45,920 bases of DNA from Propionibacteriaceae bacterium (GTDB lineage Bacteria; Actinomycetota; Actinomycetes; Propionibacteriales; Propionibacteriaceae), in assembly GCA_030537675.1 (NCBI GenBank), contig JAUNVL010000011.1, forward strand, positions 1,290 through 47,209, given 5' to 3'. A program made the position numbers and the translations under genes. This document shows, in pieces, positions 1 to 45,920 of the stretch. Position 1 is the stretch's first letter, and each line of letters opens with the position of its first letter. The notes under the pieces were generated by a model. That model worked only from the letters and a program-made list of their open reading frames with translations, had not been told where the DNA came from and searched no databases.

Positions 1-2
1 GT

Positions 3-19
3 GGCCCCGAGCGGGGGCC
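3..19. terminator. Short GC hairpin at window edge
   Basis: Arms GGCCCC (3-8) and GGGGCC (14-19) around a 5-base loop. It could belong to a gene left of the window. There is no T-rich tail, so the call is weak. Confidence 0.3.
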
Positions 20-61
20 GCCGCCGCAGGGTCTGGTTTTACACAGGAAACACCAGTGTGA

Positions 62-92
62 TGTGCCGAGGGTATACACACCCGTCGGCACA
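62..92 (+). terminator. Hairpin 3' of the yeiH-like gene
   Basis: An 8-bp perfect stem (TGTGCCGA at 62-69 with TCGGCACA at 85-92) is extended by GGGT/ACCC (70-73 with 80-83) after a one-base bulge. A T-rich stretch follows on the + strand, so it best fits a terminator for a gene entering from the left. It also lies just beyond the stop of the leftward gene and may act in both directions. Confidence 0.6.
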
Positions 93-113
93 TTTCTGCT
101 CTTTCTGGCCGAA

Positions 114-1151
114 TCAACCGACGAGGGTGACCCCTGCCAGAGCGACGCCCGCGACCAGCACTGTGGAGGCCGTGCCCAGGACCAGAGGCTTCGGTCCCAC
201 CTTGATGAGACTCTTGATCCTGACGCCCAGCCCGAGGGCAAACATGGCAATGGACAGGGCGGCCGTCTGCAGCACTTTGGCCACGTCGAGTACCGGGGCC
301 GGAAGCAGGTGCAGGGAGGCGACAGCGACCATGGCGAGGAATCCCACGACGAACAGCGGCACCAGGGGCGGCGGCTTGATGTGACTCTGCCCGGCGGGGG
401 CATTTCGTCGTTGCATGATCCCCAGTACGGCCATCACAGGCGCCAGCATGAGGACGCGGGTCAGCTTCACGATGACAGCACCCTTCAGCGCTCCCCCACC
501 GATGATGCCCGCCGCCGCCACCACCTGCGCCACCTCGTGGATGCTTGCACCGGCCCACAGACCGCCCATCTCCGGGCCGAGCTGCATCACGGCCACCAGT
601 AGGGGCACCAAGGGGATCATCAGGGTCCCGAAAAGCACCACCAGTGCAATGCCGGTGGCGACGTCCTCGTCCTTGGCATCCACCACACCGTCACAGGCAG
701 CCACAGCAGCAGCGCCACAGATGGAGAACCCGCACGCGATGAGGATGCGCTGCTGCGCCGGGATGCCCATCGCGCGGCCCATGAGGACCGTTCCCGTGAG
801 CCCCACGGCCACGACGACCGCAGCCACAGCAACCATGCCGAGCCCGAGTTCCAGGAGGTCACCCAGGACAAGCTGCAGTCCGAGCAGGATGATGCCTACG
901 CGAAGGATGCGTTTGCCGGCGACGCCCACCCCCGGTCCGAAGAGCACAGGGACGCGCCACAGGTTCCCCACCACCGCGCCCAGAACAATGGCGAACAACA
1001 GCGCGCTCACCGTGGGGACAATCCGGTTGAGCACCAGCGCCACCGCTCCCCCGGCCAGGCACAGCAGCAGACCGGGGGCCAACGCCGTCCTCACCACAGG
1101 AGAACTGCTGGGGGCTTTGTCCGGATGTCCAGTCTGTGTGGCCTCATGCAT
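114..1151 (-). CDS. YeiH family putative sulfate exporter
   Basis: The 345-residue protein is almost entirely hydrophobic, with about ten predicted membrane helices. It has the pattern of the YeiH / UPF0324 family: a GFSICGAAAVAA stretch mid-protein and a later GASIHEVAQVVAA stretch. The family is annotated as putative sulfate exporters; substrate is not known from this sequence. I chose ATG 1151 because CATAGT (1164-1159) sits 7 bases upstream as a plausible -10 of a leaderless message. A GTG ten codons upstream (1181) has neither a Shine-Dalgarno sequence nor a -10. A LysR regulator is divergent, as in the yeiE-yeiH pair of enterobacteria. Confidence 0.88.
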   Translation of the reverse strand: MHEATQTGHPDKAPSSSPVVRTALAPGLLLCLAGGAVALVLNRIVPTVSALLFAIVLGAVVGNLWRVPVLFGPGVGVAGKRILRVGIILLGLQLVLGDLLELGLGMVAVAAVVVAVGLTGTVLMGRAMGIPAQQRILIACGFSICGAAAVAACDGVVDAKDEDVATGIALVVLFGTLMIPLVPLLVAVMQLGPEMGGLWAGASIHEVAQVVAAAGIIGGGALKGAVIVKLTRVLMLAPVMAVLGIMQRRNAPAGQSHIKPPPLVPLFVVGFLAMVAVASLHLLPAPVLDVAKVLQTAALSIAMFALGLGVRIKSLIKVGPKPLVLGTASTVLVAGVALAGVTLVG

Positions 1152-1158
1152 GGGTACA

Positions 1159-1164
1159 ACTATG
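1159..1164 (-). promoter_or_regulatory. -10-like hexamer for yeiH-like gene (leaderless)
   Basis: CATAGT on the minus strand, 7 bases before ATG 1151. Inferred leaderless promoter. Confidence 0.4.
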
Positions 1165-1209
1165 GTGCCCGGAGAGATCACGCGTCATGCGCATGCCGCA
1201 TGCTGGTCA

Positions 1210-1215
1210 TATGAT
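1210..1215 (+). promoter_or_regulatory. -10-like hexamer for LysR gene (leaderless)
   Basis: TATGAT ends 6 bases before ATG 1222, placing the transcription start at or next to the start codon. No Shine-Dalgarno sequence is present. Confidence 0.5.
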
Positions 1216-1221
1216 GAATGC

Positions 1222-2109
1222 ATGACCTGGCCCACGCTGCTCGATCTTGAACTGTTCGTGCGGGCGGACCAACTGGGTTCGCTGTCGGCCGCCGCCCGGG
1301 AACTGGGGTTGTCCCAGCCCGAGGCGTCACGTCGGCTCGCGCGCCTGGAGTCGCAGTTGGATCTCCATCTCATGGTGCGCTCACACACGGGCTCCCATCT
1401 GACGCGGCAGGGTGAGTTGGTGGCGCAGTGGTCGCACCAACTCCTCGATCAGGCATCGCAGTGGCAGGCAGGCGTGGCGGCGCTCCACGGGCGGAAAGCC
1501 ACACATCTGGAGATTGCGGCCTCACAAACGATCGCGGAATTCCTGGCCCCGCACTGGTTGGCCAATTTCCGGAGAACCCATGCGGATGTGGTCACCCGGA
1601 TGGAGGTTCACAACTCCGCGCGCGTGATCGAACTCGTCCACGCAGGCAGCGTCGTGCTGGGGCTCGTGGAGGCGCCGGAGATCCCGGAGTGGCTCGACAC
1701 CGTCACGGTGGGGCGCGACCAGTTGGTCGTCGTCGTTGCTCCCGGCCATCCATGGCAGCATCGCCGAAAAATCACACAGGAGGAACTGGCTGCCACGCCT
1801 CTGGTGGTGCGTGAACCCGGTTCCGGAACCAGACAGACACTGGAGCTGTCGATGGCCGGCAAGGCTTCCGCGGTACCGGTGCTCGAACTTGCCAGCAACG
1901 CTGCGGTCCTGTCTGCGGCCACCTCCGGAGCAGGACCCGCCGTGATCAGCGCACTGGCCGCGAGGGGTGCCATCGCGGACGGCAGGTTGCTGCGCGTCGC
2001 GCTCTCCGGTCCCGTCCTTGAACGTCAGTTGCGGGCAGTGTGGAAGCGTGGCACCGCACCTTCCCCGACGGCGAAATCGTTCGTGGACTCGATCACAACA
2101 CACGCGTGA
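1222..2109 (+). CDS. LysR family transcriptional regulator
   Basis: The 295-residue protein has the classic LysR layout. An N-terminal winged helix-turn-helix (about residues 5-64, with SLSAAARELGLSQPEASRRL) is followed by a substrate-binding-like effector domain (about 90-290, starting at HLEIAASQTI and containing VREPGSGTRQT). That motif is typical of CysL/CbbR/YeiE-like members. It is divergent from the yeiH-like transporter with about 70 bases between start codons, so it probably controls that gene and itself. An in-frame open reading frame extends far upstream, but ATG 1222 is where homology begins and it follows a -10-like TATGAT. The effector is not deducible; a sulfur compound is possible from the neighbour's family. 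Confidence 0.9.
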   Translation: MTWPTLLDLELFVRADQLGSLSAAARELGLSQPEASRRLARLESQLDLHLMVRSHTGSHLTRQGELVAQWSHQLLDQASQWQAGVAALHGRKATHLEIAASQTIAEFLAPHWLANFRRTHADVVTRMEVHNSARVIELVHAGSVVLGLVEAPEIPEWLDTVTVGRDQLVVVVAPGHPWQHRRKITQEELAATPLVVREPGSGTRQTLELSMAGKASAVPVLELASNAAVLSAATSGAGPAVISALAARGAIADGRLLRVALSGPVLERQLRAVWKRGTAPSPTAKSFVDSITTHA

Positions 2110-2142
2110 GTTGCCAGTCGCCGTTCACACAACAGCCCACAA

Positions 2143-2172
2143 CGGCCTCCCCCGCCAGTGCGAGGGAGGCCG
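2143..2172. terminator. Bidirectional hairpin between convergent lysR and lpd
   Basis: Perfect 9-bp stem CGGCCTCCC (2143-2151) and GGGAGGCCG (2164-2172), 12-base loop, lying between two convergent stop codons. There is no U-tract, as is common in high-GC actinobacteria. Confidence 0.65.
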
Positions 2173-2190
2173 CCTGAGTCTCTGGGAGAG

Positions 2191-3591
2191 TCAGTAGTTG
2201 ATCATGTGGCCACCGATGCCCTCGGCCGCCTCCTTGAGCGCTTCGGACAAGGTGGGGTGGGCATGGATGTTGCGACCGATCTCGTCCGTGGTCAGGTCGT
2301 AGGCCTGCGCAAGGGTGAGCTCCGGCAGGAGTTCCGTGACGTCGGGGCCAATCATGTGGGCACCGAGGATTTCGTTGTAGCGCGAGTCCGCCACGATTTT
2401 GACGAACCCCACACCTTCGCCCAGTCCCCAGGCCTTGCCATTGGCTGCGAACGGGAACTTGGAGACCTTGACCTCGTAGCCCTTTTCCTTCGCCTGTTCC
2501 TCGGTGTAGCCGAAAGAAGCAATCTGCGGCTGGCAGTACGTGGCGCGCGGGATCATGTCGTAGTTGATGGGCTGCGTCTCGGCGCCCGCGATGGTCTCGG
2601 CGGCGACGACGCCCTGTGCCTCGGCGGTGTGGGCCAGCATGAGCTTGCCGGTGCAGTCCCCGATGGCGTAGACGTTCTCGACGTTGGTGCGCATGAAGTC
2701 ATCGATGGCGATCGCGCCGCGGTCGGTGGTCTCAACCCCGAGGTTCTCGAGCCCATAGCCAGTCAGGCGAGGGGCGAAGCCGATGGCAGACATGAAGCGG
2801 TCGGCTTCCAGTACCGATGACTCTCCGCCCTTGGCGGGGCTGATCGTCACCTTCACACCGGAGCCGGTGTCCTCGATGGCCTCGACCTTCGTGGAAGTCA
2901 TGACCTTGACGCCCATCTTCTTGTAGGCCTTGGCCAACTCCGCGGAGATCTCCGCGTCTTCTGTCGGGACCATGCGGTCCAGGAACTCCACGATGGTGAC
3001 GTCCACGCCGTAGTTGCGCATGACGAAGGCGAATTCGGTGCCAATGGCTCCCGAGCCGCCGATGATGATGGAGCTCGGGAGGCTGTCCTCGAGGATCTGC
3101 TCTTCGTAGGTGACGACGTTCTTGGAGACCTTCGTACCGGGCAGCATGCGCGTGGTGGCGCCAGCGGAGATGATGGCGTTGGTGAACGTCACGGTCTTCT
3201 TGGAGCCGTCGTCGCCCTCCACCTCGACGGTGTTGGCGTCGATGAACGTCCCCCACCCGTTGAGTTCCTTGATCTTGTTCTTCTTCATCAGGTAGTGGAT
3301 GCCCTTGATCATCCGGTCGGAGACCGAACGGCTGCGCTTGTAGGCCTTGCCGTAGTCGAAGGACACCTCACCGGTGATGCCGAAGAGGTCGGACTGATCG
3401 TTGAAGATCTGGGCCACTTCCGCATTGCGAAGAAGCGACTTGGTGGGGATGCACCCGACATTGAGGCACACGCCTCCCCAGTACTTCTTCTCGATGATGG
3501 CGGTTTTGAGGCCAAGCTGGGAGGCGCGGATGGCTGCAACATAACCGCCGGGGCCGGCGCCGAGTACGAGGACGTCAAAGTCGTGGTTCAT
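2191..3591 (-). CDS. lpdA: Dihydrolipoamide dehydrogenase (E3)
   Basis: The 466-residue flavoprotein reoxidises dihydrolipoyl groups of 2-oxoacid dehydrogenase complexes (and possibly glycine cleavage) with NAD+. Visible features: N-terminal FAD-binding [12 protein letters not shown]; the redox-active disulfide in [13 protein letters not shown] (Cys42, Cys47); a central NAD-binding [11 protein letters not shown]; a late FAD motif YAIGDCTG; and a C-terminal dimer-interface HAHPTLSEA with the active-site His. Start ATG 3591 follows AAGGTG at good spacing; the longer frame upstream overlaps the regulatory region of the divergent gene and is not likely to be translated. No other complex subunits are adjacent. 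It is divergent from the XRE-MurA fusion, 89 bases apart. Confidence 0.97.
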
Positions 3592-3653
3592 GCAGAACAC
3601 CTTAGTCCCGACGCGGCGCGAGCCGCAGTCAGGGGGATGGTCTCCCTGATTTG

Positions 3654-3669
3654 ATCTCAGATATGAGAT
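3654..3669. promoter_or_regulatory. Palindromic operator candidate for the XRE-MurA gene
   Basis: Perfect inverted repeat ATCTCA-N4-TGAGAT directly upstream of the TATGTT -10-like hexamer (3669-3674), sharing one base with it. The size and placement fit a repressor dimer site that would block RNA polymerase. Autoregulation by the encoded XRE domain is the simplest inference. Confidence 0.6.
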
Positions 3670-3674
3670 ATGTT
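3669..3674 (+). promoter_or_regulatory. -10-like hexamer for XRE-MurA gene (leaderless)
   Basis: TATGTT ends 6 bases before ATG 3681; no Shine-Dalgarno sequence is present. Confidence 0.5.
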
Positions 3675-3680
3675 GGCGCG

Positions 3681-5219
3681 ATGAGTACCACCAGCCAGGC
3701 AATAGGCACCATGATCCGTGATGGACGCGTAGCTCGTGGATGGTCGCAGCAGCGACTGGCCGACGAACTCGGCACCGCGCAGAGCGCCGTCCACCGCATC
3801 GAGAACGGCCAGCAGAACCTGTCGCTCAGCATGATCGACCGGCTCGCCGAAGCTCTCGAGATGCCGCTCATCCACACTGCCACCGAGGGCAAGGTGAACT
3901 TTCAGATCACGGGGCCCACCAAGCTCAGCGGCGACATTGAGGTGCGGACGTCGAAGAATGCGGCCGTCGCGCTGTTGTGCGCCAGTCTCCTCAACCGCGG
4001 AACCACCGTGCTGCGTGGCATTGCCCGCATCGAAGAGGTGGACCGGATCTGCGAGGTGCTGACCTCGATCGGCGTGACCATGAAGTGGATCGGTGACGGG
4101 AAGGATCTGGAGATCCACCGGCCGGAGGTGGTGACCCCCGAGACGATCAACCAGCGGGCGGCGCGCCGCACCCGGAGCATCCTGATGTTCCTGGGGCCGC
4201 TCATGCACGACTTCCAGACCTTCGAACTCCCCTACGCCGGTGGTTGTGATCTGGGCGCCCGCACTGTGCACCCGCACATGTCTGCGTTGCGCCAGTTCGG
4301 TCTGAGCGTCGAAGCCACCGATGGGCAGTACCAGGCGACGGTCAACCCCGACGCCAACTCCGAGCGACACATCACCCTCGTGGAGCGCGGCGACACCGTG
4401 ACCGAGAATGCGCTCATGGCGGCTGCTCGCAGCGAGGGTGTCTCGGTGCTGCGCAACGCGTCGGGCAACTACATGGTGCAGGACCTCTGCTTCTTCCTCC
4501 AGAAGCTGGGGGTCAGGATCGAGGGCATCGGCACCACCACGCTGCGTATCCAGGGGGTCAAGGACATCGACGTGGACGTCGACTACCACATCTCCGAGGA
4601 CCCGATCGAGGCCATGAGCCTGCTCACCGCGGGGATCGTCACCAACTCCGAGATCACCGTGCGGCGCTGCCCCATCGAGTTCCTCGAGGTGGAGTTCGCC
4701 GTGTTGGAGGAGATGGGCCAGAAAATCGAGTTGTCGTCGGAGTACAAGAGCAACAACGGCCAGACCCGGCTCGTGGACGTCACCATCAAGCCCTCCACAC
4801 TGGTGGCCCCGCTGGACAAGATCCACCCCATGCCGTTCCCCGGGCTCAACATCGACAACCTGCCCTTCTTCGCCGTCATCTGCGCGACCGCTGAGGGACA
4901 GTCGGTGATCTATGACTGGGTCTACGACAACCGTGCGATCCACCTGAAGAAGCTGTCCGACCTCGGGGCCAACGTGCAGTTGATGGACGCGCATCGGCTC
5001 CTGATCATCGGCCCCACACGTTGGCGGGGACGCGACATCGAATCACCTCCGGCCCTGCGCCCGGCCGTGTGCCTGATGCTGGCCGCGATGGCCGCCCGCG
5101 GCACCACCAACCTGTTCGACGTGTACGTCATCAACCGTGGCTACGAGGATCTCCCCCAGCGGCTGAACGCCCTGGGCGCCAACGTCAGCGTCTTCTGGGG
5201 AGATCCGCACTCCAACTGA
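3681..5219 (+). CDS. XRE helix-turn-helix fused to MurA-like enolpyruvyl transferase
   Basis: The 512-residue protein has an N-terminal XRE/Cro helix-turn-helix (residues about 6-60: [23 protein letters not shown]) joined to a full MurA/EPSP-synthase barrel (about 72-505). MurA adds enolpyruvate to UDP-GlcNAc, the first committed peptidoglycan step. Key residues appear kept by motif alignment to E. coli MurA: Lys92 in SKNAA (Lys22), Cys189 in GGCDLGAR (Cys115), Arg194 (Arg120), Asp392 (Asp305), Arg486 in NRGYE (Arg397). The DLR motif is ALR here (458-460), losing the Asp but keeping the Arg. It may be an active enzyme that also regulates, or a regulator using the barrel as a UDP-sugar sensor. 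It is probably not the housekeeping MurA, which normally lacks this domain. Confidence 0.92.
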
Positions 5220-5229
5220 GCGGTGACGC

Positions 5230-6084
5230 TCAGGACAGGCTGATGGCCCGAAAGTTGTGTTTCGGTTCCACAACGTTGTCCTGGGCGGCCACGAGTTGGA
5301 GTTCCTGCTCGCCGGACTCGGTGGTCTGCTCGAGGATCGAGTACACGATGGAGGCCGTCCGTGACAAGGACTCGGCGAGGTCCTTGGTCTTCAGCCAATG
5401 GGTGAGGAACATCGCCGTGGTCAGGTCACCCGAGCCGGTGAAGTCGCGACCGAGCAGCGGGGTCTCCACCAGCCATGCGCCGTCCTCCCCCACCGCCAGC
5501 ATGCGCATGGGGTCCGGAACCATGTCGTCTGCCACCACCGACGTGACCAGCACGATTCCCGGGCCCCGTGAGCGCAGTTCTTCGGCAGCCTCCAGGACGT
5601 CCCCCACCGTTTTGGTGGTCCGGCCGGTGAGGTACTGCAGCTCGAACAGGTTCGGGGTCAGGATGTCGGCTGCTCCGACGACGTGATCGCGCATGAACTC
5701 CGGGATCCCGGGACGCGCGTAGAATCCTCGGCCGACGTCTCCCATGACCGGATCCGCGCAGAACAGCGCACGGGGGTTGCGTTTCTTGACCAGTGCGACT
5801 GCATCAAGGATGACCTGGCCCATGTCGGCCGACCCCTGGTACCCCGAGAGCAAGGCATCCACTTTGGGGAGGACCCCACGCTCGTCGACGCCCTGGATCA
5901 CGGAGGCGACGTCCTCGGCGTCGATCAGTGGTCCGCGCCACGTCTCGTAGCCGGTGTGGTTCGAGAAGTTGACCGTGTACACCGGCCACACGTTGATCCC
6001 GGATCGTTGCATGGGAAACACGGCGGACGAGTTCCCGGCATGGCCATAGGCAACCGCAGACTGGATCGAGAGAACTGTGTGCAT
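5230..6084 (-). CDS. pdxY: Pyridoxal / pyridoxamine kinase PdxY
   Basis: The 284-residue ribokinase-fold kinase phosphorylates pyridoxal and related B6 vitamers with ATP, salvaging PLP precursors. Family signatures: N-terminal SIQSAVAYGHAGNSSAVFP, the SGYQGSADMG loop, CADPVMGD, and a C-terminal GSGDLTTAMFL anion-hole/ATP region carrying the catalytic Asp. Length matches E. coli PdxY (about 287). I chose ATG 6084 because homology starts there and AACAAT (6096-6091) lies 6 bases upstream, again suggesting a leaderless message. It is convergent with the XRE-MurA gene, only 10 bases between stops, and divergent from the phosphodiesterase gene. Confidence 0.93.
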   Translation of the reverse strand: MHTVLSIQSAVAYGHAGNSSAVFPMQRSGINVWPVYTVNFSNHTGYETWRGPLIDAEDVASVIQGVDERGVLPKVDALLSGYQGSADMGQVILDAVALVKKRNPRALFCADPVMGDVGRGFYARPGIPEFMRDHVVGAADILTPNLFELQYLTGRTTKTVGDVLEAAEELRSRGPGIVLVTSVVADDMVPDPMRMLAVGEDGAWLVETPLLGRDFTGSGDLTTAMFLTHWLKTKDLAESLSRTASIVYSILEQTTESGEQELQLVAAQDNVVEPKHNFRAISLS

Positions 6085-6090
6085 GCCCAA

Positions 6091-6096
6091 ATTGTT
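6091..6096 (-). promoter_or_regulatory. -10-like hexamer for pdxY (leaderless)
   Basis: AACAAT on the minus strand, 6 bases before ATG 6084. Confidence 0.35.
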
Positions 6097-6172
6097 GCAC
6101 TTCCATGGCGTTGCCCCACAAGGGCGACCCATGGGCGCGTGGGATCCACTCCTGGGGATCGCTTCACAGCGG

Positions 6173-6178
6173 CATAAT
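6173..6178 (+). promoter_or_regulatory. -10-like hexamer for glycerophosphodiesterase (leaderless)
   Basis: CATAAT ends 7 bases before ATG 6186; supports that start over other in-frame ATGs at 6177 and 6192. Confidence 0.5.
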
Positions 6179-6185
6179 GACGTCC

Positions 6186-6977
6186 ATGTCAATGCAGCCA
6201 GGCGGGTACTTGGCGCCCGGGTTCATTCCCATGGCGCACCGTGGGGGCTCGCTGCTGAGCAACAACCACGGCATCGAGAACACTCTGCTCGCCTTCAGGA
6301 ACGCCGTGGACCTGGGGTACCGGTATCTGGAGACCGACGTTCACGCCACCATGGACGGACACCTCGTGGCATTTCACGATCCGGATCTGGGAAGGGTCAC
6401 TGAAACTCCCGGCCGCATAGCAGAGCTGACCTTTGAACGGGTGCGAGCAGTTCTCGTGGGTGGACGCGAAGTGGTGCCGACGCTGGACGAACTGCTCGAG
6501 GAGTTTCCGGACGCACGCTTCAACATCGATCTGAAGGCACCCGGCGCGGTGCCGTTGCTGGCGGAGACGATCACGCGACATGCGGCGACCGAGCGGGTAT
6601 GCGTCGGATCCTTTTCTCGCAAACGGCTCAAGCGATTCCGGCGACTGCTGCCCCCGGCGGCCACTGCCGCTTCGACGGCCGAGATCATGGTGATGGCCAC
6701 TGGGCTTGTCCGCAGGAACACTTCGGGAGCCGACGTTGTTTTCCAGGTACCCATGACGCACAGGGTCGGGCCGTTCACGGTCCCCATCGTGACTCCCCGG
6801 ACCATCCGCGCCATCCATGCAGCGGGCCGCAAGATCCACGTCTGGACGATCGATGACGTGGACACGATGGGCCGGTTGATCGACTGGGGCGTCGACGGAA
6901 TTGTGACAGACCGCCCCGATCTGTTGAAAGACGTTCTGAGCGCACGGGGGATGTGGTCTACTCGACAGGGAACGTGA
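6186..6977 (+). CDS. Glycerophosphodiester phosphodiesterase
   Basis: The 263-residue protein is a GDPD-type TIM barrel that hydrolyses glycerophosphodiesters to glycerol-3-phosphate and an alcohol. The active-site set is visible: HRG (His18), ENT (31-33), the E-T-D pair in LETDVHATMDG (Glu49, Asp51), and FHD (His64, Asp65). The C-terminal half has the usual VHVWTIDD-like segment (KIHVWTIDD) and GVDGIVTDRPDLL. There is no signal peptide, so it is probably cytosolic and salvages phospholipid head groups. The end of the gene carries the -35 element of the rbpA promoter. Confidence 0.93.
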   Translation: MSMQPGGYLAPGFIPMAHRGGSLLSNNHGIENTLLAFRNAVDLGYRYLETDVHATMDGHLVAFHDPDLGRVTETPGRIAELTFERVRAVLVGGREVVPTLDELLEEFPDARFNIDLKAPGAVPLLAETITRHAATERVCVGSFSRKRLKRFRRLLPPAATAASTAEIMVMATGLVRRNTSGADVVFQVPMTHRVGPFTVPIVTPRTIRAIHAAGRKIHVWTIDDVDTMGRLIDWGVDGIVTDRPDLLKDVLSARGMWSTRQGT

Positions 6978-6996
6978 GTCCCTGGTGGTTCGTTGG
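6968..6996 (+). promoter_or_regulatory. SigR/SigH-type promoter of rbpA
   Basis: GGGAAC (6968-6973), an exact 18-base spacer, then GTTGG (6992-6996). This matches the actinobacterial SigR/SigH pattern (GGGAAT-N18-GTT). The -35 overlaps the last codons of the upstream gene. In Streptomyces rbpA is a known SigR target, which supports the reading. Confidence 0.75.
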
Positions 6997-7030
6997 ACCA
7001 GTGAGAACATAAACCAAGGAGGCAACACAT

Positions 7031-7372
7031 ATGGCTGACCGTGCACTGCGCGGCGTCGGACTGGGCGCCAAGAGCTTCGAGGACGAACAAGGCATCGAGT
7101 TCGCAGGACGTCAAAAAGTGGCGTTCGACTGTCCCAAGGGACATCATTTCGAGGTCGCATTCGCCCTGGAGGCTGAACTGCCGACCGAATGGGAGTGCAA
7201 GAAGTGCGGATCGATTTCCGTACGCTCCGATGGGTCGGTGGGCGAGGAGAAGAAGACCAAGCCTCTGCGGACGCACTGGGACATGCTGCGGGAGCGGCGC
7301 TCCATACCCGAGCTGGAGGACATCCTCGCCGAACAGCTGGACAAGCTCAGGGAGTCTGACGACCCCTACTGA
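7031..7372 (+). CDS. rbpA: RNA polymerase-binding protein RbpA
   Basis: This 113-residue actinobacteria-specific protein binds the principal sigma factor and RNA polymerase and stabilises open promoter complexes. It matches RbpA along its whole length: N-terminal RALRGVGLGAKSFE, a central beta-barrel core with Cys34, His38/His39, Cys56 and Cys59 (FDCPKGH and ECKKCG) suited to zinc binding, a basic linker (about 75-85), and a C-terminal sigma-interacting helix HWDMLRERRSIPELE. A strong AAGGAGG (7016-7022) precedes the ATG. The SigR-type promoter suggests induction by thiol-oxidative stress. Confidence 0.98.
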   Translation: MADRALRGVGLGAKSFEDEQGIEFAGRQKVAFDCPKGHHFEVAFALEAELPTEWECKKCGSISVRSDGSVGEEKKTKPLRTHWDMLRERRSIPELEDILAEQLDKLRESDDPY

Positions 7373-7388
7373 GTCGCAGTCCTCGACG

Positions 7389-7412
7389 CTCAGGAATCCT
7401 CGGGTTCCTGAG
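7389..7412. terminator. Hairpin 3' of rbpA
   Basis: Perfect 8-bp stem CTCAGGAA (7389-7396) and TTCCTGAG (7405-7412) with an 8-base loop. It lies between convergent rbpA and fxsA and overlaps the last fxsA codons. Confidence 0.6.
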
Positions 7413-7932
7413 CCTCGGGGCTGATGGCGGGAAACACGATCCCGTCCCCCTGTGTGCCCGCACCACCGGGGCCATCTTCCGGCTCGATGACTTCACCACG
7501 GATGACTGTGCCACCCGGTGTTGTGGGGGCACCGGGAACCATCCGGCCCGCCCATCCACCGAGCACCGAACGAACACCGGGCCGGGTGAAGGGCAACAGA
7601 AGCAGCAGGCCGATGATATCGGTGATGAACCCCGGCATGATGAGCATGAAGCCGCCGAGCAGCACCAGCACAGCGTCGGCCGTGCGTCCCGGCGGGAGGC
7701 TCCCGGTCTTCACTGATTCGGACAGTTGCTGCCATGCCTTGCGCCATTCCCGCTGGAGCAGGTAGGCGCCCAGAACGGTGGAGACCATGAGCAGTCCGAG
7801 AGTCCACCAGCCGATCTGGGTGGACACCCATACCAGCAGTGAGACCTCCGCCAGGATGAATGCGAAGAAACCGGCGAGGTACAGCGCAGGCCCGCTGCCG
7901 CGCGGCCACCGGCCCCCTGCGCGCTCACGCAT
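7390..7932 (-). CDS. fxsA: FxsA family membrane protein
   Basis: The 180-residue protein has four hydrophobic helices (about 16-32, 40-57, 86-102, 104-118) with the FxsA core: LAEVSLLVWV near the N-terminus, and GGFMLIMPGFITDIIGLLLLLP, here interrupted by no gap. E. coli FxsA (suppressor of F exclusion of phage T7) is an inner-membrane protein of unknown biochemical role. The C-terminal 55 residues are Gly/Pro/acidic and likely cytoplasmic. The start overlaps the end of ppm by 8 bases, so the two are translationally coupled in the lnt-ppm-fxsA operon. Confidence 0.9.
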   Translation of the reverse strand: MRERAGGRWPRGSGPALYLAGFFAFILAEVSLLVWVSTQIGWWTLGLLMVSTVLGAYLLQREWRKAWQQLSESVKTGSLPPGRTADAVLVLLGGFMLIMPGFITDIIGLLLLLPFTRPGVRSVLGGWAGRMVPGAPTTPGGTVIRGEVIEPEDGPGGAGTQGDGIVFPAISPEAQEPEDS

Positions 7933-8722
7933 CGGCGTCAGGAATCCCTCGTGCCTGGTTGCGGCCCGTCAACCGTCGAGCCAGGTCGCGGATCTGACCG
8001 CCGCGGTACGCAACACCCCACTGTGCCGTGAGGATCATGGCTTCCACAACGATGTTCTTGTTCATCTTCGAGTCCCCGAACTCTCGTTCGACGAACTCGA
8101 TGGGGACTTCCACCACTGTGTGCCCTGTCTTCAGCGCACGCCAGGCCAGGTCCACCTGGAAGCAGTAGCCGGCAGAGGCAACCTCGTCGAGCCCAAGCCC
8201 CCGGAGAGTGTCGGCCCGGAACGCGTTGAAGCCACCCGTTGAGTCCTTGAGCGGTATGCCAAGCCACATCCTGGTCCACAGGTTCCCACCCTTGGAGAGG
8301 ATCTCCCGTGACTTGGGCCAGTTGACGACGCTGCCACCGGGGACCCAGCGCGACCCCTTGACCATGTCAGCGTTCTCCAACGCCTTCAGGAGGAGCGGAA
8401 GCTGCTCCGGCTGGTGCGAGCCGTCGGCGTCATGCTCGACGAGGACGCCGTAGCCGTTCTCGAGGCCCCAGTGGAAGCCGGCGAGGTACGCGGCGCCCAG
8501 ACCCTCCTTGCCCTTGCGGTGCAGGACGTGGATGTGATCGTCGGCAGCCACCAGCCGATCAACGATGTCGCCCGTACCATCGGGTGAATTGTCGTCGGCA
8601 ACGAGGATGTGAGCGTCCGGCACGGCCTTGCGCAGCCTGCCCGAGATGCTCTCGATGTTCTGGGCCTCGTTGTAGGTGGGGATGATCACCAGGACTTTGC
8701 CGAGGGGCGGGTACTGCTTCAT
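7925..8722 (-). CDS. ppm: Polyprenol monophosphomannose synthase (GT2)
   Basis: The 265-residue family 2 glycosyltransferase probably moves mannose from GDP-mannose to a polyprenyl phosphate, giving the donor for periplasmic mannosylation. Signatures: VIIPTYNEAQNI at the N-terminus, ADDNSPDGTG, the metal-binding D-A-D (Asp98-Asp100 in VEHDADGSH), and GGFNAFR plus EREFGDSKMN typical of dolichol-phosphate-mannose synthases. No C-terminal membrane domain is present. The start overlaps the lnt stop by 4 bases (ATGA). In Mycobacterium tuberculosis Lnt and Ppm are one fused protein; here they are separate but adjacent. Confidence 0.93.
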   Translation of the reverse strand: MKQYPPLGKVLVIIPTYNEAQNIESISGRLRKAVPDAHILVADDNSPDGTGDIVDRLVAADDHIHVLHRKGKEGLGAAYLAGFHWGLENGYGVLVEHDADGSHQPEQLPLLLKALENADMVKGSRWVPGGSVVNWPKSREILSKGGNLWTRMWLGIPLKDSTGGFNAFRADTLRGLGLDEVASAGYCFQVDLAWRALKTGHTVVEVPIEFVEREFGDSKMNKNIVVEAMILTAQWGVAYRGGQIRDLARRLTGRNQARGIPDADA

Positions 8723-10293
8723 TGTGGTGTTCCAATCGCTGCTGGGGACTGTCGCGGAAGTCTATCCGAGCGGGTGGATCGCCAGAGTTGCACCCCTGCA
8801 TAGCCGGAGGCCGAGAAGCCGATGAGTGCCAGGACCCACCCCAGCCATGGGCTGAGGACCACCGCGAGATTGACGTTGGTGCGCAACGGCACGGTGAACG
8901 TGCGGTGGGCGGAGGTGAACTCGGCCGTGGAGTCGTGGAAGGCACCCGTCACGTCGACGAGGCCGGAGATGGAATTGAGGGTGGACACGACCACCTCCCT
9001 GCCGAGTTCCATGGCGCGCACGCGGTTCATGACGAGTTGTTGGTGCACCTCGAACGTCCCGCCATAGGTGTTGGTGTTGCTCTGGGTCACGATGATGTCG
9101 GACTGACCCCGCACGGTGTCGTAGACCGTGTCATCCCACGCCAGTTCAAAACAGATCACGTCACCCATTTGGAGATGTTCGTAGGCGGAGGTGGGTGCGT
9201 CCACCACCCCGGGTGTGGTGCCGGGCACTGACTGGCGGCCAATCTGCTTGAGGATGGGCAGGCGCGGCAGCAGGAACTCCCGGAAGGGGATGTACTCGCC
9301 GAAGGGCACCAGGTTGCGTTTGTCGTACCGGTCCCCCGGGCCAGTCTCCGGATGCCACCAGATGCTGGACGTCTGCCGGGTGGTGGTGGGATCGGGTCCA
9401 TCCATGACGGCGCCGACGAAGATCGGTACGCCGGCCAGCGTCACGGCAGCTTCCACGAGGCCGCGCGTCGTGGGATCCGTGAGGGGGTCGACGTCGGTGG
9501 CATTCTCGGGCCACACCACCAGATCCAGTCGCGGTCCCCCGGTGGCCTTGGTGGAGGCCAACAGGAAGATGGTCTCGCTGAGCATGTTGTTGGTGACGGA
9601 ACTGGCATAACTTGCGGTGCCGTGGAGTTGACGGTTCACGTTGCCCTGCACCACACCGATGGTGACTTCCTGTTCGGGCGACGCGTGGGGCAGGAGCTTC
9701 AGCGCCCCACCCACCACGAACAAGGCGGTTGCGGCCGCGATGGCACGGACCCTGTTGCGTCGATCACGCACCGCTTCGAGCCCCATCTGTGCGACGAGGG
9801 CCAGCAGAAAAGCCACCCCGGTTGCACCCACCCAGGGCAGCCAACCGGACATTGGCTGGTCGACGGTGGTGTAGGCGAGCCTGTTCCACGGAAAGCCGCC
9901 GAAGGGGATCCGGCCACTGAGGACCTCCACCCCCACCCACGCGCAGGGCACCAGGAGCACCCACATGCGCAGACGGGTCAGGAGCGACACCATCAGTCCC
10001 AGCAGGGCCATCCAGAGCGACATGAACACCACGAGCGCAACGGCGACCGGCACCCCGAGGACGCCCACCCAATGGATTGTGAGGGCGTTCATGGCCAGAC
10101 CTGCCGCACCACCCAGCCCGACGGCGCGCCACGGCGTGCGTCCGGAGACGAGCCAGGTGAACATCCCGAGCCCCACGATGGTGGCTGGCCAGATGCCCAT
10201 GGGTGCGTAGCCAGCGCCCAGCAGGAGCCCTGCAACAATTGCCAGGACCACGGAGATGCCGCGTGGCAGGTCCTGCCGGGTCAGTGGTCGCAC
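8719..10293 (-). CDS. lnt: Apolipoprotein N-acyltransferase
   Basis: The 524-residue membrane enzyme N-acylates the diacylglyceryl-cysteine of lipoproteins. There are about six N-terminal helices (15-200), then a nitrilase-fold domain (about 210-470) and a last helix (about 480-500). The catalytic triad is visible: Glu263 in WPENATD, Lys325 in DKRNLVPFGEY, Cys381 in ICFELAW. The GTG start lies 7 bases after TACCCT (10306-10301), consistent with leaderless translation. First gene of lnt-ppm-fxsA. The lipoproteins in this window (MalE, the DUF4349 protein, the peptide-binding protein) are natural substrates. Confidence 0.95.
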   Translation of the reverse strand: MRPLTRQDLPRGISVVLAIVAGLLLGAGYAPMGIWPATIVGLGMFTWLVSGRTPWRAVGLGGAAGLAMNALTIHWVGVLGVPVAVALVVFMSLWMALLGLMVSLLTRLRMWVLLVPCAWVGVEVLSGRIPFGGFPWNRLAYTTVDQPMSGWLPWVGATGVAFLLALVAQMGLEAVRDRRNRVRAIAAATALFVVGGALKLLPHASPEQEVTIGVVQGNVNRQLHGTASYASSVTNNMLSETIFLLASTKATGGPRLDLVVWPENATDVDPLTDPTTRGLVEAAVTLAGVPIFVGAVMDGPDPTTTRQTSSIWWHPETGPGDRYDKRNLVPFGEYIPFREFLLPRLPILKQIGRQSVPGTTPGVVDAPTSAYEHLQMGDVICFELAWDDTVYDTVRGQSDIIVTQSNTNTYGGTFEVHQQLVMNRVRAMELGREVVVSTLNSISGLVDVTGAFHDSTAEFTSAHRTFTVPLRTNVNLAVVLSPWLGWVLALIGFSASGYAGVQLWRSTRSDRLPRQSPAAIGTPQ

Positions 10294-10300
10294 GTCAGTC

Positions 10301-10306
10301 AGGGTA
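10301..10306 (-). promoter_or_regulatory. -10-like hexamer for lnt (leaderless)
   Basis: TACCCT on the minus strand, 7 bases before GTG 10293. Confidence 0.45.
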
Positions 10307-10334
10307 CCCGGCGCGCCCAGAACCCCTCACATGC

Positions 10335-10340
10335 CACGAT
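10335..10340 (+). promoter_or_regulatory. -10-like hexamer for exonuclease gene (leaderless)
   Basis: CACGAT ends 6 bases before ATG 10347. Confidence 0.4.
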
Positions 10341-10346
10341 GGGCGC

Positions 10347-11258
10347 ATGGGAGACACGTTGATGGTTCTGGACACCTCGTACCTCTACTATCGAGCCTTT
10401 TTTGGTGTCCCGAGCAGCATGCGTGCCCCGGACGGCACACCCGTGAACGCCATCCGCGGATTGCTGGACTCCATCACCCGGCTGGTGGAGCAGTACTCCC
10501 CCGATCGGCTCGCGTGCGCCTGGGACGACGACTGGCGTCCAGCCTGGCGCACTGAACTGGTGCCGTCGTACAAGGCGCACAGGGTGCAGCAGCCGATTCC
10601 ACTCGGGGTGGACGAGGAGGAGACGCCCGACGAACTCGGCGTCCAGGTGCCGCTGATCCGTGAGGTGCTGGAAGCGCTGGGGATGCCCGTGATTGGCGTG
10701 GCGGACCACGAGGCGGACGACGTGCTCGGTTCGCTGGCAACGCAGCACCACGGACGCACGCTGGTGGTCACGGGTGATCGGGACCTCTTCCAACTCGTGG
10801 ACGACGACACCTCGGTGATCTGGGTGGGCCAGGGCGTTGCCAAGAACGTGGAGGTGGACGCCGAATGGCTGCACGCCAAGTACGGGGTGTTCCCGGACCG
10901 CTACGTCGATTTCTCGGTGCTGCGGGGCGACCCCTCTGACGGCTTGCCGGGGATCAAGGGAGTCGGTGAGAAGTCGGCCGCCCGCCTCACGGAGCTCTTC
11001 CCCTCCCTGGAGGCCCTCGTGAGGGCAGCGCTGGAGGGTTCCACTGACATCACACCAGCCATCAGAACGCGGATAGTCGAATCTGCCGAGTACGTCATGC
11101 GAGCAGAAGAAGTCGTGTCGGTGGTCCTGAACCTCGCGGTCACCATCCCGCCGGAGCTGCCGCTGCAACCAGACGGCGAGCGCGTCACGGCGCTGGCGGA
11201 ACGCCTTGGCCTTGCAGGACCCATCAATCGGCTGCTCGCGGTGTGCGCACCGGCATGA
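10347..11258 (+). CDS. 5'-3' exonuclease (FEN/PolI-N family)
   Basis: The 303-residue protein matches the stand-alone 5'-3' exonuclease domain related to the N-terminal domain of DNA polymerase I. It has the N-terminal Asp9 (LDTSYLYYRAF), ADHEADDVLGSLA, the acidic TGDRDLFQLV stretch, and the helix-hairpin-helix GDPSDGLPGIKGVGEKSA. These residues hold the two metal ions used to cut 5' flaps and RNA primers. Length is that of the short actinobacterial form without a polymerase domain. It is divergent from lnt with 53 bases between the starts, both apparently leaderless. Confidence 0.93.
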   Translation: MGDTLMVLDTSYLYYRAFFGVPSSMRAPDGTPVNAIRGLLDSITRLVEQYSPDRLACAWDDDWRPAWRTELVPSYKAHRVQQPIPLGVDEEETPDELGVQVPLIREVLEALGMPVIGVADHEADDVLGSLATQHHGRTLVVTGDRDLFQLVDDDTSVIWVGQGVAKNVEVDAEWLHAKYGVFPDRYVDFSVLRGDPSDGLPGIKGVGEKSAARLTELFPSLEALVRAALEGSTDITPAIRTRIVESAEYVMRAEEVVSVVLNLAVTIPPELPLQPDGERVTALAERLGLAGPINRLLAVCAPA

Positions 11259-11381
11259 CTTGGGATCCAGGACGTCAGCGGCGATGCCTTTCGACGATGG
11301 GCTTCCTGACAGCCTCGACACAGAGTCACGTGCTCGAATGGTGGTCAGAACGCGGGGGACGCCTTTTTACTGAGGTGACCA

Positions 11382-11582
11382 TCAGCCGTTTGCTTTGAGC
11401 TTTGGGATCGAGCCGCCGATGGCCCACAAGCCACTTCGCACCTCTTCGACGATGACCCAGGTCTTCTCCCGCATGGCTTCGCCCTCGACGTCGATCATCG
11501 CCTCCGTCACCTTGGTGATCATCGAGCCGAGTTGCTCGTCGGAGAAGACACCCTCGATGACCTGGATTCTGGCAATTGGCAT
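11382..11582 (-). CDS. 4-oxalocrotonate tautomerase family protein
   Basis: The 66-residue protein starts Met-Pro-Ile, so removal of Met exposes the catalytic Pro1 of the tautomerase superfamily. The rest fits: an amphipathic helix (about 12-32), then KTWVIVEEV and GLWAIGG near the C-terminus, as in small 4-OT subunits that assemble as hexamers. The substrate is unknown; no aromatic meta-cleavage genes are nearby. GGGGGA precedes the ATG at good distance. It lies 149 bases downstream of the hydrolase-LuxR gene on the same strand and may be read through from the PTS operon or have its own promoter. Confidence 0.88.
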   Translation of the reverse strand: MPIARIQVIEGVFSDEQLGSMITKVTEAMIDVEGEAMREKTWVIVEEVRSGLWAIGGSIPKLKANG

Positions 11583-11731
11583 GATGACGTCCCCCTTCGT
11601 GAGTACTTCCCTGATCCCACCGACGCTACGGGGCCTCACGGTTGGGGCGCATCGGTGGTAGCCGCCACATTGCGGACGTTGGGGGGTGATCACGTACGGG
11701 GTACCACCCAGAGGCGCATCGCAGACCCTTG

Positions 11732-12808
11732 TCACAGAGCAGTGGGGCCATGCTCCAACGAGGGAAGACGCGACGCGGCCGCACTGCGTGCTGACTTGCC
11801 CGTGAGCGAGAGCTTGACGTAAATGTTCGACAGGTGTCGCTCCACCGTCCGGGTGCTCATTGACAGTTGTGTCCCGATGGTGTCGTTGCTGCAGCCCTGT
11901 GCCACCAACCTCAGCACCTCCAACTCACGGGTCGTCAACGCTGCCTGCGGCGGCTCGTTGCTGGCTCCACCCGCGAAGACGGTGACCTCGTCGAGCACCA
12001 GGGGCCACGCCGATTCATCAGCCAGAAGGATGTGGTTGCGGCTGCGGACTGGCACGAACGTGGCGTCCGGAATGAGCGCCGCCAGCTGCCGACCTTCCTC
12101 GAAAGGAATGCGGCAGTCCCCGTCGGCATGCATCACGAGCGTGCGTGTCGAGACGCGCCGTGCTGACGATGTCACGTCCATCGACCATCGCGCCCGGCTG
12201 CTCGCAAGCGCTGCGTCCGGCGACGTTGACGTTCGCTGCAACTCATCGAGCCATTGCATTTGCGACTCGGATGCTCCCGGAATCAACAACGATGTGAAGA
12301 CGCGACGATGAACCGGATCCTCTCGATCCCACCCGAACTTCATCATTTTCCGGTGCAGCTCGAATTCTTCGGAGTACCTGTCGTCGCGGCCCTCTGCCAG
12401 GGGTCCGCGAGCATAGGCACCCCACAGAATCAAGTTCTTCACCCGCTCTGGATGCGCCACAGCATATTCGACGGCGACTGCTCCGCCCTGCGATATGCCG
12501 AGCAGGGCGAAATCAGTCAGCCGCGCTGCTGCGACGACCGCTTCCAGATCGGCAACCCACGCGTCCAGGCCATACTCGTTCGGATCACGATCCGAGAGCC
12601 CGCTGCCACGCTCGTCATAGCGGATGACAGAGAACCGGCGGCCAAGGTCGTTCAGCCAGTGCCCCCACACCGGACTCGCCAAGTCCTGCTCGAGATCCGA
12701 CAACCATGCGGCGACGCGCACGATCGGCGGACCGCTGCCATGACGAGACCAGGCGATCCGGGTGCCATCTGCGGAGGTGGCGAAGGAGACCTCGGTCCTG
12801 CGAGTCAC
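11732..12808 (-). CDS. Alpha/beta-hydrolase fused to LuxR-type DNA-binding domain
   Basis: The 358-residue protein has an alpha/beta-hydrolase domain (about 8-275) and a C-terminal LuxR/GerE helix-turn-helix (about 288-345: LTTRELEVLRLVAQG, then STRTVERHLSNIYVKL). The hydrolase triad looks complete: Ser106 in GISQGG, Asp231 in HADGDCRIP, His259 in RSRNHIL. It may therefore bind or cleave a small ligand and change DNA binding. GTG 12808 follows a strong AAGGAGG and begins only 18 bases after the EIIA stop, making it the third gene of the glucose PTS operon. Such fusions are known in actinobacteria, mostly without assigned ligands. The pathway link to sugar uptake is inferred from position. Confidence 0.9.
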   Translation of the reverse strand: MTRRTEVSFATSADGTRIAWSRHGSGPPIVRVAAWLSDLEQDLASPVWGHWLNDLGRRFSVIRYDERGSGLSDRDPNEYGLDAWVADLEAVVAAARLTDFALLGISQGGAVAVEYAVAHPERVKNLILWGAYARGPLAEGRDDRYSEEFELHRKMMKFGWDREDPVHRRVFTSLLIPGASESQMQWLDELQRTSTSPDAALASSRARWSMDVTSSARRVSTRTLVMHADGDCRIPFEEGRQLAALIPDATFVPVRSRNHILLADESAWPLVLDEVTVFAGGASNEPPQAALTTRELEVLRLVAQGCSNDTIGTQLSMSTRTVERHLSNIYVKLSLTGKSARSAAASRLPSLEHGPTAL

Positions 12809-12826
12809 CGATCCTCCTTGGGGAAG

Positions 12827-13312
12827 CTACTTCTTGCTGGTCTTGGTCGCCACCAGGACGGGGACGCCATCCGCATCGAGATCAGGTTCCGTGACGGTGA
12901 AGTCATCTCCGTTGGTGATGATGACGGGCGTCATCATCGACGGCACCTGGGGGCCGACGACGTCCAGGTCAACGGTGATCACCACATCGCCGACGGCCAC
13001 TTTGTCGCCTGCCGACTTGCTTGAGGAGAAGCCATTCCCCTTCAGCTTCACAGTATCGATGCCAATGTGGACCAGTACCTCCAGTCCCTCGTCCGTGCGA
13101 ACGGCGAATGCGTGGAGGGTCTCGGCAAGCAGGACGAGCTCACCAGCAACTGGAGCCGCGAAGTTTCCGTTGAGGGGTTCGACCGCGAACCCATCTCCCA
13201 TCATCTTCTTGGCGAAGACTGGATCCGGTACATCCTCCATCTTCCTCACCCGTCCAGCGACCGGTGCGAAGACCTTGATCCCCTTGTCGTTCTTGCGTCC
13301 GAAAATACGCAT
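12827..13312 (-). CDS. crr: PTS glucose-type EIIA component
   Basis: The 161-residue EIIA accepts phosphate from HPr and passes it to the EIIB domain of the permease. Motifs: FAPVAGRV, MMGDGFAVEP, the first active-site His in ETLHAFAVRT (His67), and the phosphorylated His in LVHIGIDTVKLKG (His82, E. coli Crr His90). Start choice: ATG 13312 has AAGGAGAGG at suitable distance; a GTG nine codons earlier (13339) would place that Shine-Dalgarno sequence inside the gene. Second gene of the operon, 42 bases after EIICB. Confidence 0.94.
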   Translation of the reverse strand: MRIFGRKNDKGIKVFAPVAGRVRKMEDVPDPVFAKKMMGDGFAVEPLNGNFAAPVAGELVLLAETLHAFAVRTDEGLEVLVHIGIDTVKLKGNGFSSSKSAGDKVAVGDVVITVDLDVVGPQVPSMMTPVIITNGDDFTVTEPDLDADGVPVLVATKTSKK

Positions 13313-13354
13313 TTTCTGCCTCTCCTTCGTGTTGGTCACATGTGGTGGGACGAG

Positions 13355-14878
13355 CTATTCCTCGATGTCATACATTTCGATGATGGTGTTCTTGTAGAGG
13401 ATGGCCTTGGCGCCGTAGACCGCCTGCAGACCGCCGGAAACTTCGAACACATCGGCAGCCCCCAACTTTCTGAGCTTGTCCTTGTCGACGATGCTCGCAT
13501 CCTTCACGGAAACTCGCAGGCGGGTGATGCACGCATCCACCTCCTCGAGGTTGTCGCGACCACCGAGAGCGTCAACGATCTGCCGTGACTCGCTCATCAG
13601 CGCTGTTTCGCCGGGTGCGGTCATGGCTGGCACCTGGACATCCCCCTCGGGGGCCTCGTCCTCCACGTCCCCACGGCCCGGCGTCGCAACGTTGAACTTG
13701 GTGATCAGGAACCGGAAGGTGACGTAGTACAGAACGAACCACACAACTCCCACGGGCAGTACCAACAGCCAGTTGGTTTTGTCGTTGCCCTGCAGGATCC
13801 CGAACAGGGTGAAGTCGATCACGCCGCCGGAGAAGGTGTTGCCGATGCTGATGTTCAACACATCCGCGATGTAGAAGGACACGCCGTCGAAGAAGGCGTG
13901 GATCACATACAGCCACGGGGCCACGAAGAGGAACATGAACTCGAGCGGTTCGGTGATGCCGGTGATGAAGGAAGTCAGGGCAACGCCGAGGAAGAGGCCG
14001 GTGTAGTTGGCACGCCTGACCTTCGGGATGCAGTGCCACATTGCCAGAGCAGCGCCGGGCAGTCCGAACATCATGGTGGCGAATCGTCCTGCGAAGTACT
14101 TGGTGCCTTCCGTGAACAATCCGGTGTGGTTCGGGTCGGCGAGCTGCGCGAAGAAGATCTTCTGGGCACCGACGACTTCGACGCCAGCAACCATCTCGGT
14201 TCCACCGAGCGGGGTGTACCAGAACATGGGATAGATCATGTGGTGCAGCCCGACGGCGCCGGAGAGCCTCAGCAGGAAGCCGTAGAAGAACGTGCCGATG
14301 GCACCCATTCCCGCGATGCCTTCGCCCGCGCTGACCAGAAGGTTCTGGATGGGCGGCCACGTCAGGTAGAAGAACGCGCCCACGATGATCGCGGAGAAGG
14401 ATGTGACGATGGGCACGAACCGTGAACCACCGAAGAACCCCAGGACCTGGGGCAGTTGGATGTTGTAGTAGCGGTTGTGCAGGAAAACCGCCACGGCACC
14501 GATCACCAGGGAACCCACCACGCCTGTGTCGATCGCCTGGCCTTCAGGATTGAAGAATGCCAGCAACTGGGCGATCGTCGCGTTCATCACGAGGTAGCCG
14601 ACGACACCCGCGAGGGCTGCCGTGCCCTTGTCCCGCTTGGCCAGCCCGATACAGAGTCCAACCGAGAGCAGCAGGGCCAGGTTGGTGAAGACGACGGCGC
14701 CTGCTGCGGACATGACACCCAGCACGCCCTGGAGGAAGGTGTTGTCCAGAATCGGGTATGTCGCGACCGTTGTGGGGTTCGACAGCGCGCCGCCGATTCC
14801 CAACAGCAATCCTGCCGCAGGGAGAATGGCGATCGGCAGCATGAATGCCTTGCCGATTTTCTGTAGTTGTTTGAACAC
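13355..14878 (-). CDS. ptsG: PTS glucose/maltose-family EIICB permease
   Basis: The 507-residue permease imports and phosphorylates a hexose (glucose, possibly maltose or N-acetylglucosamine). The EIIC domain (about 1-395) has some ten helices and the sugar-site motif FITGITEPLEF (304-314). A linker (about 398-430) leads to EIIB, with the phospho-accepting Cys450 in VDACITRLRVSVKD. GTG start with AAGGAGT upstream. EIIA is encoded next as a separate protein. Substrate within the glucose superfamily cannot be fixed from sequence alone. Two adjacent inverted repeats upstream are candidate operators. Confidence 0.93.
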   Translation of the reverse strand: MFKQLQKIGKAFMLPIAILPAAGLLLGIGGALSNPTTVATYPILDNTFLQGVLGVMSAAGAVVFTNLALLLSVGLCIGLAKRDKGTAALAGVVGYLVMNATIAQLLAFFNPEGQAIDTGVVGSLVIGAVAVFLHNRYYNIQLPQVLGFFGGSRFVPIVTSFSAIIVGAFFYLTWPPIQNLLVSAGEGIAGMGAIGTFFYGFLLRLSGAVGLHHMIYPMFWYTPLGGTEMVAGVEVVGAQKIFFAQLADPNHTGLFTEGTKYFAGRFATMMFGLPGAALAMWHCIPKVRRANYTGLFLGVALTSFITGITEPLEFMFLFVAPWLYVIHAFFDGVSFYIADVLNISIGNTFSGGVIDFTLFGILQGNDKTNWLLVLPVGVVWFVLYYVTFRFLITKFNVATPGRGDVEDEAPEGDVQVPAMTAPGETALMSESRQIVDALGGRDNLEEVDACITRLRVSVKDASIVDKDKLRKLGAADVFEVSGGLQAVYGAKAILYKNTIIEMYDIEE

Positions 14879-14955
14879 GTGTGAACTCCTTCGACGTCTG
14901 ACAGGTCACAGGCAACGAGACACGGCCATGCCGTTCCACGTCTTGGTTGAGCGCT

Positions 14956-14967
14956 TGAACCGGTTCA
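14956..14967. promoter_or_regulatory. Perfect palindrome upstream of ptsG
   Basis: TGAACCGGTTCA, fully symmetric with a central CG, about 78 bases upstream of the ptsG start. The form resembles LacI/GalR-type operators. The cognate regulator is unknown. Confidence 0.5.
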
Positions 14968-14982
14968 GTTGGGGGACCCAAC
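14968..14982. promoter_or_regulatory. Second inverted repeat upstream of ptsG
   Basis: GTTGGG-GGA-CCCAAC, perfect 6-bp arms, directly abutting the previous palindrome. A second operator or a leader hairpin is possible. Confidence 0.4.
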
Positions 14983-15398
14983 CGATCCATTTCGTGTAGT
15001 TGTGTATGAGTGATGGCCTCGATGACGCACTCTGGCCCGTCAGTGTGACCGAAGAACGCTCTTCGACGACACATCGACATCACGGGCCGACGGCACTCCA
15101 AAACCTAGCGGAACAGTACCGCACGAAGCAGTGCTTCATCAGGGACCTGTTCACATTCCATGAGGGCACCGATGATCCAGAATGACCACGGTGATCCTGT
15201 CGATGGTGCTTCGTCAGGGTACTTCGTCGCCCATGGAGGCGGCTGAGTGCGCCCCCTCGGCGGCGGTGAGGACGAAACCCATTCGCAACTGGCGGCTTTG
15301 TTAGGCTGTGGCGCAGTCACATGGGATCCGAATGAGTGGAGAAGCATGACCTCGAGATTGCGCCTGGTCCAACCGTCCTACGGTGGCAGGTGGAGGGC
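14983..15398. other. Non-coding stretch between ptsG and membrane-protein gene
   Basis: About 415 bases with no open frame that looks like a gene on either strand and no recognisable RNA. It should hold the ptsG promoter on its left side and the promoter for the rightward gene on its right side, but I could not fix either one. Confidence 0.5.
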
Positions 15399-16163
15399 AT
15401 GAGTACCTCTCCGGAGCGTCCTCTCTTTCGCCATGACGGCTCTCAGGCTGCTGAGGACCATCTCCGGTCGCTGGGTGAAGGATTCGAGCCCGGGCACGTG
15501 CTGGCCGTGTTCCACGCCTGGCCCACACCCGGATTCCTCGCGTGGTTCATCGTTCCTGGGTTGGTCGCGGCAGTGTTTGCCATCTTCGCGGCTCCCGACC
15601 CCTTCATTGCCATCGTTCCGCTGGGTCTTTTCTGGGGAATAGCGATGGTTTTCGTCATAGGCGGTTGGTTCGACCGGCACCGGGTGTGTGAGCACGCGCT
15701 GGTTCTTGGTGCACAGGGCAAGTTGGTCATCCCCTTTGAGACGATCGATCCCGGAAGGCTGTACGACATCGACAAGGGGGCGGCGTTCCTCGGTCGCCAC
15801 ACCGACATCTCGACGGGTGCGGTCCACGGCTCGACTGGTCCGCTCCTCCTCATCAATGGGCTACAACGTGCAATGTGGAGTCCCAATCATGGTGGCGCCC
15901 TGCCAACACCCGACTCGCCCTTCGGCTTCTACACGGTCGGCACCCGCCGACAGGAGGAATTTCTCGACATCCTCGAGAGCGCCATGGTGGCCGATGGCTT
16001 CACCGAGGCCAGGGGTCTCAGCCGTTCGACCTTCGCCCTTCGCCAGGTCCGCTTGGCGTACTCGCAGGCCGGGCCGTCGTACTTCAACGACCGCGGAGCG
16101 AACGACCCACCCCTTGGGGTCAACGCCCCCGCACCGCGAACTGATCCAGGTCAAAGTGCCTAA
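15399..16163 (+). CDS. Hypothetical two-helix membrane protein
   Basis: The 254-residue protein is not recognised. An N-terminal segment (1-44) is followed by two close hydrophobic helices (about 45-64 and 68-90), with a mostly soluble remainder containing a short beta-rich core (LVLGAQGKLVIPFETID, about 101-117) that resembles membrane-bound PH-like domains. The C-terminal 25 residues are Pro/Gly/Asn-rich. ATG 15399 is preceded by AGGTGG; a GTG at 15336 would add 21 poorly structured residues. A decayed copy of its codons for residues about 17-32 is found downstream (16225-16268). Confidence 0.6.
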   Translation: MSTSPERPLFRHDGSQAAEDHLRSLGEGFEPGHVLAVFHAWPTPGFLAWFIVPGLVAAVFAIFAAPDPFIAIVPLGLFWGIAMVFVIGGWFDRHRVCEHALVLGAQGKLVIPFETIDPGRLYDIDKGAAFLGRHTDISTGAVHGSTGPLLLINGLQRAMWSPNHGGALPTPDSPFGFYTVGTRRQEEFLDILESAMVADGFTEARGLSRSTFALRQVRLAYSQAGPSYFNDRGANDPPLGVNAPAPRTDPGQSA

Positions 16164-16224
16164 CGGCGCCGATCACCACCTGGCTTCCCCCAACTCCTTC
16201 TCGTTGATCACTCCTTTGTCACGG

Positions 16225-16359
16225 GGCTGCTGAGGACCGGTCACTGAGTGAGGGATTCGAGCCCGGGCGCCAAAAGAATACGATGCCATTCCGGGCTTCG
16301 ATGTGGATCATTGGTCCGAACACTTGGCGTACTCGATGAAGGGGTACTCCACGTGGTGA
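16225..16359 (+). pseudogene. Decayed partial copy of the upstream membrane-protein gene
   Basis: Bases 16225-16268 match 15446-15495 inside the intact gene, with one 6-base in-frame gap and about three substitutions, keeping the reading frame (AAED, then SEGFEPG versus GEGFEPG). After 16268 the similarity stops. In another frame a protein-like tail (EYDAIPGFDVDHW at about 16276-16314) runs to a stop at 16357-16359. No start codon or ribosome site is apparent. It looks like the remains of a tandem paralog or a recombination scar. Confidence 0.5.
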
Positions 16360-16365
16360 CGGCGC

Positions 16366-16968
16366 TCACCGTGTCGCGTGGAGCAGGTAGACCGCAGAAC
16401 TCGCGAACAGGTTGGCGGCGACGTTGCCGGCGACGTGTGCGCCACCGCGGGCGTTGAGCGGGATGCAGCGGTCGATCCGCAGGTTGAGGCTCTTGAACAG
16501 CGGCTCGAGATCCTTCAACGATGTGTAGTGCAAGTTGGGTGTGTCGTACCACGGGTAAGGCAGGTCCTTGGACATCGGCATCCATCCGGTGAGCAGCCGC
16601 GCCCGGCTGGTCCAATGGGCGAAGTTGGGCATCGAGACGACGCAGTGCACGGCGATGCGGCTGATCTGCTCCAGCACCTCGCGCGGCTTGTGGACGTTCT
16701 GGAGCGTGCGTGACAGGACCACGACGTCATAGGAGTCGTCAGCAAACTCCCCCAGTTCCGTGTTCAGATCAAGATCGATGACGTTGACACCCGCCCGCAG
16801 AGCCTCGACCAGCGGTGCGGGTTCGATCTCCACACCCGTGCCGGTGCAGCCCTTGCGCATCAGGAGCCGCAGCAATTCCCCGTCGCCACAGCCGAGGTCG
16901 AGTACACGGGAGTCCTGCGGGATGAGCTGGGCGATCAACTCCAGGTCCGGGCGCAGCGTGCCACTCAT
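16366..16968 (-). CDS. metW: Methionine biosynthesis protein MetW
   Basis: The 200-residue class I methyltransferase-fold protein carries the SAM-binding-like motif VLDLGCGDGELL (about 22-33), GVEIEPA, LSRTLQNVHKP and the MetW-typical SMPNFAHWTSRARLLTGWMPMS and PYPWYDTPNLHYTSLKD segments. MetW is almost always paired with MetX and is thought to support or regulate homoserine acyltransfer; its precise chemistry is not established. The start overlaps the metX stop by 4 bases (ATGA), so the two are coupled. Confidence 0.94.
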   Translation of the reverse strand: MSGTLRPDLELIAQLIPQDSRVLDLGCGDGELLRLLMRKGCTGTGVEIEPAPLVEALRAGVNVIDLDLNTELGEFADDSYDVVVLSRTLQNVHKPREVLEQISRIAVHCVVSMPNFAHWTSRARLLTGWMPMSKDLPYPWYDTPNLHYTSLKDLEPLFKSLNLRIDRCIPLNARGGAHVAGNVAANLFASSAVYLLHATR

Positions 16969-18113
16969 CGCTGCCCCATCTCATCAGCTGCCCTGGCCAG
17001 GAACGCCGTGATGGTGTCGTGGTAGTCGGGGATCGAGAGCAGGAAGGAGTCATGGCCCCAGGGCGAGCGGATTTCCCGGAAGGACGTGGGGACCCTCGCA
17101 CCCTCCAGATGCCGCACGATCCGCCGTGAGTGTTCGGTGGAGAACCGCCAGTCGCTGTCGAAACTCATCACCAGGAATTTCACGGCATTCGAGGCGAGTG
17201 CCTTCAGCGCATCCGGAGCTGCAAAGGGATCGAAGTAGTCCATCACCCGTGTCAGGTACAGGTAGCTGAGGGCATCGAAGCGGGATTGGAACGCCTCGCC
17301 CTGGTGGTTGAGGTAGCTCTCGACGGCGAAGTCGACGCCGAAGTTGGGTGTGAGTTCCCCGGACTGCGCTGCGCGCCCGAACTTCTCGGAGAACGCTTCC
17401 TCCGACAGGTACGTGATGTGTGCCATCATCCGTGCCACCGCGAGACCTTTCTTGGGGGATGTGCCCTCCGAAAGGAAACGGCCCCCGCGGAATCCGGAGT
17501 CGCGCATGATGGCTTGCCGGCCCACTGCAGAAAAGGCGATGTTCTGGGCGGTGAGCCTGGACGAGCCGGCCAACACGATGGCGTTGTCGGCGTCCTCCGG
17601 ATGATCAAGCGTCCACTGGAGCACTTGCATGCCCCCCAGCGATCCGCCAATGAGCACGGCCCACCGGTCGACGCCCAGATGGTGGCCCAGAGCGCGGTGC
17701 ACCGTCACGAAGTCAGACATGTCCAGCAGCGGAAAATCCAGACCGTACGGTTCCCCGCTGGCGGGATTGACCGATGACGGGCCCGTGGTCCCGCGGCAGC
17801 CCCCCAGCAGGTTGGCGCACACGACGAACCACTTCGTGGTGTCCACGGGCTTGCCGGGGCCGATCAGGGTGTCCCACCACCCCGCTCGCTTGGCGCCCTT
17901 GCGCCACCCGGCAGCGTGGGCGTCGCCGGTCAGCGCGTGGCAGATGAAGACGGCATTGCTGCGATCGTTGTTGAGGCTGCCCCAGGTTTCGTAGGCGACG
18001 TCGACCTCTTTCAGGCTCGCGCCGCTGCGCAGTTCCAGGGGGTTCTCGGCGTCGAAGAGCCGCACGGTCTCGGTCACCGTGAACTCACGGTCGTCATCTC
18101 GGCGCGCTCCCAC
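16965..18113 (-). CDS. metX: Homoserine O-acyltransferase MetX
   Basis: The alpha/beta-hydrolase-fold enzyme (about 382 residues) activates homoserine for methionine synthesis, usually by acetylation. Signatures: CHALTGDAHAAG, GGCRGTTGPSS, the nucleophile in IGGSLGGMQ, MSFDSDWRFS with the catalytic Asp, and SPWGHDSFLL with the catalytic His. Acetyl versus succinyl donor cannot be fixed here; pairing with MetW also occurs in succinyl-type MetX enzymes. Start is uncertain: ATG 18131 touches the base of a 15-bp hairpin and has no ribosome site. GTG 18113 follows CACAAT by 6 bases and fits the leaderless pattern; GTG 18077 is also possible. Confidence 0.93.
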   Translation of the reverse strand: MGARRDDDREFTVTETVRLFDAENPLELRSGASLKEVDVAYETWGSLNNDRSNAVFICHALTGDAHAAGWRKGAKRAGWWDTLIGPGKPVDTTKWFVVCANLLGGCRGTTGPSSVNPASGEPYGLDFPLLDMSDFVTVHRALGHHLGVDRWAVLIGGSLGGMQVLQWTLDHPEDADNAIVLAGSSRLTAQNIAFSAVGRQAIMRDSGFRGGRFLSEGTSPKKGLAVARMMAHITYLSEEAFSEKFGRAAQSGELTPNFGVDFAVESYLNHQGEAFQSRFDALSYLYLTRVMDYFDPFAAPDALKALASNAVKFLVMSFDSDWRFSTEHSRRIVRHLEGARVPTSFREIRSPWGHDSFLLSIPDYHDTITAFLARAADEMGQR

Positions 18114-18119
18114 GGCCCC

Positions 18120-18125
18120 ATTGTG
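18120..18125 (-). promoter_or_regulatory. -10-like hexamer for metX (leaderless)
   Basis: CACAAT on the minus strand, 6 bases before GTG 18113. Confidence 0.35.
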
Positions 18126-18131
18126 ATGCAT

Positions 18132-18171
18132 GAACAGCGGTGGTGGACATCCACGCCCACCACCGCTGTTC
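18132..18171. terminator. Terminator hairpin of malEFG operon
   Basis: Perfect 15-bp stem: GAACAGCGGTGGTGG (18132-18146) with its complement at 18157-18171, 10-base loop. It starts 14 bases beyond the malG stop and ends at the metX upstream region. No T-tract. Confidence 0.75.
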
Positions 18172-18185
18172 GAGTCGTGAACGGC

Positions 18186-19064
18186 TCAGCCCTTGACACC
18201 GCCCGCGGTGAGACCACCGACGATGTACTTCTGCAGGTACATGAACAGCACGATGATGGGGATGGCCGCCAGCACAGCACCCGCGGCAAACAGCGACCAC
18301 GGGGCGTTGCGCTCGTCGGAGGCCCAGACGTAGAGCCCCACCGCCAGCGTGTAGTTCTCCGGCTTGGCCAACACGATCCGGGCGAGGATGAATTCGCCGT
18401 AGGTGCCGACGAAGGACAACAGGCCCACGACTGCCAGGATCGGTGTGACGAGTCGCATGATGACGCCCCAGAAGATCTGGGCGTGGGTGGCCCCGTCGAT
18501 CTTGGCGGCCTCGTCCAACTCGATGGGGATGGTGTTGAAGAATCCATACATCAGGAAGGTGTTGGCGCCCAGAGCCCCACCCAGGTAGACGGCAATGAGG
18601 GCCGTCAACTCACCCAGCCCGAGGAACGGAAAGATGTCGCGCAGCGTCAGCAGCAGCAGGAAGATGGCGACGAACGCCAGCATCTGCGGGAACATCTGGA
18701 TGATCAGCAGCGCTGACAGCCCGCCGCGTCGGCCCATGAAGCGGAACCGGCTGAAGGCGTAGGCCGCAGCGGCGGCCATGAGGATCGTTCCCACTGAGGT
18801 GGCCGTGCTGACGATCAGGGAATGGAGCATCCACCTGGGGAAGTTGGTGTCCATGAGCTTCACGTAGTTCGTGGCGGAGACCTCGCTGAACATCTTCGCG
18901 GACCCCGTGAGGGTTCCACCCGGACTCAGCGACGCCGACAACACGTACAGCAGGGGGAAGGCACAGAAGGCGATCACGACGAGCGCCAGGATGTGCTTCC
19001 AGCCCACTTCCTTCCACCAGCGTGCACCACGGAGGCGGGTGTGTGTTTTCACTGCGCGTGCCAT
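18186..19064 (-). CDS. malG: Maltose-type ABC transporter permease MalG
   Basis: The 292-residue membrane protein has about six helices and the permease EAA loop (ELDEAAKIDGATHAQIFW) that contacts the ATPase. The C-terminal KYIVGGLTAGGVKG is the usual MalG ending. With MalF it forms the channel for maltose or maltodextrins. ATG 19064 overlaps the malF stop by one base (TGATG), giving translational coupling; a GTG one codon earlier is the alternative. Last gene before the 18132-18171 terminator. Confidence 0.94.
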   Translation of the reverse strand: MARAVKTHTRLRGARWWKEVGWKHILALVVIAFCAFPLLYVLSASLSPGGTLTGSAKMFSEVSATNYVKLMDTNFPRWMLHSLIVSTATSVGTILMAAAAAYAFSRFRFMGRRGGLSALLIIQMFPQMLAFVAIFLLLLTLRDIFPFLGLGELTALIAVYLGGALGANTFLMYGFFNTIPIELDEAAKIDGATHAQIFWGVIMRLVTPILAVVGLLSFVGTYGEFILARIVLAKPENYTLAVGLYVWASDERNAPWSLFAAGAVLAAIPIIVLFMYLQKYIVGGLTAGGVKG

Positions 19065-20647
19065 CACATGATCTCCTCAAGCTTGCGTGTCTGACGGAAA
19101 CCGAGCCACGAGATGAATCCGACCACCACGAAGATGAGGATGGACATCGCAGAGGCAAGACCGTATTGCTTGACCCCTGATTCAAAGGCCACGGAGTACA
19201 CCATCGAAATCAGGATGTCTGTCGACCCCACGAGTATCGGGGAGCCCACGAAGTTCGGGCCACCGCCGGTGAGCATGTAGATCAACGAGAAGTTGTTGAA
19301 GTTGAAGGCGAAGCTGGCGATCAACAACGGTGCCACCGACACCAGCAGGAGCGGCAGCGTGACGCTGCGGAACCGTTTGAATGCTCCGGCGCCGTCCATG
19401 ATGGCTGCTTCGTTCAGTTCACTGGGGATGGACTGCAGCGCCCCGGTGCAGACCAGGAACATGTAGGGGAACCCGAGCCACAGGTTGACGCCAAGGATGG
19501 AGAGTTTCGCCAGGAGTGGATCCCCCAGCCAATTGATGCTCGCGCCACCCAGCAAGCTCTGGTTGACGATGCCGAACTGTTGGTTGAGCATCCCCTTCCA
19601 CACCAGCGCTGCGAGGAACCCGGGAAAGGCGTACGGGAGGATGAACAGCGCCCGGTAGAGGACTCGACCCTTCACGCGGTCGTCGTTGAAGATGGTGGCC
19701 AGACCGAGTCCCAGAGCAAACGTCGTGACGACCGATCCGATGGCGAACACGAAGGTCCACACCAGGATCTTGAAAAATGGCCCCGAGAGTCGCGAATCGG
19801 TGAACATCCGGGTGAAGTTGTCCACGCCCACGAGCACCCGCCATCCAGGGGTCAGGGTGGATCCGTCCTCTGCGACAAAGAGGCCGCGTGTCGCGTCAGC
19901 CGTGTAGACCTTGCCATCAGGCGTTGTGAAGCTGTCGGCTGTGGCGTCGTAGGTCAGGGATGACTTCGCCACGTAGGAGAGTGTGCCGTTGTCGGTGCGG
20001 AGCCAGCCGTCGTCCGGGTTGTCGCTGAGGCTGACACGCAGGGCCAGCACGTCCTTCTGCCGCGACTGGATGTCGGACAGGGTGAGGAGTTCGTACCCCG
20101 CCACCTCGGTCACACGATCCCCGTCAATCACAGCGCCGGAAGCATCAGCCAAGGGTGTTTCCTGGTCGCCGATCCTGGCGGTGTCGTCCTTGACGATGGC
20201 GAAGGACAGCTTGTCGTTGCGCTCGAACACCGCGACGGGGAAGGTGTCGGTGCCCTCCACGCGGCGGTCCGAGGTTTTGAGGATCTGTGTGATCGCGGGC
20301 TGCTTGGCGTCGTTGTGACCGTCACCGTAGTTGGTGAACGCCACGTAGGCGGTGTTGCCCATCACGTAGATCTGGTAGACCGCCAGGAACACCAGACCCG
20401 GCATGAGGTACTTGGCGGGAATGGCCCTCTTGGAGAAGTAGACGTAGTCCGCGATCACGAGCGTGACTGCAAGGAAGGCCAGTACCGCCCAGTCCTTGCC
20501 CGGCAACGACGCGAGGATCCCATAGACGCCGAAGGCATTGACGAACGCCATCAGGATCAACTTGACGTAAAAGCCCGGCCGCGAGAAGTCACGGGCATGG
20601 GAGAGTTGTGGGCCGCGTTTGAGCGGTGGTTGTTCTGTGGTCGTCAC
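19064..20647 (-). CDS. malF: Maltose-type ABC transporter permease MalF
   Basis: The 527-residue permease has N-terminal helices (about 25-115), a large extracytoplasmic insertion (about 116-285, the MalF P2-type loop), and a C-terminal six-helix core with the EAA loop ELNEAAIMDGAGAFKRF. The long P2-like loop is characteristic of MalF and contacts the binding protein. GTG start with AGGACGG upstream. It follows malE after an 83-base gap that contains a hairpin and a perfect palindrome. Confidence 0.94.
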   Translation of the reverse strand: MTTTEQPPLKRGPQLSHARDFSRPGFYVKLILMAFVNAFGVYGILASLPGKDWAVLAFLAVTLVIADYVYFSKRAIPAKYLMPGLVFLAVYQIYVMGNTAYVAFTNYGDGHNDAKQPAITQILKTSDRRVEGTDTFPVAVFERNDKLSFAIVKDDTARIGDQETPLADASGAVIDGDRVTEVAGYELLTLSDIQSRQKDVLALRVSLSDNPDDGWLRTDNGTLSYVAKSSLTYDATADSFTTPDGKVYTADATRGLFVAEDGSTLTPGWRVLVGVDNFTRMFTDSRLSGPFFKILVWTFVFAIGSVVTTFALGLGLATIFNDDRVKGRVLYRALFILPYAFPGFLAALVWKGMLNQQFGIVNQSLLGGASINWLGDPLLAKLSILGVNLWLGFPYMFLVCTGALQSIPSELNEAAIMDGAGAFKRFRSVTLPLLLVSVAPLLIASFAFNFNNFSLIYMLTGGGPNFVGSPILVGSTDILISMVYSVAFESGVKQYGLASAMSILIFVVVGFISWLGFRQTRKLEEIM

Positions 20648-20661
20648 GGACGCCGTCCTGT

Positions 20662-20673
20662 CTCAACGTTGAG
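20662..20673. promoter_or_regulatory. Perfect palindrome upstream of malF
   Basis: CTCAACGTTGAG is fully symmetric with central CG, 15 bases upstream of the malF start. A LacI-type internal operator is possible; a related AACGTT core lies in the malE promoter (22026-22031). Confidence 0.45.
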
Positions 20674-20680
20674 GAGGTGG

Positions 20681-20716
20681 ATGACGCGTGGGACCCGTGA
20701 GGGCCCCACGCGTCGT
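20681..20716 (-). terminator. Intercistronic hairpin between malE and malF
   Basis: Perfect 10-bp stem GACGCGTGGG (20683-20692) and CCCACGCGTC (20705-20714), extendable by two further pairs. It lies 15 bases past the malE stop and inside the operon. It probably protects malE mRNA and limits read-through into malF. Confidence 0.6.
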
Positions 20717-20730
20717 GCTTCAGACGAAGG

Positions 20731-21975
20731 TCAGAAAGCGCTTTCGATGTTGGTGACCATCGTGGCCCAAGCAGCAGCTGGATCAGTGGCGCTGCCGTCA
20801 ATGATGCTGATCTGCGCGGCACCCCAGAACGTCCAGACGGCACCCATCTCGGGGATCGACGGCATCGGCTGGCCGTCCTTGCCTGCCTCACCGAACCCGG
20901 CGAGGATCTCGTCGTCGACGGCATCGGCAGACTCGGTCAGGGCGGGGGTACGACCCGCGAGCTCATACATGGTGGTCTGGGCCTCGGCGGAGGTCATGTA
21001 GTCCAGGAACTGGTTGGCCAGCAGCGCATTCTCAGACTTCGAGGAGAGGTAGACACCCTGGACGCCGAGGAACGGCTGCGAGGGCTGTCCGCCGGCGGAG
21101 GGGACGGGCAGCACCGCGAAGTCGATGCCAGCCGTCTCGAAGTCGGCGATGTTCCAGGGGCCGGTGATCATGTACGGGCTCTTCCCGTCGAGGAAGGCCT
21201 GCTTCGCCTGGTCGCCGCCGATGGAGGCGCTCAGGACGCCTTCGCCGGAGAGCTTCTTCAGGTACTCGGCGAACTTGGCGCCGTTCTCGCCGCCCATGCC
21301 CAACTCTGCGGTGTACTCGCCGTTATCACCTGTCATGAAGACGGGCGCGCCGAACGAGGTCTGGATCGGGTACAGGTGGTACGCGTCACCTTCAGCACCC
21401 TGCTGGATCAGGATGGGGAACTCGGCGCCGGAGGCCACGCCCTGGGCAATGAGCTCATCGAGCGTGGCGGGGGTATCGGGAGCCAGCTTGTTGTTGCGCA
21501 CGAGGGCGATGTTCTCGATGGCGTACGGCACGCCGTAGAGCGACCCTTCCATGGTGAATGCCTGCATGGAGATGTCGGAGAGTCCAGCGGTCTTGTCCCC
21601 CAGCTCCACGGGCGCGATGACGCCGTTCTTGACCAGGTCACCCACCCAGTCGTGTGCGCCGACGATGAGGTCGGGTCCCTCACCGGTCGGAACCTGGGCG
21701 ATGAAGTCGGTCTTGACGTCCCCGGTCGGCTTCTCCACGACGTCGAGTGTGATGCCGGTCTGCGCGAGGAACTTCTCGCCCAGGGCATTGAAGGAGTCGA
21801 CCCGGTTCTCGTCAGCCCAGAGCGTCAGGGTTCCCGCCGCTTCCATGGGTGCTGAGGTCTCGGCGCCAGCGGTGGTGTCTGTTGAAGTGGTGGCGGCCGG
21901 CTCGGCGGCCCCACCACAAGCGGTCATGGTCAACGCCAGGCTGGCGGCTGCCAGGGCGAAGAAGTGCTTGCGCAT
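20731..21975 (-). CDS. malE: Maltose/maltodextrin-binding lipoprotein MalE
   Basis: The 414-residue family 1 sugar-binding protein begins with a lipoprotein signal (MRKHFFALAAASLALT, then MTAC with the lipidated Cys), followed by an Ala/Thr-rich linker. The mature fold shows GTLTLWADE, a GEGPDLIVGAHDWVG ligand-lobe segment, YGVPYAIENIALVRN and MITGPWNI, all typical of MalE. It delivers maltose or maltodextrins to MalFG. ATG 21975 has AAAGGAC upstream; an ATG ten codons earlier lies before the signal peptide and is less likely. Likely repressed by the divergent LacI-family regulator. Confidence 0.95.
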   Translation of the reverse strand: MRKHFFALAAASLALTMTACGGAAEPAATTSTDTTAGAETSAPMEAAGTLTLWADENRVDSFNALGEKFLAQTGITLDVVEKPTGDVKTDFIAQVPTGEGPDLIVGAHDWVGDLVKNGVIAPVELGDKTAGLSDISMQAFTMEGSLYGVPYAIENIALVRNNKLAPDTPATLDELIAQGVASGAEFPILIQQGAEGDAYHLYPIQTSFGAPVFMTGDNGEYTAELGMGGENGAKFAEYLKKLSGEGVLSASIGGDQAKQAFLDGKSPYMITGPWNIADFETAGIDFAVLPVPSAGGQPSQPFLGVQGVYLSSKSENALLANQFLDYMTSAEAQTTMYELAGRTPALTESADAVDDEILAGFGEAGKDGQPMPSIPEMGAVWTFWGAAQISIIDGSATDPAAAWATMVTNIESAF

Positions 21976-21996
21976 GGTGTTTCGTCCTTTCGAAGC

Positions 21997-22016
21997 GCCC
22001 AGCAACCTTGCTGGGC
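21997..22016. repeat. 9-bp inverted repeat in malE leader
   Basis: GCCCAGCAA (21997-22005) and TTGCTGGGC (22008-22016) with 2 bases between. Too tight a loop for an ordinary hairpin; it could be a protein site just upstream of the malE ribosome-binding site. Confidence 0.4.
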
Positions 22017-22049
22017 CGATGGGAGAACGTTAACACCAGGGAATGAGAA

Positions 22050-22076
22050 TTGCAGCAACTTGCAGCGCGTTGTTGC
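22050..22076. promoter_or_regulatory. 10-bp-phased repeats in the malE-malR intergenic region
   Basis: TTGCAGC at 22050, TTGCAGC at 22060 and TTGTTGC at 22070, each exactly one helical turn apart. The second is preceded by C, giving CTTGCAG, the heptamer linked to maltose and amylase control in Streptomyces. Likely binding region for the LacI-family regulator. Confidence 0.55.
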
Positions 22077-22123
22077 GCTATCGTGACAATCCATCGCTCA
22101 CCATGCCCCGGGAAGGAGCAACA

Positions 22124-23116
22124 ATGGCCACCACTCCCATGAAGATGTCTGATCTGGCGCTCCACGCCGGCGTCTCGACCGCCACGGTGTCCCGCGTCCT
22201 CAGCGGCAAGGCCGGCGTTCGCCAGACCACCAGGGACACCGTCCTGACCGCCATGGAGGAACTGGGATACTCGCGGGACAAACAGGTGACCACCAAGACG
22301 GAAATCGTGGCGATCCTGGTCCCGGAACTCTCCAACCCGTCCTTCCCCGCGTTCGCCGAAGAACTCGACACGCTCCTGTTCTCCGCCGGACACGCCAACA
22401 TCGTCTGCGCGGCCGGTTCTGCAGGTACCAGTGAGGTGCAGCATCTCGAAACCCTGCAGGATCTGAACATCGCCGGCCTGATTTCAGTGTCCGGCACACC
22501 TGCCGACACTCTCGCTTCGAACGAGCCGTACCGACGGCTGATATCGGCCGGCGTTCCTTCCGTGTTCATCAATGGCTATGACAGCGAACTCGACGGAGCC
22601 TTCTTCTCCTGCTCGGACCACGAGGCAGTCGCCGCTTCCGTGTTGCATCTGCAGTCGCTGGGGCACACCCGCATCGGACTGGCCGTCGGACCTGAGAGAT
22701 ATCTGCCGACCCAACGCAAGATTGCCGCCTTCCTTTCGCTCGGGTTCAGCAGGGAGGACATCGCGTCCACCATTTACACACCGGAAGGTGGACAACTGGC
22801 GGCCGCGCGCCTGGTCGACTCGGGCCACACGGCCATCGTGTGCGGCTCCGACATCATGGCACTGGGGGCAATCCGCGAGATCCGATCCCTCGGCCTGGAC
22901 GTCCCGGATGACATCTCGATCGTCGGTTTCGACGACAGTCCCCTGATGGCTTTCACGGATCCCGCGCTCACCACGGTCCGGCAACCCGTCCGCGCCATGT
23001 GCGAGGCGGCTGTCACTGCCCTGCTGGCCGCCCTCAAGGGCGCAGAACTGGACAGGACCGAACTGCTGTTCCACCCGGACCTCATCATCCGCAATTCCAC
23101 GGGTCCGGTCTCCTGA
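22124..23116 (+). CDS. malR: LacI family regulator of the mal genes
   Basis: The 330-residue repressor has an N-terminal LacI helix-turn-helix and hinge (about 8-60: MSDLALHAGVSTATVSRVLSG) and a periplasmic-binding-protein-like effector domain (about 64-328), ending with FDDSPLMAFTDPALTTVRQP, a standard LacI C-terminal motif. Divergent from malEFG with 148 bases between the starts, as for MalR in Streptomyces; maltose or a derivative is the likely inducer. ATG 22124 follows AAGGAG; upstream in-frame ATGs lack a ribosome site. Confidence 0.92.
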   Translation: MATTPMKMSDLALHAGVSTATVSRVLSGKAGVRQTTRDTVLTAMEELGYSRDKQVTTKTEIVAILVPELSNPSFPAFAEELDTLLFSAGHANIVCAAGSAGTSEVQHLETLQDLNIAGLISVSGTPADTLASNEPYRRLISAGVPSVFINGYDSELDGAFFSCSDHEAVAASVLHLQSLGHTRIGLAVGPERYLPTQRKIAAFLSLGFSREDIASTIYTPEGGQLAAARLVDSGHTAIVCGSDIMALGAIREIRSLGLDVPDDISIVGFDDSPLMAFTDPALTTVRQPVRAMCEAAVTALLAALKGAELDRTELLFHPDLIIRNSTGPVS

Positions 23117-23235
23117 CCTTCGGGACCAGCAACGTCAGATGTGGCAGGGACAGGGCTGTTCCAACTCCAAAACATAACGATCTGGTGACTATCGACCCTC
23201 CCGCCCCCGCGTGAGTGTGAAACTGGGTCGCAACG

Positions 23236-23253
23236 CTGGGCGAGAACGCCCAG
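23236..23253. terminator. Hairpin between malR and peptide ABC operon
   Basis: CTGGGCG-AGAA-CGCCCAG, perfect 7-bp stem with a tetraloop, about 120 bases after the malR stop and 70 before the next gene. It may end malR transcripts or lie in the leader of the ABC operon. Confidence 0.45.
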
Positions 23254-23323
23254 GATCAGCACCTCCAATGTCGCGGTCGCCACATCACCTCCAGCGGCCT
23301 CGTGGATCCTGAAGGGAACAACC

Positions 23324-24847
23324 GTGCACATCAAACGCATACTGGCCGTGGCCATGGCTGTCACGATGCTGGGCGCCTCCGCGTGCGGCACCGACGAACA
23401 GGGGGGCGAGGAAGTCACCGCCTCGACCCAACAACTCATCCTGGGCAACAACGGGGACGTTCTCAGCTGGGACCCGGGCGAGATGAAGGAAGGCGCGGTC
23501 ATCCACTACGCCGAGGCCATCTACGACCCCCTCCTGCGCAAGACCGCCGAATCCACCGTGGAGGGGAACCTCGCCACGGAGTTCGAGTACAACGAGGACC
23601 TGACGGCGCTCACTCTCACGCTGCGCGACGACGTCACCTTCAGCGATGGGGAGAAGTTCGACGCAGAGGCGGTCAAGGTCAACCTGGAAGCGCGCAAGAC
23701 CGGAGCGGGAAGTGCGTCGGAGGCTGCCAAAGCCATCGAGACCGTCGAGATCACGGACCCCACCACCGTCACGCTCAAGCTCAGTGAGCCCAGCCCCGGC
23801 TTGCTCTCGGGTCTGGCGACGTACCTCGGGTTCATGGTCAGTCCCAAGTCCATCAGCGGTGGTGACATCGAGACCAACCCCATTGGGTCCGGTCCCTACC
23901 TCCTCGAGGCATCGGACTCCGGTGTCAGCTACACGTTCAATGCGCGCGAGGACTACTGGAACAGGGAGGCCTTCCCCTTCGACAGCGTCGTGATCCGCCC
24001 CTATGAGGAGTTCACGGCACGCTACAACGCACTGGCAACGGACCAGATCCAGTTCATGTACGGCACCTCGGACATGGTGCCGCAGGCTGAATCCGATGGA
24101 CTCACGGTCCAGAGCGTGCCCGGCGAGTGGCAGGGCATCATCCTGCAGGACCGTGGTGGGGAAGCGCTCGAGGCGCTCGGCAAGGTGGGTGTGCGCCAGG
24201 CCATCAACTACGCGCTGGACCGCGAGGCGATCCTTGAAGCCCACTACAGCGGTCGCGGCCAGATCACCACCCAGACCTTCAATCCGGCCAGCCAGGCATG
24301 GGTGGAGGAGCTCAACGATCGCTACCCGTACGACGTGGAGAAGGCCAAGGAGTTGCTGAGTGAAGCCGGATATCCCGACGGCTTCACCCTGACCACGTCC
24401 TACAGCGAAGGTTTCATGTCCCCGCTGGTGCCCATCGTCCAGCAGTACCTCTCCGATGTGGGCATCACGATGGAACTGGTCCCGGTCAACGGCTTCGCCT
24501 CCGGCGGGCTGGAGACGCTCAAGAGCCAGCCGTCCTTCATGCTGTCGTTCTCCACGAACATCCCGGCCTGGACAGATGTGCTCAACAAGCTGACCACCAC
24601 CGCGCTGTGGAACCACTTTGGCTACACCGATGAGACGGTCACCCGTCTCATGAAGGAGATCCCGCTCAACGAGGGCGACGAGCAGACAGCGCTCTACCAG
24701 GAACTGAACACGCACCTGGTGGAGGATGCCTGGTTTGCACCGATCGTGCTGCAGGACAACATCTACCTGTCCAGCCCGGACATCAAGGTGACGATGCAGC
24801 AGGCCCAACTGGTGCCGAGTCTGCGGTTCTTCACCCCCGCCAAGTAG
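23324..24847 (+). CDS. Peptide-type ABC transporter substrate-binding lipoprotein
   Basis: The 507-residue family 5 solute-binding protein starts with a lipoprotein signal (residues 1-20, ending ASAC with Cys21). Family features: SWDPGEMKEG near the N-terminus, FEYNEDLTALTLTLRDDVTFSDGEKFDAEAV-like core segment (partly cited), GSGPYLL, and VRQAINYALDREAI. This family binds di/oligopeptides, nickel or opines; the ligand cannot be named. GTG start with GAAGGGA upstream. First of four genes that make a complete importer. Confidence 0.93.
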   Translation: MHIKRILAVAMAVTMLGASACGTDEQGGEEVTASTQQLILGNNGDVLSWDPGEMKEGAVIHYAEAIYDPLLRKTAESTVEGNLATEFEYNEDLTALTLTLRDDVTFSDGEKFDAEAVKVNLEARKTGAGSASEAAKAIETVEITDPTTVTLKLSEPSPGLLSGLATYLGFMVSPKSISGGDIETNPIGSGPYLLEASDSGVSYTFNAREDYWNREAFPFDSVVIRPYEEFTARYNALATDQIQFMYGTSDMVPQAESDGLTVQSVPGEWQGIILQDRGGEALEALGKVGVRQAINYALDREAILEAHYSGRGQITTQTFNPASQAWVEELNDRYPYDVEKAKELLSEAGYPDGFTLTTSYSEGFMSPLVPIVQQYLSDVGITMELVPVNGFASGGLETLKSQPSFMLSFSTNIPAWTDVLNKLTTTALWNHFGYTDETVTRLMKEIPLNEGDEQTALYQELNTHLVEDAWFAPIVLQDNIYLSSPDIKVTMQQAQLVPSLRFFTPAK

Positions 24848-24858
24848 GCATCCGCGTC

Positions 24859-24888
24859 CCGGTGGGCGTGTAGGACACCACCCACCGG
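24859..24888 (+). terminator. Intercistronic hairpin after the peptide-binding protein gene
   Basis: CCGGTGGG (24859-24866) pairs with CCCACCGG (24881-24888); inside, GTGT (24868) pairs with ACAC (24875). It sits 12 bases past the stop and inside the operon. Likely stabilises the binding-protein mRNA and reduces downstream expression. Confidence 0.6.
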
Positions 24889-24926
24889 CACACCGGGCCC
24901 CAGGCCCCCGACAAAGGACACGGACA

Positions 24927-25865
24927 ATGCTGGGTTTCATCGTTCGCCGCCTCATCACAGGGGCTCTGCTGGCCTTCACGGTGGTCACGGGTATGTTCTT
25001 CTTCCTGCTTCTGACCGGCATGGACCCAGCGCGTGGCGCGCTTGGTCTCTACGCCAGCGAGGCGCAGGTGGAGACCAAGCGGCTGCAACTGGGGCTCGAC
25101 CGCCCGGTGACGGAGCAGTACCTGGACTGGCTGTCACACGCTGTCCGGGGTGACCTCGGACAATCCACCTCCGGCAACGCCCAGGTCCTCGACCTCATCA
25201 TCACCCGGCTGCCGGTGACCGTTTCCCTCGCGCTGGGCGCGGTGCTGGTGGCGGCTGTGTTCGGGATCGCGCTGGGCCTCCTCGCGGCCGTCAAACCCGG
25301 GGTGTTCGACAGGATTCTCCAGGTGGTGATGGTGCTGGGGTTCAGTCTGCCCAACTTCTGGGTGGCCATCCTTCTGGCCCTCGTGTTCGCGGTCAGGCTT
25401 CGCTGGCTGCCCGCCACCGGCTACGTCCCGTTCGGGGACTCCCCCGGCCGATGGTTGGCGTCCATCACCCTTCCCATCGTGGCGCTGTCCATCGGTTCCA
25501 TCGCGGCCATCGCCCAGCAACTCCGCAACTCCGTCATCTCGGTCCACAGCCAGGACTACGTGCGAACGCTGCGCAGCCGCGGTCTTCCGGCCCGCACCAT
25601 CCTCCTCACGCATGTGTTGAGAAATGCCTCTCCGCCGGCGCTGACCATGTTGTCGTTGCAGTTCATCGCAGCGATGAGTGGGGCGGCGATCGTCGAGCGG
25701 GTCTTCGGTCTGCAGGGCCTGGGCGCTGTGGCCATCAATGCATCGGCGGACAGCGACATCCAGGTGCTGATGGGCATGCTGCTCTTCACCGTCCTGATAG
25801 TCGTGGTGGTCAACCTGCTGGTGGACATTCTCTATGCGGCCCTGAACCCGAAGGTGCGAGGCTGA
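24927..25865 (+). CDS. Peptide-type ABC permease (DppB/OppB family)
   Basis: The 312-residue protein has six membrane helices with the DppB-type N-terminus (FIVRRLITGALLAF), the conserved GLDRPVTEQYLDW, GDLGQS, and the cytoplasmic loop YVRTLRSRGLPARTILLTHVLRNA, the EAA-like contact with the ATPase. It pairs with the permease half of the next gene. Its stop codon overlaps the next ATG by one base (TGATG). Confidence 0.93.
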   Translation: MLGFIVRRLITGALLAFTVVTGMFFFLLLTGMDPARGALGLYASEAQVETKRLQLGLDRPVTEQYLDWLSHAVRGDLGQSTSGNAQVLDLIITRLPVTVSLALGAVLVAAVFGIALGLLAAVKPGVFDRILQVVMVLGFSLPNFWVAILLALVFAVRLRWLPATGYVPFGDSPGRWLASITLPIVALSIGSIAAIAQQLRNSVISVHSQDYVRTLRSRGLPARTILLTHVLRNASPPALTMLSLQFIAAMSGAAIVERVFGLQGLGAVAINASADSDIQVLMGMLLFTVLIVVVVNLLVDILYAALNPKVRG

Positions 25866-27649
25866 TGACCACGAAAATCGTCACCCCCGCGCCCAGAGCG
25901 CCCATCTCCCTGCGGCGCCTCCGAGCCTTCCTGGCCAATCCCATGGGTGTCATCGCCGGGATCGTGCTGCTTCTCATCGTCGCCGCCAGTGTCCTGGCTC
26001 CGTGGCTGGCCCCGCACGACCCCGGCCTGGTCGTGCTCTCCGAATCTCTCCAGCCCCCCAGCATGAACCACCCGCTGGGCACCGACGGCAACGGTCGCGA
26101 CATTCTCAGTCGGCTGCTCTGGGGCAGCCAGGTCAGTCTCCAGGCGGGCACCATCATGGTGGCAGCCGCCATTGCCTGTGGGGTCCCCGGCGGACTGCTC
26201 GCCGGCTACTACTCCAACTGGTTCGACGCGGTGGCCAGCTGGGTCTCCAACATGCTGATGTCGTTGCCCCAGATCCTCATCATCATCGTCGTGATCGCCT
26301 CGCTCGGCACCGGGCTGGTCCCCACCATGGTGACGCTGGGCGTTCTGGCGTCGCCCGACCTGTTCCGCCTCACGCGAAGTGCCGTGATCGGTGTCAGGCA
26401 GGAACTGTTCGTCGACGCGGCACGGGTTTCCGGGCTCAGCGATTTCCGAATCATTTTTCGTCACATCTTCTCCGTGGTGCTGGGCCCCGTCCTCGTGCGG
26501 TCCTCCTTCATGTTCGGCATGGCCATCATCGCCCAGTCCGGACTGGAGTTCCTGGGCCTCGGCGACCCGCTGCGACCCAGCTGGGGAGGCGAGCTGAGCC
26601 TTGCGTTCCAGAGCTTCCAGCGAGCCCCCAACCTGGTCATCGCACCCGGTGTCGCCATCGGTGTGACCGTGATGGCACTCGTCCTGTTCGGGACGGCCCT
26701 GGCCGACTCCCTCGGTGCCACCCGTCGTGGACGCAAGGGCAACTGGGCGGCCTCAGCCGCGCCCACCACCCCCGTCGCGGAGGACACCGACAGCCTGTTG
26801 CAGAGCACCCCCGGCGAGGACCCGCTGCTGGTGGTGCGAAACCTGCAGGTGCGCTATCCCGGTGAGGATGGCGGGGCCAAGGTGGTTGTGCAGGATGTGT
26901 CGCTGCACGTCGAGCGCGGCGAAGTGTTGGGTCTGGTGGGGGAATCCGGCTCCGGCAAGTCGCAGACGTCCTTCGCCATCCTCGGCCTGCTGCCCCCCGA
27001 GGCAGCCGTCTCCGCGACGCAACTGCTGCTGGATGGTCAGCCCCTGGATGTGCTGTCGGAGCGCTCCATGGAACGACTGCGGGGCCAGAAAATGGCCTAT
27101 GTCCCCCAGGAGCCGATGTCCAACCTGGATCCCTCGTTCACCGTGGGCTACCAGTTGACCAAACCCATGCGCCACAAGCTGAAAATCTCGAAGTCTGACG
27201 CGAAGGCCCGGGCGCTCGAACTCCTGGAACGCGTCGGGATCCCCGACCCGGCGCGCACATTCGCGTCCTACCCGCACCAGCTCAGCGGCGGGATGGCGCA
27301 GCGCGTGCTCATCGCCGGGGCGGTGTCCTGCGACCCCGAACTGCTCATCGCCGATGAACCCACCACGGCCGTCGATGTGACCGTTCAGGTGGAAGTACTC
27401 GCCCTGCTTCGGGACCTGCAGCAGGAACGCAACATGGGACTGATCCTGGTCACGCACAACCTGGGAGTCGTCGCAGACATCTGCGACAGGGTGGCCGTCA
27501 TGCGTGGGGGCAGGATCGTGGAGGAGAAGCCCGTGCACGAACTTTTCAGCAATCCCGAACACGAATACACCCGGATGCTCCTGGGCGCCACGCTGGAGGA
27601 TGCCGTGCCACGGCAACGCCGCGACGATGAGTTGGGGGTGACGCAGTGA
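25865..27649 (+). CDS. Fused DppC-type permease and DppD-type ATPase
   Basis: The 594-residue protein joins two usual subunits. Residues about 22-285 are a DppC/OppC permease: HPLGTDGNGRDILSRLLWG, and the EAA-like loop FVDAARVSGLSDFRIIFRHI. A short Ala/Thr/Pro linker (about 292-318) leads to an ABC ATPase (about 320-585) with Walker A GESGSGKSQ (359-367), Q-loop PQEPMS (414-419), signature LSGGM (473-477) and Walker B LLIADEP (493-499). Such fusions are found in actinobacteria. It starts with TGATG coupling to the DppB gene and ends with GTGA coupling to the second ATPase gene. Confidence 0.95.
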   Translation: MTTKIVTPAPRAPISLRRLRAFLANPMGVIAGIVLLLIVAASVLAPWLAPHDPGLVVLSESLQPPSMNHPLGTDGNGRDILSRLLWGSQVSLQAGTIMVAAAIACGVPGGLLAGYYSNWFDAVASWVSNMLMSLPQILIIIVVIASLGTGLVPTMVTLGVLASPDLFRLTRSAVIGVRQELFVDAARVSGLSDFRIIFRHIFSVVLGPVLVRSSFMFGMAIIAQSGLEFLGLGDPLRPSWGGELSLAFQSFQRAPNLVIAPGVAIGVTVMALVLFGTALADSLGATRRGRKGNWAASAAPTTPVAEDTDSLLQSTPGEDPLLVVRNLQVRYPGEDGGAKVVVQDVSLHVERGEVLGLVGESGSGKSQTSFAILGLLPPEAAVSATQLLLDGQPLDVLSERSMERLRGQKMAYVPQEPMSNLDPSFTVGYQLTKPMRHKLKISKSDAKARALELLERVGIPDPARTFASYPHQLSGGMAQRVLIAGAVSCDPELLIADEPTTAVDVTVQVEVLALLRDLQQERNMGLILVTHNLGVVADICDRVAVMRGGRIVEEKPVHELFSNPEHEYTRMLLGATLEDAVPRQRRDDELGVTQ

Positions 27650-28485
27650 GCGCCGCACCTGGTCCCACGGCACCACTGCTGGGAGTGGTGGACCTCAATG
27701 TCATCTACCGCGGCTCGGGTTGGCGCCGACCGTCCTTCCACGCCCTGCACGACGTGTCGCTGGACATCCTTCCCGGCGAAACCATGGGACTAGTGGGGGA
27801 ATCCGGCTCCGGCAAGACGACGCTGGGCCGGGCAGTCCTGGGGCTGGCGGACGTGAGCACCGGCACCGTGACGTTTGACGGCGCGGACATCACCAACGCG
27901 CCACGGCGGACGCGGCGCAGCCTGAGCAGGGACATCCAGGTGGTGTTCCAGGACCCGTATTCGTCGCTCAACCCGGCGATGACCGTGGCCACCATCCTCG
28001 CGGAGCCGATCACTGCCCAGGGCGCCAGCCGTCAGGAGGCGGGGCAGCGGATCGCGGAGTTGCTGGACCAGATCGGACTCGACGCGGACGCGGGCCGCCG
28101 GTACCCGCGGGAGTTCTCCGGCGGACAGCGGCAGCGCATCGCCATCGCGCGTGCGCTGGCGCTTCGGCCCCGGCTCATCGTGTGTGACGAGCCGGTCAGC
28201 GCACTCGACCTCTCCACGCAGGCCCGCATCCTCGATCTGCTGATCGACATCCAGCTGAAGACCGGCGTGGCCTACCTCTTCATCTCTCACGACCTCTCGG
28301 TGGTGCGCTACATCAGCCACCGTGTGGCCGTCATGCTGGACGGGCGCATCGTCGAGTCCGGGGATGGCGACGAGGTCACCTCGGCACCTGGACACGTCTA
28401 CACGCAACGGCTGCTGCTCGCCTCCCCCATCCCGGATCCGGCCAAACAGGCGCAGCGTCGCCGGGAGTACGCAGAATTGGTGTGA
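27646..28485 (+). CDS. Peptide-type ABC transporter ATPase (DppF/OppF family)
   Basis: The 279-residue ATPase is the second nucleotide-binding subunit of the importer. Motifs: Walker A GESGSGKTTLG, Q-loop FQDPYSSLNP, signature FSGGQRQRIAIARAL, Walker B LIVCDEPVSALD, switch His in FISHDLSVVRY, and the C-terminal oligopeptide-family region (PGHVYTQRLLLASPIPDP). GTG start overlapping the preceding stop by 4 bases. Followed by the 28533-28568 hairpin. Confidence 0.95.
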   Translation: MSAAPGPTAPLLGVVDLNVIYRGSGWRRPSFHALHDVSLDILPGETMGLVGESGSGKTTLGRAVLGLADVSTGTVTFDGADITNAPRRTRRSLSRDIQVVFQDPYSSLNPAMTVATILAEPITAQGASRQEAGQRIAELLDQIGLDADAGRRYPREFSGGQRQRIAIARALALRPRLIVCDEPVSALDLSTQARILDLLIDIQLKTGVAYLFISHDLSVVRYISHRVAVMLDGRIVESGDGDEVTSAPGHVYTQRLLLASPIPDPAKQAQRRREYAELV

Positions 28486-28532
28486 GCTCCCGCTCATCCT
28501 GAATCGCGCAACAGGACATGAGTGTGGCATGA

Positions 28533-28568
28533 CACGTCGCCCGAGCCCCGAGGGGCCCGGGCGACGTG
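28533..28568. terminator. Bidirectional terminator between dppF-like gene and metY
   Basis: CACGTCGCCCG and CGGGCGACGTG (11 bp) form the outer stem, with an inner GCCCC/GGGGC stem past one mismatch and a GAG loop. It lies between two convergent genes, 21 bases from the metY stop. Confidence 0.8.
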
Positions 28569-28589
28569 CCGGTTTCAGATGGCTTTGGT

Positions 28590-29876
<1,287 letters not shown>

Positions 29877-30063
29877 TGGTTCTCCTCATGGGCAAAAATG
29901 TCACATTGCGTCAGTGGCAACCCCAAGGGTGGCGGCGCTATTCCCGACTTCCACCCACGTCCAACTGGTGGGACGCTGCGCCACACGCACCGTGCCTGTA
30001 ACGTGTGCATCGGTGTGTCGGGAAGCCTGGTCGACGACGCTGTCCGCCAACCCTAGGAACAAC

Positions 30064-31353
30064 ATGCCGTCCTCCTCCGCTCCACAACGATTCGCCCGCT
30101 TCGTGGCGCGCGACAAGGTGGGTGGCGCCCTGATGATCGGCGCCGCCGTCATCGCGCTGATCCTGGCGAACTCCCCCGCCGCAGAGTGGTACGCCAACCT
30201 CTCGCAGGTCAGGCTTGGACCGGCATCGCTCAACCTGAACCTCACCCTCGCCACCTGGGCGGCGGACGGACTCCTCGCACTGTTCTTCTTCATCGTCGGG
30301 TTGGAACTGAAGCACGAACTCCTCGCCGGCAGTCTCCGCTCCCCCACACGCGCGGCTGTGCCCGTGGCTGCGGCCATCGGTGGCATGGCCGTCCCCGCCC
30401 TGATCTACGTGGCTCTCGTGAACCTGCTGGGTGATCCGGGCGCATCGAGCGGTTGGGCCATCCCCACGGCGACCGACATCGCCTTCGCGCTGGCCGTACT
30501 GGCCATCTTCGGGAGCACGTTGCCCGGGGCGCTGCGCACCTTCCTTCTCACGCTCGCCGTGGTGGACGACCTGCTCGCCATCATCGTCATCGCCATTTTC
30601 TACAGTTCCGACCTGAACCTGTGGTTCCTGCTCGGGAGCTTCGTCACCGTCGCGGTGTTCTTCTGGGTGGCCAAGGCCAAGAAGATGCGCTGGTGGCTCA
30701 TGGTGCCCCTGGCACTGTTGGCCTGGGCCCTGATGCACGAGTCAGGTGTCCACGCCACCATCGCCGGAGTCCTGCTGGGCTTCGCCGTACCTGCCCTCCA
30801 GGTGCACGGCGAAGGCGATACCCGCACCCACAAGATCGAGCACAGCCTGCGTCCCTTCTCGGCTGGAATTGCGTTGCCGATCTTCGCCTTCTTCTCCGCC
30901 GGCGTGGCGTTCACTGGCAGCGGGACGGGCAACGTGCTCGGCCAGCCGGTCCTGGTGGCCATCACCGTGGCCCTGGTCCTGGGCAAACTCATCGGTGTGC
31001 TGGGCACCACCAAGCTGGTCACCTCATTCACGCGGCTCAGGCTTGCCGACGGACTCGGGGTGCGGGACCTGGTTCCCATCGGCCTGCTGACAGGCATCGG
31101 TTTCACCGTGTCGCTGCTGATCGCCGAACTCAGCTTCACCGACGACGCGCACACGGCCGCGGCAAAGCTCGGAGTGCTCATGGGCACGGCGATCGCGACC
31201 GTGCTGGCCGCCCTGGCGCTGATCTGGGACTCCCGTCACCCGAGGGGCGAGGACATGAACCTCGACGGCATCCCCGACGTGGACACCGCTCCCTACGATG
31301 ACACTCATTCCGACTGGACCTATACCCGCAGCGACGACGCACCACTGCAGTAG
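30064..31353 (+). CDS. nhaA: Na+/H+ antiporter NhaA
   Basis: The 429-residue secondary transporter exchanges Na+ (or Li+) for protons. It has 11-12 helices; the ion-binding carboxylates are present: TATDIAFA (Asp138) and AVVDDLLAI (Asp168, Asp169). The N-terminal FFFIVGLELKHELLAGSL and later GIALPIFAFFSAGV and LLTGIGFTVSLLIAEL are family signatures. A hydrophilic C-terminal tail of about 35 residues (from DSRHPRGED) is an extension. AGGAAC precedes ATG 30064; the longer open frame upstream overlaps the metY promoter. Confidence 0.96.
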   Translation: MPSSSAPQRFARFVARDKVGGALMIGAAVIALILANSPAAEWYANLSQVRLGPASLNLNLTLATWAADGLLALFFFIVGLELKHELLAGSLRSPTRAAVPVAAAIGGMAVPALIYVALVNLLGDPGASSGWAIPTATDIAFALAVLAIFGSTLPGALRTFLLTLAVVDDLLAIIVIAIFYSSDLNLWFLLGSFVTVAVFFWVAKAKKMRWWLMVPLALLAWALMHESGVHATIAGVLLGFAVPALQVHGEGDTRTHKIEHSLRPFSAGIALPIFAFFSAGVAFTGSGTGNVLGQPVLVAITVALVLGKLIGVLGTTKLVTSFTRLRLADGLGVRDLVPIGLLTGIGFTVSLLIAELSFTDDAHTAAAKLGVLMGTAIATVLAALALIWDSRHPRGEDMNLDGIPDVDTAPYDDTHSDWTYTRSDDAPLQ

Positions 31354-31356
31354 GTT
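31351..31356 (+). promoter_or_regulatory. -10-like hexamer for sulfurtransferase gene (leaderless)
   Basis: TAGGTT, whose TAG is also the nhaA stop codon, ends 6 bases before ATG 31363. Confidence 0.4.
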
Positions 31357-31362
31357 CTGTCC

Positions 31363-32214
31363 ATGAACACACACCCGCTCATCACCGCCGTGGAGTTGTC
31401 CACCCTGCTTTCGGATCCGTCCTCGGCTCCAGTGGTTCTCGACGTCCGATGGTCGGGTCCCGGCTCAGCCAACGGCAGGACCGCTTTCCAGGACGGGCAC
31501 GTGCCTGGCGCACACTTCGTGGACCTCGAGACGGTACTCGCGGAGCCCGCAGGCGAAGGAGGCGGTGGGCGGCACCCCCTCCCGGCCCCCGAGCGATTCG
31601 AGTCCGGCATGCGTTCCGCCGGTGTGACCGCGGAGCGGCCGGTGGTGGTCTACGACAATTGGAAGTCCATCGCAGCATCCCGGGCGTGGTGGCTGCTGCG
31701 CCACTTCGGGCACGACGATGTGCGCGTGCTCGACGGAGGATGGGGAGCGTGGCAGACCGCTGGGTTTCCCGTGGAGACGGGACCCAACGAAGGTGTCGAG
31801 GTGGGTGCTTTCGAGGCCAGCGAACCTCGCCTGGCGGCCATCGACGCTGACGCAGCCGGCCGGATCGCCGCCGCTGGCACGCTCATCGACGGCCGACCCG
31901 CCAACAGGTTTCGGGGCGAGGACGAGACGGTGGACCCCGTCGCCGGTCACATTCCCGGAGCGAAATCGCTGCCTGCGACGGAACTGGTCTCGGCTGACGG
32001 CACGTTCCTGCCCGCCGCCCAACTCAGGGAGCGATTCGCCTCCCTTGGCATCGACGGCTCGGCACCGGCCGCCAGCTACTGCGGCTCCGGTGTGCAGGCC
32101 TGCCATGTGGCGCTGGCAGCTGCCGTCGCGGGTGTGACCGACGATCTCGGTCTCTACGCCGGATCCTGGAGCGACTGGATCACCGATCCCAGCCGCCCTG
32201 TCGCCACTGGCTGA
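31363..32214 (+). CDS. Thiosulfate / 3-mercaptopyruvate sulfurtransferase
   Basis: The 283-residue protein has two rhodanese domains (about 5-138 and 155-278). The N-terminal domain lacks the catalytic Cys; the C-terminal one carries Cys240 in YCGSGVQACH. The CGSGV loop is of the 3-mercaptopyruvate-type sulfurtransferases (usually CGSGVTA; Gln replaces Thr here). It moves sulfane sulfur to cyanide or thiols. It lies only 9 bases after nhaA, but the -10-like hexamer suggests its own leaderless message. Confidence 0.92.
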   Translation: MNTHPLITAVELSTLLSDPSSAPVVLDVRWSGPGSANGRTAFQDGHVPGAHFVDLETVLAEPAGEGGGGRHPLPAPERFESGMRSAGVTAERPVVVYDNWKSIAASRAWWLLRHFGHDDVRVLDGGWGAWQTAGFPVETGPNEGVEVGAFEASEPRLAAIDADAAGRIAAAGTLIDGRPANRFRGEDETVDPVAGHIPGAKSLPATELVSADGTFLPAAQLRERFASLGIDGSAPAASYCGSGVQACHVALAAAVAGVTDDLGLYAGSWSDWITDPSRPVATG

Positions 32215-32256
32215 GCATCCTGGATCGTCCTCAGTCAGCGGAGGCCAGCAGATGTG

Positions 32257-32282
32257 TTGTGCACAATTGAATCGTGTACGAT
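32257..32282. promoter_or_regulatory. Two tandem inverted repeats upstream of the old yellow enzyme gene
   Basis: TTGTGCACAA (32257-32266, perfect) and ATCGT-GT-ACGAT (32271-32282), centres 15 bases apart. The second includes TACGAT (32277-32282), a good -10. A regulator bound here would block transcription; the OhrR-like protein encoded two genes on is the obvious candidate. Confidence 0.6.
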
Positions 32283-32319
32283 GGATATGTCTTCATCTTC
32301 CACTGGCTCAGGAGTTCAC

Positions 32320-33396
32320 ATGAACCGCCTCTTCTCCCCCATCCGCATCGGCAACATGGACCTGCCACAGCGTTTCGTCATGGCACCGCTCACGCGCAAC
32401 AGGGCGGGCGAGGGCATGGTCCCCACAGACCTCACCGCCGAGTACTACGCGCAGCGAGCCGGGGCTGGCCTCATCGTCACCGAGGGAAGCCAGCCGAGCG
32501 CCGTGGGCCAGGGCTACCTCAACACGCCGGGCATCCATACTCCTGAGCAGGTGCGCGGCTGGGCCGTGGTGGCCGACCGCGTCCACGAGGAAGGTGGACA
32601 CATCTTCATCCAGCTCATGCACAGCGGCCGGATCGCCCACCCCGACAACAAACAGGGCCTCGAATCCATCGCGCCCAGCGCCATCGCCGCCCCCGGCGAG
32701 GTCGTCACGGCCAACGGCATGCTGCCCTTCACCATGCCGCGCGCCCTGGAGACCGACGAAATTCCCGGCGTGATCGAGGACTACGTGCACGCCTCCCGGT
32801 GCGCCATCGAGGCAGGGCTCGACGGTGTGGAGATCCATGCCGCGAACGGCTACCTGCTGCACCAGTTCCTGTCCCCCGCGTCGAACCACCGCGAGGGCGA
32901 GTACGGCGGATCCCCCGAGAATCGCGCCCGGCTGACCATCGAGACGGTCAAGGCCGTGGCGGATGCCATCGGCGCCGAGCGCGTCGGCATCCGGATCTCC
33001 CCGGCCCACAACATCCAGGGCGTGCTCGAGAAGGACCCCGAAGACGTGCGACAGACGTACGAGGCGCTCCTCGACGGCATCGCCGGCCTGTCCCTGGCCT
33101 ACCTGAGCATCCTGGCCGACCCCGCAGCCGAGCTCACGGTCAACCTTCGCGCCCGGTTCGACGGACCCATCATGACCAACTCCGGCTTCGCCGAGATCAC
33201 CACCAAGGACTCGGCCGCAGGCATCATCGCCGGGGGCGAGGGCGATCTCGTGGCTGTGGGCCGTCCCTTCCTCGCCAATCCGGATCTGGCCGAGCGCTGG
33301 CGCACGGATGCACCGCTCAACGAACCCCAGCAGGAGACCTTCTACGGCGGCGGGGCCGAGGGTTACACCGACTACCCGCGTCTCGAGGTCGCCTGA
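32320..33396 (+). CDS. Old yellow enzyme family NAD(P)H:flavin oxidoreductase
   Basis: The 358-residue FMN-dependent TIM-barrel ene-reductase reduces activated alkenes (enals, enones, nitro compounds). Motifs: N-terminal LFSPIRIGNMDLPQRFVMAPLTRNR, the substrate-binding His173/Asn176 in EIHAANGY (Tyr178 next), and EYGGSPENRARL. Length is typical of NemA/XenB-type proteins. AGGAG precedes ATG 32320; an in-frame start at 32254 would fall inside the operator region. First gene of a three-gene redox cassette. Confidence 0.95.
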   Translation: MNRLFSPIRIGNMDLPQRFVMAPLTRNRAGEGMVPTDLTAEYYAQRAGAGLIVTEGSQPSAVGQGYLNTPGIHTPEQVRGWAVVADRVHEEGGHIFIQLMHSGRIAHPDNKQGLESIAPSAIAAPGEVVTANGMLPFTMPRALETDEIPGVIEDYVHASRCAIEAGLDGVEIHAANGYLLHQFLSPASNHREGEYGGSPENRARLTIETVKAVADAIGAERVGIRISPAHNIQGVLEKDPEDVRQTYEALLDGIAGLSLAYLSILADPAAELTVNLRARFDGPIMTNSGFAEITTKDSAAGIIAGGEGDLVAVGRPFLANPDLAERWRTDAPLNEPQQETFYGGGAEGYTDYPRLEVA

Positions 33397-33398
33397 AC

Positions 33399-33881
33399 AT
33401 GGAGGCCCCGGGTCGAATCGACGAGCAACTCTGCTTCGCCCTGTACGCCGCCTCCCGGGCCATCACGAACGCCTACCGGGAAGGTCTGGCGGGACTGGGG
33501 CTGACCTATCCCCAGTTCGCCACGCTGCTGGTGCTCTGGGAGAAGGATGACCTGGGCGTCAGGGAACTGGGTGAGCGACTCCACCTGGACAGCGGCACCT
33601 TGTCGCCCCTGCTGAAGCGGCTCGAGACCGAGGGATTCGTCTCGCGGCACCGTGCTGCGGATGACGAGCGCCGCGTCCTCGTCCGGATCACGCGGGCAGG
33701 CCTGGACCTCAGAGCCCCGGCGCTGGAGGTGCAGCGTGACGTGGCCTCCCGGCTCAATCTGACAGCGAATGAAGCCGTGCTGCTGCGCACGCTGTCACAG
33801 AGGCTCACCGGCGACGAGCCGTCCACGACCACCAACGACACCACAGACACACATCAACTGCAGCAAGGACTGACACCATGA
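33399..33881 (+). CDS. OhrR-like MarR family regulator
   Basis: The 160-residue winged-helix protein closely resembles OhrR peroxide sensors. It has QLCFALYAASR with the reactive Cys12 (B. subtilis Cys15), the two Tyr residues that polarise it (Tyr26 and Tyr37 in LTYPQF), recognition helix LDSGTLSPLLKRLE, and the wing around DERRVLVRI. OhrR releases DNA when the Cys is oxidised by organic hydroperoxides. Here it lies between an ene-reductase and a CurA-like reductase instead of ohr, so electrophiles may be the signal. The C-terminal 20 residues are Thr/Asp-rich. It starts 2 bases after the preceding stop and overlaps the next gene by 4. Confidence 0.92.
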   Translation: MEAPGRIDEQLCFALYAASRAITNAYREGLAGLGLTYPQFATLLVLWEKDDLGVRELGERLHLDSGTLSPLLKRLETEGFVSRHRAADDERRVLVRITRAGLDLRAPALEVQRDVASRLNLTANEAVLLRTLSQRLTGDEPSTTTNDTTDTHQLQQGLTP

Positions 33882-34888
33882 CTGACATACCCCTCACCAC
33901 CCGAGAGATCCACCTCGCCGCCCGCCCCGATGGCTGGCCGACCCCTGAGAACTTCCGGCTCACCGATGCGCCCATCCCCGAACTGGGAGCGGATCAACTT
34001 CTGGTGGCCAACCATTGCATGTCCGTTGATCCCTACATGCGCGGACGCATGAATGATTCCGACTCCTACATCGGCTCCTTCCAGATCGATGAGCCGCTCC
34101 AGGGTGCTGCCGTCGGTGAGGTCATCGCCTCCACCAGTTCGGAGATCGCGGTGGGAGCCACCGTCCTGCACGGCCTCGGATGGCGTGAGCACGCCGTCGT
34201 CGACGCCTCGAGCGCCAAAGTCGTGGACCCCACACTGGCCTCGGAGTCCGCGTACCTCGGCGCGTTGGGCATGACGGGTCTGACCGCCTACGCAGGCTTG
34301 ACCTACGCCGGCAAGTTCAAGGAGGGCGACGTGGTGTTCGTCTCCGGCGCGGCCGGTGCCGTGGGCTCCATCGTGGGCCAGATCGCCAAGGCCTCCGGCG
34401 CCTCTCGTGTCATCGGCAGCGCCGGATCTGCGGAAAAGGTGCAGCGGCTCACCGAGCTCGGATTCGACGCCGCATTCAACTACCACGACGCCCCGGTGTC
34501 CGAGCAACTCCATGCCGCTGCTCCCGAGGGCATTGACGTGTACTTCGACAACGTGGGCGGCGACCACCTGGAGGCTGCCCTCACGGCGTTGAACACCCAT
34601 GGCCGGGTGGCCATGTGTGGAGCGATCTCCCAGTACAACGCGACGGAACCCTCCTGCGCGCCCCGGAACCTCGCGCTCGCCATCGGCAAGTTGCTGACCA
34701 TCCGTGGCTTCCTCGTGGGCGAGTTCTCCGACAAGGCCGATGAGTTCGCGGCCAAGATGGCCGGCTGGCTCTCGGACGGTTCCGTCACCTTCGACGAGAC
34801 GTTCCGCGACGGGCTGGAGAACGCCCCGCAGGCCTTCATCGACCTCCTCCGCGGCGCCAACACCGGCAAGATGGTCGTCAACCTCTGA
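33878..34888 (+). CDS. NADPH-dependent CurA-like enone/quinone reductase
   Basis: The 336-residue zinc-free medium-chain dehydrogenase matches curcumin reductase / leukotriene-B4 12-hydroxydehydrogenase-type proteins. It has VDPYMRGRM, the NADP-binding VSGAAGAVGSIVGQIAK, FDNVGGDHLEAAL and CGAISQYN. It reduces alpha,beta-unsaturated ketones or aldehydes, the same class of electrophile as the old yellow enzyme two genes upstream. Start ATGA overlap with the OhrR-like gene. Confidence 0.94.
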   Translation: MTDIPLTTREIHLAARPDGWPTPENFRLTDAPIPELGADQLLVANHCMSVDPYMRGRMNDSDSYIGSFQIDEPLQGAAVGEVIASTSSEIAVGATVLHGLGWREHAVVDASSAKVVDPTLASESAYLGALGMTGLTAYAGLTYAGKFKEGDVVFVSGAAGAVGSIVGQIAKASGASRVIGSAGSAEKVQRLTELGFDAAFNYHDAPVSEQLHAAAPEGIDVYFDNVGGDHLEAALTALNTHGRVAMCGAISQYNATEPSCAPRNLALAIGKLLTIRGFLVGEFSDKADEFAAKMAGWLSDGSVTFDETFRDGLENAPQAFIDLLRGANTGKMVVNL

Positions 34889-34902
34889 GGCACACTGGGT
34901 CC

Positions 34903-36333
34903 ATGCGCGACGTCACGGTGGTGGGCAGCGGCCCCAATGGTCTGGCCGCTGCCATCGCCATGGCGCGTGAAGGACTTGAAGTGGTGGTGCTTGAGGCTGC
35001 CGACACCGTGGGGGGTGGTCTGCGCACCCGCGAGCTGACGGTGCCGGGCTTTCAGCACGATGTGTGCTCCGCCATCCACCCCGCTGCGGTCACCTCTCCC
35101 TTCTTCCGCTCCATCGGTCTGCTGGATGCCCTGGAGTGGATCACCCCCGAGGTGTCCTACGCCCACCCTCTCGACGGCGCCCCCTCGGCCGTGTCGTTCC
35201 TCGACCTCGAGCGCACCGTCGAGGAGCTGGGCCGCGACGGCGCGCTGTGGCGGCGCCTCATGGAACCGCTGATCCGCCACATCGACGGCGTTGTGGACCT
35301 CACGGGGCACCAGTTGCTGCGCGTCCCCAGGGATCTGGCGGGGACCGCGCATTTCGCTCTGCGGACACTCCTGCTCGGCACCGGCCTGGACACGCGGTTG
35401 TTCGCAGGCGACACCGCGCCAGCGCTGCTCGCGGGCTGCGCCGCGCACGCCGCCGGCGAGATGCCGTCACTGGCGCAGGCCGGGGCAGGCATGCTCCTGG
35501 CAGCCCATGGCCACGTGGGCGGGTGGGGTTACCCCCGCGGCGGCTCACAGGCCATGGCCGACGCGCTGGTGGCAGAACTTCAACGACACGGCGGCCGAGT
35601 GGAGACCGGGCACCTCGTCACTGACCTGCGAGAGCTGGAATCCAGCCGAACGGTGCTGCTCGACACATCCCCGGAACTGCTACGGAATTCCCCCACCGCA
35701 CCGGAGCGATACCGACGCGCCCTGTCCCGCTACAGGTACGGCTCCGGCGTCGCGAAGGTGGACCTCGCACTGTCCGGCCCCATCCCCTGGCGCGATCCCG
35801 TCCTCGCACAGGCGCCGACCCTCCACCTCGGTGGCACCTCGCACGAGATCGCCCTCTCCGAGAATGCCGTCGCCCGGGGGCGGATCGCTGATCGCCCCTA
35901 CTTCCTGGCGGCCCAACCCTCCATCTTCGACTCCACCCGAGCACCGGAGGGCGGCCACACGTTCTGGGCCTACATGCATGTGCCCCGCAACGCCACCCTG
36001 GATCCGCTGCCGTTGCTGCTGGCCGAACTGGAGCGCCACGCTCCCGGCGTGCAGGACCTGGTGGTGGCGGCTTCCGTCCGCCGGGCCAGTGAACTGGAGG
36101 CCTACAACCCGAACCAGGTGGGTGGGGACATCTACACCGGCGAACTGTCGCTTCTCCAACTCGTGAAACGCCCCGTCATCTCGCGCGTCCCGTGGCGCAC
36201 CCCGATTCCGGGTGTGTACCTGTGTTCAAGCGCCACCCCGCCGGGCCCCGCCGTCCACGGCATGAACGGGTGGTACGCGGCGCAACTGGCACTGCGGGAC
36301 ATGTTCGGCATCAGCGCCTCGCTCGCCGCGTAG
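34903..36333 (+). CDS. FAD-dependent oxidoreductase, phytoene-dehydrogenase-like
   Basis: The 476-residue flavoprotein has the dinucleotide-binding motif VVGSGPNGLAAAIAMA at the N-terminus, VLEAADTVGGGLRT, and a C-terminal FAD segment around PGVYLCSSATPPGPAVHGMNGW. It belongs to the CrtI/PYROXD2-like group; no carotenoid genes are nearby and the substrate is unknown. CACACT lies 6 bases before the ATG, a weak leaderless -10. It could also be read through from the redox cassette 14 bases upstream. Confidence 0.88.
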   Translation: MRDVTVVGSGPNGLAAAIAMAREGLEVVVLEAADTVGGGLRTRELTVPGFQHDVCSAIHPAAVTSPFFRSIGLLDALEWITPEVSYAHPLDGAPSAVSFLDLERTVEELGRDGALWRRLMEPLIRHIDGVVDLTGHQLLRVPRDLAGTAHFALRTLLLGTGLDTRLFAGDTAPALLAGCAAHAAGEMPSLAQAGAGMLLAAHGHVGGWGYPRGGSQAMADALVAELQRHGGRVETGHLVTDLRELESSRTVLLDTSPELLRNSPTAPERYRRALSRYRYGSGVAKVDLALSGPIPWRDPVLAQAPTLHLGGTSHEIALSENAVARGRIADRPYFLAAQPSIFDSTRAPEGGHTFWAYMHVPRNATLDPLPLLLAELERHAPGVQDLVVAASVRRASELEAYNPNQVGGDIYTGELSLLQLVKRPVISRVPWRTPIPGVYLCSSATPPGPAVHGMNGWYAAQLALRDMFGISASLAA

Positions 36334-36379
36334 GCAGTGGCCCCGGACTCGTTATGATGCATCCAACCGAGGAGGCGCA

Positions 36380-37438
36380 ATGAAGCGGACCGGATGGATG
36401 GGCAGGGTGACGGCGATCATCGCCGCGCTGCTCATGACAGCGTTGATGGCTTCTTGCAGTGCCTCGGGAGGCGACATGGCCATGCCCACCTCGGGCGAGC
36501 TGTTCCCGATGCAGGAGAACGACTCCACGGTTCAGGGAGACATGGCGCTTCCACAGGAGGACGGGGTCGAGGGTGACGGTGAGCGGCTCATCATCCGCTC
36601 CAAGGTCCTGCGTCTCGAGGTGGACAGCACCACGGACACCATGGACGAAATCCGCGAACTGACCCGTGCGAACTCCGGGACCGTCTCAGACCTGCAGGTG
36701 GCCACCGACAGCGAGGACTGGCTGTACCGCAACGACAGGAACGGCACCCCACTGGGTGACGGCACCGCACTGCGCGGCTGGGTGACGGTGCGGGTCCCCG
36801 CCAAGGACTATGAGAGCTTCGTGGCGGGGGTCGCCAAGCTGGGGGTGGTGAAGTTCCAGTCCGAGGCCACCAGCGACGTCACGCAGGAGTACGTGGACCT
36901 CTCGGCACGACTCGAGAACCTGCGCGCCCAAGAGGTCCGGCTCCGCGATTTCTTCGACGCTGCCAAGGACGTCAAGGACATGCTGGCCATCGAGACGGAA
37001 CTGGGCCGTGTGCGCGGCGACATCGAGTCCCTCGATGCGCAGGTCACCCTTCTCGAGCGCCAAGCCGCGATGGCAACGGTGACGGTCGAACTCACCGAGC
37101 CCCGTGCGGTCGTGAGGCCCGACGGTGAATCGTGGGGCTTCGTGGATGCCATCACCAGTGGTGTCCGTGGCGCCTCACAGCTGTTGGCCGGGCTGCTCAC
37201 CTTCGTGATCGCGACGTCGCCGCTGTGGATTCTGGGCCTCGTGCTGTTCTTCCCCATCCGGGCGCTGGTGCGACGCCGGCGGCAGCGTGCGGAACGCACG
37301 CACGTGACGAATTCCACTCTGTCCCAGGCAGCATGGCCGCTCCCGACGAGCGCCGGTCCAGGCGAATCCGCCACGGAGCCTGCGCCCGTGGCCGAGACCA
37401 CCACCGAGACGGAAACGACGACGCAGCAGCCTGAGTAG
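36380..37438 (+). CDS. DUF4349 domain lipoprotein
   Basis: The 352-residue protein has a lipoprotein signal (about 1-25, ending LMASC, Cys26), a DUF4349 domain (about 70-240: [51 protein letters not shown]-like region), a predicted coiled coil (about 165-220), a membrane helix (about 255-285), and a basic then acidic/Thr-rich tail. Lipid anchor plus later helix suggests both ends are at the membrane with the domain outside. AGGAGG (36369-36374) precedes the ATG. Function of DUF4349 is not established. Confidence 0.88.
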
Positions 37439-37516
37439 ACGCCCGGGACCGACTGGGACCGGCTGGGGCCGGGATGCCAAGGGGCAGCAGAACATGCCTC
37501 GCCCCTGCCGGGCCTG

Positions 37517-37522
37517 TAGCGT
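37517..37522 (+). promoter_or_regulatory. -10-like hexamer for GH13 gene (leaderless)
   Basis: TAGCGT ends 7 bases before ATG 37530. Confidence 0.4.
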
Positions 37523-37529
37523 TGACCAA

Positions 37530-39761
37530 ATGACAAGGCACGCAGAAGAACGCAAGGATGAGGCACGCGTCGAGATCGACGAGGACGTCAGTGACGAGAT
37601 GCCGGAACTGAGCTTCGACGACCACCGATTCGCCGCGCGGCCCGCACGTCTGCGGCCGAAGGCACGGCGCAAGGACGACGACGCGAGCCCCATCACTCCT
37701 CCGTTCGAGCCGCACGGGTCCAACCGCGCGTACGTCGACTGGCTGGAGGAGCAGTCGATGCTCCATGACGCCCAGCAGGTGGCCCGCCAACTGGCCGGCA
37801 CCCACGCCATGTGGGCCAATCCCTACGCCCACCCGGACCCCCGCGCCGCCCTGGCGCAAGCATCCGTCTGGTACACCGCCTACCCCCTGTCCCACATCAC
37901 GCAGCCCGGCACCTCCTTCCTCGGTGCACTGGGGTCGGCGGAATTGTGGGAGGCGTTCTCGCAGATCGGCATCGACGCCCTCCACACGGGCCCCGTGAAG
38001 CTCGCCGGCGGCCTGGACGGCTGGGAGCCCACCCCCAGCGTGGACGGCCACTTCGACCGGATGAGCATGGCCATCGACCCGCTCTTCGGCACCGAGGGCG
38101 AGTTCCGCGCCATGTGCGAGACTGCGGCGCGATACAACGGGACCGTCATCGACGACGTCGTCCCCGGTCACACGGGCAAGGGCGCCGATTTCCGTCTGGC
38201 GGAGCTCAACTACCGCGACTACCCCGGCATTTACCACATGATCGACATCCCCCACAGCGCCTGGCACCTGCTGCCGGACGTGCCCGAAGGGCGCGACTCG
38301 GTGAACCTCACCACGGAGGCCGAGGAGGCGCTCGCAGCCGAGGGCTACATCATCGGCGCCCTCCAGCGCGTCATCTTCCACGAACCGGGCGTGAAGGAAA
38401 CGAACTGGTCCTGCACGCCCCCCATCACAGACACCAAGGGCAAGGTGCGGCGCTGGGTCTACCTGCACTATTTCAAGGAGGGCCAACCCACCATCAACTG
38501 GTTGGACCCCACGTGCGCGGGAATGCGCCTGGTGATGGGCGATGCCTTGCACTCACTCCTCGACCTGGGCTCCGGTGGCCTGCGGCTCGACGCCAACGGA
38601 TTCCTGGGCGTGGAGAAGACCTTCGGCACGTCGCCGGCGTGGTCCGAGGGGCACCCCATGTCCCAGGCCGCCAACCAGCTCATCGGCTCGCTCGTGCGCA
38701 AGGTGGGCGGGTTCACGTTCCAGGAGCTGAACCTCGCCATCGATGACATCCAGCGCACGGGTGCAGTCGGTCCGGACCTCTCCTACGACTTCATCACCCG
38801 TCCGGCCGCCCAGGTGGCACTGTGCACGAGTGACACCGAGTTCCTCCGCCTCGTGCTGCGGGAGTCCATGGAACTCGGCATCGACCAGGCCTCGCTGGTC
38901 CACGCGTTGCAGAACCATGACGAACTGACCTATGAACTCGTCCACTTCGCAGCCGCACACCGCGACGACGTCTACACCCTCGGCGGCAACGACTTCACCG
39001 GCGCCGAGCTGGCGCAGCACATCCGTCAGGTGATGCGGGACAAGCTGACTGGCGACGCCGGCCCCTACAACGCCGTCTTCACGCAGAACGGCATCGCCAG
39101 CACCACCGCCTCCATCGTCACGGCCACGCTGGGCATCACCGATCTGGACACCATCACGGAAGCGGACACGCGACGCATCACCAATGCCCACCTGCTGATG
39201 TGCATGTACAACGCCTGGCAGCCCGGCGTGTTCGCCCTCTCCGGCTGGGACCTGGTGGGTGCCCTGCCACTGGAGCGAGACCAGGTCAGGTCCCTCATCA
39301 GCTCCGGCGACACGCGCTGGATTGAGCGCGGTGCCTATGACGTGCTGGGCGTGGCACCGGATGTGAAGAAGTCCCCCTCGGGCATGCCACGGGCCCGCGC
39401 CCTGTACGGCCCCATCCCGGAGCAGTTGAAGAAGGAGACGTCCTTTGCGTCCCGGCTGGCGGCGATCCTGAAGGTGCGCAAGCGCAACGGGCTCGCCTCG
39501 GCCAGACTGGTCCACGTCCCCGAGGTGGGCAACAAGTCCCTGCTCGTGCTCGTCAATGAACTGGAGATCGGTGCCATCCAGGTGACCGCCCTCAACTTCG
39601 GTGCGGAGAAGATCGACGCCCGGATCCAGTCCGAACACCTGCCCCGGGGACGCGCATTTGATCTCAGCACGCGCCGCAAGGTGGGCACGGTGGACGACCT
39701 GGGCGGCTTCTCCGTCGAGCTGCCGGCCTTCGGTGGTCTCGCCATGATCATCCGCGAGTGA
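37530..39761 (+). CDS. GH13 alpha-amylase-superfamily enzyme, trehalose-synthase-like
   Basis: The 743-residue protein has an unusual acidic/basic N-terminal extension (1-60) and a GH13 barrel. The catalytic regions are intact: region [10 protein letters not shown] (208-216), region [10 protein letters not shown] with nucleophile Asp354, region III FQEL with acid/base Glu399, region IV QNHDEL with Asp464. A C-terminal beta domain runs from about 660. [12 protein letters not shown] before the nucleophile resembles the NYDNPAV segment of maltose alpha-D-glucosyltransferases (TreS), which convert maltose to trehalose. That activity would fit malEFG in the same window, but other transglycosylase roles are possible. 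A start at 37494 is also in frame. Confidence 0.82.
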
Positions 39762-39816
39762 CGACGGCAGCGTCCACGCGGTAGACACGGGGCGCGCAGT
39801 GAGGGGTTGAAAGCGG

Positions 39817-39822
39817 TACTTT
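39817..39822 (+). promoter_or_regulatory. -10-like hexamer for trkH (leaderless)
   Basis: TACTTT ends 7 bases before GTG 39830. Confidence 0.4.
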
Positions 39823-39829
39823 TTACTCC

Positions 39830-41218
39830 GTGGCCCATGGAACAACAGAGGGACGTCGAGGGTGGACGTCCCACACGAGCAGGACACGGCGCCGATTCCT
39901 GCGCTCACCCGGCCAGGTCATCGTCTTGGCCTTCGGCGGCGCCGTCCTGCTGGGCACAGCCCTCCTGCTGCTGCCGATGTCGCGCAGTGGCCCGGGCGGG
40001 GCGGACCTGGTCACGGCACTGTTCACCGCCACCAGCGCCGTCTGCGTGACGGGGCTGATCACCGTCGACACCGCCACCTACTGGACCGGGTTCGGGCAGT
40101 TCGTCATCCTGGCCCTCATACAGGTGGGCGGTCTGGGCATCATGGCGCTCGCTTCGTTGGTGGGACTCGTGTTGTTTCGACGCATGGGGCTCCGGACCCG
40201 ATTGACTGCGGCGCAGGAGACCAAGAGCGCGGGCCTCGGCGACGTCCGTGGCGTCCTGGTGGGGGTCCTGAAGATCAGCCTTCTCATCGAGGCGATCGTC
40301 GCGGTCCTCCTCACCCTGCGGTTCCTGACCAGCTACGGGGAACCCTGGGGCAGAGCGCTGACGCTTGGCATCTTCCATGCCATTTCCGCCTTCAACAATG
40401 CTGGTTTCGCCCTCTACTCCGACAACATGGTGGGATTCGCGAGCGACCCGTGGATATGCCTGCCCATCTGCGCAGCCATCATCCTCGGCGGCCTGGGTTT
40501 CCCGGTGTTGCTGGAACTGCGTCGTCAGTTGAGGACACCGAAGAGGTGGAGCATTCACACCCGGCTGACCCTGGCCACCTACTTCGGACTGCTGGTGGTG
40601 GCCGTGGTCTTCGTGACCGCCAACGAATGGAACAACCCGGCCACGCTGGGAGCGCTGGACGAGTCGGGCCGGCTGGTGGCCGGCATCTTCCAGGGGGTCG
40701 TGCCACGCACCGCAGGTTTCAACAGCGTCGACTATGGGCAGATGAAGGACGGCACCCTGCTGGCCACGACCGTGCTCATGTTCATCGGTGGCGGCTCTGC
40801 CGGGACCGCCGGTGGGATCAAGGTCACCACATTCATCATCCTGTTCTTCGTGATCGTTGCCGAGGTGCGGGGTGGACGCGACGTGAACGTCGCTGACCGT
40901 CGCATCGGCTCCCGTGTCCAGCGCCAGGCTCTCACCGTCGCACTCCTGTCGATGGGACTGGTGATGTCGACCACACTGCTGCTGCTGGAGATCACCTCCC
41001 TGCCCCTGCGCGATGTGCTGTTCGAGACGGTGTCCGCGTTCGCGACCGTCGGGTTGTCCACCGGCATCACCGCACAGCTCCCGGTCGTCGGGCAACTGGT
41101 GTTGGCTGGACTCATGTTCGTGGGACGGCTGGGACCCATCACACTGGTCTCGGCGCTCGCGCTGCGCGAGAAGCAACTCGGCTACACGCTCCCGGAAGGA
41201 CGGCCCCTCATTGGCTAG
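39830..41218 (+). CDS. trkH: TrkH/KtrB family potassium uptake protein
   Basis: The 462-residue membrane subunit of a K+ uptake system has the four-fold membrane-pore-membrane repeat. Pore segments are visible at TATSAVCVTGLITVD, HAISAFNNAGFALYS, VVPRTAGFNSVDY and SAFATVGLSTGIT, each with the filter Gly. The intramembrane-loop-like FIGGGSAGTAGGIKVTT is also typical. The first 25 residues are basic and cytoplasmic. The gene overlaps trkA by 8 bases, and both are needed for gated transport. Confidence 0.95.
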   Translation: MAHGTTEGRRGWTSHTSRTRRRFLRSPGQVIVLAFGGAVLLGTALLLLPMSRSGPGGADLVTALFTATSAVCVTGLITVDTATYWTGFGQFVILALIQVGGLGIMALASLVGLVLFRRMGLRTRLTAAQETKSAGLGDVRGVLVGVLKISLLIEAIVAVLLTLRFLTSYGEPWGRALTLGIFHAISAFNNAGFALYSDNMVGFASDPWICLPICAAIILGGLGFPVLLELRRQLRTPKRWSIHTRLTLATYFGLLVVAVVFVTANEWNNPATLGALDESGRLVAGIFQGVVPRTAGFNSVDYGQMKDGTLLATTVLMFIGGGSAGTAGGIKVTTFIILFFVIVAEVRGGRDVNVADRRIGSRVQRQALTVALLSMGLVMSTTLLLLEITSLPLRDVLFETVSAFATVGLSTGITAQLPVVGQLVLAGLMFVGRLGPITLVSALALREKQLGYTLPEGRPLIG

Positions 41219-41882
41219 ACACAGAATTCCCGTCGATGCGCCCGTGGTGGTCATGGGTCTCGGCCGTTTCGGCAAGTCGTTGGCACTGGAACTCGTCGAG
41301 GAGGGCGTCGAGGTCCTCGGCATCGACCAGGACATCAAGGTGGTGCAGTCCCTCGCAGGCAGGCTCACCCACGTGGTGGAAGCCGACAGCACCAACGTGG
41401 AGGCCATGAGGCAGTTGTCGGTCCACGAGTTCGACAGAGCCGTGATCGGCATCGGCACCAACCTCGAGTCCAGCATTCTTTCCGCATCGGTGCTCCTGGA
41501 CCTTGGGGTGGCCCACATCTGGGCGAAGGCGGTCACCGCCTCGCACGGCCGCATTCTCACGCGTCTCGGCGTGCACCACGTGGTTCGGCCGGAACACGAC
41601 ATGGGCAAACGCGTGGCACACCTCGTGCGTGGCCGCATGCTCGACTACATGGAGTTCGACGACGGGTACGCCATCGTCAAGACCCGCCCGCCAAGGAGCA
41701 TGTGCGGCCTCTCGCTCGGGGAGTCGACGGTCCGCACGCAGTACGGCGTCACCGTGGTGGGGGTCAAGCGGGCAGGCCAGGGATTCACCCACGCCACGGC
41801 CGAGACACGGGTGGGGGAAGGCGACTTGATCATCGTCTCGGGCACTGCGTCTGACGTGGAGCATTTCAGCGCGCTGTTGTGA
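41211..41882 (+). CDS. trkA: TrkA/KtrA family potassium channel regulatory protein
   Basis: The 223-residue cytoplasmic protein has an RCK_N Rossmann domain (VVVMGLGRFGKSLALEL, then acidic IDQD ending strand 2) and an RCK_C domain (about 140-220). It binds nucleotide and gates the TrkH pore. The TTG at 41211 overlaps the trkH stop and has GGAAGGA about 10 bases upstream; no ATG exists before the Rossmann motif. Confidence 0.93.
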   Translation: MARHRIPVDAPVVVMGLGRFGKSLALELVEEGVEVLGIDQDIKVVQSLAGRLTHVVEADSTNVEAMRQLSVHEFDRAVIGIGTNLESSILSASVLLDLGVAHIWAKAVTASHGRILTRLGVHHVVRPEHDMGKRVAHLVRGRMLDYMEFDDGYAIVKTRPPRSMCGLSLGESTVRTQYGVTVVGVKRAGQGFTHATAETRVGEGDLIIVSGTASDVEHFSALL

Positions 41883-41911
41883 ATGGTGGAATCGCGGCCA
41901 CATCTGGAAGC

Positions 41912-42637
41912 ATGGCGCGCGTGACAGATCAGATCGCGACGGCGCCGCACCCCGGGCGCCGCGCCGAGGTGTTCGCTGGCGTGGGCGCTTCGCTGGCAGC
42001 AGGGCTTGGACTGTTCCCGCTCGGCATTGCCTTCGGTCTCCTCGTGGTCAATTCCGGGCTGTCGTGGTGGGTGGCTCCCGCCCTCTCCGTGGCAGTGTTC
42101 GCCGGGTCGATGGAGTTGTTGTTGGTGGGGCTGCTGGTGGCGGTCACACCGCTCGCGACCATCGCGCTCACGACATTGCTGGTGAATTTCCGCCACGTGT
42201 TCTACGCCTTCTCCTTCCCCCTGGATGTCGTGCGGAATCCCCTGGCGCGGGCGTATTCTGTGTACGCGCTCATTGACGAGGCATGGGCCATCACCAACGC
42301 GCGTCCTGAGGGCTGGACGCCGTGGCGCCTCGTGTCGATGCAGGTGGCGCTCCAGTCCTACTGGGTTGCCGGGGGTTTGGTGGGCGTTCTCGCGGCCCGG
42401 CTCATCAACGCACCCATCGAGGGTCTCGACTTCGCACTGTGCGCCCTGTTCATCACCCTGGCCCTTGATGCCTTCCGGTCCCGCAAGCAGGTTCCCTCCG
42501 TGCTCCTGGCGGGGGGCAGCTTCGTGGTCGCGCTCGTGCTGGCCCCGGAATCCGCCCTCTTCACTGCGCTGTTGTTGTTCGTGTCCACCCTCGTGGTCCG
42601 GCACCTTCTCACACGTCGTCGAGGTGCTCATGCCTGA
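41912..42637 (+). CDS. azlC: AzlC family branched-chain amino acid transport protein
   Basis: The 241-residue protein has about seven helices and the AzlC pattern: GLGLFPLGIAFGLLVV, AGSMELLLVGLL, NFRHVFYAFSFPLD, and YALIDEAWAI. With AzlD it forms a two-subunit exporter of branched-chain amino acids in characterised members (BrnFE of Corynebacterium). ATG 41912 is used; a GTG at 41879 overlapping the trkA stop by 4 bases would add 11 residues. The end overlaps azlD by 8 bases. Confidence 0.92.
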   Translation: MARVTDQIATAPHPGRRAEVFAGVGASLAAGLGLFPLGIAFGLLVVNSGLSWWVAPALSVAVFAGSMELLLVGLLVAVTPLATIALTTLLVNFRHVFYAFSFPLDVVRNPLARAYSVYALIDEAWAITNARPEGWTPWRLVSMQVALQSYWVAGGLVGVLAARLINAPIEGLDFALCALFITLALDAFRSRKQVPSVLLAGGSFVVALVLAPESALFTALLLFVSTLVVRHLLTRRRGAHA

Positions 42638-42956
42638 CACCGGCTACGTCCTCGCTGCGCTGGCCATCGGTTTCGTGATCACCGTGTCGCTGCGTGCTGT
42701 GCCCTTCCTCCTGCTGAAACCGCTGCGCGCGTCGGCGTTCGTTTCCCACATGGCCCGCTGGATGCCCGTCGGCATCCTGCTCATCCTCGCTGCCGTCACG
42801 TTCGGCTCGTCCGCGTTCGGTGAGAGTGTTCACCTGTGGGAGGCCATCGTCGCCGCTGCCGTGACGGTGGCCGTGCACCTGTTGTTTCGACGTCGGACCC
42901 TACTGAGCGTGGGCGCCGGCACCGCCGTGTTCGTGGTGCTGGTCAATCTTTTGTGA
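42630..42956 (+). CDS. azlD: AzlD domain small transport subunit
   Basis: The 108-residue protein has four helices and the family features SLRAVPFLLLKPLR and MPVGILLILAAVTF. It is the small partner of AzlC (BrnE-like). GAGGTG precedes the ATG, which lies within the end of azlC. Its last 57 bases overlap the convergent DUF4031 gene on the other strand. Confidence 0.9.
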   Translation: MPDTGYVLAALAIGFVITVSLRAVPFLLLKPLRASAFVSHMARWMPVGILLILAAVTFGSSAFGESVHLWEAIVAAAVTVAVHLLFRRRTLLSVGAGTAVFVVLVNLL

Positions 42957-43220
42957 CGTCCTCAGGTGCTTGCGCCTTCGCAACCCGCTGGCGATGAGCC
43001 GCTGCACCAGTTCCCTGGACCTGACCGGCGTCGCCCCCAGCTCCACCAGAGCGTCGTACAGGTGTGCGGGGACGTCATAGTGGTCATGGTCGAAGGCCCG
43101 GCGGGAGATCTTCGCCCTCTCCGCGAAGTCGTGCAATTCCTCGTGGGAGACATCGGAGACCAGATGCGAGAAAGTCGTGCCGTGAGCGGGCCACGTGGGA
43201 GGGTCTATCAGGATCGCCAT
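42900..43220 (-). CDS. DUF4031 domain protein
   Basis: The 106-residue protein opens MAILIDPPTWPAHGTTFSHLVSD, the DUF4031 signature, followed by ELHDFAERAKISRRAFDHDHYDVP and RSRELVQRLIASGLRRRK. Function is unknown. The His/Gly-rich last 20 residues fall in the antisense overlap with azlD and may not be conserved. CATGCT lies 6 bases before the ATG, consistent with a leaderless start. Confidence 0.88.
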   Translation of the reverse strand: MAILIDPPTWPAHGTTFSHLVSDVSHEELHDFAERAKISRRAFDHDHYDVPAHLYDALVELGATPVRSRELVQRLIASGLRRRKHLRTSQKIDQHHEHGGAGAHAQ

Positions 43221-43273
43221 GACACAAGCATGCCCGCCACCGCCATCCTCGTAGAGAAGACAAGGAGTTCGAT

Positions 43274-43459
43274 GTGTGGTTCGACTCGTGGGGTGACCTG
43301 CTCAGGATTCTCGTGGTGGGCTCAGCCGGCTACGCATCGCTCGTGCTGGTGCAGAGCGCCCTGGCTCTGGTGACAAACGGCACCATCAGCGTCATCACGT
43401 CGGAGAAGTATGGGGATGGATCGGCTCTGGCAGGGGTGCGTGGGGTGTCCGCACGATGA
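43274..43459 (+). pseudogene. Internally deleted DUF421 (YetF-like) gene
   Basis: The 61-residue frame keeps the typical DUF421 N-terminus (MWFDSWGDLLRILVVG) and a C-terminal-like piece (NGTISVITSEKYGDGSALAGVRG). The roughly 100 residues between them in full-length members (later helices and most of the soluble domain) are missing, with the frame preserved. AAGGAG and GTG start are intact, and the stop overlaps the next gene's ATG (ATGA). It is either a decaying gene retained for coupling or a one-helix micro-protein. Confidence 0.7.
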
Positions 43460-44208
43460 CGTCCGAGGTGGTGCCGCCCCAGGACGAGAGGGACGCCGCC
43501 GAGGACAGGCTCCACGCCGCCGAGGCGCTGGCGGCGAACTTGGACCGTCCCATGGGATACCTCGGGCTGATCTTCCTCTTCGTGGTGCTGGGACAACTGT
43601 TGGTGACGGAGCCGCGTTGGGTGCTGGTACTCAATGTGACCGGATGGGTGTTCTGGTCGGTCTTCGTCGCGGAGTTCCTGCTGCGCGCCTACATCGCGCG
43701 GTTCCAAGTCAGGTTCTGGAAGCGCAACTGGTGGCAGGTCATCTTCCTGCTCGTGCCCTTTCTCAGGTTCTTTCGCGCGCTGCAGGCACTGCGGCTCGTC
43801 AGGCTGGCGCGGTTGTCGCGGCTCGCAAGGGCAGGAGGAATCCTCTCGGCAGGCGTGCGCGGCTCACGCTCAGCCGGGCGGGTGCTGTCCAGTCGGATCG
43901 GCACGCTGGTGGCCGTGACGATGGTGGTGATTCTGGCGTCGAGCCAGCTGCTGTACGCGTTCGAGACCGAGGCGAGCTACGGCATCATCCTCTACGAAAC
44001 CGCACTGGCGACCATCACGGGGAGCGGGTTCAGCACAGAGACGGTCCTTTCGCGCTTTGTGCACGTGGCGCTGGCCACCTATTCCGTCGCTGTGTTCGCG
44101 ACACTCGCGGGAACGCTGGGCGCGTTCTTTCTGCGGGGCCAGTTCCCCACCTCGCCAGCGATCAGGTCCGGAGCGGTGATTGCTGCAGAGGGTGGAGACC
44201 AGCCTTGA
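43456..44208 (+). CDS. Voltage-sensor-like ion channel family protein
   Basis: The 250-residue protein has four N-terminal helices, the fourth S4-like with Arg about every third residue (Arg104, 107, 113, 116, 119, 122, 125), then a two-helix pore region (about 148-226). The place of the K+ filter TVGYG is taken by ATITGSGFST (185-194), so selectivity is doubtful. An acidic N-terminal stretch (8-25) may be coiled. Start overlaps the DUF421 remnant by 4 bases. It may be a cation channel, a proton pathway or a non-conducting sensor. Confidence 0.75.
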   Translation: MTSEVVPPQDERDAAEDRLHAAEALAANLDRPMGYLGLIFLFVVLGQLLVTEPRWVLVLNVTGWVFWSVFVAEFLLRAYIARFQVRFWKRNWWQVIFLLVPFLRFFRALQALRLVRLARLSRLARAGGILSAGVRGSRSAGRVLSSRIGTLVAVTMVVILASSQLLYAFETEASYGIILYETALATITGSGFSTETVLSRFVHVALATYSVAVFATLAGTLGAFFLRGQFPTSPAIRSGAVIAAEGGDQP

Positions 44209-44240
44209 CGTCGACACCCATGCGTCAGCCGTAGCGGCCC

Positions 44241-44246
44241 TACTCT
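44241..44246 (+). promoter_or_regulatory. -10-like hexamer for DUF2254 gene (leaderless)
   Basis: TACTCT ends 6 bases before ATG 44253. Confidence 0.45.
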
Positions 44247-44252
44247 GGTGCG

Positions 44253-45566
44253 ATGACCCGACTCTCCAGCTGGTGGTACCGAACCCGCGAGTCCTTCTGG
44301 TTCGTGCCACTGATATGCCTCGTCAGTGCGCTCGTGCTGGCACAGGGGATGGTGACATTGGATCGTGCGATCCCCTATGACCTGTCCTCGCCATGGTTCG
44401 CCTGGGTGTACGGGGTGGGCATCGATGGCTCCCGGGCAATGTTGGGTGCCATCGGCACATCCATGCTCGCTGTCGCGGCCACCGCCTTCTCCATCACGAT
44501 CTCCGTGGTCGTCACTGCCAGCGCCACCTACGGCCCCCGCCTGGTGGGCAACTTCATGGCGGACCGAGGGAACCAGATCGTGCTGGGTGTCCTCGTTGCC
44601 ACGTTCGTGTACGCACTCATGGTGTTGCGCACCATCCGCTCCGAGGCCGACGACCAGATGTCGTTCGTTCCCCATCTGGCCGTCAACCTCGCCGTCCTCA
44701 TGGCCGTGGCTGACGCGGTGCTCCTCGTGTGGTTCATCCACCACATCGCTGCTTCGGTGCGCGTGGAGACCCTGGCCCACGGGGTGCGGACAAATCTTCG
44801 CTCCGTGGTGGAGCGGATGCACCCGCAGGAGGCGCCGGAGGACGTGGTCGAGTCCAACGCTCTGCTCTCGGGTGGGCAGGTCGTGGACGCAGGCTCCGTC
44901 GGCTACCTCGTGGAGGTGGACTTCCATCGGCTGCGCACCGTTGCCCGTGAGGCGGATGCCGTGCTGAAGGTCATCCCCCGTGTCGGTGACCACATCCTGG
45001 CGTCCGAACCGCTGGTTCGACTCTGGCCCTCCGCCGCAGCGGACGACGAGGACACGGCGGAGAAGCTGCGCGATTGCGTACGCATCGGTGACTCCCGCTC
45101 CGTGTTCCAGGACGTTCGCTTTGCCGAACAGCAGGTGCTCGAACTGGCGGTTCGCGCGCTGTCCCCCGGCACCAATGACCCCTACACGGCCGTGAACGCC
45201 ATCGAGGAGGTGGCGGCCGGTGTCGCCCTCGCGGTGTCCAGGGCCAGGCCCGGCAACACGATTCTGGACGAGCAGACCGCGTGGGTCCACTTCGGCACCG
45301 TCAGCCTGGAGGAGATCGTCGACATGCCCTTCGACCAGATTCGCCCCTACGCCATGGACCACGTCATGGTGGTGACGGCTCTCATGGACCTGGCCTCCCG
45401 GGTGCGACGCGCCTCCGTCCATCCTGAGATCGACGAGCGGATGAACAAGCAGGTGGAGGTGCTGGTGGCCACTTTCCGTGCAACAGAACCGCCGCCCCAC
45501 GACATGGCCAGGGTGGAGGAACACCTGGCGCTCAGCAGTGGAGCGGCGGTCACCGAGGCACGGTGA
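44253..45566 (+). CDS. DUF2254 family membrane protein
   Basis: The 437-residue protein has about four N-terminal helices (about 16-33, 60-90, 110-125, 135-165) and a large soluble C-terminal part. FSITISVVVTASATYGPRLVGNFMADRGNQ and LSPGTNDPYTAVNAIE are typical DUF2254 stretches. Function is unknown. It sits 44 bases after the channel-like gene on the same strand but appears to have its own leaderless start. Confidence 0.88.
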   Translation: MTRLSSWWYRTRESFWFVPLICLVSALVLAQGMVTLDRAIPYDLSSPWFAWVYGVGIDGSRAMLGAIGTSMLAVAATAFSITISVVVTASATYGPRLVGNFMADRGNQIVLGVLVATFVYALMVLRTIRSEADDQMSFVPHLAVNLAVLMAVADAVLLVWFIHHIAASVRVETLAHGVRTNLRSVVERMHPQEAPEDVVESNALLSGGQVVDAGSVGYLVEVDFHRLRTVAREADAVLKVIPRVGDHILASEPLVRLWPSAAADDEDTAEKLRDCVRIGDSRSVFQDVRFAEQQVLELAVRALSPGTNDPYTAVNAIEEVAAGVALAVSRARPGNTILDEQTAWVHFGTVSLEEIVDMPFDQIRPYAMDHVMVVTALMDLASRVRRASVHPEIDERMNKQVEVLVATFRATEPPPHDMARVEEHLALSSGAAVTEAR

Positions 45567-45582
45567 TCAGAGCGAGGCTGGG

Positions 45583-45920
45583 TCAGCCGACGACCTCGTA
45601 GGCAACCTTGATGACACCCGCACCGGTGCCGCCGATCTGCGACATGGCTGCGGTGGACAGGTCGAGGCAACGGCCCGAGATGTAGGGACCACGATCATTG
45701 ATTCGCACCACGGCGCTCTTGCCATTGGCCAGGTTGGTGACCTTCACCTTCGTGTTGAAGGGCAAGGACTTGTGGGCCGCGGTCATCGCGTTGGTGTTGA
45801 ACTGCTCGCCGTTGGCCGTCATCTGGCCCTGCCAGTAGTACGACGCCTGGCAGGTGCTGCCGGAAGCGGGCGTCAGTTCCTTGGAGGACGACGCCTTCTT
45901 CGATGGCGTGGACGATGATG
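45583..45920 (-). CDS. RlpA-like double-psi beta-barrel protein (5' end outside window)
   Basis: Reading leftward from the window end, the frame is open at 45920, with a Ser/Lys/Thr-rich linker (to about 45853) and then [19 protein letters not shown], the start of the RlpA-like barrel. The rest shows [33 protein letters not shown] and [12 protein letters not shown], including the catalytic-type Asp of RlpA/expansin lytic transglycosylases. It is likely exported and acts on peptidoglycan. Signal peptide and start are beyond the window. Convergent with the DUF2254 gene, 16 bases between stops. Confidence 0.9.

Follow-up and report, generated by a model that had tools for sequence, protein, structure and literature searches.

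The analysed stretch of DNA, here called the window, is 45,920 nucleotides in length and comes from a member of the Propionibacteriaceae (contig JAUNVL010000011.1). It contains an XRE-MurA fusion gene on the forward strand (3681..5219), which runs from an ATG at 3681 to a stop codon ending at 5219 and encodes 512 amino acids. An earlier note on this sequence began the gene at 3654, which is the start of a palindrome and not of the reading frame. The gene is predicted to be leaderless and is supported by its orthologs. The encoded protein is 91% identical to a protein of Tessaracoccus antarcticus (Propionibacteriaceae), which marks the source genome as Tessaracoccus-like.

The N-terminal part of the protein (residues 1-62; 3681..3866, forward strand) is an XRE-type helix-turn-helix (HTH) domain, as defined by Pfam HTH_3 and the helices of an AlphaFold2 model. 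HTH_3 aligns with residues 12-62 at 48.6 bits against a cut-off of 23, which places the domain in the Cro/C1-type XRE group, and it is matched by all 32 aligned fusion members at E values of 0.001 or better. The modeled helices span residues 5-18, 23-30, 34-41, and 49-59, with moderate pLDDT in this part of the model (66-88 by block). A further short helix at residues 62-68 joins the HTH to the MurA domain. The predicted recognition helix, QSAVHRIE, corresponds to residues 34-41 (3780..3803, forward strand). Directly behind it, all 149 intact members share G43, Q45, and N46. They also share Q34, R39, and E41, but these three residues helped to define which members are intact.

The remainder of the protein is a MurA-type enolpyruvyl transferase domain (residues 72-506; 3894..5198, forward strand) with intact catalytic residues and a divergent UDP-binding loop. 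Pfam EPSP_synthase aligns with residues 77-495 at 167 bits (cut-off 22.8), and the domain has the inside-out barrel fold of MurA-type enolpyruvyl transferases. Together with the HTH_3 score, this bears out the proposal in the earlier note that an XRE HTH is fused to a MurA-type domain. The catalytic residues that it listed (Lys92, Cys189, Arg194, Asp392, and Arg486) are also in place, aligning with K22, C115, R120, D305, and R397 of E. coli MurA. Across the fusion family, K22, R91, C115, R120, D305, R371, and R397 (E. coli numbering) are present. Nine catalytic residues are kept in 166 to 168 of 168 aligned rows, the exceptions being gaps in two incomplete rows only. The protein reaches the cut-off of the NCBIfam subfamily PRK09369 (331.1 bits against 297) and misses that of TIGR01072, the canonical MurA equivalog (311.4 bits against 392.7). 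It is therefore placed in a divergent subfamily and not with the equivalog.

The divergence is clearest in the UDP-binding loop. E. coli MurA binds UDP-GlcNAc through K160, S162-V163-G164, E188, E190, R232, and D369. In the 116 fusions these positions are replaced nearly invariantly, and S162 is kept in two. Canonical MurA, both that of E. coli and the unfused actinobacterial enzymes, thus differs from the fusion in having no HTH and a different UDP-binding loop. The position of Cys115 also varies. It is occupied by Asp in 10 of 14 sampled unfused actinobacterial MurAs (L126-L140) and by Cys in all 116 fusions (L003-L125), so the fused and unfused enzymes may differ in fosfomycin sensitivity.

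Upstream of the fusion gene, the palindrome ATCTCA-N4-TGAGAT is present without mismatch at 3654-3669. There is one other match in the window, with two mismatches, and about one match at up to two mismatches is expected by chance in a sequence of this length. Judged inside the window alone, the palindrome is suggestive. Its conservation in relatives places it far beyond chance. It is better read as an 18-bp element, TATCTCA-N4-TGAGATA, of which the window copy (GATCTCA at its left end) occupies 3653-3670. This predicted operator, GATCTCAGATATGAGATA (3653..3670), has one mismatch to the 18-bp form. A -10 element, TATGTT (TAnnnT), is predicted at 3669..3674 on the forward strand, with the ATG six bases downstream. 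Operator and -10 element share a TA, with which the former ends and the latter begins. The palindrome described in the earlier note at a leaderless -10 is therefore real, but it overlaps the -10 element and does not lie immediately upstream of it. A scan of 3500-5400 with the sigma-70 consensus returned no promoter, so the assignment of the -10 element rests on its sequence and its conservation.

The operator was compared across 116 fusion loci. It is present with at most two mismatches in 101 loci, with three or four mismatches in 10, and is absent from five, so that the palindrome, whose conservation upstream of orthologous fusions had been proposed as a check, is indeed conserved. An initial set of 81 loci gave similar counts (at most two mismatches in 73, at most four in 78, and none in three). 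Among the 101 loci, the initial TA of the -10 element is present in every one and the final T in 95, and the operator lies 10-11 bases before the start codon in 88. In two leader-bearing relatives (L016 and L091), the operator is found farther upstream of the start codon, alongside the promoter. Six loci (L024, L037, and L218-L221) carry a two-base spacer (TATCTCA-TA-TGAGATA or near) in place of the four-base spacer, with the recognition helix intact.

The operator is largely confined to the fusion gene. The genome containing the window has one site at up to two mismatches. In 80 fusion genomes, which are part of those from the genus and class surveys described below, 70 sites with at most one mismatch were found in 67 genomes, and 65 of the 70 are at the fusion gene when checked by eye. 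The reversed pattern, used as a control, gave one site in the same 80 genomes, compared with the five sites located away from the fusion gene, and a few further targets are possible. A wider regulon was rejected on these counts. Thirteen of the 80 genomes have no site at this threshold and two more have a site only elsewhere; when these 15 genomes were read, forms with two to four mismatches were found in 13 and none in two. A poorly targeted scan of the phylum for the exact operator matched 6 of 296 genomes.

The divergent neighbor of the fusion gene is lpd, encoding dihydrolipoyl dehydrogenase (2191..3591, reverse strand; TIGR01350, 552.7 bits). It has its own probable leaderless -10 element, TAAGGT (3599..3604, reverse strand), which lies outside the operator. 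Across the 28 loci with a divergent lpd, the window among them, a TAnnnT element (mostly TAGAGT) directly precedes the lpd ATG, and lpd looks leaderless. The neighboring genes of the 116 loci were identified by tblastn. The earlier note had suggested that the HTH also controls lpd and so links wall synthesis with central metabolism. The divergent arrangement in 28 of the 116 loci, mostly in Propionibacteriaceae, is in keeping with that suggestion. Against it are the conserved -10 element of lpd itself, a gap of anywhere between 46 and 133 bases from the lpd start to the operator, the persistence of the operator beside other neighbors (for example in Streptomyces, where lpd is not adjacent), and the retention of lpd where the operator has been lost (L011, L073, and L080). 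Control of lpd is consequently quite unlikely, and lpd was set aside as a target. A divergent aconitase gene is found 186-2767 bases upstream of the fusion in 35 of the 116 loci.

The fusion was found in 96 of 295 genomes of the class in the match table. In each, the alignment begins at or before query residue 8, and in two (G133 and G547) the gene is in two pieces. The five best candidates were scored per genome in this survey, which could therefore miss an extra MurA. Every candidate was scored in the genus survey, in a survey of 25 genomes with TIGR01072, and, in all but a few rows, in the survey of family f7. Of the 117 genomes of the window's own family (f1), 116 carry the fusion, some of them as contig-end pieces only. 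It is present in 74 of 79 genomes of family f7, one of which (G634) lacks the HTH, and in every one of the 29 genomes of family f2, 27 of which gave no further match at E 1e-25 among the five best candidates scored for each. Family f2 is taken for Nocardioidaceae because the MurA-domain sequence of one of its loci (L108) is identical to that of Mumia quercus (L039). Within the window's genus, 18 of 19 genomes carry the fusion; in the other (G309; 97% complete, 220 contigs) no fusion match was found at all. Among 246 genomes of the phylum, 14 match at E 1e-60 or better; two of these belong to classes other than Actinomycetes, and their alignments do not include the HTH. The distribution indicates that the fusion is an old, stable actinobacterial protein family that extends across several taxonomic families.

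In many of these genomes the fusion is the only MurA to be found. A search of the 25 chosen genomes with TIGR01072 detected no second MurA in 23, of which 15 are single-contig assemblies; besides the fusion (two pieces in G133), the matches are at or below 65 bits. These weak matches are aroA by reading in the window's genome (G000) and were assumed to be aroA elsewhere. In G000 the only other EPSP-family match (L001) is aroA by its ORF, and a second canonical MurA was rejected there. A domain-free murA, for which the earlier note had recommended a search, was thus found neither in this genome, which is 93% complete, nor in most of its relatives in family f1, but it does occur in Streptomyces genomes. 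Besides the fusion, the Streptomyces-type genomes G123 and G404 (both of family f82) encode an unfused MurA. A second match also occurs in a few genomes of otherwise fusion-only families (G762, G490, and G542); that of G762 (C2:652151-653416) is an unfused MurA-like sequence with 30% identity. The two-piece fusion genes, L104 of G133 and G547:C1:2095152-2096644, have their pieces in different frames. A sequence error is the likely cause of the split, since no other MurA was found in G133.

In family f1, as in the Nocardioidaceae-type family, the fusion is usually the only MurA detected, also in complete genomes. MurB is present in all 14 genomes checked. With MurB present and no other MurA found, the fusion should supply the MurA step in many species, and we infer its MurA activity from this status. 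An alternative is that the enzyme domain uses an acceptor other than UDP-GlcNAc and is hence not a MurA; in NikO, the acceptor for enolpyruvyl transfer is a nucleotide. This alternative is improbable.

The strongest indication of what the HTH binds comes from loci in which the operator is missing. In the 116 loci, the recognition helix is kept in all 111 that have an operator and lost in all five that do not (L011, L103, L104, and the Micropruina loci L073 and L080). An extended set of 171 rows contains 152 with both features, 18 with both lost, one with the operator lost and the helix kept, and none with the helix lost and the operator kept. The rule for an intact helix was stricter for the 116 loci. 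For the 171 rows it was loosened: four loci with an operator (L148, L150, L160, and L173) had been flagged solely because of one variable position, which was then freed. The 171 rows exclude 42 Streptomycetaceae loci and three duplicates, and the 168 rows used for the catalytic residues exclude three more. The extra loci were drawn with lost-helix proteins as queries, so the sample is enriched for lost lineages: all 74 fusion genomes of family f7 were read, and from family f1 the best 30 of 116 for the lost-helix query together with the earlier loci.

A tree of the MurA domain, built by a quick method, contains seven independent, supported pairs that differ in the operator. The helix changes in the same direction in six pairs, in the opposite direction in none, and is unchanged in one (sign test resting on these seven pairs, p = 0.031). 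In a smaller tree of 74 rows, the helix follows the operator in three of three pairs. The pair counts are blind to gain versus loss; the direction is read here as loss because most rows and families have the operator. For 16 of 17 lost proteins, the HTH is less similar to that of the closest intact relative than the 5th percentile (78-87% identity) for intact pairs of equal MurA identity, a drift that is partly built in, as lost proteins are defined by the recognition helix. One loss (L185) looks recent, with 89% HTH identity to the nearest intact relative. G634 has neither HTH nor operator, and its only fusion-type MurA starts straight with the enzyme domain; a congeneric genome, G260, keeps both features. 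No HTH remnant was detected in any frame at L172 (best E 0.14, compared with 1e-14 or better for the control L114). The single exception, L187 (G586), has no operator by the rule and a kept helix in which Q45 is replaced by R; it retains the right half-site TGATCTA.

The five catalytic residues checked are kept in all lost proteins, apart from one gap in the truncated L104. The DNA-binding part thus seems to be kept or lost together with the operator and to be dispensable for the enzyme. Because the helix follows the operator in six of seven independent changes while the catalytic residues stay, it is very probable that the HTH recognizes the operator of its own gene. The palindrome could instead be the site of another regulator or an unusual promoter element, with the HTH serving otherwise. 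Its overlap with the -10 element would suit that explanation, as would the other XRE-type domains in these genomes (weak HTH-only matches). The joint change of operator and helix and the concentration of sites at the fusion gene weigh against it, and it is considered very unlikely.

The reading preferred here is that a sole working MurA carries a fused XRE HTH, and that two such HTHs on the single operator block the leaderless promoter of their own gene. A probability of roughly 0.86 is assigned to it. The fusion would act as the working MurA of the organism, at the first committed step of peptidoglycan synthesis. Two HTH domains would occupy TATCTCA-N4-TGAGATA, presumably as a dimer. One end of the operator is common with the -10 element, and the bound pair should block RNA polymerase because the site overlaps the -10 element and fills the spacer. 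This position is also what points to repression and not activation. With the enzyme plentiful, the gene would be shut; with the enzyme scarce or engaged elsewhere, it would be open. By this account, many actinobacteria probably have a MurA that represses its own expression. The control of its own gene suggested in the earlier note is thus strongly supported by the conserved operator, the usual single site per genome, and the co-loss of operator and recognition helix. Intact catalytic residues and a DNA-binding domain are combined in one protein, and conservation and co-loss tie a predicted cognate operator to the HTH, as expected of a trigger enzyme.

Autorepression may be extended by ligand gating, which does not exclude it. 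Whether the MurA domain is open or closed would set the geometry of the HTH dimer, so that transcription follows precursor supply or demand; UDP-GlcNAc and PEP, both proposed in the earlier note, and UDP-MurNAc (as feedback) are candidate ligands. MurA is known to close its domains when driven by substrate and to bind UDP-MurNAc tightly. The fusion of the HTH to the catalytic domain itself, with its nine conserved catalytic residues, favors gating, and in the model a short helix (62-68) appears to lead from the HTH into the MurA domain. On the other side, simple concentration-dependent autorepression would suffice to explain the observations, and the UDP-binding loop is altered relative to canonical MurA. 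Gating is thus given slightly less than an even chance. Its fuller form, in which the HTH pair grips the promoter or not depending on whether the active site is free, occupied by substrate, or locked by UDP-MurNAc, is more tentative still. If true, a single protein would provide feedback control of wall-precursor supply in several actinobacterial families.

Cell-wall synthesis is gated by MurA, which is also the target of fosfomycin. If the preferred autorepression is correct, a MurA with its own repressor domain and one operator, preserved in several families, would be a complete control circuit in itself and could serve directly as a sensor part. Natural controls would then be at hand in the lineages without helix and operator and in the one without an HTH.

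A relative of the fusion may already have been named. In Streptomyces coelicolor, SCO5998, named MurA2, adjoins the aconitase SCO5999 (PMC12161575, in the part available), and it is described in the available part of PMC8346170 as a putative UDP-GlcNAc transferase whose promoter depends on SigB. Excerpts of these two papers give a predicted DmdR1 site for SCO5998 and mention no HTH domain or self-operator. Because the divergent aconitase of 35 of the 116 loci matches this adjacency, SCO5998 probably belongs to the same family as the fusion, by neighborhood and not by sequence. Among the matches listed in a literature search, which covered mostly openly accessible journals, no HTH-MurA fusion or MurA self-repression was found. 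The matches listed include CwlM and ReoM/PrkA, through which control of MurA acts on the protein.

The structure search was made for the MurA part, and likenesses of the HTH come from sequence comparison. Against solved structures, the HTH is near HipB (E about 3e-4), and C.AhdI and C.BclI match slightly better. The HipB operator, TATCC-N8-GGATA (PMC3376134, in part), has the outer TATC-N10-GATA arms in common with the operator described here, while the inner bases differ. HipB is a free-standing antitoxin with a kinase partner, unlike the fused HTH, and the fusion misses the cut-off of the HipB/Y4mF antitoxin family TIGR03070 (45.9 bits against 71.65).

In domain arrangement, the fusion is closer to enzymes and enzyme-like proteins that bear a DNA-binding domain. 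Regulators of the BzdR/BoxR type join an XRE HTH to a shikimate-kinase-like domain that senses a catabolic intermediate. They resemble the fusion in this arrangement, but their enzyme-like domain is a sensor, whereas the fusion has intact catalytic residues and its enzyme is apparently needed. BirA, a biotin ligase with an HTH, and PutA, a proline catabolic enzyme with an RHH domain, are metabolic enzymes that, like the fusion, bear a DNA-binding domain, and they repress genes of their own pathways. BirA and PutA control pathway operons, whereas the fusion is a cell-wall enzyme with apparently one main site, at its own promoter.
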